Part shown: positions 1 through 64,000 of the stretch, in pieces
Numbering within the stretch: position 1 is the first letter of the stretch
How the letters are laid out: every line of letters starts with the position of its first letter
Origin: a virus
IMG/VR virus record: IMGVR_UViG_3300042544_002864
Location: 1 to 64,000 of that record
DNA: 64,000 bases
Reading direction: 5' to 3' (one strand)
Program-made: the position numbers and the translations under genes
Notes under the pieces: generated by a model
Seen by the model: the letters and a program-made list of their open reading frames with translations, nothing else
What the model was told of the DNA's origin: nothing
Databases searched by the model: none

Positions 1-377
1 CCAGTTGGACTAGTTCCTAAAATATATCTATCTCCTAAATTAGGACTACTTGGTTCAGCATTTTGAATAGATTTTACTGAATCCAACCATTCTCCACTTC
101 CACCACTACCAGATCCACTAAATATTGTCCAGTTTAAGTTATCCGTTAATGTTGTAGAATTGTAGTTATATTTTAATTGATATGTTAAATCAACATCTCT
201 AACATAACACATCATACCCCATTCTCTTCTCGAAATTAAAATAGAGTTTCTTCCAGCAATATCATCAGCATAATGTAAACCACCTTTTATCTCAGTGGCC
301 CAAGCTGTTGCTATTATATCAGTTGAATCATTTGGTCTGATTGCTCCTGCTACTAATGTACCTGTATTTTGACTCAT
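1..377 (-). CDS. phage structural protein, 3' end outside window
   Basis: Partial gene on the minus strand. It begins at the ATG at 375-377 and runs off the left edge, so only about 125 residues are seen. The visible part starts MSQNTGTLVAGAIRPND and has a central WGMMCYVRD stretch, followed by a Gly/Ser-rich linker and a region ending NLGDRYILG. This N-terminal style is common in fibre or appendage proteins of Bacteroidota phages; that is family-level recollection, not a proven homology. It lies 14 bases downstream of the next structural gene on the same strand, so the two are probably co-transcribed from the late-type motif at 1487-1498. The function as fibre or fibre-attachment protein is inferred from context. 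Confidence 0.6.
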   Translation of the reverse strand, partial: MSQNTGTLVAGAIRPNDSTDIIATAWATEIKGGLHYADDIAGRNSILISRREWGMMCYVRDVDLTYQLKYNYNSTTLTDNLNWTIFSGSGSGGSGEWLDSVKSIQNAEPSSPNLGDRYILGTSPT

Positions 378-391
378 TATATTTAATTATT

Positions 392-1468
392 TTAACTTAT
401 TACTACATTTAATGGTGATCCTTGTGTCGTATTACTAACCCAAACATCATAAGATGTTCCACTCCAATTATATTCATTAACAAATGTAAATGAAGATTTA
501 ACTCTTGTAAAAACGGTCACTGGTAATGGACCTATAGTAAATGCGGGTGTTCCAAAACCTGAGGGGAAAGCAAATATTAAGTGTTTTCCACCACCATTAA
601 TTCCAGTATATGTTTTTGCTCTAGTTGTTGATAACTCACTTCCCATTCCAGCAACTTGAGCTAAACCATTTGCACTAGCACCATTCAATGTTTTTATCAT
701 AGTATCTGTTATGTGAGCACCAACCAAACCAGATAATCCAGGGAAGGTAGTTAAATCAGGAGCTGTTCCTGGTGGAACACCAACACCATCTAAATCTATA
801 TATCCCCAATATCTCTTATTCATCCAAGTTAATGTTGTGGACGATGAGACAGTATTTGTTACATCACTACAAGTCATAGTATAAGTATTAGTTGTTGATA
901 TTGGAGGAGTATTACTATGTGTTCCTGTCGCAGCCTTAGTTCCGGTTTGTGAATTACCAGTAAAAATCTGAGGAACACCATCAACAATAATAGATGTTAT
1001 TGGATTTGTATTTTTAGTAACAGACCAAGATAAAGTAACACTTGTTCCTGAACCATATTGTCTAGGAGCTATAGAACCAAGTCCAGCACCAGGAGATATA
1101 TAAGGATATAATAATAAATCCCACATTTGTTGCATTGAGAATGTTCCTGGAAAAGAAGAACCTGCTGATATACCACCAACTGAAACAGGAACTAAACCAG
1201 GATTTGTATAATATGATGAAGCTCCAGCGGATTGACTAGCAATCACACTAACACTAGATACATATTCCCATAATGTATATACAGAATCTCTAAGATCCTT
1301 TGGTTGTATAAGGTTAGCCGTATTATCAGGTATCTTAACTAATAACTCCTGTAAAGTGTTATAACTATTAGCAGATGAGCTACCTGCAATTGGGGTACCA
1401 GTTGTCCATTGACTAGTAAAGGATGGACCAGCCTGTGGGGCATTTAGTGAGTAAGTACCAATCAACAT
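392..1468 (-). CDS. putative virion fibre/appendage protein
   Basis: 358 residues rich in Thr, Ser and Gly with no obvious enzyme motif. The middle (TSVTLSWSVTKN, about residues 143-154) looks like an Ig-like or cadherin-type beta sandwich with the typical TLSW strand, and it is echoed by STTLTWMNKRYWG near residue 213. The C-terminal part reads as a beta-rich domain (YDVWVSNTTQGSP). Such architecture fits an exposed tail fibre or baseplate decoration protein. The start ATG at 1466-1468 lies 18 bases downstream of an exact late-type motif. It is probably in an operon with the partial gene to its left. No specific receptor or partner can be named. Confidence 0.55.
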   Translation of the reverse strand: MLIGTYSLNAPQAGPSFTSQWTTGTPIAGSSSANSYNTLQELLVKIPDNTANLIQPKDLRDSVYTLWEYVSSVSVIASQSAGASSYYTNPGLVPVSVGGISAGSSFPGTFSMQQMWDLLLYPYISPGAGLGSIAPRQYGSGTSVTLSWSVTKNTNPITSIIVDGVPQIFTGNSQTGTKAATGTHSNTPPISTTNTYTMTCSDVTNTVSSSTTLTWMNKRYWGYIDLDGVGVPPGTAPDLTTFPGLSGLVGAHITDTMIKTLNGASANGLAQVAGMGSELSTTRAKTYTGINGGGKHLIFAFPSGFGTPAFTIGPLPVTVFTRVKSSFTFVNEYNWSGTSYDVWVSNTTQGSPLNVVIS

Positions 1469-1486
1469 AATTTAGATATCTTTTTC

Positions 1487-1498
1487 TTATATATTAAA
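1487..1498 (-). promoter_or_regulatory. late-type promoter motif TTTAATATATAA
   Basis: Exact copy of the recurrent motif on the minus strand, ending 18 bases before the ATG of the fibre-like gene at 392-1468. Promoter function is inferred from recurrence and position. Confidence 0.6.
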
Positions 1499-1525
1499 TT
1501 TCAAATTCATTTTGGATTTAATCTA

Positions 1526-1555
1526 TTGTTATTTAGTAAAAATTTGTTATCTTTG
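1526..1555 (+). promoter_or_regulatory. host-type promoter TTG-N19-TATCTTTG
   Basis: TTG at 1526-1528 and TATCTTTG at 1548-1555 match the Bacteroidota -33 (TTTG/TTG) and -7 (TAnnTTTG) boxes with 19 bases between. The box ends 15 bases before the ATG at 1571. This suggests early transcription by the unmodified host sigma factor. Confidence 0.6.
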
Positions 1556-1570
1556 TTCAAATTGTTAAAA

Positions 1571-2761
1571 ATGAAAGAAGATTTACTAAAACTGATAGAA
1601 GAAAAATCACCAGGATCCAAACCACTATATTTAGTTGTTAGAGGATCACATGCTTATGGTACCAATATTGAAACTTCGGATACCGATTATTCAGGTATTT
1701 TTATCCAGTCTATGGATGATATATTAGGTAATAAATATGTTGAACAGATAAATGATGATAAAAATGATACTGTAATCTATGAGATTCGTAGATTTTTAGA
1801 ATTACTAGGAACCAATAACCCAACCGTTCTTGAATTACTTAACACTCCAGAGGATTGTGTTATTTATAAAGATCCTATTTTTGATTTAATTCTAAATGAT
1901 AGAGAAAAGTTTATCACTAAAATCTGTGCTAAATCTTTAGGTGGTTATGCTAAACAACAAATCTCTAAAGCTAAAGGTCAAAATAAAAAACAAAACTGGG
2001 AAAAAGATAAAGTAACTCGTAAAGAAGTTCTTGACTTTGTTTATGTAATTGAAGGAGAAAAATCTATTCCTTGGAAAGTTTGGAATGAGGATTACAACTA
2101 CGAAGAAAAATTCATTGGAGTTGTAAATGTTCCAAATGCTAGAGATATTTATGCTGTTTATTATGATGGTGTTGCTAGAAATATGTTTTCAGAAAATATC
2201 ACAGAATCTGATAAAAATCTTTTGATTAAACTAAAAAAAGAACTAGGAGAACCAATGGGATTCGGTTATAAAGGTTTAGTTAAAACTGGCGAAGGTGTAA
2301 ATGTCGCTGAATCAAATCAACTTAGACTTTCTTCTATTCCAAAAGGTGAAGAACCAATTTGTGTTGTTACTTATAATAAGGATGGATACACTCAACATTG
2401 TAATGATTATAAATCTTACCAAACTTGGTTAGAACAAAGAAATGAGTCACGTTGGGTTGATGTTCAATCACATGGTCAAAAGATTGATGGTAAGAATATG
2501 ATGCATTGTATGAGACTTATTCAAATGTCTCGTGAAATTGCTGAAGGTAAGGGTATTATTGTTCGTAGACCAAATGCTAAAGAATTGATTTCTATCAGAA
2601 GAGGAGAAGTTGACCTTCAAACTTTAATTGATAAAGTTGAGAAAGAAATTGTTGAAATTGATAAACTTTTTGAAGAGTCTAGTTTACCAAATAGTATTGA
2701 TTCATCATTTATAAATGAATTAATAGTGAAAATTAGAAAATATATATATAAACTAAATTAG
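1571..2761 (+). CDS. RlaP-like nucleotidyltransferase (COG3541 / PF10127 type)
   Basis: 396 residues from the ATG at 1571. An upstream TTG at 1526 is in frame but overlaps the host-type promoter, so ATG is preferred. The N-terminus carries the polymerase-beta-superfamily signature GSHAYGT (residues 25-31) followed by DTD (37-39), the two metal-binding aspartates. The rest follows the pattern of predicted nucleotidyltransferases of the RlaP/YcgL group, which in bacteria occur beside RNA repair ligases and lyases. The likely activity is nucleotide transfer to RNA ends or another acceptor; no ligase partner lies in this window. The gene is expressed alone or with the two small genes downstream, from a host-type promoter, which fits early takeover or tRNA repair against host nucleases. 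The family call is firm and the RNA-repair role is inference. Confidence 0.75.
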   Translation: MKEDLLKLIEEKSPGSKPLYLVVRGSHAYGTNIETSDTDYSGIFIQSMDDILGNKYVEQINDDKNDTVIYEIRRFLELLGTNNPTVLELLNTPEDCVIYKDPIFDLILNDREKFITKICAKSLGGYAKQQISKAKGQNKKQNWEKDKVTRKEVLDFVYVIEGEKSIPWKVWNEDYNYEEKFIGVVNVPNARDIYAVYYDGVARNMFSENITESDKNLLIKLKKELGEPMGFGYKGLVKTGEGVNVAESNQLRLSSIPKGEEPICVVTYNKDGYTQHCNDYKSYQTWLEQRNESRWVDVQSHGQKIDGKNMMHCMRLIQMSREIAEGKGIIVRRPNAKELISIRRGEVDLQTLIDKVEKEIVEIDKLFEESSLPNSIDSSFINELIVKIRKYIYKLN

Positions 2762-2780
2762 AATTTATAATAAAAATACT

Positions 2781-3398
2781 ATGGAGTATATATCAATCTA
2801 TATTTTAGTGTTAGTGTTGGGAGTCTATATAGGAGTCTTCTTCAATAGATGGTCTACAAAACTTTCTTTAAAAATCGAAAAAATGAAGTTGGTTAAAGAT
2901 GTTAATGACCATTATTTAAGTATATTAAATAATATCAATAACAAAAAGACTAAATTCAAATCTAGAGTAAACAATACTATCTATATAGGAACAAAACTAC
3001 CTGATTTAGGTAAAGTTGAGGTTGTTTATCTTTTAGATAAAGGTGATGTAGTCGTTTTTAAAGATAAGAGGTGTATATTAACTAGTGAGTTGGTTGATAT
3101 AAATACATTAGAACAAATATCAAATTCAATTAATATGGTTCATTATGATGATATAAATGATGTTATTGAGATAATGGGTATGTTGTTTTCTAGAGCTGAC
3201 TTTGAAAAAACATTCAATTTAAACTTTGAGGATATGAAAAACAAAATGAATATGTCATCTGGTTCTGATATTGATAGAATAATAGAAGAAAATGAATATA
3301 AATTTGATATTGATTCAATCCTTGATAGGATTTCTGAAGTAGGTATTGAAAATCTTTCACCTGAAGAGAAGAAATTTCTTGATAACTTTAATAAATAA
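2781..3398 (+). CDS. membrane-anchored protein with DUF6576-like C-terminal motif
   Basis: 205 residues. Residues 3-22 form one strongly hydrophobic segment (ISIYILVLVLGVYIGVFF), followed by basic residues, predicting a single-pass membrane anchor with the body in the cytoplasm. The C-terminus (about 175-205) reads ILDRISEVGIENLSPEEKKF, a close match to the helix-turn motif that ends many Bacteroidota rhomboid-family proteins (DUF6576, 'DKIsxxGixsLtxeEKxfL'). A second copy occurs near the N-terminus of the tagged gene at 21673-22176. No catalytic motif is visible. The gene starts 20 bases after the nucleotidyltransferase and is probably in the same operon. Confidence 0.6.
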   Translation: MEYISIYILVLVLGVYIGVFFNRWSTKLSLKIEKMKLVKDVNDHYLSILNNINNKKTKFKSRVNNTIYIGTKLPDLGKVEVVYLLDKGDVVVFKDKRCILTSELVDINTLEQISNSINMVHYDDINDVIEIMGMLFSRADFEKTFNLNFEDMKNKMNMSSGSDIDRIIEENEYKFDIDSILDRISEVGIENLSPEEKKFLDNFNK

Positions 3399-3402
3399 TT
3401 TT

Positions 3403-3615
3403 ATGATAAAATTAAGATCTTTAGACTCCAAAATGAATGAAATTTTGGAAAGATTGAAACAAGGTAAGATATACGGACAGGATTTAAAGCCATATACTGA
3501 GAAAATACTTAAAACAGCTTTAAACTTCTTCGAAGAGAAAGAAGAATATGAGAAATGTGTTATTATCTTGGAAAAGTTAAATAGATTTAATCATAATAAT
3601 AACTATGTTAAATAA
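3403..3615 (+). CDS. small hypothetical protein
   Basis: 70 residues from the ATG at 3403, five bases after the preceding stop. The frame is open back to 3346, but that would overlap the preceding gene. The sequence is charged and predicted helical, with LERLKQGKIYGQDL and FFEEKEEYEKC as its main features; it may form a short helical hairpin. It ends directly in front of a strong bidirectional terminator, so it is the last gene of the 1571-3615 operon. I do not recognise the family. Confidence 0.5.
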   Translation: MIKLRSLDSKMNEILERLKQGKIYGQDLKPYTEKILKTALNFFEEKEEYEKCVIILEKLNRFNHNNNYVK

Positions 3616-3644
3616 AAAAGAGGAGTTAATCTCCTCTTTTTTTT
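3616..3644. terminator. bidirectional rho-independent terminator
   Basis: Perfect stem AAAAGAGGAG / CTCCTCTTTT with a 5-base loop and T-runs on both strands. It sits between the stop of the plus-strand operon and the stop of the minus-strand endolysin gene, so it can serve both. Confidence 0.85.
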
Positions 3645-4461
3645 ATTTTAATAAATTATAAAATTCTTTGAAGTGTTTGATTCTATCAGGTAATCCGATA
3701 GTACCACCGTTAACTCTTTTAGTAACTTTAGTAACAACATCATCTGATGAACCTAAGTCACAAATCGACCATAATTTATTTGAATCAAAGAAGAAAGCTG
3801 CTGAAGCTAATGGATATTTAGTTGCTACTAAATCAGGATTTGATACACAATCCTCACCGATAAATTGAGTAAATTTTGTATAGTTAGATTTTCCTGTTAA
3901 TTGAATATAACCTCTTCCTCTAAATTTATATCCTTCTTTTGTAGTTTCATCACCATTACCCATTCTATTACCATATACTCTTGATGCAATCATTTCTGGT
4001 TTCTTTTCATATTTAGCAGCTGAAACAGAATCAAAATATTTACCAAAAGTTCCTAATAAACCTTTAGCGCTATAATTTAAGTTTTCAGAAACTGCTTTGA
4101 AACTTCCAGATTCATGACCACATTGTGCCAAGAAATGTGCCAATCTTAGTGGATTTGTGATATTAAATTTTGCTGCAGTATCAGGAATTTGAGCAATAAC
4201 TGAATCAGGAATATGTCCTTTCAAAGCCTCTAACTTAAATTCAGATGGTGGTATTACTACTGGTGTAGAAGGTGTTGAATTTCCAAATAATTTTTCCCAA
4301 CTTTTATCACCTATAATACCATCAGGTGTTAGACCATTTTTAGTTTGCCATTCTTTAACAGATTTTTCAGTTCCAGGTCCGAAAGAACCATCAGGTGTTA
4401 AACCTAATTTTTCTTGGAGTTTCTTAACGTCTTCTCCTTTACTTCCATTTTTTAGTAACAT
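3643..4461 (-). CDS. endolysin: peptidoglycan-binding domain plus GH19 glycosidase
   Basis: 272 residues in two domains. Residues 1-60 are a PG_binding_1-type repeat (GSKGEDVKKLQEKLG ... TPDGIIGDKSW). Residues about 78-272 are a glycoside hydrolase 19 (chitinase-like muramidase) domain with LAQCGHESGSF (catalytic Glu 117), GNGDE (second Glu near 172), then FRGRGYIQLTGK and the late VNGG motif. It should cut the peptidoglycan glycan backbone at the end of infection. There is no signal peptide, so export would need a holin; a candidate two-segment membrane protein lies at 22812-23141. A second GH19 domain is present in the baseplate gene at 36765-38189. The start follows a late-type motif by 19 bases, which fits late lysis timing. 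Confidence 0.9.
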   Translation of the reverse strand: MLLKNGSKGEDVKKLQEKLGLTPDGSFGPGTEKSVKEWQTKNGLTPDGIIGDKSWEKLFGNSTPSTPVVIPPSEFKLEALKGHIPDSVIAQIPDTAAKFNITNPLRLAHFLAQCGHESGSFKAVSENLNYSAKGLLGTFGKYFDSVSAAKYEKKPEMIASRVYGNRMGNGDETTKEGYKFRGRGYIQLTGKSNYTKFTQFIGEDCVSNPDLVATKYPLASAAFFFDSNKLWSICDLGSSDDVVTKVTKRVNGGTIGLPDRIKHFKEFYNLLK

Positions 4462-4480
4462 AACGATATAATATTTTTAA

Positions 4481-4492
4481 TTATATATCAAA
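4481..4492 (-). promoter_or_regulatory. late-type promoter motif TTTGATATATAA
   Basis: One-base variant of the late-type motif, 19 bases upstream of the endolysin ATG. Confidence 0.5.
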
Positions 4493-4549
4493 TCAAAAAA
4501 TCAAAAAATTATAATATTAGTGTATAGAAGTATCATGATGATACATGAT

Positions 4550-5260
4550 TTAAGACATCCAGATAAAGTAACCTTGAAATTCATCTTTGAAGTTAAAACC
4601 ATTATCTAAACAATCACTTATTAGTTTTTTGGCTACTTCATCAGTTAAAATGTTTTCAATTCTATTGGTAAATGCTTCTTTTTTAATTAAATCTGATAAT
4701 TCAATAGAAATATGCTCAGATAATTCAATTTTCTTTTTAGAAAGTTCCTCATATAAATGATCAAAGACATTTGTTAAGATAACATCCATTTCTTCTTTAG
4801 AATAAATAACGACTTCAACATCTTGATTTTCCCAATCATTTATTTTGAATATGTGTTTATCAGCATCAACTATATCAATGTCACCTAAGTTAGTATCAAA
4901 GTGGTCAGCTAAAACTTTTTCCATTTTAGCAGTTGCTTTTTCAATTCCTTTATAAAGACATTGCTTCATTGAATGAATTTTGAACTCTTCTGATTCAAAC
5001 ATCTTGAATGATTCAAATGTTATAACACCATCTTTTTCCATATGGTTTCTATCTTCGATTATATCTTTCAATATCACTTCAGCACCTTTAACATCTTTTA
5101 GTTTATTTCTTTCTAGAAATTTATTAAATCTTTCTGATCCTGGTTGTAAATATCTTTTAAGTGAAGAAGGTCTTATCTTCCACTTATCAATATAATCATC
5201 TACCAAACCATTAATAACTTGGTAGTATCTATTAGCATCTTCTCTAGTATTAATTGACAT
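4550..5260 (-). CDS. hypothetical protein
   Basis: 236 residues, acidic and predicted mostly alpha-helical (for example LEDIIEDRNHME-like stretches and HLYEELSKKKIELSEH). No signal peptide, membrane segment or known catalytic motif is visible. Its start overlaps by 11 bases the end of the tagged CxxC protein upstream, so the two are translationally coupled and probably made together late in infection. Function unknown. Confidence 0.5.
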   Translation of the reverse strand: MSINTREDANRYYQVINGLVDDYIDKWKIRPSSLKRYLQPGSERFNKFLERNKLKDVKGAEVILKDIIEDRNHMEKDGVITFESFKMFESEEFKIHSMKQCLYKGIEKATAKMEKVLADHFDTNLGDIDIVDADKHIFKINDWENQDVEVVIYSKEEMDVILTNVFDHLYEELSKKKIELSEHISIELSDLIKKEAFTNRIENILTDEVAKKLISDCLDNGFNFKDEFQGYFIWMS

Positions 5261-5561
5261 CTTTCTTACCTCTTAAATTGTATAGATCGATAAATTCATC
5301 AGATTCTTTACTTCTTTCAGATTCCATATCTTCTATTTCATCTTCATCTAATCTTGACTTTTGTAAGTCATAATATTCATCTTCACTTAAATCTTCTATT
5401 TCATCAGAATCACAGAATTTGCATTTATCACAAGTCTCATTTAATTCTTTCCATAAAGCATTACACTCATCACAACTATAGTAGTTTGTTAGAACATTTT
5501 TTGATGTTACCGGAATCGTTTGATTGAAATCAAAAGTTTCAAATTTTCTAATGTGTTTCAT
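5250..5561 (-). CDS. tagged small protein with CxxC zinc-ribbon-like motif
   Basis: 103 residues beginning MKHIRKFETFDFN, a clear copy of the shared N-terminal tag with the F-E pair at residues 7-8. Residues 30-50 hold C-x2-C (CDEC) and C-x2-C-x2-C (CDKCKFC), which could bind one zinc ion. The C-terminal half is strongly acidic. The tag suggests packaging into the prohead. A late-type motif ends only 4 bases before the ATG. It is followed by, and overlaps, the unknown gene at 4550-5260. Confidence 0.6.
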   Translation of the reverse strand: MKHIRKFETFDFNQTIPVTSKNVLTNYYSCDECNALWKELNETCDKCKFCDSDEIEDLSEDEYYDLQKSRLDEDEIEDMESERSKESDEFIDLYNLRGKKDVN

Positions 5562-5565
5562 ATAT

Positions 5566-5577
5566 CTATATATTAAA
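5566..5577 (-). promoter_or_regulatory. late-type promoter motif TTTAATATATAG, short spacing
   Basis: One-base variant of the late-type motif, only 4 bases from the ATG at 5561. If it acts like a T4 late -10 box, the transcript would have almost no leader. Confidence 0.5.
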
Positions 5578-5676
5578 AATATTTTTACCTTTTTTAAAAC
5601 AAGTTGATGGTTCTTTTATATATAGTATCTAAATACACAAACAAACAATTTACAAAAAAAACAAAAACAAACAATT

Positions 5677-5865
5677 ATGAAAAAAACCGCTTTTATGCTT
5701 TTTGCATCAGCAACAATTTTCTTAGCTTCTTGTACAACTGGAGCTGAAAAAACAGAAACAACTACTACAGATTCTACAGCAGTGGCAGTAGATTCTACAG
5801 CTACACCTTGTGACTCTTGTGCAACTTTATCAGTTGATACAACTTCTACATCAGTAGCTAAGTAA
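5677..5865 (+). CDS. small Thr/Ser-rich lipoprotein
   Basis: 62 residues. The N-terminus has Lys-Lys, a hydrophobic core (AFMLFASATIFLAS) and a lipobox ending FLASC, so Cys 19 would be lipidated by Lgt and cleaved by signal peptidase II. The remainder is a short extended tail rich in Thr, Ser, Ala and Asp with a CDSC pair near residue 45. It resembles short lipoproteins of Bacteroidota. A phage lipoprotein could mask a receptor or act in superinfection exclusion; that is inference. The gene stands alone with an A-rich leader and its own terminator. Confidence 0.65.
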   Translation: MKKTAFMLFASATIFLASCTTGAEKTETTTTDSTAVAVDSTATPCDSCATLSVDTTSTSVAK

Positions 5866-5884
5866 TCAAAATGATACTATAAAT

Positions 5885-5913
5885 AAAAGAGACTTTTTTA
5901 GTCTCTTTTTTTA
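5885..5913 (+). terminator. rho-independent terminator after lipoprotein gene
   Basis: Stem AAAAGAGACT / AGTCTCTTTT with a T-rich loop and a following T-run, 20 bases after the lipoprotein stop. Confidence 0.8.
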
Positions 5914-5939
5914 TTTTAAAACATATAAGTAAATATACA

Positions 5940-6656
5940 ATGATAAAATGTCAAGATAATTTAGAATTTATGAAATCAATTGAAGATAATTCAATTGACC
6001 TTATTTATTGCGATATTTTATATGGCACTGGTAGAAAATTCTCTGACTATCAAGATCTTAAACCAATTAAATCAGATATAGAAGAACACTATATACCTCG
6101 TCTAAAAGAAATGCACCGAATACTTAAAAAAACAGGCACAATCTACTTACAAATGGATACTAAAATCAATCATTGGATTCGATGTATTATGGATGATATA
6201 TTTGGATATGATAATATGAGAAATGAAATTGTTTGGTTTTATAATACTGCACCAAGAAAGAAATCAGATTTTGGTAAAAGACATGATATAATCTATCGTT
6301 ATTCTAAAACCGATAACTATAAATTCAACCCAGTTAGAGAACCCTATTCTTTATCAGCACCAAGAGGATATGAGAAAGAAAAGTATTACCACCCAGAAGG
6401 TAAAGTAATTGGTGATGTTTGGCAAATGAATATTTTAGGTCAAAATGATAAAAAAGAAAGAGTTGGTTATGATACCCAAAAACCAAAGTCTTTAATAGAA
6501 AGAATTATAATATCATCATCTGATGAAGGAGACCTAGTCGGTGATTTCTACTTAGGTAGCGGCACAACAGCTGTTGTTTGTAAAGAGTTAAATAGAAATT
6601 TTATTGGATGTGATATAAATCCTAAAGCTATCGAAATAACTAAGTCAAGGTTATAA
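5940..6656 (+). CDS. DNA methyltransferase (N6-adenine/N4-cytosine, beta class) with variant catalytic motif
   Basis: 238 residues of the N6_N4_Mtase fold (PF01555). The motif order is beta-class: catalytic motif IV near the N-terminus and the AdoMet motif near the C-terminus (DFYLGSGTTA, about residue 200), followed by FIGCDINPKA. Motif IV is expected as DPPY but reads D-I-L-Y (residues 25-28) in the context LIYCDILYGTG, which may alter or abolish activity. The TQKP motif typical of the group is present (YDTQKPKSLIERI). There is no restriction partner beside it, so an orphan methylase protecting phage DNA, or acting as a regulator, is likely if it is active. Confidence 0.75.
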   Translation: MIKCQDNLEFMKSIEDNSIDLIYCDILYGTGRKFSDYQDLKPIKSDIEEHYIPRLKEMHRILKKTGTIYLQMDTKINHWIRCIMDDIFGYDNMRNEIVWFYNTAPRKKSDFGKRHDIIYRYSKTDNYKFNPVREPYSLSAPRGYEKEKYYHPEGKVIGDVWQMNILGQNDKKERVGYDTQKPKSLIERIIISSSDEGDLVGDFYLGSGTTAVVCKELNRNFIGCDINPKAIEITKSRL

Positions 6657-6686
6657 ATTAGACAAAGATAAATTAATATATATGTT

Positions 6687-7589
6687 ATGAATTTGTCTCA
6701 ATTAAAAGATTACTATAATAAGAAGCCTGTTGAGTTTGTAGTTAAAGAAAATTATGAACTTATTGAGGATAATGAATATATCCCAAGATTTTCCTTAAAG
6801 AATGTAAAAGACATTGCTGATATTCCTATCAATGAGCCTATAAAATATTCTGATCAAATGATGATTAAGGCTATTAAATATGGTATGATTTTTCTTATCA
6901 ACTATAAAGGAGAAGAAGATACACACTTTGCAGGTCACGAGCGTGTTATTTATCCAATGGTATTAGGTAGATCTTCAAAAGGCAAATCATTATTAAGAGG
7001 ATGGCATTTAAATGGGTGGTCAGTATCTAATAAAAGACACATTAATAAAATATGGCGTTTATTTAGAACAGATAGAATTTTATCTATGACATTTACAGGT
7101 TCTTTTTACAGATTAGCTCCGGTTGGATATAATATGAATGATAAAGGAATGAGAGGTGGTCTTATTGCTAAAGCTGATTTCAATGAAATTAGAAGAAATC
7201 AACAAAACTTAGTTAAACAAAACAAAATTCAAAATAAAGAAGAGGTCACACTAGGAGACGAAACAAGAAAATTCATATCCATAAGAACTACTAACACAAA
7301 TTCAACAATAGATTTGATGAAACCTTTAGAGAATGCTTATATTAATAATATCAAAGATATGGCTTCTGTTAAAATATCTTTTCTTAAAAGTATTTATGGA
7401 AATAAATATATCGCTGTCTTAGGAGCTTTAGGTCAACCAGGTAATACGGTAAAAGTAATTGATGAAAAAGGAATAACCTTAGGAGTTTATAAAGTATTAG
7501 ACTCAATTACTGGACAAGTATTAAAGAATATCAAAAAGGTAAAAGGTAACTCTGTTTATGATCTTTATCTATTTGATAAAAAGGTCTAA
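6687..7589 (+). CDS. hypothetical protein with WYL-like domain
   Basis: 300 residues. Residues about 60-145 resemble a WYL domain: an INYKG strand, R-V-I-Y-P, LRGWHLNGW, and WRLFRTDRI, in the order seen in WYL regulators. WYL domains sense nucleic acids or nucleotides and are common in phage and defence regulators. No helix-turn-helix is evident at the N-terminus. The last 70 residues form a separate region with GNKYIAVLGALGQPGN. A TTAATATATAT element lies just upstream of the ATG. The WYL call is from motif order only, so it is moderate. Confidence 0.5.
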   Translation: MNLSQLKDYYNKKPVEFVVKENYELIEDNEYIPRFSLKNVKDIADIPINEPIKYSDQMMIKAIKYGMIFLINYKGEEDTHFAGHERVIYPMVLGRSSKGKSLLRGWHLNGWSVSNKRHINKIWRLFRTDRILSMTFTGSFYRLAPVGYNMNDKGMRGGLIAKADFNEIRRNQQNLVKQNKIQNKEEVTLGDETRKFISIRTTNTNSTIDLMKPLENAYINNIKDMASVKISFLKSIYGNKYIAVLGALGQPGNTVKVIDEKGITLGVYKVLDSITGQVLKNIKKVKGNSVYDLYLFDKKV

Positions 7590-7629
7590 TCAACTAAATT
7601 TAATAAAATTTAAAATTATGTTTCTTGTA

Positions 7630-7641
7630 TTTTATATATAC
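7630..7641 (+). promoter_or_regulatory. late-type promoter motif TTTTATATATAC
   Basis: Variant of the late-type motif, 19 bases upstream of the ATG of the tagged PPK2 gene. Confidence 0.4.
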
Positions 7642-7660
7642 AGAAAACTAATAATATTAT

Positions 7661-8815
7661 ATGCTATTCAGATTTAATAAATTTATTAACGAAGAAGTAA
7701 GAATAGAAAAAATGGACGAGCCTACATTAATTTCTTTAAAGAAGAACTTAATGTTTAGACTTGGCGAGTATCGTACTTATATCTTAGCAAACATTGAATA
7801 TAATTTCACAACTAATAAGGTAGAGTATAAAAACTTCGATAAAATCGATATTCCTGTTATAATAAGAGAATTATCAAATGAATTCACCACTGAAGTAATT
7901 GAGGACCTTAATATAGATTCTTTCTTAAGAAAGCTAAATCAAATAATTGAATTAAGAAAAAGAAACACTAAGAGAAAAGTTAGAGAAGCTTTTGATGAGT
8001 ATTACAAAACAATTGAACAAAGAATAACAAATATCAATAAATCTGGAGAAGCTCCAGATCCTTTTGACCAAATATCAGGAGAAGGTTCTATATTACCAAG
8101 AAGACAATATGAGTCAGAAAAATATCAAATTCAAATAGAGTTACTGAAACTACAAGAGTGGGTTATCAAAAATAAGAAAAAAGTAGCAATTGTATTTGAA
8201 GGTAGAGATGCTGCTGGTAAAGGTTCAACAATTAAAAGATTTACAGAATACCTAAATCCAAGTGGATTTAAGATTGTTGCTTTAGGAATTCCAACAGATG
8301 AAGAAAAGCAAAATTGGTTTGGTAGATATGAAAAATACTTACCAAAAGAAGGTGAAATAGTATTCTTTGATAGAAGTTGGTATAATAGAGCGGTTGTTGA
8401 ACCGGCTATGGGTTATTGTACGGAAGACCAATATGAAAACTTCATGAATAATGTAATTGATTGGGAAGAAAGTCTAATAAAAAGTGGAACAATTTTAATA
8501 AAGTTCTGGTTCTCTATTACACAAGAAAAACAAATAAAAAGATTCGATTTAAGAAAAGAAAGTCCTTTGAAATATTGGAAGTTCTCTCCAAACGATGCTA
8601 AAGTATTAGACAAATGGGAGATAATCGGAAACTATAAAAATCAAATGTTTTCCAAAACATCAAGTAGATTATCACCTTGGGTTATTATAAATTCTAATGA
8701 TAAAAAAATTGGAAGACTTAATGCAATGAGATATGTTATCTCGGAAATAAACTATAAAGATAAAAATCCAAAAATTGGAAACTACTACCCAGAAGTGGTA
8801 AATGTTTTAAAATAA
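7661..8815 (+). CDS. PPK2-family polyphosphate kinase with N-terminal tag
   Basis: 384 residues. The C-terminal 240 residues are a PPK2 domain with Walker A FEGRDAAGKGST (179-190), Walker B FFDRSWYNRAVVEP (236-249), and the lid RKESPLKYWKFS. PPK2 enzymes transfer phosphate between polyphosphate and nucleotides (NDP to NTP, or NMP to NDP in class II/III). The N-terminal 140 residues are extra for the family and begin MLFRFNKFINEE, matching the tag with I-N-E at 9-11, the form T4 prohead protease would cut. The enzyme may be packaged in the head and injected, giving energy or nucleotide supply from host polyphosphate at once. Packaging is inference; the kinase assignment is firm. Confidence 0.9.
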   Translation: MLFRFNKFINEEVRIEKMDEPTLISLKKNLMFRLGEYRTYILANIEYNFTTNKVEYKNFDKIDIPVIIRELSNEFTTEVIEDLNIDSFLRKLNQIIELRKRNTKRKVREAFDEYYKTIEQRITNINKSGEAPDPFDQISGEGSILPRRQYESEKYQIQIELLKLQEWVIKNKKKVAIVFEGRDAAGKGSTIKRFTEYLNPSGFKIVALGIPTDEEKQNWFGRYEKYLPKEGEIVFFDRSWYNRAVVEPAMGYCTEDQYENFMNNVIDWEESLIKSGTILIKFWFSITQEKQIKRFDLRKESPLKYWKFSPNDAKVLDKWEIIGNYKNQMFSKTSSRLSPWVIINSNDKKIGRLNAMRYVISEINYKDKNPKIGNYYPEVVNVLK

Positions 8816-8817
8816 GA

Positions 8818-8829
8818 TTTAATATATAA
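8818..8829 (+). promoter_or_regulatory. late-type promoter motif TTTAATATATAA
   Basis: Exact motif overlapping the end of the PPK2 gene region, 16 bases before the ATG of the next tagged gene. Confidence 0.6.
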
Positions 8830-8845
8830 AAAAACTAAAAATATT

Positions 8846-9586
8846 ATGAATATTAAGAAATTTGAAAATTATATGTCTAGAGAAGAAATGTGTCGATCTC
8901 TTTGTAGATGTGGATATAATATGAGTGAACTTGAAGAGTGTTCAAATCAAGAACTCGAAGAAATGTGTAAAAACGCAGAAAAAAGTGATGAGGAAGAAAT
9001 GACTCAAGAAGCAAAAGGTGAAAAATGGATTAAAGATGCCATTAAGAAACCAGGATCTTTAAGAAAATCATTAAATAAAAAAGAAGGTGAGAAAATCACT
9101 AAAAAAGAAATAGATACTGAGTTACAAGCTCTTAAAGGTAAAGATAAAGACCCTAAGAAAAAAGGAGTACAAGGATTAAAAGGTAAAGATTTATCTAAAT
9201 TCAGAAAACTAAACTTGGCTAGAACTCTTAAATCTATGAAAGAAAACCAAGAAACTCAAAATTATATGTTCTTTGGTAATTTACAAACAATCAAAAGATT
9301 AGTCGATAAGATGTTAGAGATGGATGAGTCAGAAGTTGATGCAATCTTATCAAATGGACACAACTGGGCTTTGGATCACATCGCGACTTCTAAAGATGAT
9401 GTTGAAGAAGTATTTAACTTCTTAGCAGGTCGTCATGATGAACCAAGTGATAACATAGCTGATTCAGAAGAAAATCACTTATTAGGTGGTCCGGAATCAT
9501 CACACACGGTACATGACAATCATATGAGAAATGTTGATATTGAAGGACATCAAGAAAGTATCAAAAGTTTTAAAAATTTCAAATAG
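8846..9586 (+). CDS. tagged virion-associated protein, phage KKPGSLRKSL domain
   Basis: 246 residues beginning MNIKKFENYMS, a one-residue-shorter copy of the tag. Residues about 60-95 (IKKPGSLRKSLNKKEGEKIT) and 110-125 (LSKFRKLNLARTLKSM) form a basic module that recurs in many large-phage proteins and often ends or joins head proteins. Four cysteines occur near the N-terminus (CRSLCRCG, ECS). The extreme C-terminus, SIKSFKNFK, echoes the tag. The basic character suits DNA contact inside the capsid. No enzyme motif is visible. Confidence 0.55.
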   Translation: MNIKKFENYMSREEMCRSLCRCGYNMSELEECSNQELEEMCKNAEKSDEEEMTQEAKGEKWIKDAIKKPGSLRKSLNKKEGEKITKKEIDTELQALKGKDKDPKKKGVQGLKGKDLSKFRKLNLARTLKSMKENQETQNYMFFGNLQTIKRLVDKMLEMDESEVDAILSNGHNWALDHIATSKDDVEEVFNFLAGRHDEPSDNIADSEENHLLGGPESSHTVHDNHMRNVDIEGHQESIKSFKNFK

Positions 9587-9606
9587 TAAAAAAATTAAAT
9601 AAGTAT

Positions 9607-10200
9607 ATGTATAGTAAAGAACAAGTAGAATCAGCTGTAAAAGCAAAAGGATATGTTTGGTTTGAGGATGCAAACAATAAAGGATTTGATGTTAACATCG
9701 TTGGTGTTAGAAATTCAACAACTGGACAAAAAGTTACAAACGCATTTGATGATGTATTAACATTATCTTATAAAGAAAATGGTGAGTGGAAATTTCATTC
9801 TTGGCCAGCTACAACTGATCCAGGTAAAAAAGGAGTTTTAGAATATCATAACGCTGCTGGTGTTGCTAGATTAGTAGAAGGTCAATATAGAGGATCTCAC
9901 ACAATTAGATTACACCAAGGTAAATATGAGGCTTTAGGTCAAGCTAAAAATGTAAAAGTTTATAGAGATGCTAACAAAGACTTAAACTATGATGAGAACA
10001 AAATTCAAGAAGGTCTTTTCGGTATTAACATTCACAAAGCAGGTGCTGATTCAACTTATGTTGAAAACTGGTCTGAAGGGTGTCAAGTATTCAAAAAGTC
10101 TGCTGACTTTGAAGCATTCATGAAAATTTGTCGTAAAGCAAGAGATATCCATGGTAACTCATTCACTTACACACTAATTGAATCAACGGATATAAAATAA
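9607..10200 (+). CDS. L,D-transpeptidase-like protein (phage peptidoglycan domain)
   Basis: 197 residues. The C-terminal part has INIHKAG (His 143) and, 16 residues on, WSEGCQVF (Cys 159), the spacing and S-x-G-C pattern of YkuD-type L,D-transpeptidases or related murein-acting cysteine enzymes. A homologous segment sits inside the gp5-like baseplate gene at 32276-34759, where the Cys is replaced by Ser. No signal peptide is present. The role could be cutting or remodelling peptide cross-links during lysis, or modifying host wall. It lies between a tagged gene and a strong terminator. Confidence 0.6.
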   Translation: MYSKEQVESAVKAKGYVWFEDANNKGFDVNIVGVRNSTTGQKVTNAFDDVLTLSYKENGEWKFHSWPATTDPGKKGVLEYHNAAGVARLVEGQYRGSHTIRLHQGKYEALGQAKNVKVYRDANKDLNYDENKIQEGLFGINIHKAGADSTYVENWSEGCQVFKKSADFEAFMKICRKARDIHGNSFTYTLIESTDIK

Positions 10201-10215
10201 TAGATGAAAATATTC

Positions 10216-10245
10216 AAAGCCTCTTAGATTTAAGAGGCTTTTTTT
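10216..10245 (+). terminator. rho-independent terminator
   Basis: Stem AAAGCCTCTTA / TAAGAGGCTTT with a 4-base loop and T-run, 16 bases after the L,D-transpeptidase-like gene. Confidence 0.85.
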
Positions 10246-10307
10246 ATGCAAACAAATTACTAGTTTTTAACTAAAAGTAATATGATTGTAAAAAATAATA
10301 TTGAACA

Positions 10308-10754
10308 ATGAAGGAAATTGATGAGTTCTTGGAGTTTTTAATTAAAAATGAAAATGATGAAAGAATAAGTATCAGTAAAAAAATGAAATATGGGTATCGA
10401 TACTTTTATATTTCATTCCATATAGATGAAAAACCAGAAGAAGATAAAAATAATCAATCATATGGTACTAACAGATCTTTTAGTGCATATAGAATATCAG
10501 ACTCTGTTGAAATAGTAATTGATAATAGAAATTCATGTGTTGAATTATTATACGAACACGGTTCAGAAAACATCATCATTGAAGATACACAACTGGTTGA
10601 GAAATGGAGTCAAATTTTAGAAGATTATATAAATAAAGATATATCTGAAAAAACAAAATCAGTTATTGAGAATACATTAAGTTCATGTTATAATAAGAAC
10701 TTATACAGAGAATACCAAATGAAAAAAATACTACCAGACGATGAATCTTTATAA
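10308..10754 (+). CDS. hypothetical protein
   Basis: 148 acidic residues with no recognised motif. It has alternating charged helices and a central beta-like stretch (ISDSVEIVIDNRNSCVELLYE). Its 3' end overlaps the next gene by 14 bases, so the two are translationally coupled. It may help the UvsY-like neighbour, but nothing in the sequence shows how. Confidence 0.45.
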   Translation: MKEIDEFLEFLIKNENDERISISKKMKYGYRYFYISFHIDEKPEEDKNNQSYGTNRSFSAYRISDSVEIVIDNRNSCVELLYEHGSENIIIEDTQLVEKWSQILEDYINKDISEKTKSVIENTLSSCYNKNLYREYQMKKILPDDESL

Positions 10755-11235
10755 TCAAGAAGAAATAGATAGAATAACAAAGGTTAAAGAAACTAATGAT
10801 AAATTAGAAGATTTCTTTAATGATAAAAGAACCGAGTGGAACAAAAACGTAGAACCACTTTTTAAGGTTCTAATGGTAGATTTATCAAATCCATCAAACT
10901 CAAAGGAGATATTAAATGCTCAATCATTAGCTCTTACATTTAGACAACAGATTTATGAACAAATCAATTTCTTCTTAAATAAAAGAAGTAAAGAAACAAC
11001 CAAAATTAAAAAATTAAGACAAGAGAAATTTATCTTTTATGCAACAGGATTTGGAATTAAAACAAATCTTGGTGAAAAAGGAATTTTAATTGATGGACAT
11101 ATAGCTGAAAATGATAGATGTATTGAATTAATAGAGTCTTATATTGAGTTCTTGAGAGATTCTATTAGAAATTTAGAGAGTTTGTCTTATTCGATTAAGA
11201 ATATGATTGAATTAATGAACTATTTAGGTCGTTAA
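10741..11235 (+). CDS. UvsY-like recombination mediator candidate
   Basis: 164 residues, almost entirely helical. The C-terminal half has the layout of T4-type UvsY: a basic helix (KIKKLRQEKFIFYATG), a short acidic turn, then a helix ending SLSYSIKNMIELMNYL, comparable to the conserved 'aI..R.faIKh' end of UvsY. UvsY loads the UvsX recombinase on single-stranded DNA coated by gp32. Length (UvsY 137 residues in T4) is similar. No UvsX lies in the window, but UvsW-like helicase does (40656-42266). The match is by pattern only and could be wrong. Confidence 0.4.
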   Translation: MNLYNQEEIDRITKVKETNDKLEDFFNDKRTEWNKNVEPLFKVLMVDLSNPSNSKEILNAQSLALTFRQQIYEQINFFLNKRSKETTKIKKLRQEKFIFYATGFGIKTNLGEKGILIDGHIAENDRCIELIESYIEFLRDSIRNLESLSYSIKNMIELMNYLGR

Positions 11236-11236
11236 T

Positions 11237-12469
11237 CTACTTCTTTTTCATATACTTTTTATTAATCTTAGTTTCGATTCCTTTCTTCATTAATACTTCA
11301 TGTCCAAGTGAACAATCTGTACATAAGGTTGCGTCTTTGTGCTCACATTTAATGTCACCTTCACCTTTACAAGTAACACATTTACCCGAATCGGTATCTC
11401 CGGTTCCATCACAATCATCACAATCATATCTCCCGTCACTATATTTACAATCATCACAATCATCACATACACCATCACAATTTTGACATCTATCACCATC
11501 ACCAGAAACCGAATGTAGAAAGTAAGAATCGATATCGGATAAGTTAGAAAGTACTTTCTTTTTATCATCTAAGAAACACATAGTATCTATAAATGGATAG
11601 TAAGTATAATCACCATCTAATTTAACGGTAGCTTCACCAAATACATCAGATCCTTTATAAGTAAAATGAATATTATCCTCTAAGTAACTATTCATTTTTT
11701 TCTTTAACATCCATCCTTTTTCATCAGCATACATTTTAAATTTGATAACATCTGAATCACGATTAGTATAAACTCTATCCATAAAGTATTTAGCCTCACA
11801 AGGAGAATCTTTTAGTTTCCATACAATCGCTCTACCATGTACCTTATTTTCTTCATCTAAAAGAACTAGTAGTTTAACCTTTGATGGATTTTCAGTATAA
11901 ATTTTAAATGTTTTTTTAGACTCTTCAGACATACAAGATCCACCTAAACTACCACTTGAACTATAATATCTATCACTGTTATAATATTTTGCGATATCAT
12001 TTCCATCAACTAATTCAAATTTTAATTTAGTATTTGATTTAGTGGCTTTGAAATGGTTAACAAATTCTTCAACATCTTTATCTTTAAATTCAATGTGTGT
12101 AAATGGAAGTAAATACCTGACGATCTTACCTATTTTAACATCACCTCGACCTTTAGTTGTATATGGTAATGATGGATCCTCATCAGAATCCCAATCAGAT
12201 GGTATTCTATTTTGTGGAATAAAAGATAACATATCATCTTTATCAACTAAGTCAAAATAGTTTTGTTTTATATCCCTATCTGAAATATATCTTTCATCTT
12301 CTATTAAGTCTAAAATACCTTGAGCTATTTCACCTGTTTTTCCTTTTACTTTTGCAATTTCTTTAAACTTCATCATGAAATCTGTAGAGCCATAGATATA
12401 AGCATCCATTACTGAATATAACTGAGATATTAACTTTTTTACTAAAAAACTATTATACTTTTTAATCAT
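11237..12469 (-). CDS. tag-like protein of GSCM family with DnaJ-like Cys-rich tail
   Basis: 410 residues from the ATG at 12469; the frame is open further upstream, but the preferred start gives MIKKYNSFLVKKL, a tag relative lacking the Glu, and lies 4 bases from an exact late-type motif. The core (about residues 130-265) contains FELVDGNDI, SLGGSCM (Cys 179), GRAIVWKL and FMDRVYT, and is homologous to the core of the gene at 26262-28133. The C-terminal region (about 328-386) has repeated CxxC and CxxCxG motifs (CQNC, CDDCDDC, CVTCKGEG), similar to the DnaJ zinc domain. The invariant Cys hints at catalysis but the activity is unknown. Confidence 0.55.
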   Translation of the reverse strand: MIKKYNSFLVKKLISQLYSVMDAYIYGSTDFMMKFKEIAKVKGKTGEIAQGILDLIEDERYISDRDIKQNYFDLVDKDDMLSFIPQNRIPSDWDSDEDPSLPYTTKGRGDVKIGKIVRYLLPFTHIEFKDKDVEEFVNHFKATKSNTKLKFELVDGNDIAKYYNSDRYYSSSGSLGGSCMSEESKKTFKIYTENPSKVKLLVLLDEENKVHGRAIVWKLKDSPCEAKYFMDRVYTNRDSDVIKFKMYADEKGWMLKKKMNSYLEDNIHFTYKGSDVFGEATVKLDGDYTYYPFIDTMCFLDDKKKVLSNLSDIDSYFLHSVSGDGDRCQNCDGVCDDCDDCKYSDGRYDCDDCDGTGDTDSGKCVTCKGEGDIKCEHKDATLCTDCSLGHEVLMKKGIETKINKKYMKKK

Positions 12470-12473
12470 ATAA

Positions 12474-12485
12474 TTATATATTAAA
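12474..12485 (-). promoter_or_regulatory. late-type promoter motif TTTAATATATAA, short spacing
   Basis: Exact motif on the minus strand, ending 4 bases before the ATG at 12469. Confidence 0.6.
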
Positions 12486-12500
12486 AATGTAAAACTATTT

Positions 12501-12902
12501 ATGTATTTTCCAAAATTCAGATTAAAAAAAGATTGGTATATTGAAGTTGACATACTTGGCACAAAGAATAGAACACTTGTTCTAACAGAAGGTCAAATTT
12601 TTGAAGTTGAAAGTGATAACAACTATCATATAATCTATGGAGGTTGGTCTGAGAAAACTCCAAATGTTGGAGGTAGAATGATATTAGACGAGGAAAAAAT
12701 GAGATTAGCGACTGATGGTGATGAATTACTATTTGAAGCTATTGATGAAAGTCCTGATTTGGAAATTATAATTGAGGAAGTTCCTGACGATGATGATATA
12801 TTAGTTAGAAATTGGAGAATACAATTAGATGTTAAAACAACTAGAAAAAAACTAAAAGAAATAGAAAAAATTATAAATCAAATGGTAAAACCTATTTTAT
12901 AA
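12501..12902 (+). CDS. hypothetical protein
   Basis: 133 residues. The N-terminal half looks like a small beta barrel (WYIEVDIL, RTLVLTEGQIFEVE, HIIYGGW), the C-terminal half is acidic then ends in a helix (TTRKKLKEIEKIINQM). No recognised family. It is divergent from the tagged gene to its left with only 31 bases between the two starts, and lies just before the NAD+ salvage pair, whose host-type promoter begins after its stop. Confidence 0.45.
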   Translation: MYFPKFRLKKDWYIEVDILGTKNRTLVLTEGQIFEVESDNNYHIIYGGWSEKTPNVGGRMILDEEKMRLATDGDELLFEAIDESPDLEIIIEEVPDDDDILVRNWRIQLDVKTTRKKLKEIEKIINQMVKPIL

Positions 12903-12907
12903 TTTCG

Positions 12908-12915
12908 TATATTTG
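12908..12915 (+). promoter_or_regulatory. host-type promoter -7 box TATATTTG
   Basis: Matches the Bacteroidota -7 consensus TAnnTTTG, 19 bases before the ATG of the NMN adenylyltransferase gene. The -33 box is weak (only partial matches near 12883). It would drive both NAD+ salvage genes early. Confidence 0.5.
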
Positions 12916-12934
12916 TAACATAAATCTATACAAA

Positions 12935-13849
12935 ATGGAAAAGACATATCCAATCGGAGCTTTAGTCGGTAGATTCCAAGTTCACGAGCTACATGAAGCT
13001 CATAAATACCTGATTGACCAGGTAGCAGAAAATCACAAAAAAGTAATTTTATTCCTCGGTGTTCCAAAAGTAGTTGGAACCAAAAAGAATCCATTAGATT
13101 TCGATACTCGAAAAAGAATGATTCAACATCACTATCCAGATATTGTAATTTTAGCACTTCCAGATTTTGGAGATGATCGTAGATGGTCTTCTGAATTAGA
13201 TAAGAGAGTTAAAGAAGTTTATCCTATCGGTGAAGTTCTTCTTTATGGTGGTAGAGACTCATTTATCCCTTACTATAAAAGTGGTGGAGGTCATTTCGAT
13301 TGTAAAGAATTAGAAGAATACGGAACATTTGTTTCAGGTACTGAAGTTAGAAAAATGGTATCAGAACAAGTTAAGGATTCAGCTGACTTTAGATCTGGTG
13401 TTATCTATCAATCATATAATCAATATCCAAAAGTTCATCCTTGTATTGATGTTGCTATATTAGATGAATCTGAAGAAAAAGTACTTTTAGCAAAAAGACC
13501 ATTTGAAGATGGTTGGAGATTTATCGGTGGTTTTTCAAAGCCAACTGATGTCTCATATGAACACACTGTTCGTAGAAAGATTTCAGAAGATGCTGGTCAC
13601 AACTTATCGGTAAATCATCCAAGATATATTGGTAGTTGTCAAATTCCTGACTGGAGATATCAAAGTGAGGAAGATAAAATCTTAAGCATACTTTTTATTA
13701 CTAAAAAACAATTTGGTAGAATTGACCCATCTGATGATGTTTCAGAGTTAAAATGGTGGGATATTAGTGAATTAGAAAATGATGAAAAAATTATCACTAA
13801 AGAACATAAAATTTTACTGGATATGTTCCTTAAAAACAAAAAATATTAA
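12935..13849 (+). CDS. nadM: bifunctional NMN adenylyltransferase / Nudix hydrolase (NadM-Nudix)
   Basis: 304 residues. The N-terminal half is a nucleotidyltransferase with GRFQVHELHEAH (residues 12-23, the ATP-binding GRFQ and histidine motif) and the late SGTEVRKMVSE motif of NMN adenylyltransferases. Residues 150-304 are a Nudix domain with CIDVAIL, GWRFIGGF and a Nudix box that departs from consensus: the REUxEExGU stretch reads RKISEDAGH. The enzyme makes NAD+ from NMN and ATP. Together with the NAMPT gene 21 bases downstream it forms a full nicotinamide-to-NAD+ route, the same pair known as NatV/NadV in other large phages. Nudix activity may be altered by the box changes. Confidence 0.9.
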   Translation: MEKTYPIGALVGRFQVHELHEAHKYLIDQVAENHKKVILFLGVPKVVGTKKNPLDFDTRKRMIQHHYPDIVILALPDFGDDRRWSSELDKRVKEVYPIGEVLLYGGRDSFIPYYKSGGGHFDCKELEEYGTFVSGTEVRKMVSEQVKDSADFRSGVIYQSYNQYPKVHPCIDVAILDESEEKVLLAKRPFEDGWRFIGGFSKPTDVSYEHTVRRKISEDAGHNLSVNHPRYIGSCQIPDWRYQSEEDKILSILFITKKQFGRIDPSDDVSELKWWDISELENDEKIITKEHKILLDMFLKNKKY

Positions 13850-13870
13850 TAACTTTAAATAAAAATTACT

Positions 13871-15454
13871 ATGAGCTTACAAAGACAAATCACTAGAAAG
13901 TTAGAGAAAGCAATTCTTGATAAAGATTGGACCTCTATTGAAGGTATTCAAAAACACCTTACAAAAATCATCACAAAACCAGATAACTTAATTCTGTGTA
14001 CAGACGCATATAAGTACTCACATCATAAGTTTTATGGTAGTGAAATGACTAAAATGATTTCCTATATGGAATCTAGAGGTGGTAAATTCTCTAAAACCGT
14101 ATTCTACGGATTACAAATCTTCTTAAAACAATATTTAGAAGGTGTTGCCATCACAAAAGAAGAAGTTGACGAAGCATTTGACTACTTAGGTACTAAACAC
14201 GGTGTATTTGGTAGAGAAGATGTTTTCGATAGAAGTAAATTTGATTACATCGTTGATAAATACGATGGTAAATTACCTATCAGTATTAAAGCTGTTCCAG
14301 AAGGAACCGTGGTTGACGCAAAGAATGTACTTTTCACAATTGAAAGTTTAGATGAAAATTGTGCTTGGTTAACTAACTTCTTAGAATCACTTTTATTACA
14401 AGTTTGGTATCCAATTACCGTAGCAACTCTTTCAAGAGAAGTAAGAGTAATTGTTACAAAAGCGTTCAAAGATTGCACAAGTTACGATGATGAATTGATG
14501 AACATTATGATTGACTTCGTTCTAAACGACTTTGGATTCCGTGGTGTATCTTCTGTTCAATCAGCAAAAACAGGTGGTTCAGCTCACCTTGTAAACTTCT
14601 TAGGATCTGATACGGTTATCGCTTCTAAGTTAATCAGAGACGTTTATAACACAGAACGAGTTTATGGACTATCTATCCCAGCTACAGAACACTCTATTAT
14701 GACTCTTAAAGGAGAATCAGGTGAGTTAGAACTTATGAAAAGAGTTCTAACAACGTTCCCTACTGGATTAGTAGCTTGTGTATCTGACTCATTTAATATC
14801 TTTAGAGCTTGTTCAGAATATTGGGGAACAGAATTGAGAGATTTAGTTCTTTCAAGACCAGCAACTCCGGGTAATCAGTTAGTAATCAGACCTGACTCTG
14901 GTCACGTTACTAGAACATTAGTCGAAGTATTCAACATCTTGTTTGATAAATTTGGATACACCGTTAATGAAAAAGGTTACAAAGTACTTCCTCCACAAGT
15001 AAGAGTTATTCAAGGTGATGGTGTTAATCTTAACTCTATTCAAGAAATCTATGATATCTTGAAATCTGAGAAAATCTCACCAGAGAACTTAGCATTGGGT
15101 ATGGGTGGTAAATTGTTACAAGCTGACATCAACAGAGATACTAACAACTTTGCAACTAAAGCTTGTTCGGCAATTGTTGATGGTGTAGAAGTGGATGTTG
15201 TTAAATCACCTACTGAAATGGATGAAAATGGAAACATTACTAAATCATTCAAGAAATCTAAAAAAGGTAAATTGAAATTGGTTAAAAATGAAGATGGTTC
15301 TTATAGAACGGTTACATCAAGTGACCCAGATTTTGATAATGTTAAAGATGAATTAACTGAAGTCTTTAGAAGTGGAGTTATCACAAAAGAATGGACCTTT
15401 GAAGAAGTTCGTGATAGAGCTAAAGTTGAGACACAAATTGAAGAAATGGTTTAA
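13871..15454 (+). CDS. nadV: nicotinamide phosphoribosyltransferase
   Basis: 527 residues, full length for the NAMPT/NadV family. Recognisable features are TDAYKYSHHKFY near the N-terminus, MESRGGKFSKTVFYGLQ, the FRGVSSVQSAKTGGSAHL stretch, and the PRPP-site region LVIRPDSGHVTRTLVEV followed by VIQGDGVN. It joins nicotinamide and PRPP to give NMN, which the preceding gene turns to NAD+. Phage NAMPT plus NMN adenylyltransferase has been described as NAD+ reconstitution pathway 2, able to reverse NAD+ depletion by host defences. The operon starts at the host-type promoter at 12908 and ends at the hairpin after 15454. Confidence 0.93.
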   Translation: MSLQRQITRKLEKAILDKDWTSIEGIQKHLTKIITKPDNLILCTDAYKYSHHKFYGSEMTKMISYMESRGGKFSKTVFYGLQIFLKQYLEGVAITKEEVDEAFDYLGTKHGVFGREDVFDRSKFDYIVDKYDGKLPISIKAVPEGTVVDAKNVLFTIESLDENCAWLTNFLESLLLQVWYPITVATLSREVRVIVTKAFKDCTSYDDELMNIMIDFVLNDFGFRGVSSVQSAKTGGSAHLVNFLGSDTVIASKLIRDVYNTERVYGLSIPATEHSIMTLKGESGELELMKRVLTTFPTGLVACVSDSFNIFRACSEYWGTELRDLVLSRPATPGNQLVIRPDSGHVTRTLVEVFNILFDKFGYTVNEKGYKVLPPQVRVIQGDGVNLNSIQEIYDILKSEKISPENLALGMGGKLLQADINRDTNNFATKACSAIVDGVEVDVVKSPTEMDENGNITKSFKKSKKGKLKLVKNEDGSYRTVTSSDPDFDNVKDELTEVFRSGVITKEWTFEEVRDRAKVETQIEEMV

Positions 15455-15458
15455 AACT

Positions 15459-15490
15459 AAAAACCCTCTGATTTTTCAGAGGGTTTTTTT
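15459..15490. terminator. bidirectional terminator
   Basis: Stem AAACCCTCTGA / TCAGAGGGTTT with T4 loop and strong T-run on the plus strand; the minus strand also has a short T-run. It separates the convergent nadV gene and the tagged operon. Confidence 0.8.
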
Positions 15491-15491
15491 A

Positions 15492-15890
15492 TTACATCAA
15501 TCCACGAGTGATTCTAAAGTCTTTTTTATCATCTTCCTCTTGTTCTATGAAATCAGTATTCTTCAATTGTTCAACTAAATTAAAAATTTGCTTACAAACC
15601 TCAGTTGATACTTCTATATACTTATCATTCATTTTCATTTCACCACTATATCCACCACCGCCAGGTCCCATACGAAAACCATACTTTACATGAAATTTAA
15701 ATCCATCCACTATAAATGAATATCCACGAACCTCTGATATCAATAATTTAGCAATACCTTCTAAATTACCTCTTAATGATTTTAATTCTCTAAGAACTTC
15801 CAAAGCAATATCTTCGTCTTTCCAAAAAGGGTTAAATTTACGAACCGGTTTAGGAATTAAAAATGCTTCAAATTTTTTTAAGTGATTCAT
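15492..15890 (-). CDS. tagged hypothetical protein
   Basis: 132 residues starting MNHLKKFEAFLIP, a textbook copy of the tag with F-E at 7-8. The body has a Gly-rich turn (GFRMGPGGGGYSGE) between beta strands and a helical end. It is the last of four tagged genes transcribed leftward from the motif at 17592, and its ATG overlaps the stop of the preceding gene by one base. No enzyme motif is seen. Confidence 0.55.
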   Translation of the reverse strand: MNHLKKFEAFLIPKPVRKFNPFWKDEDIALEVLRELKSLRGNLEGIAKLLISEVRGYSFIVDGFKFHVKYGFRMGPGGGGYSGEMKMNDKYIEVSTEVCKQIFNLVEQLKNTDFIEQEEDDKKDFRITRGLM

Positions 15891-16591
15891 TATTTCTTTT
15901 TCTTTTTTCTTGCTTTTGCGGCTTTTGCTTTAGTCCATAAATCAGCATCTGCTTTTCTAGCACCACCGGCACCAGTGATAAATGAGTTTACTCTACCCAT
16001 TCCCCATTGATGTTGAGCAACACCCGGTCTGTGACCAGCATTCCAAGCTTGCATTCCCTTAGAGAAAACTTTTCTTAAAATACCCATTGGTATTCCAGAA
16101 GCTTTAGCTTTCTTTTTAAGTGAGACACTCACACCGGACTTTTTAGATTCATCTAAACCTTCCAATTCATCATCACCATCTAATCCAATAGCATAATTCA
16201 GTTCATCAAGAATAGCATCTGTAGGAATTTCATCATCATCTTCATTATAGAATTTTCCCTCAGTTCCATATTGAGAATAACTAACTAATGGAGTTCCTTC
16301 TTCAACTATTTCGTTATATAGTGAGATAATATCGTTTGGATCAACTTCTTCACCAAGTTCCATTATTACACCAGTATAATGAGATGGAATATAAATTTTA
16401 TTTTCAGATTCAAAGCTTTCATTCTTACTTAAAGAAGAAATTATTTGATTAACTTTATCTAAACTAAAGTCTAATTCAATAGCAATTTGTTCAGCTGTTA
16501 GACCTTCTTCTAATAAGTCTTTCACATCTTCCATATCAGCATGTGTGAAGTCTTCAAAAGTGTATGATTCAAATGTTTTTAAGTATTTCAT
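15890..16591 (-). CDS. tagged protein with C-terminal DUF5824-like domain
   Basis: 233 residues. It starts MKYLKTFESYTFED (tag), followed by a helical segment (about 20-55) that looks like a small helix-turn-helix (LTAEQIAIELDFSLDKVNQI), an acidic middle, and a C-terminal domain from about 150. That domain has SGIPMGILRKVFSKGMQAW, then GHRPGVAQHQWGMGRVNSF, the signature of DUF5824, a domain widespread in large phages and of unknown function. The C-terminus is very basic (Lys-rich). The combination of tag, possible DNA-binding segment and basic tail fits an internal head protein. Confidence 0.7.
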   Translation of the reverse strand: MKYLKTFESYTFEDFTHADMEDVKDLLEEGLTAEQIAIELDFSLDKVNQIISSLSKNESFESENKIYIPSHYTGVIMELGEEVDPNDIISLYNEIVEEGTPLVSYSQYGTEGKFYNEDDDEIPTDAILDELNYAIGLDGDDELEGLDESKKSGVSVSLKKKAKASGIPMGILRKVFSKGMQAWNAGHRPGVAQHQWGMGRVNSFITGAGGARKADADLWTKAKAAKARKKKKK

Positions 16592-16592
16592 A

Positions 16593-17027
16593 TTAATGTT
16601 TTAATTTTTCTAATCTTTTTATTACCTCATCGATATTTTGGTTCCAATCTTTTGATAATACTGATTTACCAAACTCATTAAGTTCACCAACACTATCTCT
16701 AATACCTTCTAGCTCTGAAATTATATCATCACACTCATCACAGATATAAGTATCTTTAATATCTTCTCTTTCGTAACTATCAAAAAATTCTGGGTAATTT
16801 TCAACAAAAACAGCGCCCGCACTTTCTTCTTCACCTGGTTTTGTCTTTACAATATATCCATTATCATAAATTTCCCCGGTTACTTCGTATCCAAGTTTTT
16901 TTGCTAAATCTTTTACCGTACCGTATCCTATATCAGCGTTTCTATTTGCAAATACAACTACTTCACCTTTCTTATGAGAAGGAAATCTTGATACTAATTC
17001 TTCATTAAATTTTCTTAGGTGTTTCAT
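16593..17027 (-). CDS. tagged hypothetical protein
   Basis: 144 residues starting MKHLRKFNEELVSRF, a tag variant with F-N-E at 7-9. The middle has GYGTVKDLAKKLGYEV, which resembles a small alpha/beta segment, and YICDECDDI gives one CxxC pair. The C-terminal third is helical. It is the second gene of the four-gene tagged operon, separated from its neighbours by one to two bases. Function unknown; packaging inferred. Confidence 0.55.
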   Translation of the reverse strand: MKHLRKFNEELVSRFPSHKKGEVVVFANRNADIGYGTVKDLAKKLGYEVTGEIYDNGYIVKTKPGEEESAGAVFVENYPEFFDSYEREDIKDTYICDECDDIISELEGIRDSVGELNEFGKSVLSKDWNQNIDEVIKRLEKLKH

Positions 17028-17029
17028 TA

Positions 17030-17587
17030 TTAATCTTTTCCCCCAAACATTTTTTGATAAGCTTTTGTAGCAGCAGATTTTTTAGTTTTAACTCTTTTAC
17101 CTTCACCACCTTTACCACCGGTATAGTCAGCATCCCAATCTTTTTTGTACTCTTTTTTACCCCTGAATGTGTCAATTTCTTTTTTCATTTTACCTGGATT
17201 TTTAGTTAGATATTTTCCAGGAATTTTACGACCTTTATATTTTTGAGCCTTAACTCTTTCAGAAATTCCTAGTATACCTTGAATGTCTTTTTCTATCATA
17301 TCTAACCCTTCGTCCATTGACTCAACATTAGTTTGGAAATCAATAACATCACCGGCAGTTTTAGTGATATATAAATCGTCTATATCAAATTCATATTTAA
17401 CAGACAATTCACCAGTTGAAAAACTAACAGATAACTGATGGTCTTTTTTATTCTCCCATTCATATATCATGTTTTGACCATCTGATACACTATCAACCAA
17501 ATCTTTAAGTTCCTGCATTTTAGCGTCTATTAGGCTATCCGGATTATTTACGAATTCTCTAATAAATTGATTCCATTTTTTTATCAT
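17030..17587 (-). CDS. tagged basic protein
   Basis: 185 residues from the ATG at 17587, preferred over the longer open frame because it gives MIKKWNQFIRE, with I-R-E at 9-11 (the T4-type cleavage form), and lies 4 bases after an exact late-type motif. The C-terminal 60 residues are rich in Lys, Gly and Arg (for example KRVKTKKSAATKAYQKMF), suggesting DNA binding in the capsid. First gene of the four-gene tagged operon. Confidence 0.6.
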   Translation of the reverse strand: MIKKWNQFIREFVNNPDSLIDAKMQELKDLVDSVSDGQNMIYEWENKKDHQLSVSFSTGELSVKYEFDIDDLYITKTAGDVIDFQTNVESMDEGLDMIEKDIQGILGISERVKAQKYKGRKIPGKYLTKNPGKMKKEIDTFRGKKEYKKDWDADYTGGKGGEGKRVKTKKSAATKAYQKMFGGKD

Positions 17588-17591
17588 ATGA

Positions 17592-17603
17592 TTATATATT
17601 AAA
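17592..17603 (-). promoter_or_regulatory. late-type promoter motif TTTAATATATAA, short spacing
   Basis: Exact motif, 4 bases before the ATG at 17587. It heads an operon of four consecutive tagged genes (17587 down to 15492). Confidence 0.65.
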
Positions 17604-17658
17604 TAAACAAAATCTACTTTTTTCACTATATCATGTATCAAAATCTATGTGATTAACA

Positions 17659-18438
17659 ATGGCAAATAAAATTAAATTCAAGGTTAAAGGAGATAAATTC
17701 TCAGACTTCATCAATAAATTAGATGACCTAACCAAAATAGATGACACAATTAAACTTAAAATTGACAACGATAATATTCTAATGTATTCTATGTTAGGTG
17801 GTAACGTGATGTTGGCATTTAAGAATTATCTAATTAATACTAGAGAATATTTAGATTATGGTGATGACTTAGAGTACTCAATGGATGTAATCATTGTTAA
17901 TGCTAAAAAATTCGTTAAAAATCTTAACTTCATAAAAGAATCTGAAAAGATAACAATGGAGATAACATATAAAGAATCTCCCGATGATGATTCTATTATG
18001 AATGCTAGGTCGGTTCAAGTGGTTGGTGGTAAACTAAAAGTTAATTGGTTAGCAGGTGAACACTTTGAAATGAGAGATATTAATAAATCAGTTCTCAAAC
18101 AAAGATTAGACTTTAAGAATAGAAAATGGAACTTTAATATATCTAAATCTGAATTCTCAGATGTTAAAAAGTTATCAAGTATAAATAGTGATAGAATTAT
18201 TAATATAAATATTATTGGTGGTAAAGTTACTTTATCAGAGACAGCAGCCTGGGAGTTGGAAATAGACTCTATCGATGATAGAAACGCTAATCTTATGTTA
18301 AATAAAAAGTTCCTTAATTGTATTAATGATAATGTTGATAATGTTGAATTCAATATATTTGAAACCTTTATGTTAGTTAAGGATGATATATCAAATCTAA
18401 TGTTAAGCTTTGAACAAAATTTCGAAGATGAAGATTAA
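17659..18438 (+). CDS. putative DNA polymerase sliding clamp (gp45-like)
   Basis: 259 residues, close to the 228 of T4 gp45. The N-terminal part reads FKVKGDKFSDFINKLDDL, then IDDTIKLKIDNDNILMYS, and later MDVIIVNAKKFVKNL and EKITMEI. This alternation of a long helix with amphipathic strands, and the repeat of the pattern in the second half (WNFNISKSEFSDVKKLSSI), fits the two-domain clamp fold of the PCNA/gp45 family. It would form a ring on DNA and tether the polymerase. It lies one gene upstream of the polymerase fragment. No single motif proves it. Confidence 0.5.
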   Translation: MANKIKFKVKGDKFSDFINKLDDLTKIDDTIKLKIDNDNILMYSMLGGNVMLAFKNYLINTREYLDYGDDLEYSMDVIIVNAKKFVKNLNFIKESEKITMEITYKESPDDDSIMNARSVQVVGGKLKVNWLAGEHFEMRDINKSVLKQRLDFKNRKWNFNISKSEFSDVKKLSSINSDRIININIIGGKVTLSETAAWELEIDSIDDRNANLMLNKKFLNCINDNVDNVEFNIFETFMLVKDDISNLMLSFEQNFEDED

Positions 18439-18470
18439 TTTGTAAGTGAATAAATTTTCACTTATATTTG
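18439..18470 (+). promoter_or_regulatory. host-type promoter TTTG-N20-TATATTTG
   Basis: TTTG at 18439-18442 and TATATTTG at 18463-18470 give the full Bacteroidota -33/-7 consensus with 20-base spacing, 19 bases before the ATG at 18490. It overlaps the stop region of the clamp gene. It is the best host-type promoter in the window. Confidence 0.7.
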
Positions 18471-18489
18471 TAACTTAAAATCATATAAA

Positions 18490-18831
18490 ATGACAAGAAA
18501 TGAAAGAATTCTATTAAATAGAATGAGAAGAACATCCGCTTTACTGACTTTAATTATTTTTTTCATGGCTAGTTGGGTTAAAAATCTTTACGATGATATT
18601 GATTGGGTTAGATCCGAGAATAACACATATTTTTATGATAAGATAAATAAAGAGAATCATATAAAATTTCTAAATCAGAAAGTTGACTCTCTTAAAAAAG
18701 TAAATGAGTTGAAAGTGGTTGAGGTTCCAAAATTAAAACCAAAGAAAAAAGTAGTAATCAATACTGACTCAGTTCCTATTATACCTATTGACACGATAAA
18801 ATCTGAAAGTGTTAACGATACTATAAAATAA
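18490..18831 (+). CDS. single-pass membrane protein, unknown
   Basis: 113 residues. Basic residues precede one hydrophobic helix (SALLTLIIFFMASWV, about 16-30), so the N-terminus is probably inside and the rest outside in the periplasm. A short coiled coil follows (FLNQKVDSLKKVNEL) and then a Pro/Lys/Asp-rich tail. It could be a spanin-like or exclusion protein, but nothing settles this. It is monocistronic: a host-type promoter in front and a terminator behind. Confidence 0.5.
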   Translation: MTRNERILLNRMRRTSALLTLIIFFMASWVKNLYDDIDWVRSENNTYFYDKINKENHIKFLNQKVDSLKKVNELKVVEVPKLKPKKKVVINTDSVPIIPIDTIKSESVNDTIK

Positions 18832-18834
18832 TCT

Positions 18835-18866
18835 AAAAACCTTTGTTATTTACAAGGGTTTTTTTA
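18835..18866 (+). terminator. rho-independent terminator
   Basis: Stem AAAACCTTTGT / ACAAGGGTTTT (one G-T pair), loop TATTT, then T-run. Confidence 0.75.
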
Positions 18867-18912
18867 TGCTTTACAATTCTAAACCAAATTAAATTCTGGT
18901 CATATAAGTGAT

Positions 18913-20340
18913 ATGACTAAAGATGAAAAAATCAAACAAATAGAAATTCTTAAAAAGAAAGCAGCTGAAATTAAAAAAGAAGCTGATTACTATAACGCAC
19001 TACAACTTGCTTTGAAATTAGTATTGAATGGTTCATATGGAGCCTTCGCTACATCTTACTTTATTCTTTATAATAATCACGTAGCTGGTACTATAACTGC
19101 TCAAGGTAGAGACTTGACTAAGACAATGGATAAAGTGAATGAGGATTATTGGTACAATCAGTGGCAAGATGACTTTGAATTACACTTTAAACTTGGAGTG
19201 AAAGATGTTACAAAGATAACAAAATCAGAACCTGTTAGTATTTATGCTGACACCGATTCTCTTTTTGTTTCTTTCAAACCAGCAATTGACCATTGTACTT
19301 GGAAAGATTTAATATTCAATAATGATTATTTAAGTTCTATTAACGATAAATTCATCATATTAACAAATGATGAAACTAAAACAAACAATCCTAATTGTTT
19401 AGGAGTTGCTACTAATCTATCTGAATTAGGAGAGTTGATTAAAAATGATTATGAGTTAATATTAATTGATGGTAATTATATTAAAGACAGAGGCCTGAAT
19501 AAGATGATAGACTCTGGTGTTTTCACATCAGAAATTAGATGGAATTGGAATAGTGAACAAGACTTTATTCAAGGACTTGACCATTTTAGATATGGTGGAT
19601 ATTTCAAAAAGTGTTTAGAAGATTATGCTGCTTCTTTCGGTGTTGAAAATAAAGAAGATTTTGAGTTAGAAAGAATTTCGGAATCAATGATTAACATTGC
19701 TAAGAAAAAGTATATTTGTCACATCACTTATGAAGATGGTATTCCATTTGAAAGGTTAAATTATATTTACCCAAAAGGAGTTGAACTTGTTAGATCATCC
19801 ACACCAGCATTTGCTCGTGATAAGATTGTGCATATCGTTAAATATCTTTTCTCACATCCGGATACTTTCAATATAAAAGACTTATTGAAATTAGTTAAAG
19901 GTCTAAGAAAAGAATTTGAACTAGCTGACATTGATGATATATGTATGCAATCATCCGTTTCTAAATATGAGATTAAGGTTTTAGATGATTCGAAACTACC
20001 TCTTCAGTTTGTTAGTGGTGCTCACTTCGCAGTTAAGTCAGCAGCTCATCATAATTATCTATTATTAAAGAGTAAAGATTATCAACAAAAGTATGAATTT
20101 ATAAAATCTGGTAATAAAATTAAATACTATTGTTGTAAGGATAAATCTATAACGGATATGTTCGCTTACACAAGAGGATCTTACCCTATTGAATTTGCAC
20201 CAGAGATAGATTATGATGAACAATTTGCTAAGTCTATCCTTTCTCCAATAAATTCAATTATTGAACCATTAGGAATGCCAGAGATTACTAAAAGGTTATC
20301 AGTTGTTATGGATATTTTTGGTGGTAAAGGAGGCTTCTAA
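18913..20340 (+). CDS. DNA polymerase family B, C-terminal (palm-thumb) part of a split enzyme
   Basis: 475 residues. After a short charged leader, motif B appears at once (KLVLNGSYGAF, residues 35-45), then motif C (YADTDSLF, 111-118). The thumb follows, and the protein ends VMDIFGGKGGF, which looks like a clamp-binding tail. The exonuclease domain and palm motif A (DxxSLYPS) are absent, and there is no trace of them in the 570 bases upstream, which hold a membrane-protein gene and a terminator. T4 gp43 has about 900 residues, so this is roughly the C-terminal half. The N-terminal half must be encoded elsewhere, as in phages with gp43A/gp43B. It meets the next gene tail to tail with a shared CTAA. 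Confidence 0.85.
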   Translation: MTKDEKIKQIEILKKKAAEIKKEADYYNALQLALKLVLNGSYGAFATSYFILYNNHVAGTITAQGRDLTKTMDKVNEDYWYNQWQDDFELHFKLGVKDVTKITKSEPVSIYADTDSLFVSFKPAIDHCTWKDLIFNNDYLSSINDKFIILTNDETKTNNPNCLGVATNLSELGELIKNDYELILIDGNYIKDRGLNKMIDSGVFTSEIRWNWNSEQDFIQGLDHFRYGGYFKKCLEDYAASFGVENKEDFELERISESMINIAKKKYICHITYEDGIPFERLNYIYPKGVELVRSSTPAFARDKIVHIVKYLFSHPDTFNIKDLLKLVKGLRKEFELADIDDICMQSSVSKYEIKVLDDSKLPLQFVSGAHFAVKSAAHHNYLLLKSKDYQQKYEFIKSGNKIKYYCCKDKSITDMFAYTRGSYPIEFAPEIDYDEQFAKSILSPINSIIEPLGMPEITKRLSVVMDIFGGKGGF

Positions 20341-21014
20341 AGTAGACCAATACTACCATATACACTTATCCAAGAATTAGGATTAGATGGGTCTATTAAA
20401 TGTGTATTGTTTACCTGTGTTTTACTAACAGGAAGATATTTTTTAATGTAAATTTTACCAGGAATGACATCATTTACAAGATAAAGTGGAACCATAATTC
20501 CATTCGATCTAAGTTCTTTTGTGAATTTCAAAGCCGCTTCAAAAATTGGATCTGTAGCTAAATCTGCCATTTTTAATCCCTCTGTTCTAAACATAACAGC
20601 TTTTGGTCGAGCGTATCTTATTTCAACATATAATCTATCTGAAGTGTCTATTAAATTATATCCAGCTAGAGAAGGTAGCTGAATAGGTGCGTTATTACCT
20701 TGAAATTTGTAAATAGTATTTGTAGAGGTTTCTTGAAATAATAAATCACAATTAAGTGCGTTACATATATCAAGTAACTTTGTTCTTTGCCAAGTACCAG
20801 AAGCTAACATTGGATTTCCTAAAAATTTAGAGTCAAAGGTATACTTATCTTCAATAATACCATTTATAAGATTATTAACTATTGATATATTATCTATATC
20901 AATCATAGCACAATTCGCTGGTAAATTAGGACTTCTATGATTATTAGAGAAAACATTACCACCAACATGTATTCTATTTTGTGCTTCAAATATTGAAAAT
21001 TTAGTTATTAACAT
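20337..21014 (-). CDS. tagged hypothetical protein
   Basis: 225 residues starting MLITKFSIFEAQ, a tag variant with I-F-E at 8-10, followed by Ala as in T4 internal proteins. The body is mixed alpha/beta with no recognised motif; there is a basic-aromatic stretch RLYVEIRYARPKAVMF in the middle. A late-type motif (one-base variant) lies 3 bases from the ATG. The stop overlaps that of the polymerase gene on the other strand. Function unknown. Confidence 0.5.
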   Translation of the reverse strand: MLITKFSIFEAQNRIHVGGNVFSNNHRSPNLPANCAMIDIDNISIVNNLINGIIEDKYTFDSKFLGNPMLASGTWQRTKLLDICNALNCDLLFQETSTNTIYKFQGNNAPIQLPSLAGYNLIDTSDRLYVEIRYARPKAVMFRTEGLKMADLATDPIFEAALKFTKELRSNGIMVPLYLVNDVIPGKIYIKKYLPVSKTQVNNTHLIDPSNPNSWISVYGSIGLL

Positions 21015-21017
21015 AGT

Positions 21018-21029
21018 GTATATATTAAA
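21018..21029 (-). promoter_or_regulatory. late-type promoter motif TTTAATATATAC, short spacing
   Basis: One-base variant, 3 bases before the ATG at 21014. Confidence 0.5.
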
Positions 21030-21045
21030 ATTAGATATATAAATT

Positions 21046-21276
21046 ATGAAAACAGATGAAATATATCCATATTATTTAGATTATCTAAATGATAGAATGT
21101 TAGAAGGTAAAATATCAAAAGGATCATTCTCTTTATTGAAGATTAGTAGAGATTCATTTGAGGACTTTAAGTTCAGGTTTGAGAATGATGAACTTTTCAG
21201 TAGAAAAGTAATAGAATTACATAAGTCTGAAGTTAGAGACAAAAAAATTGATGATATATTCGATGATTTTGATTGA
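21046..21276 (+). CDS. small hypothetical protein
   Basis: 76 residues, charged and helical (DYLNDRMLEGKISKGSFSLL, then FEDFKFRFEN). Ends in an acidic run. It overlaps the next gene. No family recognised. Confidence 0.4.
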   Translation: MKTDEIYPYYLDYLNDRMLEGKISKGSFSLLKISRDSFEDFKFRFENDELFSRKVIELHKSEVRDKKIDDIFDDFD

Positions 21277-21661
21277 TGAGATAATAGTAGATAATGTAAA
21301 TATTAAATTTTACAAAGGAATGGATATTGACTTACTTCTAAATCATAATAGAGATGGATCCAATGGGTTCATCTTTTGTTTTATAGATAGTTGGACAGCT
21401 GAAGTTAAAAGTTATAATAGACAAAGAAAGTTAGTATCAATAGTCGATGATATCAATTATAAAGAATTTGAATGGGAAATGATTAACAATAATTATATTA
21501 ATGTTTATCAAACAGAAGGTCTTGGAATAGATATTGTTTATGAGACTATAAGAGGTAAATTGGAAAAAAATCAACTTCCTGACCAACCATGGACACCAAT
21601 ATCAGGAATATCAAGGGGTGCATGGAAAATATCAAATAACCAAACTAAATATATAACCTAA
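21263..21661 (+). CDS. hypothetical protein
   Basis: 132 residues from the ATG at 21263; another ATG at 21251 is in frame. The gene overlaps the upstream one by 14 bases, pointing to translational coupling. The sequence is beta-rich in the first half (IIVDNVNIKFYKGMDIDLLL) and contains FEWEMINNNYINVYQTEG. No motif allows a function to be named. It ends immediately before the tagged gene at 21673. Confidence 0.4.
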   Translation: MILIDEIIVDNVNIKFYKGMDIDLLLNHNRDGSNGFIFCFIDSWTAEVKSYNRQRKLVSIVDDINYKEFEWEMINNNYINVYQTEGLGIDIVYETIRGKLEKNQLPDQPWTPISGISRGAWKISNNQTKYIT

Positions 21662-21672
21662 TGACTAAAATT

Positions 21673-22176
21673 ATGAAACATTTAATGAGATATGAGGGTT
21701 ATACATCTATGGAAAGAGTAGATGACATTTTAGATAAAATATCTAAATATGGCATTAAATCGCTTACTCAATTAGAGAAGGATTTTCTAGATTCTCATAA
21801 AATAGGAAATGAGGAAGAAATACATGATAAATTAGCAAAAGAAGAATCCGAAACGGTATTTGAAGACGATAATGGTTATTTCAAATTTGAACATACTGAA
21901 ACCGAAGATTACGGAGATGAAGTGCATTATATAGGAACACTTTATGTACCAGATTTAGAATGGCCAAATGGTAAAAGATTAGAAGGTCGTTTAGAGGGTA
22001 AAATAGTAGTTTATAGTAATGGTTCTATTTCTCCTGATTTTTATTCAGTTGTAAAAGATCCACAAACTCATGATAATTATGATGTGTTTGAGTTCTGTAA
22101 TGGATTGGAGTATGAGTTAGATTCTTTTATAGACTATGTAGTATCTGAATTAGATGATAAAAATAAAGATTTATAA
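21673..22176 (+). CDS. tagged protein with DUF6576-like motif
   Basis: 168 residues from the ATG at 21673. The frame is open from 21661, but the internal start gives MKHLMRYEGYTS, a tag variant with Y-E at 7-8. Right after it is VDDILDKISKYGIKSLTQ, then EKDFL, the DUF6576-like Bacteroidota motif also found at the C-terminus of the gene at 2781-3398. The rest is an acidic beta-rich domain (YFKFEHTE, HYIGTLYVPDLEW). The motif here is placed between tag and body, so it may be a linker or docking helix. Confidence 0.55.
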   Translation: MKHLMRYEGYTSMERVDDILDKISKYGIKSLTQLEKDFLDSHKIGNEEEIHDKLAKEESETVFEDDNGYFKFEHTETEDYGDEVHYIGTLYVPDLEWPNGKRLEGRLEGKIVVYSNGSISPDFYSVVKDPQTHDNYDVFEFCNGLEYELDSFIDYVVSELDDKNKDL

Positions 22177-22188
22177 TTTAATATATAA
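22177..22188 (+). promoter_or_regulatory. late-type promoter motif TTTAATATATAA
   Basis: Exact motif beginning directly after the stop of the preceding gene and ending 26 bases before the ATG at 22215. Confidence 0.6.
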
Positions 22189-22214
22189 CATTATATAAAA
22201 AATAATTAGAAACA

Positions 22215-22763
22215 ATGATTAAAAGATATAATCAATTTGTTAAAGGTGTTAACGAAGAATTTGAAATGGGAGAAGAAAGACCTTCACCAATTACAAAACC
22301 AGCACCTACAACTACACCAGACACACCAACTAGACCAAGACCAACTAGACCAGGAATTACACCAACTGAAGTTCCTTCAGAAGAAGATGCTCCTTTAGCA
22401 TATGGATATGGTGAGAATGAATTACCTGAAGAAGAAGGTGGTGAGTATATGGGTCAAAAAATGATGGCTGATTTAGCATCAGAACTTGGTACTGAAATAG
22501 GAACTGATGGTTCTATTAACTATAACGGTAAAAAAGTTAACTTTTATTCAGAAACTGAAATGTTCCATGTTGATAAAAAGAAATTCAAAACACCTGAAGA
22601 GGTTGTTAGTTATTTAGATTCTGTTTCTCCTGAAGAAACAGAAGAACCATCTTTTGAAGAAACTGAAGGTGATTTAGCTAAAAGAGACTTAGAAGACGAA
22701 ATGGGAGCATTTGAATCTAAAAGTTACAAAAGAACTTTTGAAAGTTATAAAAGAAAGAAATAA
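22215..22763 (+). CDS. Pro-rich protein with tag-like ends
   Basis: 182 residues. It begins MIKRYNQFVKGVNEE, a looser form of the tag with no (I/L)-x-E at the usual place. Residues 25-55 are a Pro/Thr-rich extended linker (TTTPDTPTRPRPTRPG). An acidic middle includes a small folded unit (NYNGKKVNFYSETEMFHVDKK). The C-terminus, SYKRTFESYKRKK, repeats the F-E-S-Y of the tag. It may be a scaffold or internal head protein. A terminator follows. Confidence 0.5.
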   Translation: MIKRYNQFVKGVNEEFEMGEERPSPITKPAPTTTPDTPTRPRPTRPGITPTEVPSEEDAPLAYGYGENELPEEEGGEYMGQKMMADLASELGTEIGTDGSINYNGKKVNFYSETEMFHVDKKKFKTPEEVVSYLDSVSPEETEEPSFEETEGDLAKRDLEDEMGAFESKSYKRTFESYKRKK

Positions 22764-22777
22764 TTCTAATAGAAATA

Positions 22778-22808
22778 AAAAAACCCACTCAATTTGAGTG
22801 GGTTTTTT
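22778..22808. terminator. bidirectional rho-independent terminator
   Basis: Long stem AAAAACCCACTCAA / TTGAGTGGGTTTTT between two convergent genes, with T-runs on both strands. Confidence 0.85.
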
Positions 22809-22811
22809 GTT

Positions 22812-23141
22812 TTACATCTCTGTAGGTTCTGATGGTTTTTCTGATTTCTTTTCTTGTTGTATCTTATTAATGATATAACCTGAAACAGCGAACTCAGCCG
22901 CTGCCCATAGAAGAAATTCTCCCATTGATAATGTAGCATGTTTTTCTAAAAGAAAGAAAATCATACCCCATTGAGCAATAATAAATGCTACTCCAGATTC
23001 AACTCTTTTCTTTGAAAAGTAAGATGATTTACCGCTATACATAGCTAATAACTCACTGAAGAACCATTTAATTTTGTCTGAAATTTTTTGAAACCAGTTC
23101 TTTTTAGTTTCAATAACTGTTGTTTTCTTTTCGTTTGCCAT
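22812..23141 (-). CDS. two-segment membrane protein, holin candidate
   Basis: 109 residues. A basic N-terminus (ETKKNWFQKISDKIKWFF) may lie along the membrane. Two hydrophobic segments follow, about 50-66 (VAFIIAQWGMIFFLLE) and 74-93 (EFLLWAAAEFAVSGYIINKI), joined by a short loop, and the tail is charged. Size, two-helix topology and charged tail fit a class II holin, which the endolysin at 3643-4461 would need. It is not next to the endolysin, so this is only a candidate. Confidence 0.45.
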   Translation of the reverse strand: MANEKKTTVIETKKNWFQKISDKIKWFFSELLAMYSGKSSYFSKKRVESGVAFIIAQWGMIFFLLEKHATLSMGEFLLWAAAEFAVSGYIINKIQQEKKSEKPSEPTEM

Positions 23142-23209
23142 AGTAGTGATTAATTTTTATAAAGTATATATATTTTTAGGAAAGTATATTTTTTCAATAT
23201 ATAATTAGT

Positions 23210-23674
23210 ATGAGATTAATTAGAATTTTGAGATTTATTTATAAAGCAGAGCATCCACACTTTCTATCTGTTGATAAATCAACCTATTTCAGATGGAAGT
23301 GGGTTATCAAAATGGTTCTTAGTATGAATAAAAACTACAAACCTTGTGAGATATTAAGAAAGAAATATAAAGTATTAGAAGATTTTGTTGTTATAGGATT
23401 AAAATATAATGGCAAAAATGTAAAAAGAAGAACATGTGGTTTTGCTAAAGAATTCCTAGAAGAAAATAAAGAAACATCTTGTGTTTATTGTGATGTTGTA
23501 TTAAATGAAAGTAACGCAACCGCAGATCATATCATTCCTATATCAGATGGTGGAAATAATTGTCAAGTTAATTTAGTTGTTTGTTGTAAAAATTGTAATA
23601 ATCAAAGAGGTAATTTAGATTTTAGAGAGTTTATGAGATTGAAAAAAAGAAATTATAAAAAGTTATTTATTTAG
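23210..23674 (+). CDS. HNH endonuclease
   Basis: 154 residues. The C-terminal half carries a classic HNH motif: CVYCDVV, ADHIIPISDGG and NLVVCCKNCNNQRGN, with two CxxC pairs for a structural zinc and the DH-...-N catalytic residues. The N-terminal part is basic. It is probably a free-standing homing endonuclease of phage type. It lies between a membrane protein and primase, 3 kb from the split polymerase gene, and overlaps the primase stop by four bases (TTAG). Confidence 0.85.
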   Translation: MRLIRILRFIYKAEHPHFLSVDKSTYFRWKWVIKMVLSMNKNYKPCEILRKKYKVLEDFVVIGLKYNGKNVKRRTCGFAKEFLEENKETSCVYCDVVLNESNATADHIIPISDGGNNCQVNLVVCCKNCNNQRGNLDFREFMRLKKRNYKKLFI

Positions 23675-24885
23675 AGATTTTTAATAGAACTAAACTTTTT
23701 ATTATAATCGGTCACTTCATTATTATTTTTTTTCCTTCTAAATTTTGGTATCCATTTAATATCCAAAACATCAGAACTGAAAAAATTCTCTAAATTTAAT
23801 TTCTTATAAGGATCAGACATAAGTTCAGATAATTTATTCATATCTTTTACTTTACTTATTCTATGTAATAACCTATAAGGATCATCTGTTTTCTTTTTTT
23901 CTACAATATCATCAAATAACTTCTTCCAAAGGAATACGGGATATCCACTTTTCAACTTCTCTTCAGATTTTTTATAACCGGCTTCATCATTATCAAAGAA
24001 GTATTGTAAATCTAGATTATTATTTTCTAAAAATCTATAATCTGTATTAACACCAACAAGTCCAATTGAATTCGGGAAAAATAAAGAGTCGATATAACCC
24101 TCAAATACGGTAATCTTTTCCATAAAATCAACATTAAGTATGTTGAAATAATATGATAACTTATTGTAGATGACCATCTCACTAATATCCGGTTCTGGTA
24201 AATCTTTTCCCATACTTACCCATTCTAATAGGTTCTCATAGTTGTATATTTTGAATGTACGACGCTTTCCTTCTTTTAAGTTACGAGTTTGCATACCAAG
24301 TACTTTATCACCTCTGCGATTCAATAAAACGATTATCCACTCACTTTCATCTTCATTCTTCCAGTATTTGGCTTGATAAATATTCTTATGATACTCTGGT
24401 GGTATTCCACGACCAACTAAGTATTTATAAACACCGCCATTAACTTGTATAGGTTTGAAATCAGATATTGGTGTTAAGTCTTGACTGAATACTCTTTCTA
24501 ATTCGGTCATGTCAATTAGATTTTCAAATTTAGCATCAACAAAATCACCTTCATAGTCAGAATAAGTCATAACACTATTTAAGTGTTCTATCATTTCTAA
24601 CTTTTTTTCAGGGTCTAGTTGTTCATTGAAATCTTTGCATAATCTATCAAAGGTTGTTTTCTTATCACAATTAAAACAAATATAGATAAGTCTGTTAAAA
24701 TAGAAGTTACCTCTTTTTTTGTGTTCGGACTTTCCATCACCACAATAAGGACAACACATATTCAATCTATCCGAATATGATATTAATTTTCTTCTATGAA
24801 CAGAAGAAAACTCTTTATTCAAGATTTTTTGTAAAATATCATTTATGTATTTTTGGTCCATACATGATATATTTTGCAAATACAT
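23671..24885 (-). CDS. DNA primase with zinc finger and TOPRIM domain (T4 gp61 type)
   Basis: 404 residues. A zinc-binding domain lies at about 44-75 (CCPYCGDGKSEHK ... ICFNCDKKTTF). The catalytic TOPRIM region is at about 255-305, with VFEGYIDSLFF (the conserved Glu) and FFDNDEAGYKK (the D-x-D). This is the layout of DnaG-type and T4 gp61 primases, which make RNA primers at the fork with a helicase partner. The first ATG is at 24885; a second in frame at 24861 (MDQKYINDIL) is equally plausible. It ends in a tail-to-tail overlap with the HNH gene. Confidence 0.87.
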   Translation of the reverse strand: MYLQNISCMDQKYINDILQKILNKEFSSVHRRKLISYSDRLNMCCPYCGDGKSEHKKRGNFYFNRLIYICFNCDKKTTFDRLCKDFNEQLDPEKKLEMIEHLNSVMTYSDYEGDFVDAKFENLIDMTELERVFSQDLTPISDFKPIQVNGGVYKYLVGRGIPPEYHKNIYQAKYWKNEDESEWIIVLLNRRGDKVLGMQTRNLKEGKRRTFKIYNYENLLEWVSMGKDLPEPDISEMVIYNKLSYYFNILNVDFMEKITVFEGYIDSLFFPNSIGLVGVNTDYRFLENNNLDLQYFFDNDEAGYKKSEEKLKSGYPVFLWKKLFDDIVEKKKTDDPYRLLHRISKVKDMNKLSELMSDPYKKLNLENFFSSDVLDIKWIPKFRRKKNNNEVTDYNKKFSSIKNL

Positions 24886-24922
24886 CTAAGTTTTCAAAAA
24901 AATCAAAAAAAGATATTTAAAA

Positions 24923-24934
24923 CTAAATATATAC
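24923..24934 (+). promoter_or_regulatory. weak late-type promoter motif CTAAATATATAC
   Basis: Loose match to the late-type motif, 22 bases before the ATG of the tagged gene at 24957. Confidence 0.35.
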
Positions 24935-24956
24935 TATAATAAAAAAAATATAAAAT

Positions 24957-25520
24957 ATGAAATATATTAAGACATTTGAAGGTTATTCAACTAAATCATT
25001 AATGGTTTTTGAAAACGTTGAAATTGGAACACAAGAACAAAAAGATTTATTAAATAGATCTTTTGAAGAATTATCAAAACAAGAACAAGAAGCTGCTTTT
25101 AAAGGAATTGAAGAATTAGCTGCGAAGGCTGGATGTTCTGTTGAGGACTTAACAAACTCTAAGTTTGTTCAATCTATATTCAACAATGCTGAAGAAGATC
25201 GTGCTTATGGACCAGATTCATTAGAAGAAGGAGTTATTGGTGACTTTTTTGAAAGAACAAAAAAATTCTTTGGTAATCTATTAAACGGATTAGGAATCGC
25301 TTTAAGATGGGCTGGAGGATTAGCTGGATCATTAACATCATTTCTTGCTATCGCGGCAGGTAGTCCTGATTATAGAATAGACTGGATGTGGCATGAGTCA
25401 TTGAGAAGTTTATCAAGAGATCAAGAAGCTGGAATGTTTTTAGCTGGATTAGCAGCATTAGGAATAAGTATAATCGCTGGTCACTACTTATCACACAAAG
25501 GTAAATCAATGGCAAGATAA
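24957..25520 (+). CDS. tagged protein with hydrophobic C-terminal segments
   Basis: 187 residues starting MKYIKTFEGYSTKS, a clear tag copy (F-E at 7-8). An acidic helical middle is followed by two or three hydrophobic stretches, about 110-133 (GIALRWAGGLAGSLTSFLAIAA) and 157-178 (MFLAGLAALGISIIAGHYL), so the protein could insert in a membrane. A packaged, injected protein able to enter the membrane could help DNA entry, or it may be a pore-forming minor head protein. This is inference. Confidence 0.55.
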   Translation: MKYIKTFEGYSTKSLMVFENVEIGTQEQKDLLNRSFEELSKQEQEAAFKGIEELAAKAGCSVEDLTNSKFVQSIFNNAEEDRAYGPDSLEEGVIGDFFERTKKFFGNLLNGLGIALRWAGGLAGSLTSFLAIAAGSPDYRIDWMWHESLRSLSRDQEAGMFLAGLAALGISIIAGHYLSHKGKSMAR

Positions 25521-25540
25521 TTTTACAAATAATATTAAAT

Positions 25541-25568
25541 AAAAAAAGACCCTTATGGGTCTTTTTTT
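25541..25568. terminator. bidirectional rho-independent terminator
   Basis: Perfect stem AAAAAAAGACCC / GGGTCTTTTTTT with loop TTAT, between convergent genes. Confidence 0.85.
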
Positions 25569-25902
25569 ATTTTGAGTATTTTTCGTCTCGGATATCTACT
25601 AAAACATCGATAATTGTTTTGATACTTTCTTTGTCAGGTGCTATTTTTTTCAAGTAAACACCTTTAGCGAAATATGTGTAGTAGATAAAGTGAGCTACCA
25701 ATAAAATAATTGCGAATGGTAAGATGAAGTTCAAAAACCAGATACCAATTAAAAATGGAATCAATGTAACTACAAACATAACTCCTTCAGTAAATAACAT
25801 AGATGCAACTTTTAACAAGTTAATACTTTTATTAAAATCTGATTTTGTATAGTTAGCTGTTTTTACTAATTCTTCTTGTTTTACTTCGTTGTATGTTTTC
25901 AT
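25567..25902 (-). CDS. small integral membrane protein
   Basis: 111 residues with two closely spaced long hydrophobic segments (about 33-55, LFTEGVMFVVTLIPFLIGIW, and 57-80, NFILPFAIILLVAHFIYY), and charged ends. It starts MKTYNEVKQEELVK, which looks superficially like the T4 tag but lacks the F and the hydrophobic cleavage residue. It is driven by a host-type promoter, so it is probably early; it might alter the inner membrane or block superinfection. No family recognised. Confidence 0.5.
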   Translation of the reverse strand: MKTYNEVKQEELVKTANYTKSDFNKSINLLKVASMLFTEGVMFVVTLIPFLIGIWFLNFILPFAIILLVAHFIYYTYFAKGVYLKKIAPDKESIKTIIDVLVDIRDEKYSK

Positions 25903-25941
25903 TTTGTAGTGGATTTATTTGTGTTTAATTATTTAACAATA

Positions 25942-25949
25942 CAAATATA
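25942..25949 (-). promoter_or_regulatory. host-type promoter -7 box TATATTTG
   Basis: TAnnTTTG on the minus strand, about 40 bases before the ATG at 25902. Confidence 0.5.
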
Positions 25950-26021
25950 CAATTATTTTCCTAATTATAAAATATATATATCAAAAAAATTAAAAATAGT
26001 AACCATTTCACTTTAAATTTA

Positions 26022-26029
26022 TATATTTG
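26022..26029 (+). promoter_or_regulatory. host-type -7 box TATATTTG abutting a start codon
   Basis: TATATTTG ends 4 bases before the ATG at 26034. The sequence TATATTTGTATTATGAGAA is shared with the promoter-start region of the metallophosphoesterase gene at 62462, which implies a leaderless transcript or a later true start. Confidence 0.5.
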
Positions 26030-26033
26030 TATT

Positions 26034-26273
26034 ATGAGAACACTAAAAGAGTTATACAATGCTAATGTGGATGTCAGAGACTCTGATATTCCAGTTGAAT
26101 GGAAAGAAAGTTTTGGCAAGTTTATGATGGGTCAAACATGTTCTGCTGAAGTCGATGAAGATGGTACAATAAAGGAGTTTATTTACTACGCTTGTGATTT
26201 CAGAGGTTGGTACTTCCAAAATAAAGAAGCTATTGAAAGAGATATTAAAATAGATAACGTATTAAAGAGTTAA
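26034..26273 (+). CDS. small hypothetical protein
   Basis: 79 residues, starting MRTLKELYNANVDVRD and containing SFGKFMMGQTC and CDFRGWYFQNKEA. No membrane segment. Its start is 4 bases from a host-type -7 box, so it may be translated from a leaderless early mRNA. The last 12 bases overlap the end of the convergent gene 26262-28133. Function unknown. Confidence 0.5.
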   Translation: MRTLKELYNANVDVRDSDIPVEWKESFGKFMMGQTCSAEVDEDGTIKEFIYYACDFRGWYFQNKEAIERDIKIDNVLKS

Positions 26274-28133
26274 TAATAAGTATAACTTTTCAATTTCTTT
26301 TCTAAATGAAGAATAATCAAATGATTTACACATTCTATAAAGTGCTCTGATATATCTGTAATCTAATCTCAACATCTTCTTATATTTAAGATTCAAATCT
26401 CCATCACCTGTTAATTTCTCTATTTCTGAAGTAAATAGAGAAACTTTACTACTTGTGCTAAGACTTTCTGTGAATGTTATTGCGGCTAATAAAGATGGTA
26501 TCATTTCCTCTGGTGTTAGTAATTCAGAAGAGTCCATACCCCAATAAACATTTTTTAAACTTTTTACATAGACTTCATTTGACTCTATAGAAGAAATGAC
26601 TTCTTTAGTGTTTAACTCACCACTTTTATAACTATCATATAGTTTTTTCTTAACCTTTTGAACTAATTCACGATGTTCACAATCATCACCTGGGAATAAC
26701 TCTTCTCTTATCTTATGGTATAATAAATCTCCCCAAGTCATTGTATCACTTCTATTTTCTTTCTCATCTATAAAGTGATATTCACCAGTATATGGATCTT
26801 TTATATAACTTTTTCTCAAAAAGTATTTAGTCTCACCTACTATTATTTGTTCTATATAAAGGTCTGTTCTAGATTTAACTAACCAATCAGTATCATTTTT
26901 TGATATCTCAACTTCTATTACTTGTTCATTATCAGGATAAAGGTAATCGTTCATAACTTCAGAATAAACAGCATCATCTTTATAAAAATTCTCACTATGG
27001 TACTCTGACCAAACTACATCCTCATTAGGGTAAGCCCATTCATCTTTATAATCTAAATAAGTGGCATCATCTGTGTAAACATAACTATTAATATTTTCAC
27101 ACCAAACCGAACCTTCTCTACTAATATGTTCGCCATACCACTCAGACCAAATACCATCTTCTTCTTCAAAACCACCACTCGTATCTTGAATCTTTATATA
27201 ACCTTGGCCTGGCCATAAATCTTCATCATCTCTTAAAATTTTAGTTGTGGGATTATAAACAACAAATGTATCCATATAAGGATATTTCTCATAAGTGTGA
27301 TCTCCTAATTTAACTTCTAAGTAGTGTGTGTTTTCATCTGAAACTCTATATGAGTTTTTTATCATCCATTTCTCAAAAAAATCATTAAATAACAATCTAT
27401 CTGAATCATTTATAGTATAGATTCTATCCATAAAATAAGAGTCATCTGTTAATTTCCAAATTAAAGCTCGACCTGTTATTTTATCTTTATTGTCCTCTGA
27501 TTTTAATATAAGTAATTGACAGACCTCTGGATTTTTAACATAAATATCTAAAAAATTTTGACAACTATTATATCTCATACAAGAATTTCCTAATTGACCT
27601 CTTCTTTCAAGATAATTGTTTTCATGATACCATTTTTTAATATCTTCCCCATTTACCAACTCAAAGTTATTAATATCACCATCAACAGCCGCCTTATATT
27701 GGTTTACAAATGTTTCTATATCAGAATCGGTAATAGAAGATTTATGTACTTCAGTCACTATTCTTCTAAGCCATCTACCAATACTTATCTCCGTTCTACC
27801 TTTATTCCAAAATTCATTTGATTTATCATTAGTTATATTTCTTGGAAGAAAATAAACATCATCATTAGGATATGTTTTTGTATCTGGGTTGGATCTTAAA
27901 ATTCTATTTACTTGAATAAAAGATATTGTATCATTCTTATCAGTGATATCAACTAAAGTGTAGATATCAGTAATTTGATTAGAATCTTCAGCGGATAATA
28001 AAAATTTAGCATACTTATTATTTTTAGAAACTTTGTCTAAAAGTTTTCTAAACTCATCAGAGTAATAAAGTCTCATCTCTTTTTTAGCAACAGCTTCAAA
28101 AATAAAGTCTAAGTAGTTAGATAGAAATCTCAT
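26262..28133 (-). CDS. tagged large protein of GSCM family with YxE/WSE repeats
   Basis: 623 residues starting MRFLSNYLDFIFEAV, a long tag variant with I-F-E at 11-13. The core (about 140-290) has FELVNGEDIKKWY, GQLGNSCMRYNSC (Cys near 188), GRALIWKL and FMDRIYTINDSD, and is plainly homologous to the core of the gene at 11237-12469. After it come several short repeats of about 20 residues with the pattern V-(W/Y)-S-E-x4-x(Y/F)-x2-D-D-A (positions about 330-400). The conserved Cys and the paired presence suggest an enzyme family of unknown reaction, with different C-terminal modules giving different targets. Late-type motif 3 bases before the ATG. Confidence 0.55.
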   Translation of the reverse strand: MRFLSNYLDFIFEAVAKKEMRLYYSDEFRKLLDKVSKNNKYAKFLLSAEDSNQITDIYTLVDITDKNDTISFIQVNRILRSNPDTKTYPNDDVYFLPRNITNDKSNEFWNKGRTEISIGRWLRRIVTEVHKSSITDSDIETFVNQYKAAVDGDINNFELVNGEDIKKWYHENNYLERRGQLGNSCMRYNSCQNFLDIYVKNPEVCQLLILKSEDNKDKITGRALIWKLTDDSYFMDRIYTINDSDRLLFNDFFEKWMIKNSYRVSDENTHYLEVKLGDHTYEKYPYMDTFVVYNPTTKILRDDEDLWPGQGYIKIQDTSGGFEEEDGIWSEWYGEHISREGSVWCENINSYVYTDDATYLDYKDEWAYPNEDVVWSEYHSENFYKDDAVYSEVMNDYLYPDNEQVIEVEISKNDTDWLVKSRTDLYIEQIIVGETKYFLRKSYIKDPYTGEYHFIDEKENRSDTMTWGDLLYHKIREELFPGDDCEHRELVQKVKKKLYDSYKSGELNTKEVISSIESNEVYVKSLKNVYWGMDSSELLTPEEMIPSLLAAITFTESLSTSSKVSLFTSEIEKLTGDGDLNLKYKKMLRLDYRYIRALYRMCKSFDYSSFRKEIEKLYLLLTL

Positions 28134-28136
28134 ATA

Positions 28137-28148
28137 TTATATATTAAA
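28137..28148 (-). promoter_or_regulatory. late-type promoter motif TTTAATATATAA, short spacing
   Basis: Exact motif, 3 bases before the ATG at 28133. Confidence 0.6.
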
Positions 28149-28166
28149 TAAATAGATTTAAAATAA

Positions 28167-28191
28167 AAAATCCTCTTATTTAGAGGATTTT
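28167..28191 (-). terminator. rho-independent terminator overlapping stop codon
   Basis: Stem AAAATCCTCT / AGAGGATTTT with AAATA loop and T-run on the minus strand. It includes the stop codon of the tagged HAD gene. Confidence 0.7.
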
Positions 28192-29279
28192 ATTACTTTC
28201 TTTTTCCTTTTCTTAGTACCGACAATATCACTCGATGTTTTAGCTAAGAATTTAGTTTGTCTTTTGAATTGATTTGCAAAATCATCTTGTCTTTGATCTT
28301 GACCTATTGGATTTAATTGACCAGCCATATTACCAAATTGTGTAAATTTTAATACTGACCCTTCCATACCTGGATTTTGTTGAGACGTTTCAGTTAATAC
28401 CTCTTTTGATACAACTTTTCTAGTTATATTTAGAGGATCTTTAGTTCCCTTAACAACAAAAGAAACAATATTTGGAAATCTTTCGTGATTTAATTCAATC
28501 ACATGTTCCATATGTTCTTTATTTTTATTATCATCATCTGAGAATCCAAGTTTTGCAACCCAATGGTCTCCAGAGTTAGAGTTCAACTCATCGATGAAAC
28601 TATTTACTTTTTCAGTAAACTCTAAAAATACATCTTCTTTAGCTTTTTCAGGATTACTAGGAGAACCACCTCTTGAAGGAGATGAAACACCAACGAAATC
28701 ACAATTATCTAAATAAACTTTAATCAACTCATTTTGAGATGGTTGACCTTTTAGTATTTTAGATGAATCTTCTTTATCAACTCCGAAGAAATAAGCATAT
28801 TTCATTACTTGATTATACATTTGATATAATTGTTCTTCACTTAAAACATTATCTATAATCCACTCAACACCTTTTCTCATTGGTCCAGATTCGTGACCAC
28901 GAGCAGTAATGATTGCGAATAATGACCCATTTGATAAACATTCAACAAAGTCATCCCAAGCTGGTCCGAAACTACCACTTGATATAGCTTTTTTAACATC
29001 CTCTGTAAAGATTGACTCCCCCATAGGACCACTATCTCTGAAATTAGAAAAAGCCTCTGATGGATCATTGTTTATAACTCTCCAATTTTCAGAATCTCCT
29101 CTAACCTCTGCGAATTCCGCAGTAGAGATATCAATAGGATTCCAAGAATCACCATCTCTTTTCTCCATGTGAATAACAGTTGGCATGTTTAATATATTAT
29201 CATCCCAGTCAAAAGCATAGTAAAGTAGATAATCTGATTCTCTACTTTCTTTAATAAATTGACCAAATTTCTTAACCAT
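28176..29279 (-). CDS. tagged HAD-like phosphatase/hydrolase
   Basis: 367 residues starting MVKKFGQFIKESRES, with I-K-E at 9-11 (T4-type cleavage form). A HAD fold follows: motif I DWDDNIL (Asp 24 and Asp 26), motif II SLFAIITARG, and motif IV LGFSDDDNKN. The acceptor Asp sits only 13 residues after the predicted cleavage site, so processing would leave the active site intact. The C-terminal 100 residues (GMEGSVLKFTQFGN, then basic) are a separate tail found in large-phage virion proteins. The substrate is unknown. It would dephosphorylate a small metabolite, nucleotide or protein. Confidence 0.7.
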   Translation of the reverse strand: MVKKFGQFIKESRESDYLLYYAFDWDDNILNMPTVIHMEKRDGDSWNPIDISTAEFAEVRGDSENWRVINNDPSEAFSNFRDSGPMGESIFTEDVKKAISSGSFGPAWDDFVECLSNGSLFAIITARGHESGPMRKGVEWIIDNVLSEEQLYQMYNQVMKYAYFFGVDKEDSSKILKGQPSQNELIKVYLDNCDFVGVSSPSRGGSPSNPEKAKEDVFLEFTEKVNSFIDELNSNSGDHWVAKLGFSDDDNKNKEHMEHVIELNHERFPNIVSFVVKGTKDPLNITRKVVSKEVLTETSQQNPGMEGSVLKFTQFGNMAGQLNPIGQDQRQDDFANQFKRQTKFLAKTSSDIVGTKKRKKKVIKSSK

Positions 29280-29285
29280 AGATAT

Positions 29286-29636
29286 TTATTTTTTCTTGTT
29301 TATAAATGATTGAAATGATTCAAGAGCTCTTACGTTCTCTTCTTCCTCATCATCGTCATCATCGTCATCACCTTCTTCGTCATCTTGAATTTCATCTTCA
29401 AGACCTTCAGGAGCTTCTTCACCAGCGAAGTCTTCTTCTTCACCACCGAAATCACCAAAAGATTTAATTCCTTCTCCGTCTTCAGACTCTTCACCATCTT
29501 GACCTTCTTGAGCTTCTTCAGTATCGATTGAGAATTCCTCAATAACCTCACCTTCGAATTCTGCTTTTACTGATATACGACCTTCCATCTCTTCGATTTC
29601 GATCTCATATCCGTTTATTTCAACTTTAGTTTTCAT
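29286..29636 (-). CDS. very acidic protein, prohead core candidate
   Basis: 116 residues from the ATG at 29636 (the frame is open to a TTG at 29645). A short beta-rich start (VEINGYEIEIEEMEG) leads into a long acidic tail with an eight-Asp run, followed by a basic end. This resembles T4 gp67, a small prohead core protein with a poly-acidic tail. The last residues (ALESFQSFINKKK) echo the N-terminal tag of the packaged proteins, which would suit a core component. Exact late-type motif 19 bases before the ATG. Confidence 0.45.
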   Translation of the reverse strand: MKTKVEINGYEIEIEEMEGRISVKAEFEGEVIEEFSIDTEEAQEGQDGEESEDGEGIKSFGDFGGEEEDFAGEEAPEGLEDEIQDDEEGDDDDDDDEEEENVRALESFQSFINKKK

Positions 29637-29655
29637 ATTGTACAATTAATTTTTA

Positions 29656-29667
29656 TTATATATTAAA
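29656..29667 (-). promoter_or_regulatory. late-type promoter motif TTTAATATATAA
   Basis: Exact motif on the minus strand, 19 bases before the ATG at 29636. Confidence 0.6.
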
Positions 29668-29740
29668 TATGTAACCTCGTTTTTTGATAAATAAACTTTT
29701 ACCCATTTATATAATAAAAACTAAAACTAAACATAATATA

Positions 29741-30397
29741 ATGACAGATTTTAGAAAATTCAGCATACAAAGTATAAGTGGTAATAAATTCGATGACTAC
29801 TTTAAGAAACTACAAAAAAAGAACTTCACATCAAACTTACTCGAATCAAATGGAATGCCAGTTGATGTATTTTCAAAACTATTAGATGATAGGATTATCT
29901 TTTTAGCAGATGAGATCGATTCAGATGTTTGTAACATAATTAAAGCACAACTTCTTTATTTAGAATCTGTTAATGATGATGATATTAAAATCTATATTGA
30001 TAGTCCAGGTGGTTCAGTTTACTCTGGATTAGGTTTATTAGACGTAATGGATTTTGTTAAACCAGACATCGTTACAATCAATACGGGACTTGCTGCATCA
30101 ATGGGTGCTGTAATTCTATGTTCCGGTACTAAAGGTAAAAGAAAAGCTCTTAAAAGAAGTAGAACAATGATTCACCAACCAATGAGTTATGGTGGATATG
30201 TTCAACAAGCTTCTGATATGGAAATTGAGGCCAGAGAAATGAACTCAATAAAAAAAGAGCTTTATGAAATAATATCAGAAATGACAGGTCAAAATTACGA
30301 TAGAGTTAGTAAAGATGGTGATAGAGATTATTGGATGAACGCTATTGAAGCTAAGAAGTATGGCATGATTGATGAAATCGTAACAAAAAGAAAATAA
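29741..30397 (+). CDS. clpP: ATP-dependent Clp protease proteolytic subunit
   Basis: 218 residues from the ATG at 29741, which follows an A-rich leader; the open frame extends to 29684. The catalytic triad is visible: Ser 120 in GLAASMGAV, His 145 in TMIHQP, and Asp 192 in SKDGDRDYW. The IYIDSPGG oxyanion strand is present too. The length fits a stand-alone ClpP of bacterial type, which would form a 14-mer and use host ClpX or ClpC. It could redirect host protein turnover, or compete with host ClpP. No Clp ATPase lies in the window. It is not tagged. Confidence 0.9.
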   Translation: MTDFRKFSIQSISGNKFDDYFKKLQKKNFTSNLLESNGMPVDVFSKLLDDRIIFLADEIDSDVCNIIKAQLLYLESVNDDDIKIYIDSPGGSVYSGLGLLDVMDFVKPDIVTINTGLAASMGAVILCSGTKGKRKALKRSRTMIHQPMSYGGYVQQASDMEIEAREMNSIKKELYEIISEMTGQNYDRVSKDGDRDYWMNAIEAKKYGMIDEIVTKRK

Positions 30398-30402
30398 TAT
30401 CT

Positions 30403-30834
30403 ATGATGCAAATTTCACAACTAACTAAGGACCAAAGAGTTAAAGAGATAATCACTGAGATTAATAAGAAGACTTCAAACTCTATGAGTTTTACGCCATT
30501 TCAATCTGTAATAGAACGATTAACTTTAATTCAAATAGTTGAATCAATAGAAGATAGAATTTATTTTATATCAGAGTCTCCATCATTTGAGTTGAACGGA
30601 AGAAACTGGACTTGTCAACAATATAAATGTGATACTATCGAAGACTTTAAGTCATTGATGGATAACCATCCTAATGAATTTTATATACTTTATAACATTA
30701 TGTTAACTAATGGTGTTGTTTCAAATGCTCCTGGTATTTCTCAAACTCCATCTTATATGATTAGAGGAGTTTTCGTAGAGGATCCTTCAGTTAAAAGAGA
30801 ACAAATAATAAATCAAATATTAAACGAAGAGTAA
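30403..30834 (+). CDS. hypothetical protein
   Basis: 143 residues, five bases after clpP and probably co-transcribed. Predicted N-terminal helix, then a mixed region with IEDRIYFISESPSFELNGRNW and an acidic C-terminus. It might be an adaptor for the phage ClpP, since adaptors often sit beside their protease, but no sequence feature shows this. Confidence 0.45.
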   Translation: MMQISQLTKDQRVKEIITEINKKTSNSMSFTPFQSVIERLTLIQIVESIEDRIYFISESPSFELNGRNWTCQQYKCDTIEDFKSLMDNHPNEFYILYNIMLTNGVVSNAPGISQTPSYMIRGVFVEDPSVKREQIINQILNEE

Positions 30835-30843
30835 CTTTTAAAT

Positions 30844-30855
30844 ATTAATATATAA
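30844..30855 (+). promoter_or_regulatory. late-type promoter motif ATTAATATATAA, short spacing
   Basis: One-base variant, 4 bases before the ATG of the tagged gene at 30860. Confidence 0.5.
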
Positions 30856-30859
30856 TGAG

Positions 30860-31564
30860 ATGAAAAAATTCTCTAAACTTATATTAGAATCTAAAGATGA
30901 GTCACGAACAATGAGTCCTCTTACAAATCCGGTTGATTGGGATGAAATATTCAAACCTTTAATAGATCATATTGAATCTAATCTTCAATCAAAAGTTCAA
31001 GGTCCAGGAAGTGCCGTTTTTACAAACCAAACAAAAGCACTTCTTGATGAATTTATTGACCAAGTAGAAGAAGATTATAAAGATTATTATCAATATGAAA
31101 TACATGATGGTTCACAAGAAGGATTCTTATCAGCTTTTAATATCAATGTTGATTATAGAGATATAATGGATTGCATTCAACCATTATTAGACAGAACAGA
31201 TGATGTTGAAGATTCCGGTAACTTTGAATTAGGCGCTTTTGTTATTGATATTGCAGAAAAAAAACCTACTGCACCATCATCTCCAATTAAATATAATACT
31301 AATGAAGAAATAGCTGAAGATTTAGCAGACGTTCATGGTAAGTTAAAAATGTTAGATGCTGATTTTACTATCAGAGTTACGAAATCTAAAACAGCTCAAT
31401 ACTCATCTACAAGAATGAGAGAAACTGGAACTATATCACTAACAAAAAATTCAACAGATGTTGATACTTTATTCTTAAATGGTTTACATGATGATGAAAA
31501 AATAACTAATGTTATAATCTATGTTTATAATAAAGAAACAGTTCAAGGTGCTGATTTAGATTAA
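30860..31564 (+). CDS. tagged hypothetical protein
   Basis: 234 residues starting MKKFSKLILESKDES, with I-L-E at 8-10, close to the T4 capsid-targeting form. The body is acidic and helical in the first part (WDEIFKPLIDHIESNLQ) and beta-rich at the end (DFTIRVTKSKTAQYSSTRM). No known enzyme motif. It meets the protease gene on the opposite strand with a shared TTAA, where both genes use TAA stops. Confidence 0.55.
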   Translation: MKKFSKLILESKDESRTMSPLTNPVDWDEIFKPLIDHIESNLQSKVQGPGSAVFTNQTKALLDEFIDQVEEDYKDYYQYEIHDGSQEGFLSAFNINVDYRDIMDCIQPLLDRTDDVEDSGNFELGAFVIDIAEKKPTAPSSPIKYNTNEEIAEDLADVHGKLKMLDADFTIRVTKSKTAQYSSTRMRETGTISLTKNSTDVDTLFLNGLHDDEKITNVIIYVYNKETVQGADLD

Positions 31565-32253
31565 TCTACTTTCTTTAGAATCTTTTTAATAATTTCCATT
31601 TTCTTTTTACCGCCTTCACCTTTGAATTTATTCCAAATACCAAAGGCTCCAAAAGCAAAACTATCAGCAAAATCCTCTCTTGGATTTCTTGATGTATATT
31701 TTCTACAAAAATCAGAATCTTCTTTATAAATCCAGTTAGATAGTTTATGACCAGCTATTTCTCTGCCTTTTCTTTTCTCTTCATATCTAGCATAACCATC
31801 AGGAACATTTGCTCTTCTATCTAATTTTTTCCAACCAGATATTGCTTTCCACTCTCTTGAAAACGATACTTTTTCTAAATGATCTATACAATGTCCTATT
31901 TCATGAACAACTACAAATAAATCATATGGTATATCATTTGTACCATTTTCAAACTCTCTTTTGAATTTAAATATAGAAGGATTTAGAGTCATCTGTTTCT
32001 TCTTAGATGAATCATGCCATCTACCATGAACACCACCCAAATCTTTACAGATTATTTTATCTATTTTATTTTTGATAAATGATTTATCAAACATCTTAAA
32101 AGCTTTCTTAATTAATTTTAAATGATTAATGTCAAAGTTATCATCTACTTCAACTCCATATTCCTTATTAAAGAAATCAACCATTTCAATGACTTTTTCT
32201 GAAGGAACTTCTTCTTTAGATTCAAATATCGAAAAATGTTTAAGATGTTTCAT
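31561..32253 (-). CDS. tagged zinc metalloprotease (zincin)
   Basis: 230 residues starting MKHLKHFSIFESKEE, with I-F-E at 9-11. The zinc-binding motif HEIGH lies at 117-121 (FVVVHEIGHCIDHLEK), and PREDFADSF near residue 200 supplies a likely third ligand (Glu or Asp), the HExxH...E layout of many zincins. If packaged and injected it could cleave host proteins at entry; alternatively it may process virion proteins. The catalytic call rests on clear motifs; substrate and packaging are inferred. Exact late-type motif 3 bases before the ATG. Confidence 0.75.
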   Translation of the reverse strand: MKHLKHFSIFESKEEVPSEKVIEMVDFFNKEYGVEVDDNFDINHLKLIKKAFKMFDKSFIKNKIDKIICKDLGGVHGRWHDSSKKKQMTLNPSIFKFKREFENGTNDIPYDLFVVVHEIGHCIDHLEKVSFSREWKAISGWKKLDRRANVPDGYARYEEKRKGREIAGHKLSNWIYKEDSDFCRKYTSRNPREDFADSFAFGAFGIWNKFKGEGGKKKMEIIKKILKKVD

Positions 32254-32256
32254 GTC

Positions 32257-32268
32257 TTATATATTAAA
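32257..32268 (-). promoter_or_regulatory. late-type promoter motif TTTAATATATAA, short spacing
   Basis: Exact motif, 3 bases before the ATG at 32253. Confidence 0.6.
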
Positions 32269-32275
32269 TATAAGA

Positions 32276-34759
32276 TTATTTTTTTTCAACAACAACCAAT
32301 TTAATACCAACATTATACTTAGTTATAATACTTTCCTCAAGAGTCCTTAACATAGATTCTAATAGTGAAGTTTCATCAGATGTTGCTGATTCCTGGCCTT
32401 CTAGTGGTCCTATCTGACCACCATCCGGGAAACCAGAGATAAATCCAGTTGCTGATTTCATAGGACCTCTTTTTGTAAAGGTTATTTTACCATTGACTTT
32501 TTTACTATTCGCTGTTGTTGGATTTAATATAGCAATTATATACTCATTTGTCGAACCCACACTAGATGAACTAGATGTAGATGGTGAACCTTTTTCAAGT
32601 GAAAACTCTATTTCTTTTTTAACAGACTTTTGTTCATTATTAGATTTCTTGTTCATTGTTATTGAAATTGATATCTTATAAGAACCAATAGAATCATCAC
32701 TACCAGTTTCTATATATTGTTCAGATATAATATTATAAGTAGCCTCTGTTGAATTTAAACTTGTTACTTGTTGACCAGTTCCAGCACCATTAGGAGCATT
32801 ATATGAAACATCACTAGTGATAAATTGCCACTCACCTGGAATCGATTGTGATTTTATAGAAAATTTAATATCATCATTGCTAAGAGATTTAATATCATCT
32901 GTTGTCATTTTACCAGATATTATAGTCTTTGGAACATAAACATCAATCATTAAACTACCATCTCCTAAAACATCAATAACTTCTGATTTATTTTTCTCAA
33001 CCATTTCTTGAGACTGACTTTGAGTAGCTGTTGATTGTGTTGTTCCTGGTGTATCAGCAGCAACATCAACGGCACTCTGAGTATTACCTAAAGGATCACT
33101 CGCTTTATCAGCTCCAACATTTTTTGTAGCTTGGTCCCAATCATTTTTTGTAGCTAATGTGTAAGTAAATTTGTTTCCATATTTTTCTTTGTGTTTTTCA
33201 CAATGTTGAAAGAATTCATTTAAACTATCAGAAGTTGGAAATACCTGAGAACCCTCAGACCAACTACCAACATTAACACCACCTGGATAACCTAAATGTA
33301 TTTTTATACCATTATCAACCAAATCATTAGGTGTTATAGTCTCAGGTGCAGTTAAGTTACTTGGATTGAATGTATCGGGACTTGAGAAATCTAAGTCTCT
33401 CCAAACCAACTGTGATGCTCCTGGTGTTACTTTCATAGCCTTAGCTCCTTTATATTCAGATACATAATAAGTATCGATATATTGAGATGGTGCTAAAACA
33501 GGAAGACCACTTTTTAAAACAGGGTCACCATTTTCACTACCAGCTATTTTAACATAATCCTTCATAAATATTTTCTTACCAACTGAATCTATCCAAGGTT
33601 TAACATTTTTAAGATTCTTCTCAGTTAACCAAGAGTCAGTTATAGTAAACTCTAAACCAGGAACCGTTGAAAATAAATAATGTTTAACATCCCAAGAATC
33701 ATCTTCTTTTTTATACATTATATACAACTTATCACCAAATTGATCTGTGTATTTATCACCTGGTGATAAACACTGATTTCTTATAGCAACTATATTTAAC
33801 TTATTAACTTCCGTAGATAAAACATAACTTTTAATCTTCATCAATTCCTCAATAATTTTAGCATCTGGATTTTCAGCTGGTTTAGGCTTTGGAGCTTCGA
33901 CAGGAATAGATTGTGTTGATGCTATAGGAGTATCCATCGGTGGTTGATCAAAAGTAGTATCAGAAGAACCACTTGTTGGTGTATACGGAACAGGCTCTTT
34001 TGATGTCATAGTATTATCCTTCACAGTAGATTGCCAAGTATCACCTTTTTGACCTTCGGCTATTCTATCTAACTTAGCTACATTTTCATTATCAACAATG
34101 TAAACATTTTTAGAAAGAAATTTAGGATCTTTTAATTGTTGATATAATTGTAAACTACCAAGTAAGGCTGGTGTTGCTACAACAGGAGCTCCTAAGTTAC
34201 CCAAAAATGGACCACCTTTTGAACCCATTAATATCTGAACAAAGTCATCAAACCAATTTAAAAAATTATCACCAAGTATAGCTCTTTGTGTTGAATTTGC
34301 AGTACCTAAATTTATTTTAGCAAAATTATCTTTTAGATTTACATTTATAGATGATTCTTTAATATTAATCATATTAAATTTATGGTCTAGTTTAAGACCC
34401 TCACCTTCATTTACATATACTTGAGTCCTGTGGTCAAATATTAGTGATTTCATTGTTAAGTAATCACCAGTACCTAATCCACTTAATTTTTTCTCAAGAT
34501 TTATATTATAGTGATCAGAGGATATAAATTCAGGACTATTTTGGTCTCCGTTTTCAAAAACAACAGTAACAACCTTACCCTTTTCAGGAACAGCAAATCC
34601 ATTACCAGCTAAATCTTTCCAAGGATTAGCCCAAGGTAAATCTTCAACAGGAACATCGTCAAAAACATCAAAAACTCTGATTTTAACTCTTCCTATTTTT
34701 TTAGGATCTTCACAATCTTCAACAACACCAACGTATGTTTTACCACTTTTTACTTGCAT
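32276..34759 (-). CDS. gp5-like baseplate hub/spike protein with degenerate L,D-transpeptidase-like domain
   Basis: 827 residues. The N-terminus (GKTYVGVVEDCEDPKKIGRV, then IRVFDVFDD and LPWANPW) is the OB-fold of T4 gp5/VgrG-type spike proteins. A beta-helix-like stretch follows (residues 95-165). Near 485-505 is GIKIHLGYPGG ... WSEGSQVF, homologous to the protein at 9607-10200 but with Ser in place of the catalytic Cys, so this copy is probably non-catalytic. The C-terminal part has Ig-like and OmpA-like features. It would form the cell-puncturing tip. Late-type motif 5 bases before the ATG. Confidence 0.75.
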   Translation of the reverse strand: MQVKSGKTYVGVVEDCEDPKKIGRVKIRVFDVFDDVPVEDLPWANPWKDLAGNGFAVPEKGKVVTVVFENGDQNSPEFISSDHYNINLEKKLSGLGTGDYLTMKSLIFDHRTQVYVNEGEGLKLDHKFNMINIKESSINVNLKDNFAKINLGTANSTQRAILGDNFLNWFDDFVQILMGSKGGPFLGNLGAPVVATPALLGSLQLYQQLKDPKFLSKNVYIVDNENVAKLDRIAEGQKGDTWQSTVKDNTMTSKEPVPYTPTSGSSDTTFDQPPMDTPIASTQSIPVEAPKPKPAENPDAKIIEELMKIKSYVLSTEVNKLNIVAIRNQCLSPGDKYTDQFGDKLYIMYKKEDDSWDVKHYLFSTVPGLEFTITDSWLTEKNLKNVKPWIDSVGKKIFMKDYVKIAGSENGDPVLKSGLPVLAPSQYIDTYYVSEYKGAKAMKVTPGASQLVWRDLDFSSPDTFNPSNLTAPETITPNDLVDNGIKIHLGYPGGVNVGSWSEGSQVFPTSDSLNEFFQHCEKHKEKYGNKFTYTLATKNDWDQATKNVGADKASDPLGNTQSAVDVAADTPGTTQSTATQSQSQEMVEKNKSEVIDVLGDGSLMIDVYVPKTIISGKMTTDDIKSLSNDDIKFSIKSQSIPGEWQFITSDVSYNAPNGAGTGQQVTSLNSTEATYNIISEQYIETGSDDSIGSYKISISITMNKKSNNEQKSVKKEIEFSLEKGSPSTSSSSSVGSTNEYIIAILNPTTANSKKVNGKITFTKRGPMKSATGFISGFPDGGQIGPLEGQESATSDETSLLESMLRTLEESIITKYNVGIKLVVVEKK

Positions 34760-34764
34760 ATAAA

Positions 34765-34776
34765 TTATATATTAAA
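34765..34776 (-). promoter_or_regulatory. late-type promoter motif TTTAATATATAA, short spacing
   Basis: Exact motif, 5 bases before the gp5-like gene. Confidence 0.6.
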
Positions 34777-34797
34777 AAGATCATTTGTTACTGAAAA

Positions 34798-36714
34798 TTA
34801 ACCACCTTTTATAATACCACCAATTTGGTTACCAAGAACTGATCCCAATGAATCACCTGCAAAATCTCTTACAGCATTTTGAACATCAAAGAAAGATGTT
34901 GGTGAAACTCCTCCTGTACTAGCAGCTCCTCCGACAAGCGGTATATTGGAAATATAATTTGGAACGGTGCTAAATCCATTAGCTCTTTCTCCATCCATAC
35001 CAGCATGATTTGGATGTGATGTGTATACATTGGTAGGAGCTCTCATTCTTCCAAGACCGGATGAATTTCTAACTTTTTCCAATGTATTATTTAACAATCT
35101 GAGTCTAGTATCAACCTGACCTCTTATTTCTCTTTCTACCGTACTCTGTAGACTCTTAGCTAAATTTTCTCCAGCTTTTTTAGAAGCTTCTTTAAATGCT
35201 TCTAGTCCTTCTTTTACTTTGGCTTTTCTTTGAGCTTTTTTATCAACACTATTATTACTTGTATCTCCACCTTCTGGATCTGGTGTTTCATTTTTTCCTT
35301 TATCATCACCAGATTGTTGGTCAGCTATTTTTCCCTTTGTTTGTGCCTCATTTACAACAGATACGTTCCAACCATCAAAAACAATAGGACTTGAAACACC
35401 ATTTGATTTTAGAGTGTTAGTTCCAATTGTAAAAAATTTAGGAACAGAAACATCCTTAACTCCACCACTATTCGTATTATCGGTTGCTGCTCTACCTCCT
35501 GGGTTACCAACTTTCCAAATAGCTCCATTATTATACCCAACATACTGACCAAATCTTTGTTCATCTGGAGTCCATCTTTCAAATTTAGTAGAAACATATT
35601 TATAATCCATTGTAACGGTTGCTCCACCAAAGTCTTTAATACCTCCTTCATAGTCAATTTCTGAATCATGTGGTGGTGTATCAAAGAAAAGTTGACACTC
35701 TTTAAGTGAATAAATATGTCTACTTAGGTTATCCTTTATTGTTTCTAAATCCCCAGTATCAATAGCTTTTCTAACTCTTTGATAGTTTCTACACTCAGAA
35801 ATAACTATATCACAATTAAATCTTAATAGATTTTCCATTATTAAGTTTTTACCATTTGGCTTAGACCAATATAAAAGTTTATATAAGTGTTGTAATGTAC
35901 CAAATGTTAACGATACATCTTCTGAAAATGTCAATTTAATAAAATCCTCTCTATAACTTGTTAGATATTTTTTCTTATTAGAAGTATTTCCAATCATTAA
36001 AAGTTCTAACCCACCTATCTTCTTAATATAATAAGATAAATAAGCTTTTTTACCTGGTTGATAATAACTAGCTTGTGACGGCGTATTTGCTTCATTTGGT
36101 ATATTAATAGACTGTGTTTTTTGAGTATTTGGAACTTGTTTAGGAGTACCCTTTACTTTGAATAACTTCTCAAATTGTAATTTGAAATCTATCATTACAT
36201 TCTTTTTAGAAGCTATCTCACTAACGTTACTAAATTGTTCAATAAAATCCTCAACTGATCCATTAAGTAATGGAGAACTAACACCGTCTATAATCAACTC
36301 AAATCCAAAAAATACGGGATCGTTATTCTCATATGGAGTGTAGTTAAAATTTGCTAACCTAAGACCTGGTGCGGTTTCTGAACCATCCCATGCTTCCTTT
36401 ACACCTGAATCATTTCTAAGTGGTGTTTTACCATCAATTACATGTAATCCATTTTTAAAATAGTCAGTTGATGTATCACCAAACATCGCCAAGTAATCTC
36501 TTGTAGTATAAGGACCTGTAAATGATTTTGTTCCTAGATTTTTAGTTAAATCAAATCTTCCAGATGTTGATAGCTCTTTTGTGTTGTCATTTTTACCAAA
36601 AAGTCCTTTAGAAAATTGAGGATGTGTATCTAATAAATTACCATACCAATCCTTTCCATATCTAGAGTTTGGTCTAAATCCAGGTTGATCTCTATCTAAA
36701 TTAAGAAGTGCCAT
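34798..36714 (-). CDS. virion structural protein, probably baseplate
   Basis: 638 residues. The N-terminal 350 residues have a structural-protein look (NLDRDQPGFRPNSRYGKDWYG, DPVFFGFELIIDG), with a repeated F-E-L pattern. Residues about 490-560 are a charged coiled coil (KKAQRKAKVKEGLEAFKEA), and the end is Gly-rich with an amphipathic helix (FAGDSLGSVLGNQIGGIIKGG). No enzyme motif. It sits between the gp5-like gene and the hydrolase-bearing baseplate genes on the same strand, and has its own late-type motif 20 bases upstream. Confidence 0.6.
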   Translation of the reverse strand: MALLNLDRDQPGFRPNSRYGKDWYGNLLDTHPQFSKGLFGKNDNTKELSTSGRFDLTKNLGTKSFTGPYTTRDYLAMFGDTSTDYFKNGLHVIDGKTPLRNDSGVKEAWDGSETAPGLRLANFNYTPYENNDPVFFGFELIIDGVSSPLLNGSVEDFIEQFSNVSEIASKKNVMIDFKLQFEKLFKVKGTPKQVPNTQKTQSINIPNEANTPSQASYYQPGKKAYLSYYIKKIGGLELLMIGNTSNKKKYLTSYREDFIKLTFSEDVSLTFGTLQHLYKLLYWSKPNGKNLIMENLLRFNCDIVISECRNYQRVRKAIDTGDLETIKDNLSRHIYSLKECQLFFDTPPHDSEIDYEGGIKDFGGATVTMDYKYVSTKFERWTPDEQRFGQYVGYNNGAIWKVGNPGGRAATDNTNSGGVKDVSVPKFFTIGTNTLKSNGVSSPIVFDGWNVSVVNEAQTKGKIADQQSGDDKGKNETPDPEGGDTSNNSVDKKAQRKAKVKEGLEAFKEASKKAGENLAKSLQSTVEREIRGQVDTRLRLLNNTLEKVRNSSGLGRMRAPTNVYTSHPNHAGMDGERANGFSTVPNYISNIPLVGGAASTGGVSPTSFFDVQNAVRDFAGDSLGSVLGNQIGGIIKGG

Positions 36715-36734
36715 TTTAATAAATCTATTTTTTA

Positions 36735-36746
36735 TTATATATTAAA
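36735..36746 (-). promoter_or_regulatory. late-type promoter motif TTTAATATATAA
   Basis: Exact motif on the minus strand, 20 bases before the ATG at 36714. Confidence 0.6.
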
Positions 36747-36764
36747 AAGTAATGGTTACTTATG

Positions 36765-38189
36765 TTATGAGTAAGCAGTTCCATTTTTCTCAAGCACTGA
36801 CCAATAGTAAGCAAATTTTTCTTTCCTATCAGCCAAACCATTATCACCACCATTAACCCATCTTGATATTTTAGTAACAACGGCTTCGGTTGCTCCTTCT
36901 TTAGCCTTTTTAGGGAAGTTTTTAACACCTTTTGGACCAGCAACAGACCAGAACCAAACAGAGCAATCAGCAGCAAATTTTCCCTCTAATAATTCTGGAT
37001 TAGCTACAACATCATCATTTTTCCCTTTAGATACTAAATATTTATTATATTCTGTATAATTTGCTTTTCCGGTTATTTGTATATAACCCCTTCCTTTATA
37101 TCTAACTCCATCTCCAGGTTTATTATTACCTAAGTCACTTCTTCCTTCGTAGGCTTTTCCAGTTGCGAACTCTCTCTTCCATTGAAATTTACCAGATTCG
37201 TGAGCACATTGAGCAAGAAAATGAGCTTGTTCAAGAGGGCTTGTTATACCATAATCTTTCATAGCTTTAATAACCTCTGGTGGTGGTGTTGTAGATGCTT
37301 TACCCGGTTTATATTTCACAATTTCTTTTGCAATTTCAGTTTTCTCTTCCGCTGAAATGTTTTGACCCTCAGATATTTGAGTAAGATAAGTATTGTAAAC
37401 CTCTTTCAACTCTTCATCTCCTGCAAAAATATCTTCTGAATATTCTGGATCCAAATCTTCAGGGTTTGTGTTATCATCAAATACCCAATCAGCTGGTTCA
37501 GTTATTATTTTTAAATCTCCAGTGACGCTATATGATCCACTAGTTGGGCCAACTATTACAAAGGTGTCTTTCTTTTCAACATTAAACTTAAAATCTCCTT
37601 TTAACTTAGAGTCAACAAAAACTGGCTCAGTTGTTATAGGTTTTTCTGGCTTTGGTTTAAGATTATCTTCCACCCACTTATTCCAGATATCAAAGTATCC
37701 TTCTGGATGACTTGGAACAACAGCAGGATCAAATGTTGGTTGAACTATCTCATAAAAAGGTGGTAATGATTGTGTTAATCCAGAATAATATTTAGCAAAT
37801 AAACCAGTTGTGTAATCTTTGGTTGGATTCAACCAGTCACCAAGTGATTTTATATTAATATTAATATCATTAATAAATTTAGTTACAAAATCATCAGTTG
37901 TTTTAAATATATCATTTGAAGGTTTTGGCTCAAAATTATAAGATAATCCGGCTATATCATAAGCTCTATTTTTCCCAGTTGAGTTAGGAGGATCTCCAGG
38001 ACCAGGTGGTATATCATATATAACTGGTTCAAATTTAATAAAATAATCTTTCCTACCACTTTTATATAGTGTTAGTTTAATATCACCTATACCTAAGTTA
38101 TCAGGTTTTGGTTCTTTCCAATATTTACCATCGGTAGATATTTTACCTCTTAGTCTTACTTGTTTTATAATTTCTTCTTCTTTAGCCAT
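36765..38189 (-). CDS. baseplate protein with C-terminal GH19 glycosidase
   Basis: 474 residues. Residues 1-180 are an anchoring domain (VRLRGKISTDGKYWKEPKPD ... PSHPEGYFDIWNKWVEDN) nearly identical to the start of the next gene upstream. After a linker and an acidic region (about 240-300), a GH19 domain begins: LAQCAHESGKF (catalytic Glu), YKGRGYIQITGK, and the late WVNGG motif. It should be a virion-borne muramidase that opens the cell wall at entry. It is separate from the free endolysin at 3643-4461. It is co-transcribed with the gp27-like gene nine bases upstream. Confidence 0.8.
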   Translation of the reverse strand: MAKEEEIIKQVRLRGKISTDGKYWKEPKPDNLGIGDIKLTLYKSGRKDYFIKFEPVIYDIPPGPGDPPNSTGKNRAYDIAGLSYNFEPKPSNDIFKTTDDFVTKFINDININIKSLGDWLNPTKDYTTGLFAKYYSGLTQSLPPFYEIVQPTFDPAVVPSHPEGYFDIWNKWVEDNLKPKPEKPITTEPVFVDSKLKGDFKFNVEKKDTFVIVGPTSGSYSVTGDLKIITEPADWVFDDNTNPEDLDPEYSEDIFAGDEELKEVYNTYLTQISEGQNISAEEKTEIAKEIVKYKPGKASTTPPPEVIKAMKDYGITSPLEQAHFLAQCAHESGKFQWKREFATGKAYEGRSDLGNNKPGDGVRYKGRGYIQITGKANYTEYNKYLVSKGKNDDVVANPELLEGKFAADCSVWFWSVAGPKGVKNFPKKAKEGATEAVVTKISRWVNGGDNGLADRKEKFAYYWSVLEKNGTAYS

Positions 38190-38198
38190 TTTATTTTA

Positions 38199-40619
38199 TT
38201 ATATTTGTTCTAAATTACCTACTACCTCAGTTCCATTTTCAAGTAATTGTTTAACTGTTAATTTATATTTAACACCTGCGCTATCTTGTACCGTAAGAAC
38301 TTCACCAATCACATAAACGCTATTTGGTAAAATTGGAGGAGTAGATGCTGTAGTTCCTGGAACAACTGGATTATCATTAATTTGTTTTTCTTCTGGTTTT
38401 TTAGCAACTGGAGTTGGATCTTCCATTTCCTGTTTAGTTTTACCAAGTTCACTTCTAACAAGACTTAATTCCTGTTTAAGACTTCCTCTTCTAAAAGAAT
38501 ATGAAATATTAGATATTATATACTTACCAGAGTATCTATAATTCATTGAATCTTCAGTTGGTGTTGCACTAGGATTAATAATATCAATAGTAACTCTCAT
38601 GTATTTATATAAACAAAAATTAGGATTTGATAGTGTCACATCAACCCCTATCTTAGTTAAGTTGTCAAGATTTATTCTATTTTGAGTATAAGCATAGTTA
38701 TAGTTTTTATGCATATTATCTGTATCTAACTTACCTAAAAACTTTGTTATAATATTTTCTTTGAAGAATTTATCATCAGCTTGTTTACCCTTTAGAATCA
38801 ATGATGACTTACCGTCAGATGTCGATGAATCTACATCAAAGACTAAAAATGATTTTGTAACTCTATCATAATATTTAGCTACGGTCAAATAACCAACCTC
38901 AAGTGACTTTTTAGTTGAATTATTTTTAGTTGTATATTTTTCAAAAAATAATGAAGATGAATTGAAAGTTTGATCATTTGTTAACCTAAGTGGAATAATT
39001 CTATCCTGATCTTCTGGAGTAGATGTTTTTGAACTACCAGCTGTATCAATAACAACATCTCCGGTTACATTTCTAGTTTGTTCTTTCTCAACATCAACAT
39101 AATTAAAACAATAGTAATAATCTATATAACCTAACATGAATGATTTATCTGATATGTATGAATGTTGTATAACATCATTGATAAAATCATAAGGTTTTTT
39201 GTTAGTACTTCTCCAAGTCATTGAATCATCTGCACTAGTTATATTTGAATTAAAACCAAGTCCTAATTCTTTACTAACTTCTCTTAATACTTCAAATGAA
39301 GTTCCTTTATATGACTTATTTTTTATTATATAAAGATTTGGTATATCTATCGTTCCTCTTATTGTATAAGTTTGTCCTGATTTTTCAGGACTTTTATCAA
39401 ATCCATCTATTTTAAAAACTAAATGTATAGACTTTATATTTTCAGAGGTTGAGTTCAGGAAAAGATCAACAGAAGTTTGGTCTTGTGGAGTTCCGTCTCC
39501 CTTCAATATATTTTGAGTATCTTTAAAATTAAATTCAAGTTTTGGTATTATACCATCATGATATAAATTCATACTGACTAAATCTTCTGTTTTTATTTGA
39601 TATCCAGAATACCAAATAAATGGAGTATATCCTAACCCATCAGTAACCGGTTTTTGACCAGATGCAGCCGGATTAACTACGGTATCTTGTGAGAATTTTA
39701 TAGGAGGAACACTGATAGTAGGTGGATCTATTTGACTAATTATTGGTCTTGTTCCATCCACGTTTTTCTCCTTAGGAGTTTCTTTATTTTTCTCATCCTG
39801 TGCAATTAGCTCCTGTTTAGGTAAAACTTTAATCGATATCTCTTTATACTCTATTTTTTCGTTATCAGATGAAACAGTTATGACATAATCACCTGGTTCT
39901 GTAAATTGTATTTCTTTGAAATCAATTTTAGCAGAGTCAACATCTGGTATTTTCTCCATTGCAATCTCAGTAATACCCGTTATCTCACCTGGTCCGGATT
40001 TTTTCTTTAATAATATTTTACCACTAAGAGCCGGAACACTTGTTGGTGGCACATCAGAGTTTGGAGCAGGATCTTGTTTTGGTTTTGGAGTATTATTTTC
40101 CTCTACCCATTTATTCCAGATATCAAAGTATCCTTCTGGATGACTTGGAACAACAGCAGGATCAAATGTTGGTTGAACTACCTCATAAAAAGGTGGTAAT
40201 GATTGTGTTCCTGATTGTGTTAACCCAGAATAATACTTAGTAAAACTTTTAACCCATGCAGGATTACCAAATCCAGAAGATTTAATATTAACATTAAGAC
40301 CTTCGATGAAATTAGTTATAAAATCATCTGTTGTTTTAAATTTATCATTAGATGGTTTTGGTTCAAATCCATAAAATACTCCAAATTTATCATTAATTCT
40401 ATTTACACCTGTTGAGTTAGGAGGATCTCCCGGAGCAGGTGGTGTATCATATATAACAGGTTCAAATGAAACAAGATAGTCTTTCCTACCTTTCTTACTT
40501 AAAGTTAATACAGCATCTCCAATACCTAGGTTATCGGGTTTAGGCTCTTTCCAGAATTTACCATCACTAGATATTTTACCTCTTAATCGAACACTTTTAA
40601 CTTTTACATAATCAGACAT
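38199..40619 (-). CDS. baseplate hub protein (gp27-like) with shared N-terminal domain
   Basis: 806 residues. Residues 1-190 are the anchoring domain shared with the GH19 gene (VRLRGKISSDGKFWKEPKPD). The middle has a beta-sandwich linker. From about 330 to 750 it resembles phage hub proteins of the gp27/gpD type: GTSFEVLREVSKELGLGF, then DDSMTW, and late RYSGKYIISNISYSFRRGS. The C-terminal 50 residues are extended. It probably forms the central hub that holds the gp5-like spike. A variant late-type motif lies 3 bases before the ATG. Confidence 0.7.
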   Translation of the reverse strand: MSDYVKVKSVRLRGKISSDGKFWKEPKPDNLGIGDAVLTLSKKGRKDYLVSFEPVIYDTPPAPGDPPNSTGVNRINDKFGVFYGFEPKPSNDKFKTTDDFITNFIEGLNVNIKSSGFGNPAWVKSFTKYYSGLTQSGTQSLPPFYEVVQPTFDPAVVPSHPEGYFDIWNKWVEENNTPKPKQDPAPNSDVPPTSVPALSGKILLKKKSGPGEITGITEIAMEKIPDVDSAKIDFKEIQFTEPGDYVITVSSDNEKIEYKEISIKVLPKQELIAQDEKNKETPKEKNVDGTRPIISQIDPPTISVPPIKFSQDTVVNPAASGQKPVTDGLGYTPFIWYSGYQIKTEDLVSMNLYHDGIIPKLEFNFKDTQNILKGDGTPQDQTSVDLFLNSTSENIKSIHLVFKIDGFDKSPEKSGQTYTIRGTIDIPNLYIIKNKSYKGTSFEVLREVSKELGLGFNSNITSADDSMTWRSTNKKPYDFINDVIQHSYISDKSFMLGYIDYYYCFNYVDVEKEQTRNVTGDVVIDTAGSSKTSTPEDQDRIIPLRLTNDQTFNSSSLFFEKYTTKNNSTKKSLEVGYLTVAKYYDRVTKSFLVFDVDSSTSDGKSSLILKGKQADDKFFKENIITKFLGKLDTDNMHKNYNYAYTQNRINLDNLTKIGVDVTLSNPNFCLYKYMRVTIDIINPSATPTEDSMNYRYSGKYIISNISYSFRRGSLKQELSLVRSELGKTKQEMEDPTPVAKKPEEKQINDNPVVPGTTASTPPILPNSVYVIGEVLTVQDSAGVKYKLTVKQLLENGTEVVGNLEQI

Positions 40620-40622
40620 GAT

Positions 40623-40634
40623 TTATATATTTTA
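40623..40634 (-). promoter_or_regulatory. late-type promoter motif TAAAATATATAA, short spacing
   Basis: Variant motif, 3 bases before the ATG at 40619. Confidence 0.4.
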
Positions 40635-40655
40635 TATCATGTTCTTCAGTGAGAA

Positions 40656-42266
40656 TTAAAGGTTAATTTTGGTAATTTTATAAGGATATCCTCTTTTTAT
40701 ATAGAACTTTTCTCTTTCCTTAAAATGTCTAAAAAGAATATTTGACATTTCTTTACTTGAAAAAACATCAACTAGGTCAAAAATATTTGCCTTCTTTTTA
40801 TCATCGTGTAAACGAAGAGCTCGACCAATCGATTGTATGATAATCTGTTCAGATTTAAATGAATCAGCAAATATAACATTAAAGATTGCGTTAATAGAAA
40901 CTCCCGTTGATAAAGTACCATAAGAAGCTATCAAAACTTTTACCTTACCATCGGTGTTTTCCATCTCTTTTTTAATAACCTCTCTCTTTTTGCCACTGAC
41001 TTCACCATCAATATAATAAAAATCTCTATTAGGTAACTCTTCTTTTAGCTTATTAAATATCTTCTGACCATATTCAATTGTGTGGAATAATAGTAGGGTA
41101 TTTGAATCACACTTATCTACAATCTTTTTTATAAAATCTAATCTCTTATCTGATATATGTATATACTCTTTTTCTAAGTCAAAGGCATTTTTACCATTAC
41201 CTCCTCTTCTAATCTCAGTCATTCTACCATCAAACTCTAAGTCCTCATGATTCATGATTACAACTTTAACATCCATTGGTGTGATAATACCTTTCTCTTT
41301 TAATTCATTTGCAGACACCTCAGTTATCTTTGGTCCTAGTACAGATTGAATTGTTAGTATCTCACAAGTATCTTCTTCAGGAAATGTACCAGATACTCCA
41401 AATCGTGAGTAAGCACTTCCGAATGTATGATTTAATATTGTAGTTATTGTTTTAGCTTTAGCCCCATGTGCTTCATCGGTTACAACCGTGTGAAACTGCT
41501 TGAAGAATTCTTTTGGCCATTTTTCTAAAGATTGATATGTTCCGATATAAACATTCGCATCTAAAGTACCAGACCATTTACGAGGTCTTTCAGACATTAC
41601 TTCCTCAATTCTAATATCACAAGGTAAATGAGAATCATTTAGAATATGGTCTAACTTCTTTTCTCTCATTTCTAATATGTTATTAACACCCATATTATAT
41701 TCTAAGATGTTATCATAGAACTGAGTAACCAACGTAATAGATGGAACTATTATTAGAAACTTTGCTTTAGGATCTATATTTCTCAATGTGTAAAAAATAA
41801 CAATTGATATTATTAAAGACTTACCACCTGATGTAGCAACTTCAGCCATACAATATCTATTCTTTAGAATTTTATAAGCGGCTTCAATTTGATGGTCATA
41901 TGGTGTAAATGGAACCCACTCACCTGATTTAGTTCTTACTTTATGAGTTTTGAAATAATCAGTACAGAAATCTCTAACACCTTGTAAAGTAACATCTCTA
42001 TTAAGTGGAAACTCATCTTTGTTTTCCAACACAAAGCTAGTTTCAATTTCTTTACAACCTCTCATAGCTTCTTTCCAAAGTCCTAGGTTGATTCTTCCAT
42101 TTTTAAAATATGATTGTTGTCCATTCCAAACACCCATCTTAAAAGCAGGCATATATCTATAACCCTTTACATGACGGGTTAACCATAGACTAACTTGATG
42201 ATATTCTATTCTTGTAGCCTCTGATACAACTAATTCTTCAGTTTCTTTATCATATCTAAATTTCAT
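40656..42266 (-). CDS. uvsW: UvsW-like SF2 DNA/RNA helicase
   Basis: 536 residues, close to T4 UvsW (503). An N-terminal wedge domain (residues 1-110) is followed by a DEAH-type helicase core: Walker A ATSGGKSLI (144-152), TDEAHG (253-258), SGTFPEEDT, and the C-terminal motifs LLLFHTIEYG and IQSIGRALRLHDDKK. T4 UvsW unwinds R-loops and branched DNA, shifting replication from origin- to recombination-dependent mode. It lies within the baseplate block but is functionally separate. Its own promoter is not obvious. Confidence 0.9.
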   Translation of the reverse strand: MKFRYDKETEELVVSEATRIEYHQVSLWLTRHVKGYRYMPAFKMGVWNGQQSYFKNGRINLGLWKEAMRGCKEIETSFVLENKDEFPLNRDVTLQGVRDFCTDYFKTHKVRTKSGEWVPFTPYDHQIEAAYKILKNRYCMAEVATSGGKSLIISIVIFYTLRNIDPKAKFLIIVPSITLVTQFYDNILEYNMGVNNILEMREKKLDHILNDSHLPCDIRIEEVMSERPRKWSGTLDANVYIGTYQSLEKWPKEFFKQFHTVVTDEAHGAKAKTITTILNHTFGSAYSRFGVSGTFPEEDTCEILTIQSVLGPKITEVSANELKEKGIITPMDVKVVIMNHEDLEFDGRMTEIRRGGNGKNAFDLEKEYIHISDKRLDFIKKIVDKCDSNTLLLFHTIEYGQKIFNKLKEELPNRDFYYIDGEVSGKKREVIKKEMENTDGKVKVLIASYGTLSTGVSINAIFNVIFADSFKSEQIIIQSIGRALRLHDDKKKANIFDLVDVFSSKEMSNILFRHFKEREKFYIKRGYPYKITKINL

Positions 42267-42356
42267 CTTATTATTATATATAAAATAAAGACATATGTTT
42301 AAATATTGAAAAATTTGAGGTTTTTTTGAGGTTTTTTATGGAGGGAGATTAAAGAA

Positions 42357-42368
42357 GTGTATATATAA
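42357..42368 (+). promoter_or_regulatory. weak late-type promoter motif GTGTATATATAA
   Basis: Loose match on the plus strand, 18 bases before the ATG at 42387. Confidence 0.35.
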
Positions 42369-42386
42369 TAAAAAATAAGTTAAATC

Positions 42387-42749
42387 ATGAGTATAAGATC
42401 ATTTTTTAGAGGATTGTTTGGTTCATCAGAAAAAGCAGTTGAAGTTTCAACACCAGTGGTTGTAGTAGAAGAAAAAGTAGCACCTAAAGAGATAGATGCT
42501 GAAAAAGCTAAAGCTGCAATTGAACAAAGACTGAAAGAAATTTCTGAAGAAAAGAAATCCGAAGAAAAGAAAGCTGAAGAAAAGAAAGTAACAGCTAAAG
42601 AAATCAAAGCTAAAGTTAAAAAGGCACCTGAGACTAAGGTAGAACAACCAGCTAAAGTTAAACCAGCTAAAGCATCTCAACCAGCTAAACAAACTGAGAA
42701 GAAGACTGAAAATAAACCAAGACCTTCTCGTAAGAAAACTGATAAATAA
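42387..42749 (+). CDS. Lys/Ala/Glu-rich low-complexity protein
   Basis: 120 residues. A short amphipathic start (SIRSFFRGLFGSS) leads into a charged helical region (residues 35-75, with repeats of EEKK and AEEKK) and a Lys/Pro/Ala tail similar in composition to histone H1-like proteins (VKPAKASQPAKQ, then KPRPSRKK). It might bind DNA, or line the membrane by its N-terminal helix. It stands alone on the plus strand inside the minus-strand baseplate block, with a terminator behind it. Confidence 0.45.
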   Translation: MSIRSFFRGLFGSSEKAVEVSTPVVVVEEKVAPKEIDAEKAKAAIEQRLKEISEEKKSEEKKAEEKKVTAKEIKAKVKKAPETKVEQPAKVKPAKASQPAKQTEKKTENKPRPSRKKTDK

Positions 42750-42767
42750 TCAGAATAAAAGCTTATA

Positions 42768-42800
42768 AAAAAACTCACTTAAAATTAAGTGAGTTTTTTT
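42768..42800. terminator. bidirectional rho-independent terminator
   Basis: Stem AAAAACTCACTTAA / TTAAGTGAGTTTTT between two convergent genes, T-runs on both strands. Confidence 0.85.
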
Positions 42801-42803
42801 ATG

Positions 42804-44549
42804 CTATGCAAGGTCATTTTTGAAAGCATCTTTTCCAATATACTCTCTATGCCAAGGCTCGTGACCGGCACCGGCTCCTTTTGCCCATCCTGGATTAACC
42901 CATCCATATTTTCCACCAATTTGTTCTAAGAAGTCAAATTTTGCACTTCCTTTATCACCCATATTACTTGTGTCTATAGCTAATCCCCATCCGTGTTGAC
43001 TTGTTCCAGGCTTAGCAGCAGCAGTTCCTCCATTGGTTCCTATTTTTCTAGCTTTACCGGTTCTATCATAGTGATCCCAATCAAAAATTGAATTTTGAAC
43101 ATCAAAAGATCTATTACCACCACTCATTGCAATATCAACACCAAACTTAGCTTTGAATTCTTTATTCATAGCATTTAATTGTTTAGCAGCATGTTTTTCA
43201 AGTTTGATACTAGAAAAATCAAGCTTAGCAATCAAGTTAGCGGGTAATTCACCATTATAAACGGTTGTTCCATTAACAACCATTTTTTTCTGAAATCTTC
43301 TAATTCCACCACCTCCACCTGGAGATGTCTTCAAAGCTGGTCCATTCAAATCTACAGTAGAACCAGATGAGGATGGTGTGTCAGTACCAGTCTCACCATC
43401 TTCACTACTAAGTTGTAATAAGAATTTTATTTCTGCTTCATCTTCTATAGAAATTGGAGACTCTTGATACTCTGGATCAAGTTCAACATCTTCATCTATT
43501 TCATCATTATTAATATTCTCTTCTGGTGGTGTATAGATTTTATTAACATGTACAGAAAAGTCTGGAAGATTTTCACCGGCTTTTAACTGAATAGTATCAG
43601 GTAATCCTACTAAAAATAATTTAGTTTTATCTGAAGATTGACTAGCTCCTGTTGGTGCTAAATCCTTTGCCGCACTATCATCCGTAGTTACAGGTTTAGG
43701 TTCTCCATTAAAATCAACATATCGGATTAATTTACAATATTCAGTATCTGGATCACATAGTGCTAATTTACTATCGGAAGTTCCATCAAAACTACTAATT
43801 TGTGATTGTAAATTTGTTATAACACTTTTTATAAGATCACTATCTCGTGATGTTCCACTATGTCTTAACCTATCAGAATATTTAATATCCAAACCAATTT
43901 TACCATCTTTTCCTTGATATCTACTATATGCAAATTTATCAGTTGCCGCATCTGATTGATCTCTCAAATCAGCAGGTAATCCTTCAGTTCCATTTCCTTT
44001 AGTATATGGAAAATAATTAACTAGCTTCTCGATATAACCACTAGCGTTGTCATATTTAGATCCCTTTGAAAAAGCGTTTTCCAACCATTCTATATGAATT
44101 TGAGAACCATCATTTAAATAATAATAAGTGAATCCATAGTTTCTTGATGTAGGTGGTGAATCCTTCCAAGGATTTTGTAAAATCATTTTATTTTCAACAA
44201 GATTATCACTAATACTGAAAATCGAAAAATATCGATATCCAATATCAGATGCTCGATTTCTTAGTAAAAAAAGAGCACCTTTTATAACCTCATCGTCTGA
44301 CATCGATCGATCTACTTTTTCAAATTTGTAATCATCTCCAATATCCGGAAAATATGTATTGGGTGACTTTAAAACAGCATACTTTCGTTTACCTTTCTGA
44401 TAAACATCTAATCTCGCACTAGTTTCACTATTTCTAATTCGACCTGTAGTATCAGATGGATATCTAGTACCTTCTTCTAATTCTCTTTGTGAGGCACTTG
44501 GATCTGGCTGAACTATTCTAACTGATTTTAACAATTCTTCATCTGCCAT
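42804..44549 (-). CDS. baseplate protein with C-terminal M15/VanY-like peptidase
   Basis: 581 residues. The N-terminal part (residues 1-120) contains ARLDVYQKGKRKYAVLKSPN, a diverged version of the anchoring domain in the two genes at 36765-40619. The C-terminal 130 residues are a peptidase of the D,D-carboxypeptidase/VanY type: SGGNRSFDVQ, SQHGWGLAIDTS and EPWHREYIG, giving the zinc ligands His, Asp and His. It would cut peptide bonds in peptidoglycan at entry, complementing the GH19 enzyme. Last gene of the operon 47006-42804. Confidence 0.8.
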   Translation of the reverse strand: MADEELLKSVRIVQPDPSASQRELEEGTRYPSDTTGRIRNSETSARLDVYQKGKRKYAVLKSPNTYFPDIGDDYKFEKVDRSMSDDEVIKGALFLLRNRASDIGYRYFSIFSISDNLVENKMILQNPWKDSPPTSRNYGFTYYYLNDGSQIHIEWLENAFSKGSKYDNASGYIEKLVNYFPYTKGNGTEGLPADLRDQSDAATDKFAYSRYQGKDGKIGLDIKYSDRLRHSGTSRDSDLIKSVITNLQSQISSFDGTSDSKLALCDPDTEYCKLIRYVDFNGEPKPVTTDDSAAKDLAPTGASQSSDKTKLFLVGLPDTIQLKAGENLPDFSVHVNKIYTPPEENINNDEIDEDVELDPEYQESPISIEDEAEIKFLLQLSSEDGETGTDTPSSSGSTVDLNGPALKTSPGGGGGIRRFQKKMVVNGTTVYNGELPANLIAKLDFSSIKLEKHAAKQLNAMNKEFKAKFGVDIAMSGGNRSFDVQNSIFDWDHYDRTGKARKIGTNGGTAAAKPGTSQHGWGLAIDTSNMGDKGSAKFDFLEQIGGKYGWVNPGWAKGAGAGHEPWHREYIGKDAFKNDLA

Positions 44550-44559
44550 ATAATATTAT

Positions 44560-45048
44560 TTAATTTTTAGAAACACCACCAACTACTATACTTTGACCCT
44601 CTAATCTAACAGGAGCTTGTGGTGTATTTAAAACAACCGGTGGTAAAGAATATCCGTTCTCTACATACTTACTTCTATTATTATCTTTTCTGGTTGTTTT
44701 ATTAGGAACAGCTAATTTCTTTTTAACTTGAGAAGTTGAATTCTTTTGATTAACCAAAATTCTATATGAGTCCAATTGAGAAGATGGTGGGTAATATAAC
44801 TTTTGACCAGTATAAATATTTAAAGGATTATCTAAATCATTTATAAAGCATATTATGTCAATATTCTCAAGAACCGTTCTATCCTCATCATAAATTGATA
44901 ACATAACCAAGTCAATTCTCATCTCTTCCCCTTTTTGAACAATATATTCGTTCAAATCTGAAGAAAGATTTCTTAGTATTTGTGGGTTAAAAAGATCATA
45001 GAAACCACTTCTTGGTTTTCTAAGTAAAGTCAGAGATTTAATATCCAT
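44560..45048 (-). CDS. baseplate wedge protein candidate (gp53-like)
   Basis: 162 residues. The middle (GEEMRIDLVMLSIYDED, then NIDIICFINDLDNPLNIYTGQ) resembles the LysM-like end of T4-type gp53 and other phage proteins in which a short motif ending in a Gly-Gln loop and Tyr-Pro-Pro makes a small binding fold. The C-terminus is Pro-rich and extended. It lies between the M15 baseplate gene and a large structural gene, ten bases and 14 bases away, so it is surely co-transcribed. Wedge assignment is tentative. Confidence 0.45.
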   Translation of the reverse strand: MDIKSLTLLRKPRSGFYDLFNPQILRNLSSDLNEYIVQKGEEMRIDLVMLSIYDEDRTVLENIDIICFINDLDNPLNIYTGQKLYYPPSSQLDSYRILVNQKNSTSQVKKKLAVPNKTTRKDNNRSKYVENGYSLPPVVLNTPQAPVRLEGQSIVVGGVSKN

Positions 45049-45062
45049 AATATTTTTATTTT

Positions 45063-47006
45063 TTAAGTTGTTGTTGTTGTTGTTGGACCCGTAGCTGGTA
45101 GAGTACTATTAGCATCACTAATAGTTGGATTAGTATTTGAAGCATTTCCACCACCTTGACTAAAACCGGTCGCTTCTGATGCAGAAGCTGAAATTGGTTT
45201 AACTCCACCATCAGCTGTACTTTGTGTGTTACCAGATGGTAAAGGATTTTGTAGATTATTATTAGTGTTGGTTGGGCCACCAGTTCCACCAATATTTGAT
45301 GCACTACCACCACCACTTGCAGTACCTGAAACAGTTCCAACATCAGGTGGAACAGATGCCTCACCAGGTAAGACACCAATAGGTTCTGTATATGATTTAC
45401 CATCTTTTGTTGTAATTTGACTAGTTTCATAATATGTCTTTTGAACATCTATAGATCTTAAATATCCACTATTGAACTTACCCATTATCTCTTGCATACC
45501 TAAAGCTCTAGCGTTTTCTAAAGTAAACTCAACAGTTATTGAAGATGGTAAATCATTAAAGGCCAATTGTGGACCAAGTTTAAGACTCACACTTTTTGTT
45601 AACATATCACCTGAACAAAATATTGGTCTCATTGGATTACCAATTGTAAGGTGCCAAGGAGCTGAAGGTAGTCCAGCTAAGGCATTTACGATACCAATTA
45701 TTTTAACTCTATATTTTTGTATCAAACCTTCAGATACATCTCCTAATACTTTACTGATTGAACCTAATATTTTCTCACTTGCTGTTTTTTCTTCTTTTGC
45801 TGCAGCGTATGGATCAACCGGTGGTGGTGGATCTGCTTTTTGTTCCTCTTCAGCTGCTGTAGCTTTATCAGCTAATGCTTTAGCATCTTGAAATATCTCT
45901 TCAATCTTTTTAGTAACCTCAGCAACGATACCAGATATAGCATTTTTAATACTTGAGAAAACTTCTTTTAAAAGTGATTGTGGATTATTTGCCCATCTGA
46001 TTAATTTTGCAGAAACAGACTTACTTAGTCCATAAGTTTCACTTTCTGATGTTCCAAATCTTAAAATAGTTCCAATTAAATCCATCCAAACAATGGTTGG
46101 ATCAATTCCTGAAATATACTTCAATTCATACTCACATAACATTTTAACTTGAACTGTACAAGTCAAACCAGAACCAGCCTCGCTATATCCAACTGTTTTC
46201 CTCATTTTAGCTTGTTTAATTAAGTTTGGATTACCAGCTGGTATCATATTCGCTGAATTTGATTCTATTAAACCCAATGATGCCAAGAATTGTCTTTGGA
46301 ATATTTCAGTAAAACCAGGAAGTGGAACAACATTTCCCGCAGCTCCACCTATTCCTCCTAAATTACCAATTCCTAAATCCTCACCTAAACCACTAAGAAC
46401 TCCTTTAAAATCAGCCTCAGCTTCCATCCATTCCTCACCAAAAGATATGTTTAGAAAGTCCTCAGATTCTGGAACCCACGTAATTAAAGTAGCCAATGAT
46501 CCAATTTCACTTGGTTTTTTCTTAATCATTATATTATCACCGGTTGGTGATGCAAATCTTCTAGCCACCATTAGTCTGTTATTTGGATAAACACCAACAT
46601 TCTTTAAGTAAGCGAAATCCGATGGTTTTAATTGCCCTTTTGTGTTTGCTAATTTTTCAATTATATTTAAAACTGAAGTGTCATAGACAGAATCAGAGTG
46701 AAGTGTTTGTTGAGTATAGACTTCAGATCCTCTTACTGCATTTGCTCCGGTCACATCTGGATATTCTTCACCACTTGGCTTACCGTCTACAGTATCTTGT
46801 ACAGGTGCTAGAGCTTTTATATCGGCCCACGCTCTTATTCTTCTTTTACCAGTAAATAGTGTACCAGCAGCTGACTTATTATAGTCTTGTACCCTAACAT
46901 TTCTGGATTTATCAATATTAAATGATGTGTATCCATCAGGTGTGGGAGCACTTCTTACTCCTATTATACCTAATGGGGAACCTCCTAGTATAGATCTATA
47001 AGCCAT
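45063..47006 (-). CDS. virion structural protein, probably baseplate or tail-tube cap
   Basis: 647 residues. The N-terminal half has structural-protein character (NNRLMVARRFASPTGDN, FLNISFGEEWMEAE). A helical insertion occurs at about 360-420. The conserved C-terminal part reads PWHLTIGNPMRPIFCSGDML, then FNDLPSSITVEFTLENARAL and QEIMGKFNSGY, reminiscent of T4-type tail-tube cap/initiator proteins. The last 110 residues are a Gly/Ser/Thr/Asn linker that ends with six Thr, encoded by a short GTT repeat on the plus strand. First gene of the operon. Confidence 0.55.
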   Translation of the reverse strand: MAYRSILGGSPLGIIGVRSAPTPDGYTSFNIDKSRNVRVQDYNKSAAGTLFTGKRRIRAWADIKALAPVQDTVDGKPSGEEYPDVTGANAVRGSEVYTQQTLHSDSVYDTSVLNIIEKLANTKGQLKPSDFAYLKNVGVYPNNRLMVARRFASPTGDNIMIKKKPSEIGSLATLITWVPESEDFLNISFGEEWMEAEADFKGVLSGLGEDLGIGNLGGIGGAAGNVVPLPGFTEIFQRQFLASLGLIESNSANMIPAGNPNLIKQAKMRKTVGYSEAGSGLTCTVQVKMLCEYELKYISGIDPTIVWMDLIGTILRFGTSESETYGLSKSVSAKLIRWANNPQSLLKEVFSSIKNAISGIVAEVTKKIEEIFQDAKALADKATAAEEEQKADPPPPVDPYAAAKEEKTASEKILGSISKVLGDVSEGLIQKYRVKIIGIVNALAGLPSAPWHLTIGNPMRPIFCSGDMLTKSVSLKLGPQLAFNDLPSSITVEFTLENARALGMQEIMGKFNSGYLRSIDVQKTYYETSQITTKDGKSYTEPIGVLPGEASVPPDVGTVSGTASGGGSASNIGGTGGPTNTNNNLQNPLPSGNTQSTADGGVKPISASASEATGFSQGGGNASNTNPTISDANSTLPATGPTTTTTT

Positions 47007-47024
47007 GTAATAATTTAATTTTTA

Positions 47025-47036
47025 TTATATATTAAA
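47025..47036 (-). promoter_or_regulatory. late-type promoter motif TTTAATATATAA
   Basis: Exact motif, 18 bases before the ATG at 47006; heads the four-kilobase baseplate operon 47006-42804. Confidence 0.6.
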
Positions 47037-47059
47037 CTACCATCAATCTGTATATAAAT

Positions 47060-47449
47060 TTAATAGTCTCTTATTATTTGTGAGTTTGAAAATTTGGAAA
47101 GATTTGAAAAAACATCATCGATTATTTCTGGGCTTTTTCGGAATTCATTATAGAATATTAATACATTGAAATTATTTTCACCAAGTATCTTTTTTAAGTT
47201 TAATAGTTTCTCTATTGAGAATTCATTATCAAAGTCTGGTATGTAATAAATATCCTTCTTTTTATCGATAGCTTGTTGTATCTTATTAAAGATTATTACT
47301 TTGAGATACATTTTATCATCATCAAAATTAACCTCTTCTTCTTCCATTATCTTTTTAATATCGATAATATACTTATTTTTTATACGGTTAACCTTGATGA
47401 ACTTGTCAACTTTCTTTCTCGTTTTACAATACACACAGAAAAATTCCAC
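47060..47449 (-). CDS. small protein with N-terminal CxxC (DUF5679-like start)
   Basis: 129 residues. The likely start is a GTG at 47447-47449, since a stop lies immediately upstream in frame. The N-terminus, EFFCVYCKTRKKV, resembles the first half of DUF5679-type zinc ribbons, although the second CxxC is absent. The rest alternates strands and helices (DIYYIPDFDNEFSIEKLLNL). It faces leftward, behind the baseplate operon start. Function unknown. Confidence 0.45.
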   Translation of the reverse strand: MEFFCVYCKTRKKVDKFIKVNRIKNKYIIDIKKIMEEEEVNFDDDKMYLKVIIFNKIQQAIDKKKDIYYIPDFDNEFSIEKLLNLKKILGENNFNVLIFYNEFRKSPEIIDDVFSNLSKFSNSQIIRDY

Positions 47450-47546
47450 TTATCGATATAATTTTTTTTAACTTTCAAAATATATATAAAACAACATATT
47501 TTCCCTATAGCTTTTTATTCATACTATTTAATTTTGAGAAGAGAAG

Positions 47547-47558
47547 TTTAATATATAA
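47547..47558 (+). promoter_or_regulatory. late-type promoter motif TTTAATATATAA, short spacing
   Basis: Exact motif on the plus strand, 4 bases before the ATG at 47563. Confidence 0.6.
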
Positions 47559-47562
47559 TAAC

Positions 47563-48957
47563 ATGAAGAAGTATTCAGATAAATTTCTTAATCAGTCAAA
47601 TAAACTTAAATTTGCTAAAATTGGGTTTGAATTTGAGTTTTATATGAAAGACCTGTCTTATTATAAGACATTAGAACTATTAAACATTGAACTAGCTCCT
47701 GTAAAAGTTTGGGGGTTTAGACAATATCACTCAGATTTCAAACCAGATGAGAAAAATTTCAAAATAGAACCTGATTTATCAGGAGGTTCTAACATGGTCG
47801 AGTTAGTAACTGGACCACTTGATTATTATGATGCTAAATACTATTTAGTTAAAATAATAAAATTTATACAAACTTACGGATATACAAATGAGAAATCATC
47901 TGTACATTTTAACTTATCATTTAATAATGAAGATAAAAACTTAAATGATTTAAATATATTAAAGTTAATATTAAATACAGATGAGGATGAGATTTATAGA
48001 ATTTTTCCATCTAGAAAAAGTAATGTATATGCTAAATCTATAAAGAAAATTATTCCATATAAAGAATATGACTTCTTTAATATACCTATTAGTGTTGTTA
48101 AAAACAATCTAAGATTACCAAGTGATAAATACTATGGTATTAATTTCTTAAATATCAATAATGATAAAGAAAGTCAAAGACTTGAATTTAGATATGTCGG
48201 TGGAAAGGATTACGAAAGTAATATAGGCAATCTAATCTATTTTATGGATAGATTTATAATAACGGTATTTGATTCTATTGATACTGACTTTAATTCGGAA
48301 GATGTTAACAAGTTAGAAGAATACTTAGAAAAAAATATCTCACTATTTAAGAACTTTTCCAAATATGATAACTTTATAGTTGATTTTCCTACTATTCAAT
48401 TACAAATTGACCAAGTTGGTAACTATGATTTAATATCAGCATACTATCCGAATATTTATACTAAATTATATAACTTAATAGACGCAACAAGTGGTCTAAA
48501 AGAATGTATTGTAAATTATGTAACATCTACACAAACAATGGAAGTTGTTGATGCTGAAATTAAAAACACATCCACTATTAAAGGATATGATTTAATCAAT
48601 TGTAGATGTGAAGGTATCTATGAGAATTGTTTCTTCATAGGATGTGAAGTAGATAATGCTCAAATGACTAAATCTAAATTACAACAATCTTCAGTTGTTA
48701 ACTCAAAGGTTTTAAATTGTAAAGTTGAATCTACTGACTTAACAAATTGTTACTTTATGGATGGTTATTTAAATGGTGATATGATGGGTGGTGTATTTAG
48801 ATCGGGTAGATTAGGACCTTATGCAACATTAGATTCAGAGGTTAAAGTTGTTACTGATAATGAAAATTTCTTTGATACTAAATTTGATACCGAGACAAAA
48901 GGAGATTCAAAAGGAAATATAAAAGGATATGGGAAAACTCCATTTGGTAAGAAATAA
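47563..48957 (+). CDS. amidoligase-like enzyme with pentapeptide-like C-terminal repeats
   Basis: 464 residues. After MKKYSDKFLNQ (a distant tag relative) comes IGFEFEFYM, the metal-binding start of the COOH-NH2 ligase (amidoligase, PF12224) and glutamine-synthetase-like fold, then SVHFNLSF (near residue 127) and RLEFRYVGG (near 206), which match the later strands of the fold. Such enzymes make amide or isopeptide bonds. The C-terminal 130 residues (NCRCEGIYENCFFIGCEVDN ... VNSKVLNCKVE) look like a beta-helix of pentapeptide type. The combination would be a ligase with a DNA-mimic-like or binding tail. The ligase call is by motif order only. Confidence 0.5.
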   Translation: MKKYSDKFLNQSNKLKFAKIGFEFEFYMKDLSYYKTLELLNIELAPVKVWGFRQYHSDFKPDEKNFKIEPDLSGGSNMVELVTGPLDYYDAKYYLVKIIKFIQTYGYTNEKSSVHFNLSFNNEDKNLNDLNILKLILNTDEDEIYRIFPSRKSNVYAKSIKKIIPYKEYDFFNIPISVVKNNLRLPSDKYYGINFLNINNDKESQRLEFRYVGGKDYESNIGNLIYFMDRFIITVFDSIDTDFNSEDVNKLEEYLEKNISLFKNFSKYDNFIVDFPTIQLQIDQVGNYDLISAYYPNIYTKLYNLIDATSGLKECIVNYVTSTQTMEVVDAEIKNTSTIKGYDLINCRCEGIYENCFFIGCEVDNAQMTKSKLQQSSVVNSKVLNCKVESTDLTNCYFMDGYLNGDMMGGVFRSGRLGPYATLDSEVKVVTDNENFFDTKFDTETKGDSKGNIKGYGKTPFGKK

Positions 48958-49400
48958 TGAAGTATCTAAAAAAGTTTGAAAGTAGTGATGATAAACTTCA
49001 ATTTGGAGTAACACCTGAAGATATCAAATATCTATTTACTGATATATCTGATAATGGTTGGAGAGTAGATGTTAGATTTTTAAAGAAACTAATTGACTTC
49101 AAAAAACATAGTGGTGATGTTAATTTTGAACATGATTCAGATTTAAAACTAGGATTAATTCCTTATATACAAGTTTCAATTAGTAAACCAACTCCATTTG
49201 AAGATAGATTTAAACGTTCGAAATGGCAAGAATCTCAAGAGTTACAATCATTTATAGAATCAAATGAATTTAAAGAGATAATTGAAGTTGCTTCTTTAAG
49301 ATTAGATGAATCTGAACTTTATATACAAAAACAATCGTATGTAAATAATGCGTTTAATATATTAATATATAGAAAAACAGACGAAAATTATATAAAATAA
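48957..49400 (+). CDS. tagged hypothetical protein
   Basis: 147 residues starting MKYLKKFESSDDK, a clear tag copy. Its start overlaps the stop of the previous gene by one base (TAATG). Following the tag is DIKYLFTDISDNGWRVDVRF, related to the ELSDLGYTWKIE stretch in the tagged protein at 60382-60816, so the two belong to one small family. No enzyme motif. Probably packaged, with the adjacent tagged DHH protein. Confidence 0.55.
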   Translation: MKYLKKFESSDDKLQFGVTPEDIKYLFTDISDNGWRVDVRFLKKLIDFKKHSGDVNFEHDSDLKLGLIPYIQVSISKPTPFEDRFKRSKWQESQELQSFIESNEFKEIIEVASLRLDESELYIQKQSYVNNAFNILIYRKTDENYIK

Positions 49401-49401
49401 T

Positions 49402-51252
49402 ATGATAAAAAAATATCAAAACTTCCTGAACGAAGAAGTAGGTCTTAAAAACATTTCTAAGATAGCGAAACTTTACAAAACTGCTGAAATTTATTTCCAC
49501 AAAGACTTAGATGGTGTTACATCAGCTATCGCTATGAAAGAATTCTTAAAGAATTATTATCAAATAGAAACGGTTGATTGTCATATTATTCAATATGGTG
49601 GATTGGAATACGCTGTTAAAAATCATAAAGAAGGAAATCTTTGTGTCTTAGTTGACTTTGCTCATGGTAAACCAATGTTTCATATTGCAACTGACCACCA
49701 TGATAAACAATCAGGTGCTGAAGATACTCAATCTACTTATTTCAAACACACTCGTTCAAATGTTGAAACTATTTCAGGTGAGATTTCATATTCTGATATT
49801 TTCACTCACGAAGATATTGAATTAATTAAAACAGTTGACTCTGCTAACTTTTTAGCAAATGATATCAAACCAGAAGATGTTCAAAATTCTATCTTCTCTA
49901 CTAATAAAAATCTTTCTCCTTCTAAAAATAGATTTATGATGGGTTTTGTAGTTAATAGATTATTATTAGCTTATAAAAATAAAAGAATTACAACTAAATC
50001 ATTAGATGGTAAAAGAAACCATATCAATAGAAATATACTTGAGTGTTTAACTTTAGATTCTACTGGTAGTTTATATTCAATGTTTAATAACCTTAAAAAT
50101 TATATCAACAATGCTAAAACTACTGATAAGTTAGGAAGATTAGCAACTCCAGAAGAAATCAAAGCTAACTTAAGTGACTATATTGATAGAATGAAAAACT
50201 ATAGTTTCATTGAGGATCCTAGTACGGGAGATGTTTCCGAATACGATCCAACTAACTGGAGACATAAAAAAATGTTAGATACTGGAGCTCAAATTGGTAA
50301 AGGTGTTCACTTTGATGAGGAATATAACATAGTTACTCAATATGGTGGTGGTTCAATGATTAAAGCTGGTTCTTATGACAGATATGTTGTTTTCAAAAAC
50401 AACCCTAAAGCAGATTTCAATTGTATTGCTTGGCCAATGGGTTTATTACAAGTTTCTTGTAACCCATTTAAGGAAAAAGCGTTAAAGGAAATTAACTTAG
50501 GTGAAATTGCTAAAGAAGTTTTAGCTAAACACGAGTCGATTCTTAAAAGATTCTTCGTTTCTTTAGAGTCGATTAAAAAAGAATTTGAAACATCTCAAGA
50601 TTGGAAAGCAATGGCTAAAGCAGAAGGTGATGATTATGAAGGAGTAGGATTTAAATTTAGTGATTTAGAAGCTTTCTACAAAGATTGTTTATTTGAGAAA
50701 AAAGATAATAATGTTGTTAATGTTGATATTAATGATCCAAAACTAAGAAGTAGTATGAATACTTTATTCACTGACCTTACACCAGATCAAAAATTCTACC
50801 TAAGTAGTATTAAAATTCCAGCTTGGGAACTTATCATTAGAAACTCAGGTGGACATCCATCAATTACTAACATTACAGGTTTGAATTTCTTAAAATATAA
50901 TAAAGCGGCTCTTAAAATAGCGTATAAAACAGAAAAGTATGTTGATGTTCTTAAAACATTAGCTAAAGATTTTGTAAATGTTCTTAAAACTAAAATTGAT
51001 ATTGCTAAAGAAGGTGGTCAAGTTGAGTATGATACTAAAGGAGTTGAGTTACTTGGACAAGATACAAATGAGAATTTTGATTATCAAATTGTTGATAAAG
51101 TAAGTGGTCAACCCGTTTCAGTTACAAAGGATCAATTCTTAAAAGCTGGAGCATCTAAAGGAATGAAAACTGATAGAAAAAGTTTGATGAGTATTGATAT
51201 GGTGAATAAGAAAGTAGTTGCTAAGTTTGAAAATTTTAATATTAAAAAATAA
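49402..51252 (+). CDS. tagged DHH-family phosphoesterase
   Basis: 616 residues starting MIKKYQNFLNEEVG, with L-N-E at 9-11. The DHH fold follows: HKDLDGVTSA (33-42), CVLVDFAHG (Asp 85), TDHHDKQ (DHH at 98-100), and the DHHA1-type GGHPSIT near residue 480. DHH enzymes cleave phosphodiesters in short RNAs, cyclic dinucleotides or act as exonucleases. A packaged copy could destroy cyclic-nucleotide defence signals or RNA at once on entry; this is inference. The end KFENFNIKK echoes the tag. It overlaps the convergent gene by 11 bases. Confidence 0.75.
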   Translation: MIKKYQNFLNEEVGLKNISKIAKLYKTAEIYFHKDLDGVTSAIAMKEFLKNYYQIETVDCHIIQYGGLEYAVKNHKEGNLCVLVDFAHGKPMFHIATDHHDKQSGAEDTQSTYFKHTRSNVETISGEISYSDIFTHEDIELIKTVDSANFLANDIKPEDVQNSIFSTNKNLSPSKNRFMMGFVVNRLLLAYKNKRITTKSLDGKRNHINRNILECLTLDSTGSLYSMFNNLKNYINNAKTTDKLGRLATPEEIKANLSDYIDRMKNYSFIEDPSTGDVSEYDPTNWRHKKMLDTGAQIGKGVHFDEEYNIVTQYGGGSMIKAGSYDRYVVFKNNPKADFNCIAWPMGLLQVSCNPFKEKALKEINLGEIAKEVLAKHESILKRFFVSLESIKKEFETSQDWKAMAKAEGDDYEGVGFKFSDLEAFYKDCLFEKKDNNVVNVDINDPKLRSSMNTLFTDLTPDQKFYLSSIKIPAWELIIRNSGGHPSITNITGLNFLKYNKAALKIAYKTEKYVDVLKTLAKDFVNVLKTKIDIAKEGGQVEYDTKGVELLGQDTNENFDYQIVDKVSGQPVSVTKDQFLKAGASKGMKTDRKSLMSIDMVNKKVVAKFENFNIKK

Positions 51253-51613
51253 TATCAATATTTAAATCTTTTATCAACTCATCAGTACCTAAAATAGCAT
51301 TTATTTTATTTTCTCTCATACGTTGTAAGTCTTTTGATAGTATTATTCTATTATCTGTTAGATATAGGTCTACATAACAATCATATCCACAAAATATACC
51401 GACTTTAAATATACCAGTTGGGTTATTAATTTCACATGATGAGAATCTTGGATCACATTCGAGTATATTGAAAACAGACATAGGCATTATTATAAAGTTA
51501 TAATTTTCATTAAGTCTATTCAAACTATTATAAATTGTTGAGGACTTCAATCTATTCTCCTCATATTCACTTTCTATTTGTCCGTATGTTATTTTATTTA
51601 AATCAATCTCCAT
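51242..51613 (-). CDS. hypothetical protein
   Basis: 123 residues. It contains FKVGIFCGYDCYVDLYLTDN, a strand-rich segment, and ends with a basic helix near NKINAILG, similar to the end of its operon neighbour (NDKINKILNGD). The two may be distant relatives. It overlaps the neighbour by 11 bases, and the DHH gene on the other strand by 11. Function unknown. Confidence 0.45.
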   Translation of the reverse strand: MEIDLNKITYGQIESEYEENRLKSSTIYNSLNRLNENYNFIIMPMSVFNILECDPRFSSCEINNPTGIFKVGIFCGYDCYVDLYLTDNRIILSKDLQRMRENKINAILGTDELIKDLNIDIIF

Positions 51614-52271
51614 TTAATATTTTATTAATTTTATCATTTCTTAACTTAGAGACATCCTTTATAGATATTTTATATGAGTTAAATCTACAATCATATAAAT
51701 TATAATTAATTGTATGTTTCCACTCAAAATTATTATTATCAATTGGTTCTATTACATAATCCATATTCTGTAAAGAGTAAACTAAACTTTGTATAGAGTT
51801 ATCAACAACATATAAAGTAAGTTCATCATCATCATTTATCAATGGTGAGTAAAAAACATCTACATTCATACCTACATATTTATCTATTGAGTAGAAATAA
51901 GAAGGAAAAGCACTTGTGTTACTCTTACTTTTAACTAAACCAAAAATCTTTCTACTTTTATCTGAACAAAATATATAAAGAGGTTTTATACCTAATTCCG
52001 ATATCTTATCAAACATATTTATCTCTTTTGATTTACTCATAGATTCTAATGGTATGATATACTCTTTTGATTTACCAATCATTATATTCACACTTTTCTG
52101 GTATATGTCAACTATACTATTGATTATAAAACTCGGTGATGTGAGAGGTGAGTTTTTAATCTCTGTGTATTGAGAATCTATAGATGAAATAACATCACCA
52201 TTATATAGATGACTTACTTTCATCAGATTTTGTTCTAATGTTTTTTTATATTCTGAAAAAGATTCTCTCAC
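51603..52271 (-). CDS. hypothetical protein
   Basis: 222 residues if the GTG at 52271 is used; a later ATG at 52223 gives 206. The sequence is mixed alpha/beta, with FFSIDKYVGMNVDVFYSP-like and YDCRFNSYKISIKDVSKL stretches. The end (LRNDKINKILNGD) resembles the end of the next gene in the operon. No motif gives a function. It diverges from the tagged Nudix gene. Confidence 0.45.
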   Translation of the reverse strand: MRESFSEYKKTLEQNLMKVSHLYNGDVISSIDSQYTEIKNSPLTSPSFIINSIVDIYQKSVNIMIGKSKEYIIPLESMSKSKEINMFDKISELGIKPLYIFCSDKSRKIFGLVKSKSNTSAFPSYFYSIDKYVGMNVDVFYSPLINDDDELTLYVVDNSIQSLVYSLQNMDYVIEPIDNNNFEWKHTINYNLYDCRFNSYKISIKDVSKLRNDKINKILNGD

Positions 52272-52298
52272 TATATTTTTAGATATTTATTTGAAAAA

Positions 52299-52310
52299 GT
52301 TTATATATAG
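52299..52310 (+). promoter_or_regulatory. late-type promoter motif GTTTATATATAG, short spacing
   Basis: Loose variant, 3 bases before the ATG at 52314. Confidence 0.35.
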
Positions 52311-52313
52311 ATT

Positions 52314-52901
52314 ATGAATCATATAAAACTATTTGAAAATTTTACCAATCAGCCTTTAATCGATCTTGAGAATCAATTAATGAAATACTCAATTCCTATT
52401 CAATATTGGGGAACTGGAAATGCAAAAACAATCGAACATCTATTAGATGAGATAGATAATGAAGAATGTATAATTAAAGATGAAGGTGGGTATTTAGTTC
52501 GATATATCGAGTTTGTTGGAATTAGAATGTTATACAAAGACAAAGATAATAACACTTGGTTGTTAAAAGAAGATAGACAAGAGTTCAAAGATGGTAGAAT
52601 TAGAAGAAGAGATATGCAATCATCAGTTTCAGAGAAAATGAAATCTGGAGAAAATCCATTAGTTTCAGCAGTAAGAGGAATTGAAGAAGAACTAGGTGTT
52701 AAAATCGAATCATCTCAATTAAGAAAGTTAAGACCAATGTATTATAATGGTGGTTCACAATCATATCCAGGATTAAAAACAAAATATATCGGACATCAAT
52801 TCACTTGTTATCTAACACCTGAGCAATTTGTGGAAAATGGTTATGTCGAAATACAAAAGGATAAGAGTACATTCTTTAAGTGGGTAAAACGAGATAATTA
52901 A
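52314..52901 (+). CDS. tagged Nudix hydrolase
   Basis: 195 residues starting MNHIKLFENFTNQ, with L-F-E at 6-8. A Nudix fold follows, with the Nudix box at 111-129 (GENPLVSAVRGIEEELGV), in which the usual REUxEExGU reads RGIEEELGV: the metal-binding EE pair is kept but the first Glu is Gly. Nudix enzymes hydrolyse nucleoside diphosphates linked to another group. A packaged copy might remove a modified nucleotide or NAD-type signal. Substrate unknown. Confidence 0.75.
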   Translation: MNHIKLFENFTNQPLIDLENQLMKYSIPIQYWGTGNAKTIEHLLDEIDNEECIIKDEGGYLVRYIEFVGIRMLYKDKDNNTWLLKEDRQEFKDGRIRRRDMQSSVSEKMKSGENPLVSAVRGIEEELGVKIESSQLRKLRPMYYNGGSQSYPGLKTKYIGHQFTCYLTPEQFVENGYVEIQKDKSTFFKWVKRDN

Positions 52902-52952
52902 TTTAACAATTATTTAATACTCTAAAATCACCTATTTTGTTGTGTTATTAAA

Positions 52953-52976
52953 CAAAAGATAAAACTATCTTTTTTA
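52953..52976 (+). terminator. weak hairpin terminator
   Basis: AAAAGATA / TATCTTTT with 4-base loop and a short T-run after the Nudix gene. Weak stem, so uncertain. Confidence 0.4.
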
Positions 52977-52979
52977 AGA

Positions 52980-52991
52980 CACTATATATAA
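52980..52991 (+). promoter_or_regulatory. weak late-type promoter motif CACTATATATAA
   Basis: Loose variant, 3 bases before the ATG of the glycosyltransferase gene. Confidence 0.35.
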
Positions 52992-52994
52992 TAC

Positions 52995-53978
52995 ATGAAA
53001 ATTCTATATGGAATACAACTTAATGGGAATGGACATATAACAAGATCTATCGAAATAATATCAACTCTAAAAGAAAAGGGATTTGAGGTAGATATAATAA
53101 CGTCCGGTGAGAACTCTAATTTAAATTTACCATTTGAAGTTAAAAGACATTTCAAAGGATTTTCACTACATTATAATAAATCAGGATCAATAAATTGGTC
53201 AAAATCAATTTTATCATCAAATATTTTTAGACTATTCAAAGATATCAAGTTTGATGTATCTGAATATGATTTAGTTATTTCCGACTTTGAACCAATAAGT
53301 GCTTGGTCAGCTAAAAAATGTGGTATTAAGTCTATAAGTATATCAAATCAATGTTCACTAACATCAAAGAATACTCCAATAAAATTAGGATTGTCTAAAA
53401 GAATATTTAGATTTTTTATAAAATATTTTGCGAAGTGTGATTATAACATTGGAATAGGATATGAAAGATATGATGATTTTATTTATCATCCAATAATTTC
53501 AAATTTCTTTCTGAAAAATAAAGTTTCAGACGAAGGTTTCTTTTTAGTTTATCTACCATCAATATCTCTTAATTTTTTAACTAATGAGATGAGATGTTAT
53601 AGGAATCTAAAATTTAAAATATACTCAGACGAAACAAAAACTGAGGTAACCTATAGTAACACAATAGTATGTCCAATAAATAAAGAATCTTTCCAAAGAG
53701 ATTTATTAAGGTGTAGTGGTATAATAACAGCATCTGGGTTTTCAACTACATCAGAAGCTCTTATATTAAATAAAAAACTATGGTCTATTCCACTTAAAGG
53801 ACAATATGAACAATTATTAAATGCTGAAAGCTTAAGTAGAATGGGTGTTTACACTTCTGACTTCAACTCAAATTCATTGGGAATGTGGGTATTAAGTTAC
53901 AATAGTATAGATTACAATTGGGTAAACCCAAAAGATGATATAATAAATAAGATAATTAGTATTTATGGAAAAGATTAG
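52995..53978 (+). CDS. glycosyltransferase (MJ1255/TIGR00661-like, GT-B fold)
   Basis: 327 residues. The N-terminus, ILYGIQLNGNGHITRS, is the hallmark GNGH loop of this GT family, followed by DIITSGENS, and FKGFSLHYNKSGSINW, a conserved second strand. The C-terminal Rossmann half has ITASGFSTTSEALIL, which contacts the nucleotide sugar. It should transfer a sugar to a lipid or polymer in the envelope. It overlaps the next gene, a UDP-2,3-diacylglucosamine-type phosphoesterase, by 14 bases. The same pairing is common in bacteria, so it looks like a captured envelope-modifying pair. Confidence 0.75.
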   Translation: MKILYGIQLNGNGHITRSIEIISTLKEKGFEVDIITSGENSNLNLPFEVKRHFKGFSLHYNKSGSINWSKSILSSNIFRLFKDIKFDVSEYDLVISDFEPISAWSAKKCGIKSISISNQCSLTSKNTPIKLGLSKRIFRFFIKYFAKCDYNIGIGYERYDDFIYHPIISNFFLKNKVSDEGFFLVYLPSISLNFLTNEMRCYRNLKFKIYSDETKTEVTYSNTIVCPINKESFQRDLLRCSGIITASGFSTTSEALILNKKLWSIPLKGQYEQLLNAESLSRMGVYTSDFNSNSLGMWVLSYNSIDYNWVNPKDDIINKIISIYGKD

Positions 53979-54702
53979 AACTTTATTTATATCCGATGTT
54001 CATTTAGGAACTACTAAATGTCAAGCGGATAAATTACTTCAAGTATTAAAAGATTATGAATATGATGAATTGATAATCGTAGGTGACTTTATAGACCTAA
54101 CATCATTGAAAAGAAAATTTTACTGGAACCCAGACCATTCTACGGTTATCCAAAAGGTTTTAAGATCATCTAGAAAAGGAACAAAAGTTACTTATATTTT
54201 AGGCAATCATGATTATTTCTTAAGAGGATTGATAAAAGAAGAGAATATAAACTTAGGTGATGTGCTTATTTGTGATGAACATTATTACAAAACATTAAAA
54301 GGTGAGAATATCTACATTTGTCATGGAGATCAATTTGATGGATTCATAAGATTACATCCATTCTTATATGTTTTAGGTGACTGGGCTTATGAGATGAGTT
54401 TTAAGATTAATAAAATGTATAATAAGATAAGACGATTCTTTGGATTAGAATACTGGTCACTTTCACAATATCTTAAATCAAAGGTTAAAAATGCTATTTC
54501 ATTTATAAATGACTTCAAGATACTCTCTATGAAGAAATTAGAAGAGGTTCAGTGTGATTCGATTATGATAGGACACATTCATACTCCAGCTATTGATAAA
54601 ATAGGAGACAAGACTTATTATAATACTGGTGATTTTTGCGAGACTTGTTCATTTCTAATAGAAACAATTGATGGTGATATTGAAATGATTATTATTGGTT
54701 AA
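53965..54702 (+). CDS. metallophosphoesterase, LpxH-like
   Basis: 245 residues with all calcineurin-fold motifs: DVHLG (D, H), GDFIDL (D), GNHDY (N, H), ICHGDQFDG (H) and GHIHTP (H). The layout, including the CHGDQFD segment, fits the UDP-2,3-diacylglucosamine pyrophosphatase-like group, which cleaves pyrophosphate bonds in envelope precursors. It is translationally coupled to the glycosyltransferase gene. The exact substrate is not evident. It may alter lipid A or a surface glycolipid to block other phages. Confidence 0.8.
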   Translation: MEKIRTLFISDVHLGTTKCQADKLLQVLKDYEYDELIIVGDFIDLTSLKRKFYWNPDHSTVIQKVLRSSRKGTKVTYILGNHDYFLRGLIKEENINLGDVLICDEHYYKTLKGENIYICHGDQFDGFIRLHPFLYVLGDWAYEMSFKINKMYNKIRRFFGLEYWSLSQYLKSKVKNAISFINDFKILSMKKLEEVQCDSIMIGHIHTPAIDKIGDKTYYNTGDFCETCSFLIETIDGDIEMIIIG

Positions 54703-54715
54703 ACTTTTTATTTTT

Positions 54716-54727
54716 ATTGATATATAA
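54716..54727 (+). promoter_or_regulatory. late-type promoter motif ATTGATATATAA
   Basis: Variant motif, 19 bases before the ATG at 54747. Confidence 0.4.
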
Positions 54728-54746
54728 ATAAAAAATATAAAACTAA

Positions 54747-55160
54747 ATGATACAAATTGGAAGTACGGTAAATGTACACTACACTGGAAAATTAAAAAGC
54801 GGAGAAGTTTTTGACTCTTCTGAAGGGAGAGATCCTTTATCATTCACTATTGGAACTAATCAGATTATTCCAGGATTTGAGAATGCTATTATCGGTAAAA
54901 ATGTTGGAGATAAAGTAACTATCGAAATCGAGCCAAAAGATGCTTATGGTGAGTATAGAGAAGACTTATTAGTTAAAGTTGAAAATGATCAATTACCTGG
55001 TCCGGTAGAAGTTGGTCAAGTGTTACAAGCAGACAATGGTGGACAACCAGTGAATGTAACGGTTAAAGAAGTAAATGAAGGTCACGTAATAATTGATGGT
55101 AATCATCCTTTATGTGGAAAAGAGTTAATCTTTGACATCGAAGTTGTTAGTTTTCAATAA
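54747..55160 (+). CDS. FKBP-type peptidyl-prolyl isomerase, SlyD-like
   Basis: 137 residues. The FKBP core is split by an insert-in-flap domain as in SlyD: VNVHYTGKLKSGEVFDSS and PLSFTIGTNQIIPGFENAI at the N-side, the flap (DAYGEYREDLLVKV ... VIIDGNHPL) in the middle, and ELIFDIEVVSF at the end. The His/Cys-rich metal tail of E. coli SlyD is missing. It would assist folding of virion or lysis proteins. It is followed by a terminator. Confidence 0.87.
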   Translation: MIQIGSTVNVHYTGKLKSGEVFDSSEGRDPLSFTIGTNQIIPGFENAIIGKNVGDKVTIEIEPKDAYGEYREDLLVKVENDQLPGPVEVGQVLQADNGGQPVNVTVKEVNEGHVIIDGNHPLCGKELIFDIEVVSFQ

Positions 55161-55178
55161 TTAACATTAAAAGAAACA

Positions 55179-55207
55179 AAAAAAAGACTCATATGAGTCT
55201 TTTTTTA
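55179..55207. terminator. bidirectional terminator
   Basis: Perfect palindrome AAAAAGACTCATATGAGTCTTTTT with T-run, between convergent genes. Confidence 0.8.
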
Positions 55208-55217
55208 TTTTAAATAA

Positions 55218-55487
55218 TTAGAAGTCTAGTTTCAGAAATCGAACACCATCACATTGGAAATATTCAACCATTTGTATAATTAATTCCTCATCCTTTGAGA
55301 TAATATCATATTCCTGTTTAGCCATTTGAATATTATAATCCTCATTGCATCTACATCCGTTATAATAATCATACATAAAGTCAATAAAAGGTAGAAACTT
55401 ATTATTCTCAGATAAAGTTGAATTTTCAGAAATTAGTCTATATAATTGATCAGTTGATTTTATATAAAGATATTTTGATACATTCAT
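55218..55487 (-). CDS. small hypothetical protein
   Basis: 89 residues, acidic and helical with one CxC (NGCRCNEDY). It contains MAKQEYDIISKDEELIIQ and ends QCDGVRFLKLDF. A similar small protein is, from memory, found in other T4-like phages, but no role is known. It ends near the FKBP terminator and begins one base after the membrane protein's end. Confidence 0.45.
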   Translation of the reverse strand: MNVSKYLYIKSTDQLYRLISENSTLSENNKFLPFIDFMYDYYNGCRCNEDYNIQMAKQEYDIISKDEELIIQMVEYFQCDGVRFLKLDF

Positions 55488-55820
55488 TTAATATACATTC
55501 TTTTTTAATAACATATATATCACATAACTCACTATGTAAATAATGGGAAAGAATATAATATTATTGTAGATAATACAAAATAATAAAACTATCCAAAAAT
55601 TTATACAAGGTGGACAAGTAATCAACCTTGTATAAAAGTTGGAATATTTTTGTCTTATGAAAGATAGATATGTTATTTTTGGATTCTGTGTTTTATATTC
55701 ATCAAATTTATCAATCTTAAATAACTTACTTAATCTTAATAACCTGAAATACTCAATAAAGGCATCAGTATCGAACCATATAAATAATAAAAAATTTATC
55801 CAAAAAATTTGAAATATCAT
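55488..55820 (-). CDS. small membrane protein with CPPC motif
   Basis: 110 residues. A hydrophobic N-terminal segment (IFQIFWINFLLFIWF) and a hydrophobic C-terminal third (INFWIVLLFCIIYNNIIFFPIIYIV) flank a charged middle. TCPPCINFW before the second segment has a CxxC that could be a redox pair or metal site, a layout also seen in some T4-like phage membrane proteins. Unknown function; envelope location is likely. Confidence 0.5.
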   Translation of the reverse strand: MIFQIFWINFLLFIWFDTDAFIEYFRLLRLSKLFKIDKFDEYKTQNPKITYLSFIRQKYSNFYTRLITCPPCINFWIVLLFCIIYNNIIFFPIIYIVSYVIYMLLKKNVY

Positions 55821-55849
55821 ATTTATTATATTTAATAATAAATCAATGT

Positions 55850-55996
55850 TTATCTTCCTTGTCCTTTATAAGACTTTTTATAATTTTTAGCGTTTTTAGA
55901 AACTGAACATTTTGTCTTTGCGTGAATACCTGCTCTTTTCTTTTTTGGCTTTGATACAAGTGATGTTGATGATGTTGAAGATTTAGCTTTTGCCAT
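55850..55996 (-). CDS. short basic protein, 48 residues
   Basis: Begins MAKAKSSTSSTSLVSKPKKK and ends KNYKKSYKGQGR. Very basic, with a Gly-Gln-Gly-Arg end and one Cys. Its codons read cleanly from the ATG at 55994-55996 to the TAA at 55850-55852. A late-type motif lies 20 bases upstream. A similar short Lys-rich protein ending in KGQGR is, from memory, common in Bacteroidota phages. It could bind nucleic acid in the virion. Function unknown. Confidence 0.65.
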   Translation of the reverse strand: MAKAKSSTSSTSLVSKPKKKRAGIHAKTKCSVSKNAKNYKKSYKGQGR

Positions 55997-56016
55997 AGTG
56001 GTTATTTTAATTTTTT

Positions 56017-56028
56017 ATATATATTAAA
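56017..56028 (-). promoter_or_regulatory. late-type promoter motif TTTAATATATAT
   Basis: One-base variant on the minus strand, 20 bases before the ATG at 55996. Confidence 0.45.
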
Positions 56029-56057
56029 AATTAAAAAAATAATAATATCTTTACAAG

Positions 56058-56777
56058 ATGATTAAACAACTAACTATTTTATTTTTATTAATATCGTCTA
56101 GTCTTTTCTCACAGACCGAATTAAACTTAGATAATAATCTTACTGGGGTGTATTCTGAGACAAAAAATGGACCTCAATTTGGTCTAAATTTCGCAGGAAA
56201 TAACTCACTAGATATAAACAAATTTTCACTTGATTTAGGTACAAACTATCAACTAGGATATCTACAAAAATCTTTAACTCAAAACGAATTTATACAAAGA
56301 GCTAATTTAGCTTATAATCACGAATATTGGGATGTATTTACAACTTATCAATATAACTATTCGTTAATAAGACAAATCGAATCTGATAATTGGATCGGAA
56401 TTGGTGGTGGTGTTAAGAAGAAATTTAGTTGGGGTAAATTATCTTTATCTTATGCAACATTATATCAAAGTACAAATTATACTGGTATAGAATCAACAGG
56501 TCAACTTAGACATTCATTAAGAGCTAAAATAAAGATTGATAAAACCAGAATTGGATTATCAATGGAGTATTACTATCAACCATCAATGAGTAATTTTAAT
56601 GATTATATTGTATATGGAATAACTAAAATAATAATAAATCCAAAAAAACCTGTTAGTTTTATAATACAAGATGTTTTAAATTATAGAACAGATAGTGAAT
56701 TTAAATTGTTACATAATATAAATTTCGGAATTTCATACAAGTTTGTAAAAAAAGTCGAAAAAAAATCCGAAAAATAG
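56058..56777 (+). CDS. secreted outer-membrane beta-barrel protein
   Basis: 239 residues. A clear Sec signal peptide (MIKQLTILFLLISSSLFSQ, cleavage after SLFSQ) is typical of Bacteroidota. The mature part is made of alternating amphipathic strands rich in Tyr and Asn (LDLGTNYQLGYLQKSL, WDVFTTYQYNYSLIRQ, GLSMEYYYQP), ending in aromatic FGISYKF as barrels do. It resembles DUF481/OmpW-like barrels. A phage-encoded porin-like protein may protect against superinfection or alter uptake. The strand pattern is seen; the role is inferred. Confidence 0.65.
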   Translation: MIKQLTILFLLISSSLFSQTELNLDNNLTGVYSETKNGPQFGLNFAGNNSLDINKFSLDLGTNYQLGYLQKSLTQNEFIQRANLAYNHEYWDVFTTYQYNYSLIRQIESDNWIGIGGGVKKKFSWGKLSLSYATLYQSTNYTGIESTGQLRHSLRAKIKIDKTRIGLSMEYYYQPSMSNFNDYIVYGITKIIINPKKPVSFIIQDVLNYRTDSEFKLLHNINFGISYKFVKKVEKKSEK

Positions 56778-56857
56778 TAAAAGGAAGAGATAGTTTCTGA
56801 TATATACAAAGAAGATTTTGGTATGGATTAGTTTCTGTATCAAAAAAAAAATTTCTT

Positions 56858-57700
56858 ATGAAAAAAACCTTAACGTACAATTCTCTCGTTCAAAAAATGA
56901 GGGACTTTTTTTTGCAAAAAAACTTCGTAGAAGTCCCTACACAATCTAGATTATCTATTTTGGCGGCATGTGAAAATCCACACTCAGTAACAACCTTTAA
57001 TTATCAAGGTGAAGTATGGCCTTTACCTCAAACTGGTCAAATGTGGTTAGAATATGAACTACTTAGAAACCCAGAGTGGGAAGGATGTTTCTGTATTTCT
57101 ACATCATACAGACAGGAAAAAGATCCAATTCCTGGTAGACACGAAATGATATTTCCAATGTTCGAATTTGAATCAAAAGGAGGTATGGAAGAATTAAAAA
57201 AATTAGAAGCTGAATTATTAGAACATTTAGGATTTGACGCACCAGTAGAAAGAAACTATGATGATTTATGTCAAGAATACGGAGGAGTAGAAATACTTGA
57301 AGATGAACACGAAAGTAAAATGTGGAAAGAATTAGGACATTGCGTTTCCTTACAAAACTTTCCAATTAGAACATCACCATTCTGGAATATGAGACATGCT
57401 GGAGAAGGAATCTTTAATAAAATTGATGTTATTCTTTTTGGACAAGAAACAATTGGTTCAGCAGAAAGAAGTTGTGATAAAGAATATATGAGAAATCTAT
57501 TTGAAACAATTTCAGAAGGTGGTTATGCTGCTAAATTATTTGAATTATTTGGTGAAGAAAGAGTAAGAAAAGAATTAGATGAATTTTTAGAATTTGAATT
57601 CTTTCCAAGATTCGGTGGTGGTATCGGACTAACAAGATTAGCAAGAGCTTATGAAATGTTACAAGAACTAAAAGAAAAAGAAGTTGAAGAACTAGTATAA
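56858..57700 (+). CDS. class II aminoacyl-tRNA synthetase-like core (AsnRS/AsnA type), no anticodon domain
   Basis: 280 residues. It starts with a helix (LVQKMRDFFLQKNFVEV), then carries motif 2 (YRQEKDPIPGRHEMIF, the Arg and following Glu) and motif 3 (GGGIGLTRLARAYEM). Both are of the Asp/Asn subclass, but the N-terminal OB-fold anticodon-binding domain is absent. Stand-alone cores of this kind include archaeal asparagine synthetase AsnA and enzymes that charge non-tRNA acceptors (PoxA/EpmA type). It may make an aminoacyl-adenylate to modify a protein or small molecule. A terminator follows. Confidence 0.7.
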   Translation: MKKTLTYNSLVQKMRDFFLQKNFVEVPTQSRLSILAACENPHSVTTFNYQGEVWPLPQTGQMWLEYELLRNPEWEGCFCISTSYRQEKDPIPGRHEMIFPMFEFESKGGMEELKKLEAELLEHLGFDAPVERNYDDLCQEYGGVEILEDEHESKMWKELGHCVSLQNFPIRTSPFWNMRHAGEGIFNKIDVILFGQETIGSAERSCDKEYMRNLFETISEGGYAAKLFELFGEERVRKELDEFLEFEFFPRFGGGIGLTRLARAYEMLQELKEKEVEELV

Positions 57701-57702
57701 TT

Positions 57703-57730
57703 AAAAGGGAGTCAATTGACTCCCTTTTTT
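57703..57730 (+). terminator. rho-independent terminator
   Basis: Perfect palindrome AAAAGGGAGTCAATTGACTCCCTTTT with T-run just after the synthetase-like gene. Confidence 0.85.
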
Positions 57731-57741
57731 ATTTTAAAATA

Positions 57742-57753
57742 TTTAATATATAA
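57742..57753 (+). promoter_or_regulatory. late-type promoter motif TTTAATATATAA
   Basis: Exact motif on the plus strand, 20 bases before the ATG of the LamG fibre gene. Confidence 0.6.
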
Positions 57754-57773
57754 ACTATAAAAATAACATTATA

Positions 57774-59351
57774 ATGGCTACAACTAGACCTTTTGCATAT
57801 AATCCAACATTAACACCAATACCAGGAACTGAACAAGTTGGTGATTTGGCTATTGGTTTTCCAACTTCGGGATTTGAAGCTAGTGGAGTACAATGGTGGA
57901 ATGGACCAGATGAAGAATTAGGGTATGTTATATCTAAACCTATTCCTAGTAATACACAACCAACACCGATATTTGACTCAATAGGACACATGACTTTCAG
58001 TACAACATACAAAGGTGTTGATATTGTATTAAGTAATTCGAATCAGACTGCTTTACAACAATTTGGATATATACAATCCGTATTAGCTGAAACACTTATT
58101 AACACTAATAGTCGAGTAATGTTCAGTATTTCTTTATCATTGGCTAATCCACCTGCATTACCTGGAAGTCATTTTGTTGGAATTGGAAGAAAGTCTATGG
58201 ATTTTCAAGGTAGTCCACCATTTGGTAATCAAGCATTTCCAGGTAACGATAATAATAGTATGGGATATTGTAGCGATGGAACTATTTGGTATAATGGAAA
58301 CGTTTATGCTTCCGGTTATACCTTACTTCCTTTTGGAGATGGGGATATAATTGATGTTGTTATTAACACAAACACTGGCGGAATGTGGGTTAGAGTAAAT
58401 GGTGGAGATTGGAATAATGATCCCGCTCAAGATCCTGTAGCTAATCCTAGTTTAGGTATAGAAATCATCAATGCTCCATTTTATCCTGTATTATGTCCAG
58501 GATATGAAGGTACAATGACTATACAAAACACATCAACATACGGAGTTCCTGATGGATATACATTATTAGGAACTAATGGTATGGCTTCCGTTGGATTTTA
58601 CAGAACTGGATTTAATGATAATGAATTTGTTAATTTGGCAAATTCACTTTTAGGATCAAGTTATACTAGCGCTACTGAATCATCAGAGGCACTAACAAAC
58701 AATGGATATTGGAATTCATATACAACATTTTCTCCAGTATTATCTTTAGATGCTGCTTATTATACAAGTGGTGATTGGATAGATTCTATTGGTGGAAAAT
58801 CATTTGTATTATATAATTCACCTACTTGGTCACCAAGTAATGGAGGCCATTTTAACTTTGATACTTCGTTATCACAATCCATAAAATCTTCAACAAGTTT
58901 ACCAAGTATGAGTACTTGGACTGTCGGTGTTTGGCATTATTATACAGGAACAGAGACAGGTGCTGGTCCTTGTATCGTAACTGAAACCTTTATTGGTGGA
59001 GGTATAAATTATTCACTTGGTAAAAATCTTGCACCATTTAGTGTGGGATTCTTTAATGGTGGTTGGAGAATTACTGATGGATATTCATTAACTCCAAATA
59101 ATTGGTATTATATTGTTGGAACTTATGATGGTTCAACTATTAAATTATACGTTAATAATACATTAGTTGATAGTACTAATTATACAGGAACACCAACATC
59201 ATCAGGTGCAGGTATACGATTAATGGAAAGATGGGACTTATCTGATTATTGGGGTGGTAAATTAGCCACCGTTGATATCTATGATAAAGCTTTAAGTAAT
59301 TCAGAAATTGAATCTATTTGGAATTTAACTAAATCGAGATTCGGATTATAA
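57774..59351 (+). CDS. tail fibre or appendage protein with LamG-like domain
   Basis: 525 residues. The N-terminal 290 residues are beta-rich and Gly/Asn-rich, with several SPRY-like or lectin-like segments (GIGRKSMDFQG, GYCSDGTIWYNGNVYASG, GDIIDVVINTNTGGMW). The C-terminal 220 residues are a LamG/concanavalin-like domain with WTVGVWHYY, NNWYYIVGTYDGSTIKLYVN and the end ATVDIYDKALSNSEI, the hallmark LamG strand order. It probably recognises a surface glycan. A single-gene transcription unit with its own late-type motif. Confidence 0.75.
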   Translation: MATTRPFAYNPTLTPIPGTEQVGDLAIGFPTSGFEASGVQWWNGPDEELGYVISKPIPSNTQPTPIFDSIGHMTFSTTYKGVDIVLSNSNQTALQQFGYIQSVLAETLINTNSRVMFSISLSLANPPALPGSHFVGIGRKSMDFQGSPPFGNQAFPGNDNNSMGYCSDGTIWYNGNVYASGYTLLPFGDGDIIDVVINTNTGGMWVRVNGGDWNNDPAQDPVANPSLGIEIINAPFYPVLCPGYEGTMTIQNTSTYGVPDGYTLLGTNGMASVGFYRTGFNDNEFVNLANSLLGSSYTSATESSEALTNNGYWNSYTTFSPVLSLDAAYYTSGDWIDSIGGKSFVLYNSPTWSPSNGGHFNFDTSLSQSIKSSTSLPSMSTWTVGVWHYYTGTETGAGPCIVTETFIGGGINYSLGKNLAPFSVGFFNGGWRITDGYSLTPNNWYYIVGTYDGSTIKLYVNNTLVDSTNYTGTPTSSGAGIRLMERWDLSDYWGGKLATVDIYDKALSNSEIESIWNLTKSRFGL

Positions 59352-59411
59352 TATTTTTTATTTTAAACAAAGTTATTTTTTTATAATAAAAATAAAAAAT
59401 AATTTTTAATA

Positions 59412-60011
59412 ATGATTTTATATATCGAGGGTGTTGTAGGTTGTGGTAAATCAACCTTATCTGAAAAAATTGGAAAAGCATTGGATATACCAGTATTCTA
59501 CGAGCTTCAAAACCAAACTACAATGAATCTTCTTGAAGAATTCTACAAAGATAAAAAAAGATGGGCATTCGCTTTACAAATTCACTTTCTAAATGAAAGA
59601 TTTAGAATGGTTAAAGAGATTCATAAAAATGGAATTGGTATATTAGATCGTTCTATTTTCGGAGATAATATTTTTGCAGAGATGTTAAACGAAGATGGAT
59701 ATATGACCAATGATGAATATGATACTTATAAATCACTATTAAATAATATGTCTCAACATATTAGTGGACCAAATGTTTTACTTTATATTGATTGTGATTT
59801 AGAAACCGCTTTGAAAAGAATTCAAATAAGAGGTAGAGAAATGGAACAATCAGTTGATGAGAGTTATTGGAAAAGATTAAACGAAAAATATACAAAATGG
59901 TATTCAGAATATAACTTATCTGATAAATTTTCAATTGATGCTAACTCATACCATCCAGATAACGATTCTGATATATCTAAGATAACTTCACTGATGAGTT
60001 CGTTTGTTTGA
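59412..60011 (+). CDS. deoxynucleoside kinase
   Basis: 199 residues with P-loop EGVVGCGKSTLS (6-17), the DRSIFGD motif near 76, and the lid LKRIQIRGREME (Arg-rich). The layout matches the dNK family (deoxyadenosine/deoxyguanosine/deoxycytidine kinases) of Bacteroidota and large phages. It phosphorylates deoxynucleosides to feed phage DNA synthesis. Its end overlaps the convergent membrane gene by 24 bases. Confidence 0.87.
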   Translation: MILYIEGVVGCGKSTLSEKIGKALDIPVFYELQNQTTMNLLEEFYKDKKRWAFALQIHFLNERFRMVKEIHKNGIGILDRSIFGDNIFAEMLNEDGYMTNDEYDTYKSLLNNMSQHISGPNVLLYIDCDLETALKRIQIRGREMEQSVDESYWKRLNEKYTKWYSEYNLSDKFSIDANSYHPDNDSDISKITSLMSSFV

Positions 60012-60245
60012 TTTAATTCTATTAAAAGAAGATATGATTATATCTTTAATTTCTTTAATTGGATTATTACCCGAAAATAAGAAATATAACCCAAAGCAGA
60101 ATCCCGCAAGGCAATACAAAACTGAATTGGCTCCTAAGTAAGAACCTGTTAAATTCATTAACATTATTTGTATCGCGTCGAACCCGAACGGATTGAAGAA
60201 CATCCCCATCATTAGAAACAATGTTGCTAGTTTTTGTTTTTTCAT
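59988..60245 (-). CDS. small membrane protein
   Basis: 85 residues with two hydrophobic segments: about 6-22 (LATLFLMMGMFFNPFGF) and 38-57 (GANSVLYCLAGFCFGLYFLF), followed by a basic tail (NRIKSNKRTHQ). It has no recognised family. The 3' end overlaps the deoxynucleoside kinase gene by 24 bases, and an exact late-type motif (60345-60356, minus strand) lies 99 bases upstream, the longest leader seen here. Confidence 0.5.
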   Translation of the reverse strand: MKKQKLATLFLMMGMFFNPFGFDAIQIMLMNLTGSYLGANSVLYCLAGFCFGLYFLFSGNNPIKEIKDIIISSFNRIKSNKRTHQ

Positions 60246-60344
60246 TTTCTATTATACTGGGGCCTGCGTCCATACTTTTTCTCTTTTTTGACTTACATCT
60301 CTCACTCTAAAACACTAAACAACACAATGAGATGCAGTTATAAA

Positions 60345-60356
60345 TTATATATTAAA
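60345..60356 (-). promoter_or_regulatory. late-type promoter motif TTTAATATATAA
   Basis: Exact motif on the minus strand, 99 bases before the ATG of the membrane gene at 60245 and eight bases from the plus-strand motif of the opposite gene. Confidence 0.45.
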
Positions 60357-60363
60357 AATAAAA

Positions 60364-60375
60364 ATTAATATATAA
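60364..60375 (+). promoter_or_regulatory. late-type promoter motif ATTAATATATAA, short spacing
   Basis: One-base variant, 6 bases before the ATG at 60382. Confidence 0.5.
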
Positions 60376-60381
60376 TTTAAT

Positions 60382-60816
60382 ATGAAACATTTAAGAAATT
60401 ACAAACTATTTGAATCCACAATATTTAATAATCAACTTGAGGATATTTTACTTGAGTTATCAGACTTAGGGTATACTTGGAAAATTGAAACAAAAACTTG
60501 GTCACAAGGTCAATTTATGTTGGAACTTACTATTTCAAATACGTCATCTGTTATCAGTAGACTTTCACATGTAAATAAATTTGGTAAGAGAGATAGTAGT
60601 TTAAATGTTGATAACTTTAAGGAGATGTCTGATTGTTTGTTAAGAATAAAAGATTATATGATTTCATCTGGATATGAACCGAGAATATATCGTCACAAAC
60701 ATTTTTATGAATTATTAGAAGCAAGTGATTGGGAAAAACTTGAGAAAGATCCACAACATTATATGATGTCTCCTAATATTGATATTTCTTTTTTTGATGA
60801 AAGTTATACGGTATAA
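60382..60816 (+). CDS. tagged hypothetical protein
   Basis: 144 residues starting MKHLRNYKLFEST, with L-F-E at 9-11. After the tag is ILLELSDLGYTWKIETKTW, a stretch also seen, with changes, in the tagged gene at 48957-49400; both may be members of one family with a short alpha/beta fold. The rest shows no motif. It is the first of two adjacent tagged genes. Confidence 0.55.
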   Translation: MKHLRNYKLFESTIFNNQLEDILLELSDLGYTWKIETKTWSQGQFMLELTISNTSSVISRLSHVNKFGKRDSSLNVDNFKEMSDCLLRIKDYMISSGYEPRIYRHKHFYELLEASDWEKLEKDPQHYMMSPNIDISFFDESYTV

Positions 60817-60843
60817 AAGATTGTGAAATAAATTATATAGAAT

Positions 60844-61494
60844 ATGAAACATCTTAAACAATTCAATGAATCTTCCTCTGAAGATATTAAACAAGACATC
60901 TTAGATAATTTTGCTTATATATCTGATAAGTTTGGAGAACCTGCTATAGGTTCACATAGTTATGGAAAAGGAACAAAATGGAATTTATCTTGGGATATTA
61001 GATTAGACCTTTCTGTTTTACAAGAAGCTACTAAACTTATTCAAAAGTTAAAAGATATTGTAGAAGAAATTGATGATGTCCTTGCAGCTTCTGATAGATT
61101 AGAAAACTATAATATTAATATGAGTTTAACTAATAGTCTTAGAATTGAATTGGTTCCTAAAGATACTGGTGATAACACCTTTAAATTTATTAAAGGATAT
61201 GAAAGTAGAGCTCTTTATGTTAGAATAAATGAAGTGGAAAGATTTTTTAATTCAAGAGGACTTAGAGTAGTTAAGTGGGATAATGAATCTAGTTATGACG
61301 AAGGTAATCAAACTAATGATTTAGAAATAGTTTTAAATAAAAGAGATAATCAAATTATGGCTGAATTTCATGATTTGGTTATGGCTGAATTGAATCTAAT
61401 TGATGATAGAGAATATGTAGTGAGAACACAAGGTGATAGTGTTGTTATATATCCAAATGAAGAAAAATCTTATATAGAAGTTACTACTACTTAA
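60844..61494 (+). CDS. tagged hypothetical protein
   Basis: 216 residues starting MKHLKQFNESSSED, with F-N-E at 7-9. It contains two helical stretches (LQEATKLIQKLKDIVEEIDD) flanked by beta strands (NMSLTNSLRIELVP, YEVVRTQGDSVV-like end). No catalytic motif. It follows the tagged gene at 60382 by 27 bases and overlaps the convergent small gene by eight bases. Packaging inferred from the tag only. Confidence 0.55.
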   Translation: MKHLKQFNESSSEDIKQDILDNFAYISDKFGEPAIGSHSYGKGTKWNLSWDIRLDLSVLQEATKLIQKLKDIVEEIDDVLAASDRLENYNINMSLTNSLRIELVPKDTGDNTFKFIKGYESRALYVRINEVERFFNSRGLRVVKWDNESSYDEGNQTNDLEIVLNKRDNQIMAEFHDLVMAELNLIDDREYVVRTQGDSVVIYPNEEKSYIEVTTT

Positions 61495-61681
61495 CGTAAG
61501 ATTTATAAATTTCAATAGTATCATTTTGGTAACCTTCAAATAGATTTTTCCTATCTAAAGTTGGTCGACTGACACCTAATTGAGTTCCAGAATAAAAAGT
61601 AAATAGCTTGCCTAGATTGACGAATATTTCAATCCTACCTGTAAGTTTCCAACGTACACAAATTGCTGTTTGACTTCTCAT
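61487..61681 (-). CDS. small basic protein
   Basis: 64 residues from the ATG at 61681; a longer frame reaches 61738 but would overlap the coding end of the metallophosphoesterase gene. It contains LGVSRPTLDRKNLF, which could be the end of a helix-turn-helix. It overlaps the tagged gene at 60844 by eight bases at its 3' end. Only the open frame and the basic composition support it, so it is weak. Confidence 0.35.
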   Translation of the reverse strand: MRSQTAICVRWKLTGRIEIFVNLGKLFTFYSGTQLGVSRPTLDRKNLFEGYQNDTIEIYKSYVK

Positions 61682-61692
61682 TTCTATTAAGT

Positions 61693-61723
61693 TATAAAGA
61701 AAGAGAGAGTTAGTCTCTCTCTT
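61693..61723 (-). terminator. terminator hairpin at end of metallophosphoesterase gene
   Basis: AAGAGAGAG / CTCTCTCTT with 5-base loop and a T-rich end on the minus strand, overlapping the last codons of the gene. Confidence 0.6.
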
Positions 61724-62462
61724 CCCAAAGTTCACCAACTCCTAAAAGTCGATGTTTAGTTCCATACATATTCATTACATCACTTTTATGAAAGTGTCCA
61801 TAGTAAGCAAACTCAATATCATTATTCATTTTAACAATATTAAAAGCTTGTGTAACTTGATTTCGTTCAAAAAGTAAATCAGTTCGTAATTCGGTATCAC
61901 CAGTATCTCGTATAATACCTTCTACAAATGCTCCTAAGCTAAAAGTATTGTCAGGTGTACAATAATCTGGACAAGTATGAGTTACCATAATATTGATATC
62001 TCGTAAGTCTTTAATTTTATCTACGTCTAAAACAAACGGCTCATCAGGCCACCAACTTTCAATACCTAAAGTAGTATTTTCAAATATGCCTAATTTTTGT
62101 TTTTTTGTGTAACGCCATTCACGGTCAACACTAACAGCTCCACCAATACAAAGAATATTTTTATCACCTAAGTTAAGTACGGTATAATCTGGAACTAAAT
62201 GAATGTTGGTAAAACCAAATGGATCATTATCAAAGTGAGGTTTGTAGTCATGATTACCACGGATAGCCCATACATGAACATTGTTATTAACAAGTTGTGG
62301 ATGATACATTTCAAGCATACGTTTTTCTTTTTCAACCGTATTAAATCCAACTCCAAAGTCTCCAACTTGAATTATATGTGCATCTTTAATACCATACATC
62401 TTTACATATTGATGTATAACACTAAAATTTCCGTGTATGTCTCCTAAATAAATGATTCTCAT
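61710..62462 (-). CDS. calcineurin-like metallophosphoesterase
   Basis: 250 residues from the ATG at 62462, which lies 4 bases after a host-type -7 box; a longer frame (62477) would begin inside that box. The motifs are IYLGDIHGN (D, H), VGDFGVG (D), IRGNHDYK (N, H), VTHTCPD (H) and YYGHFHKSD (H-x-H). The fold is the class that acts on diadenosine or cyclic nucleotides or on phosphoproteins. Substrate unknown. Probably an early gene. Confidence 0.85.
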   Translation of the reverse strand: MRIIYLGDIHGNFSVIHQYVKMYGIKDAHIIQVGDFGVGFNTVEKEKRMLEMYHPQLVNNNVHVWAIRGNHDYKPHFDNDPFGFTNIHLVPDYTVLNLGDKNILCIGGAVSVDREWRYTKKQKLGIFENTTLGIESWWPDEPFVLDVDKIKDLRDINIMVTHTCPDYCTPDNTFSLGAFVEGIIRDTGDTELRTDLLFERNQVTQAFNIVKMNNDIEFAYYGHFHKSDVMNMYGTKHRLLGVGELWEERD

Positions 62463-62466
62463 AATA

Positions 62467-62474
62467 CAAATATA
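62467..62474 (-). promoter_or_regulatory. host-type -7 box TATATTTG abutting the start codon
   Basis: TAnnTTTG on the minus strand, 4 bases before the ATG at 62462. The same TATATTTGTATTATGAGAA layout precedes the gene at 26034. Confidence 0.55.
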
Positions 62475-62564
62475 CAAATAAAATTCAGATAACCAAAGTT
62501 TATAGTTAATATAATCATGGTGTTACATGATATTAAAACTTTTGTATAATATATTATTATATTA

Positions 62565-62576
62565 TTTTATATATAA
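62565..62576 (+). promoter_or_regulatory. late-type promoter motif TTTTATATATAA, short spacing
   Basis: One-base variant, 6 bases before the ATG at 62583. Confidence 0.5.
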
Positions 62577-62582
62577 GTTGTT

Positions 62583-62975
62583 ATGAAAAAAATAAAAAAC
62601 TTTGAGGCTTTTAACGAGGGATTGGGAAAAGTCGGAAATTACCTGAATGATTTAATCAAAAAAGGTGGTAAAATGGCATCTGATACTTGGGAAGCAACCA
62701 AAAGAGAAAGTCAAGAAACTAAATTAGCTGTTGGTATTTTATCAAAAATGCTAAAAGGGGAAGAAGTTTCTGATAAAGAAAAAAGTTTTTTAAAAGAACA
62801 ATCAAAAGATTTAGCTCGAATAATTCCTTTAGTTGCGGTCTCTGGAATACCTATTCCAATTCCCTTAACCCCTTTGTTAATAATGCTTGGGAAGAAATAT
62901 GGATTTGACTTTCTACCTAAAGATCATCGTGGATTATTAAAAGATGATGAAAAAACTCCTCCAGTAGAAGAATAA
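62583..62975 (+). CDS. tagged LETM1-like protein
   Basis: 130 residues starting MKKIKNFEAFNEGLG (tag, F-E at 7-8). The second half (KEQSKDLARIIPLVAVSGIP, then LTPLLIMLGKKYGFDFLPKDHR) matches a LETM1-like membrane-associated segment: a charged helix, a Pro-rich hydrophobic hairpin and a phenylalanine-rich end. LETM1 proteins are linked to ion exchange or ribosome contact in mitochondria; the phage segment is much shorter, so only the fold resemblance is claimed. A packaged protein with a hydrophobic hairpin might act at the membrane during DNA entry. Confidence 0.55.
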   Translation: MKKIKNFEAFNEGLGKVGNYLNDLIKKGGKMASDTWEATKRESQETKLAVGILSKMLKGEEVSDKEKSFLKEQSKDLARIIPLVAVSGIPIPIPLTPLLIMLGKKYGFDFLPKDHRGLLKDDEKTPPVEE

Positions 62976-63017
62976 TTCATTTTTTCCTTTAATATATACA
63001 AAAAACCACTACAAAAT

Positions 63018-64000
63018 ATGTCATTAAAGTCTAGAATTTCATTAGTTATATCTGTTATAATAATGAGTATTTTCTTTTTAACAAAAACCTTAGTTTTTAC
63101 AGAATTAACACCATCAACTCCTACAACTAGAGGAATTGAATATTTTTGCTTTTTATTATTTGTTCCTTTCTTTTATGTTGTTATAAGAGAACAAATTAAT
63201 AAAAATAGATTAGAGGCAAAACTATCTAAGTATATTAAAAAGTTAAATAATGTACTTGTTAATCAATCTCACAATGTTTTGTTTTATGAGGGAAAAGTAG
63301 AAGAAGGAGCAAAAGAACTAACAAAAGAAGTTATTAATACAATGGGAGTTGACAGATGTTCAATCTGGTTATATAACTCTGATAAATCATCTATAATATG
63401 TCAACAACTTTATATTAAATCAGAAGATAATTGGTATCAAAATATTGAGTTATTTAGAAAAGATTTTACTCCATACTTTGATCACTTATTAGAAGATCCT
63501 ATAATAATAGCAGTTAATGCTGAAGAACACCCAGCTACAAAATGCTTTGCGGATTCCTACTTGAAACCACTTGGAATAAAATCAATGTTAGATGTTCCAA
63601 TAATACATAGAGGTCAAGTTATTGGTGTTATTTGTATCGAATCATTCAATACACATGATTGGAATAAATCAGAAGTTGACTTTGCTCAAATGTTATCATC
63701 ACTATATACATTTGCTTACTCTGTAAAAGAAAGTAATGTATTAGCTAATGATTTGGTAGAGTTTGAAAAGTTTGTTGAGACTTCCTCTATTATTTCAGTT
63801 GCTGATTCTAAAGGAAAAATAACCTATGTTAATCAAAAATTCACTGATGTTTCAGGATATTCTTTAGAAGAAGTTATCGGCCAAGATCATAATATTGTAA
63901 ACTCCGGACACCACCCTAAAGAATTTTGGACAAATATGTATAAAACCGTTATTGCGGATAAAGGTATTTGGAATGCTGTTTGTACTAATCGTGCAAAAGA
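63018..64000 (+). CDS. GAF-PAS sensor protein, N-terminal part (runs off window)
   Basis: About 327 residues are visible from the ATG at 63018, and the frame continues past the right edge. Two membrane segments at about 7-25 and 43-58 (FCFLLFVPFFYVVI) are followed by a coiled linker, a GAF domain (about 90-240; VDRCSIWLYN, MLDVPIIHRGQVIGVICIE) and a PAS domain from about 252 (VADSKGKITYVNQKF, then DVSGYSLEEVIGQDHNIV). This is the sensory half of a histidine kinase or diguanylate cyclase of bacterial type. A phage copy is unusual. The output domain is not seen. Confidence 0.8.
   Translation, partial: MSLKSRISLVISVIIMSIFFLTKTLVFTELTPSTPTTRGIEYFCFLLFVPFFYVVIREQINKNRLEAKLSKYIKKLNNVLVNQSHNVLFYEGKVEEGAKELTKEVINTMGVDRCSIWLYNSDKSSIICQQLYIKSEDNWYQNIELFRKDFTPYFDHLLEDPIIIAVNAEEHPATKCFADSYLKPLGIKSMLDVPIIHRGQVIGVICIESFNTHDWNKSEVDFAQMLSSLYTFAYSVKESNVLANDLVEFEKFVETSSIISVADSKGKITYVNQKFTDVSGYSLEEVIGQDHNIVNSGHHPKEFWTNMYKTVIADKGIWNAVCTNRAK

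Follow-up and report, generated by a model that had tools for sequence, protein, structure and literature searches.

A Mahaphage-type class I polyphosphate kinase bearing a T4-like capsid-targeting tag, a candidate for packaging in the virion

Enzymes packaged in the virions of other phages include T4 Alt, the phiKZ-type vRNAP, head-packaged ARTs and Nudix proteins, for all of which delivery at time zero is either established or presumed. In T4, Alt and the internal proteins IPI, IPII and IPIII carry a short N-terminal propeptide, the capsid-targeting sequence (CTS), which is cut by the prohead protease gp21 after L/I-x-E, and this cargo is delivered into the host. The first ten residues of IPIII are required for incorporation, and amber suppression has mapped targeting mainly to residues 4 and 7 and processing to residues 8 and 10 (PMC9026906). 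The same source describes CTS fusions that carry beta-galactosidase into E. coli, a role for IPIII in assembly in addition to ejection, and the removal of a propeptide of 65 residues from gp23.

Phage-encoded polyphosphate kinases (PPKs) are themselves already known. Virus-encoded ppk1 and ppk2, found as here on viral contigs, have been classed as auxiliary metabolic genes (PMC13188868, which also cites a 2025 Water Research paper on them); the portions of these sources available to us describe storage-related metabolism and mention neither an N-terminal tag nor packaging. The largest complete phages reported by Al-Shayeb et al. 2020 (PMC7162821) are all Mahaphages, for which replication in Bacteroidetes is predicted, and the word polyphosphate is absent from the main text of that paper. 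We found no packaged PPK, and no CTS expansion in huge phages, in the literature that we searched, where none of the virion-packaged enzymes of other phages is a polyphosphate kinase. The preliminary description of this locus likewise knew of none. Because only open-access literature was covered, this absence is weak evidence.

The window analysed here, 64,000 nucleotides within a 65.8-kb viral record, is a fragment of a Mahaphage-type megaphage with Bacteroidota-type hosts. It encodes a polyphosphate kinase 2 (PPK2) that is 77% identical to that of a 155-kb IMG/VR contig and 71%, 65% and 47% identical to those of LR745206 (634 kb), LR756502 (642 kb) and LR756501 (735 kb), respectively. The gene and its parts are:

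7661..8815, plus strand: PPK2 open reading frame with an ATG start codon, encoding a 384-aa class I polyphosphate kinase 2 with an N-terminal capsid-targeting-like tag
7661..7693, plus strand: the tag, residues 1-11 (MLFRFNKFINE), with a predicted cut after E11; F5/F8 correspond to Y4/F7 of the T4 CTS, and I9/E11 to I8/E10
7694..8092, plus strand: phage-specific folded extension, residues 12-144, without a Pfam match
8093..8776, plus strand: catalytic domain, residues 145-372, from the Pfam match, the alignment to Francisella PPK2 (FtPPK2) and the fold match
8201..8227, plus strand: Walker A, GRDAAGKGS, in which alignments equate D183 and K187 with FtPPK2 D62 and K66
8369..8389, plus strand: Walker B, DRSWYNR, in which D237 and R238 equal FtPPK2 D117 and R118 and N242 is the class I signature Asn

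Residues 147-369 match the Pfam family PPK2 (PF03976) with 265 bits, and the score for TIGR03707, the class I-type PPK2 model, exceeds its curated cut-off (308.5 against 301.8). The nearest solved structure is FtPPK2 (4YEG, 5LLB), with 50% identity over 240 residues and an rmsd of ~1.3 A; in a Foldseek comparison, the catalytic part of an AlphaFold model of the phage enzyme (44 aligned sequences, mean pLDDT 89.8) fits FtPPK2 with an rmsd of 1.3-1.4 A over 240 columns. Both Walker motifs are shared. The polyphosphate-binding set of FtPPK2, K66/R118/R178, is complete in the phage protein as K187, R238 and R298, and the class I signature Asn, which is placed after Walker B (PMC8776046), is present as N242 in DRSWYN. 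Since D183, K187, D237, R238 and R298 are invariant in 44-47 aligned phage and bacterial PPK2s, activity appears to be under selection.

With its catalytic and binding residues conserved and the signature Asn present, the active site looks intact and should therefore prefer transfer from polyphosphate to NDPs, giving NTPs; the transfer itself is inferred from these residues, without an enzyme assay. The class I reaction is reversible. NDP phosphorylation is preferred by most of the class I enzymes that have been characterised (75-fold in PPK2A), while at least one prefers polyphosphate synthesis. The preliminary description had recognized intact PPK2 motifs, as the alignments bear out, and an enzyme that makes NDPs and NTPs. 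Of this, the step from NDP to NTP stands, as the substrates of class I enzymes are NDPs and not NMPs.

Unlike FtPPK2, the phage enzyme has a phage-specific N-terminal part of ~144 aa that includes the 11-residue tag. Residues 1-11 are the sole segment of at least three residues with a pLDDT below 50 in the AlphaFold model, and they coincide exactly with the tag. From about residue 20 to 128 the extension is confidently folded; by alignment and model, what follows the tag is a folded helical/beta domain common to phage PPK2s. The tag that was earlier described on an N-terminal extension is thus there, but comprises only the first 11 of its ~144 residues.

The N-terminus of the protein, MLFRFNKFINEE, matches both of the mapped T4 targeting aromatics at equal spacing (F5 and F8), and these are followed by an (L/I)-x-E prohead-protease site, I9-N10-E11. 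The T4 sequence MKTYQEFIAE has Y4, F7, I8 and E10, and the strict motif used here to define a class A tag, ^M.{1,5}[FYW]..[FYW][ILVM].E, requires these four at identical spacing. Applied to T4 itself, the strict motif returns two internal proteins beginning MKTYQEFIAEA and one other ORF, and its core also matches FGSFLTE, residues 59-65 of gp23. One feature counts against the match: the P1' residue is Glu in the PPK2 tag and Ala in the T4 tags seen here. The comparison differs also in the cargo, a metabolic kinase, and in its extent, with 24-57 tagged ORFs per megaphage genome against a handful in T4.

At annotated starts, the strict motif occurs in 4/75 ORFs of the window (shuffle mean 0.11) and in 25/906, 24/935 and 46/972 ORFs of three complete megaphages (residue-shuffle means 1.1, 1.1 and 1.2); the latter counts rise to 31, 27 and 57 when other early in-frame methionines are allowed. 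As a control, internal methionines of the same three genomes gave 2/2696, 7/2849 and 6/3483. The start-anchored enrichment is 20-40 fold. A (hydrophobic)-x-E signature is ~3-fold enriched at residues 9-13 in all of these genomes and is flat in RaK2. Reciprocal-best orthologs of tagged genes keep the tag in 80/122 cases, compared to 42/1944 for untagged genes. For PPK2, it is kept in 5/5 compared orthologs, down to 47% identity (MIFDFNKFINEE, MPVYNFHKFINEE, MINNFIKFINEE and MISNYDNFMNES), and F8, N10 and E11 are invariant within an otherwise variable stretch. Given both enrichment and conservation, we reject chance as the source of the PPK2 tag, and the packaging-type tag of the preliminary description is confirmed to that extent. 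Some other tagged ORFs are chance matches. DnaB, for example, was considered as cargo and rejected; its orthologs are untagged.

A profile scan found PPK2 relatives on at least 298 viral contigs and many bacterial ones. The strict tag is present in 19 of 30 distinct megaphage-type PPK2s, and an [ILVMF]xE ending at residues 8-14 in 28 of them. The corresponding numbers for 76 bacterial PPK2s are 1, a chance match, and 10 (Fisher 2e-12 for the strict tag, with no correction for shared ancestry). In the PPK2 tree, the main bacterial clade is separate from a side that holds every phage sequence together with a few bacterial ones.

It is unlikely, in light of these data, that the PPK2 is simply one more auxiliary metabolic enzyme, synthesized during infection, with an N-terminal motif that is unrelated to packaging or fortuitous. 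Such an enzyme would have precedent in the viral ppk genes known from metagenomes, the motif is short, and the window encodes two NAD-salvage enzymes nearby that carry no tag:

12935-13849: NAD-salvage nucleotidyltransferase-Nudix protein, untagged
13871-15454: NAD-salvage nicotinamide phosphoribosyltransferase (NAMPT), untagged

However, a short motif of no consequence does not sit well with a 20-40 fold enrichment at starts or with its retention in all five orthologs. The tag is also nearly absent from bacterial PPK2s, and the lack of a tag on neighbouring metabolic enzymes can be read against a merely metabolic role as well as for it.

Further evidence comes from the head genes of the relatives. 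A weak but significant S77 match in the three complete megaphages (W01, W02 and W03) forms the N-terminus of a protein of 699-807 aa:

W01:198546-200669: prohead protease-scaffold fusion (L011) with tag-motif array
W02:225272-227371: prohead protease-scaffold fusion (L010) with tag-motif array
W03:73913-76336: prohead protease-scaffold fusion (L009) with tag-motif array

The S77 protein is linked by tblastn to proteins annotated as prohead proteases in many T4-like phages. H85 and S140 of T4 gp21, which we take to be its catalytic residues, are conserved in all three megaphage proteases, as is the aligned Asp. In its middle part the fusion contains 11-14 copies of [YF]xx[YF][ILV]xE (YSEYIAE and similar), mostly with a 14-residue period; it is the protein richest in this motif in each complete genome, and its neighbour is the gene for the major capsid protein. 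T4 has an S77 protease with the same catalytic His and Ser, but in the megaphages it is fused to a scaffold of tag-like repeats. The array is present in five relatives, the three above and two more (L317 in G003 and L316 in G008) that were examined for the array only. The array is absent from T4, RaK2, G002 and G006, and the latter three, searched in the same way as T4, have no strict motif at annotated starts. RaK2, first considered for a test by proteomics, encodes the protease without such tags and served as a negative control.

The 65.8-kb fragment includes none of the protease, scaffold and capsid genes, so the link from the window PPK2 to head machinery runs through the relatives. A scaffold built of the tag motif and attached to the very protease expected to cut the tag provides strong circumstantial evidence, from sequence comparison alone, for prohead loading. 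The 735-kb phage encodes two more proteins of interest:

W03:11314-11850, minus strand: second S77 paralog (L012), with the catalytic His replaced by Tyr and SSR by RPR
W03:21458-26533, minus strand: 1691-aa protein in which the tag motif is again arrayed, as seven FVKY(L/I)xE-like copies

Because of its two replacements, the paralog is predicted to be dead, and it may possibly serve as a regulator or decoy.

Sphingomonas phage PAU (JQ362498) offers a check in an isolate. About 20 of its 286 ORFs begin with MK[TSG][LI]xxLYE(A/S) or a close variant, ending L-x-E (shuffle mean 0.84). The carriers of this tag (MKTxxxLYEA) include the scaffold and, of five genes labelled internal capsid protein, four (gp142, gp154, gp199 and gp270; hypergeometric P 8e-5); these labels are the depositors', and the record gives no basis for them. 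PAU has a related capsid protein (25%) and, like the megaphages, a lineage-specific tag ending in L-x-E, on proteins annotated as internal. However, the tag sequence differs from megaphage class A, and no PPK2 was found in PAU.

Taking these lines together, we consider it probable that the PPK2 is an active class I enzyme with a T4-type CTS that is loaded into the head, trimmed, ejected with the DNA and used to make NTPs from polyphosphate. The sequences themselves establish the intact signature of the enzyme, the identity, conservation and enrichment of the tag, the scaffold array and the catalytic residues of the protease; docking, cleavage, packaging, ejection, direction and benefit are all inferred. 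Late in infection, the tag would dock PPK2 on a prohead scaffold that itself consists of tag-motif repeats, and the S77 prohead protease would cut after FINE, between E11 and E12, freeing the folded enzyme inside the head. In the next infection, PPK2 would be ejected along with the DNA, and with host polyphosphate it could then phosphorylate NDPs to NTPs (ADP/GDP to ATP/GTP) in advance of any phage gene expression. This might support early transcription and replication, or offset nucleotide-draining defences. We infer the presence of PPK2 in virions with good confidence, although packaging has not been demonstrated; that it is ejected and uses host polyphosphate for NTPs is an inference that we favour only slightly. 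Delivery of the enzyme with the DNA, as first suggested in the preliminary description, is supported without having been shown, by the T4 CTS match, the conservation among orthologs, the motif array of the scaffold and the internal capsid proteins of PAU. To our knowledge, none of the largest known phages is in culture, and no virion proteomics for this phage group was found in the literature.

If correct, this would be the first virion-delivered polyphosphate kinase, as far as our literature search showed, and a case of a phage bringing its own enzyme to tap host phosphate and energy reserves ahead of gene expression. A simple rule, a start-anchored [FYW]xx[FYW][ILVM]xE plus a matching scaffold array, would allow the proteins packaged by the largest known phages to be read from sequence, and would make the question of which proteins megaphages inject testable.

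The tag could also send PPK2 to the prohead core as a passive or structural component, or as an enzyme of use in assembly only, rather than as a useful injected enzyme. T4 IPIII has a role in assembly as well as ejection (PMC9026906), and the unusual folded extension of phage PPK2s could be a structural domain. We regard this as distinctly unlikely, as the catalytic residues, invariant across the 44-47 aligned PPK2s, indicate selection for activity. Quite improbable, in our judgement, is a packaged PPK2 that runs in reverse, from NTPs to polyphosphate, whether for starving the host, for signalling to it or for binding ions in the head. The reversibility of class I enzymes, the preference of at least one of them for synthesis, and a proposal that viral ppk increases polyphosphate storage would allow it, but phosphorylation of NDPs is the direction that most class I enzymes characterised so far prefer, PPK2A by 75-fold. 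Finally, the tag could direct proteins elsewhere in the infected cell, for example to a replication compartment, with the scaffold resemblance coincidental. Tagged proteins are indeed many and varied, and a further tag (class B, below) is in use in these phages, but the match to the residues mapped in the T4 CTS, the array in the scaffold and the PAU internal capsid proteins make this very improbable.

Packaging of PPK2 would place it among many other tagged proteins. The window encodes four more with a class A tag:

17030..17587, minus strand: tagged protein (MIKKWNQFIREF, from an internal start), tagged in 4/4 orthologs
26262..28133, minus strand: tagged protein MRFLSNYLDFIFEA
28176..29279, minus strand: tagged protein MVKKFGQFIKES
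49402..51252, plus strand: tagged DHH-family protein MIKKYQNFLNEE, tagged in 4/4 orthologs

Further tagged proteins include methyltransferases, DHH proteins, two RNA ligases like T4 Rnl1 and two 2H phosphoesterases with similarity to Acb1. The CTS-tagged 2H/Acb1-like phosphoesterases and Rnl1-like RNA ligases of two megaphages (L035:8260-9573, L144:13776-14312, L036:10485-11744 and L145:11690-12958) are likely injected counter-defence cargo. More tentatively, with somewhat less than even confidence, we propose that Mahaphages inject a large protein kit (24-46 exact and up to ~57 CTS-tagged ORFs per genome), assembled on a protease-scaffold with a tag-motif core, in which PPK2 would act as the energy module and make NTPs from host polyphosphate at time zero, accompanied by the counter-defence-type RNA ligases and phosphoesterases.

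A second, distinct N-terminal tag, class B, is of the MKHLKxFE type, with hydrophobics at positions 4 and 7 and no L-x-E. Class B ORFs number 88 in W01, 112 in W02, 25 in G001 and 13 in the window, and only 6 in W03.

Positions 5250, 15492, 15890, 16593, 24957, 31561, 48957, 52314, 60382, 60844 and 62583: class B tags in the window

The classes are kept apart, and the idea that class B is the same as class A was rejected, because orthologs rarely swap between them (5 pairs, with 7.7 expected by chance). The packaging-type tag of the preliminary description probably merged the two; what we retain of it is class A, the CTS-like tag that PPK2 carries.

Other phage PPK2s begin differently. Members of a second group, some in phages with a T4-like gp21 (G002, G006), have other N-termini such as MRNLLTEVSKMKNIMGLTE followed by ADK. 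In a third group (L184-L200, L206-L209), junctions resembling (I/L)xE followed by GFFD separate an unrelated N-terminal part from the PPK2 extension, and these are possible prohead-protease sites, judged from the residues alone. The N-termini of both groups would fit other targeting signals, which are not established. No single regular expression described the tags of G002 and G006, where attempts gave only 1-2 matches and several other N-terminal families are present; G002 has many N-termini of the forms MKKxIRLTESDLxxIIKRVIxE and MKYIITESQ. The PPK2s of L198-L233 (for example L221 and L226), in phages with a T4-like gp21, begin with MxxLLxEVxxIKxIMGLxE.
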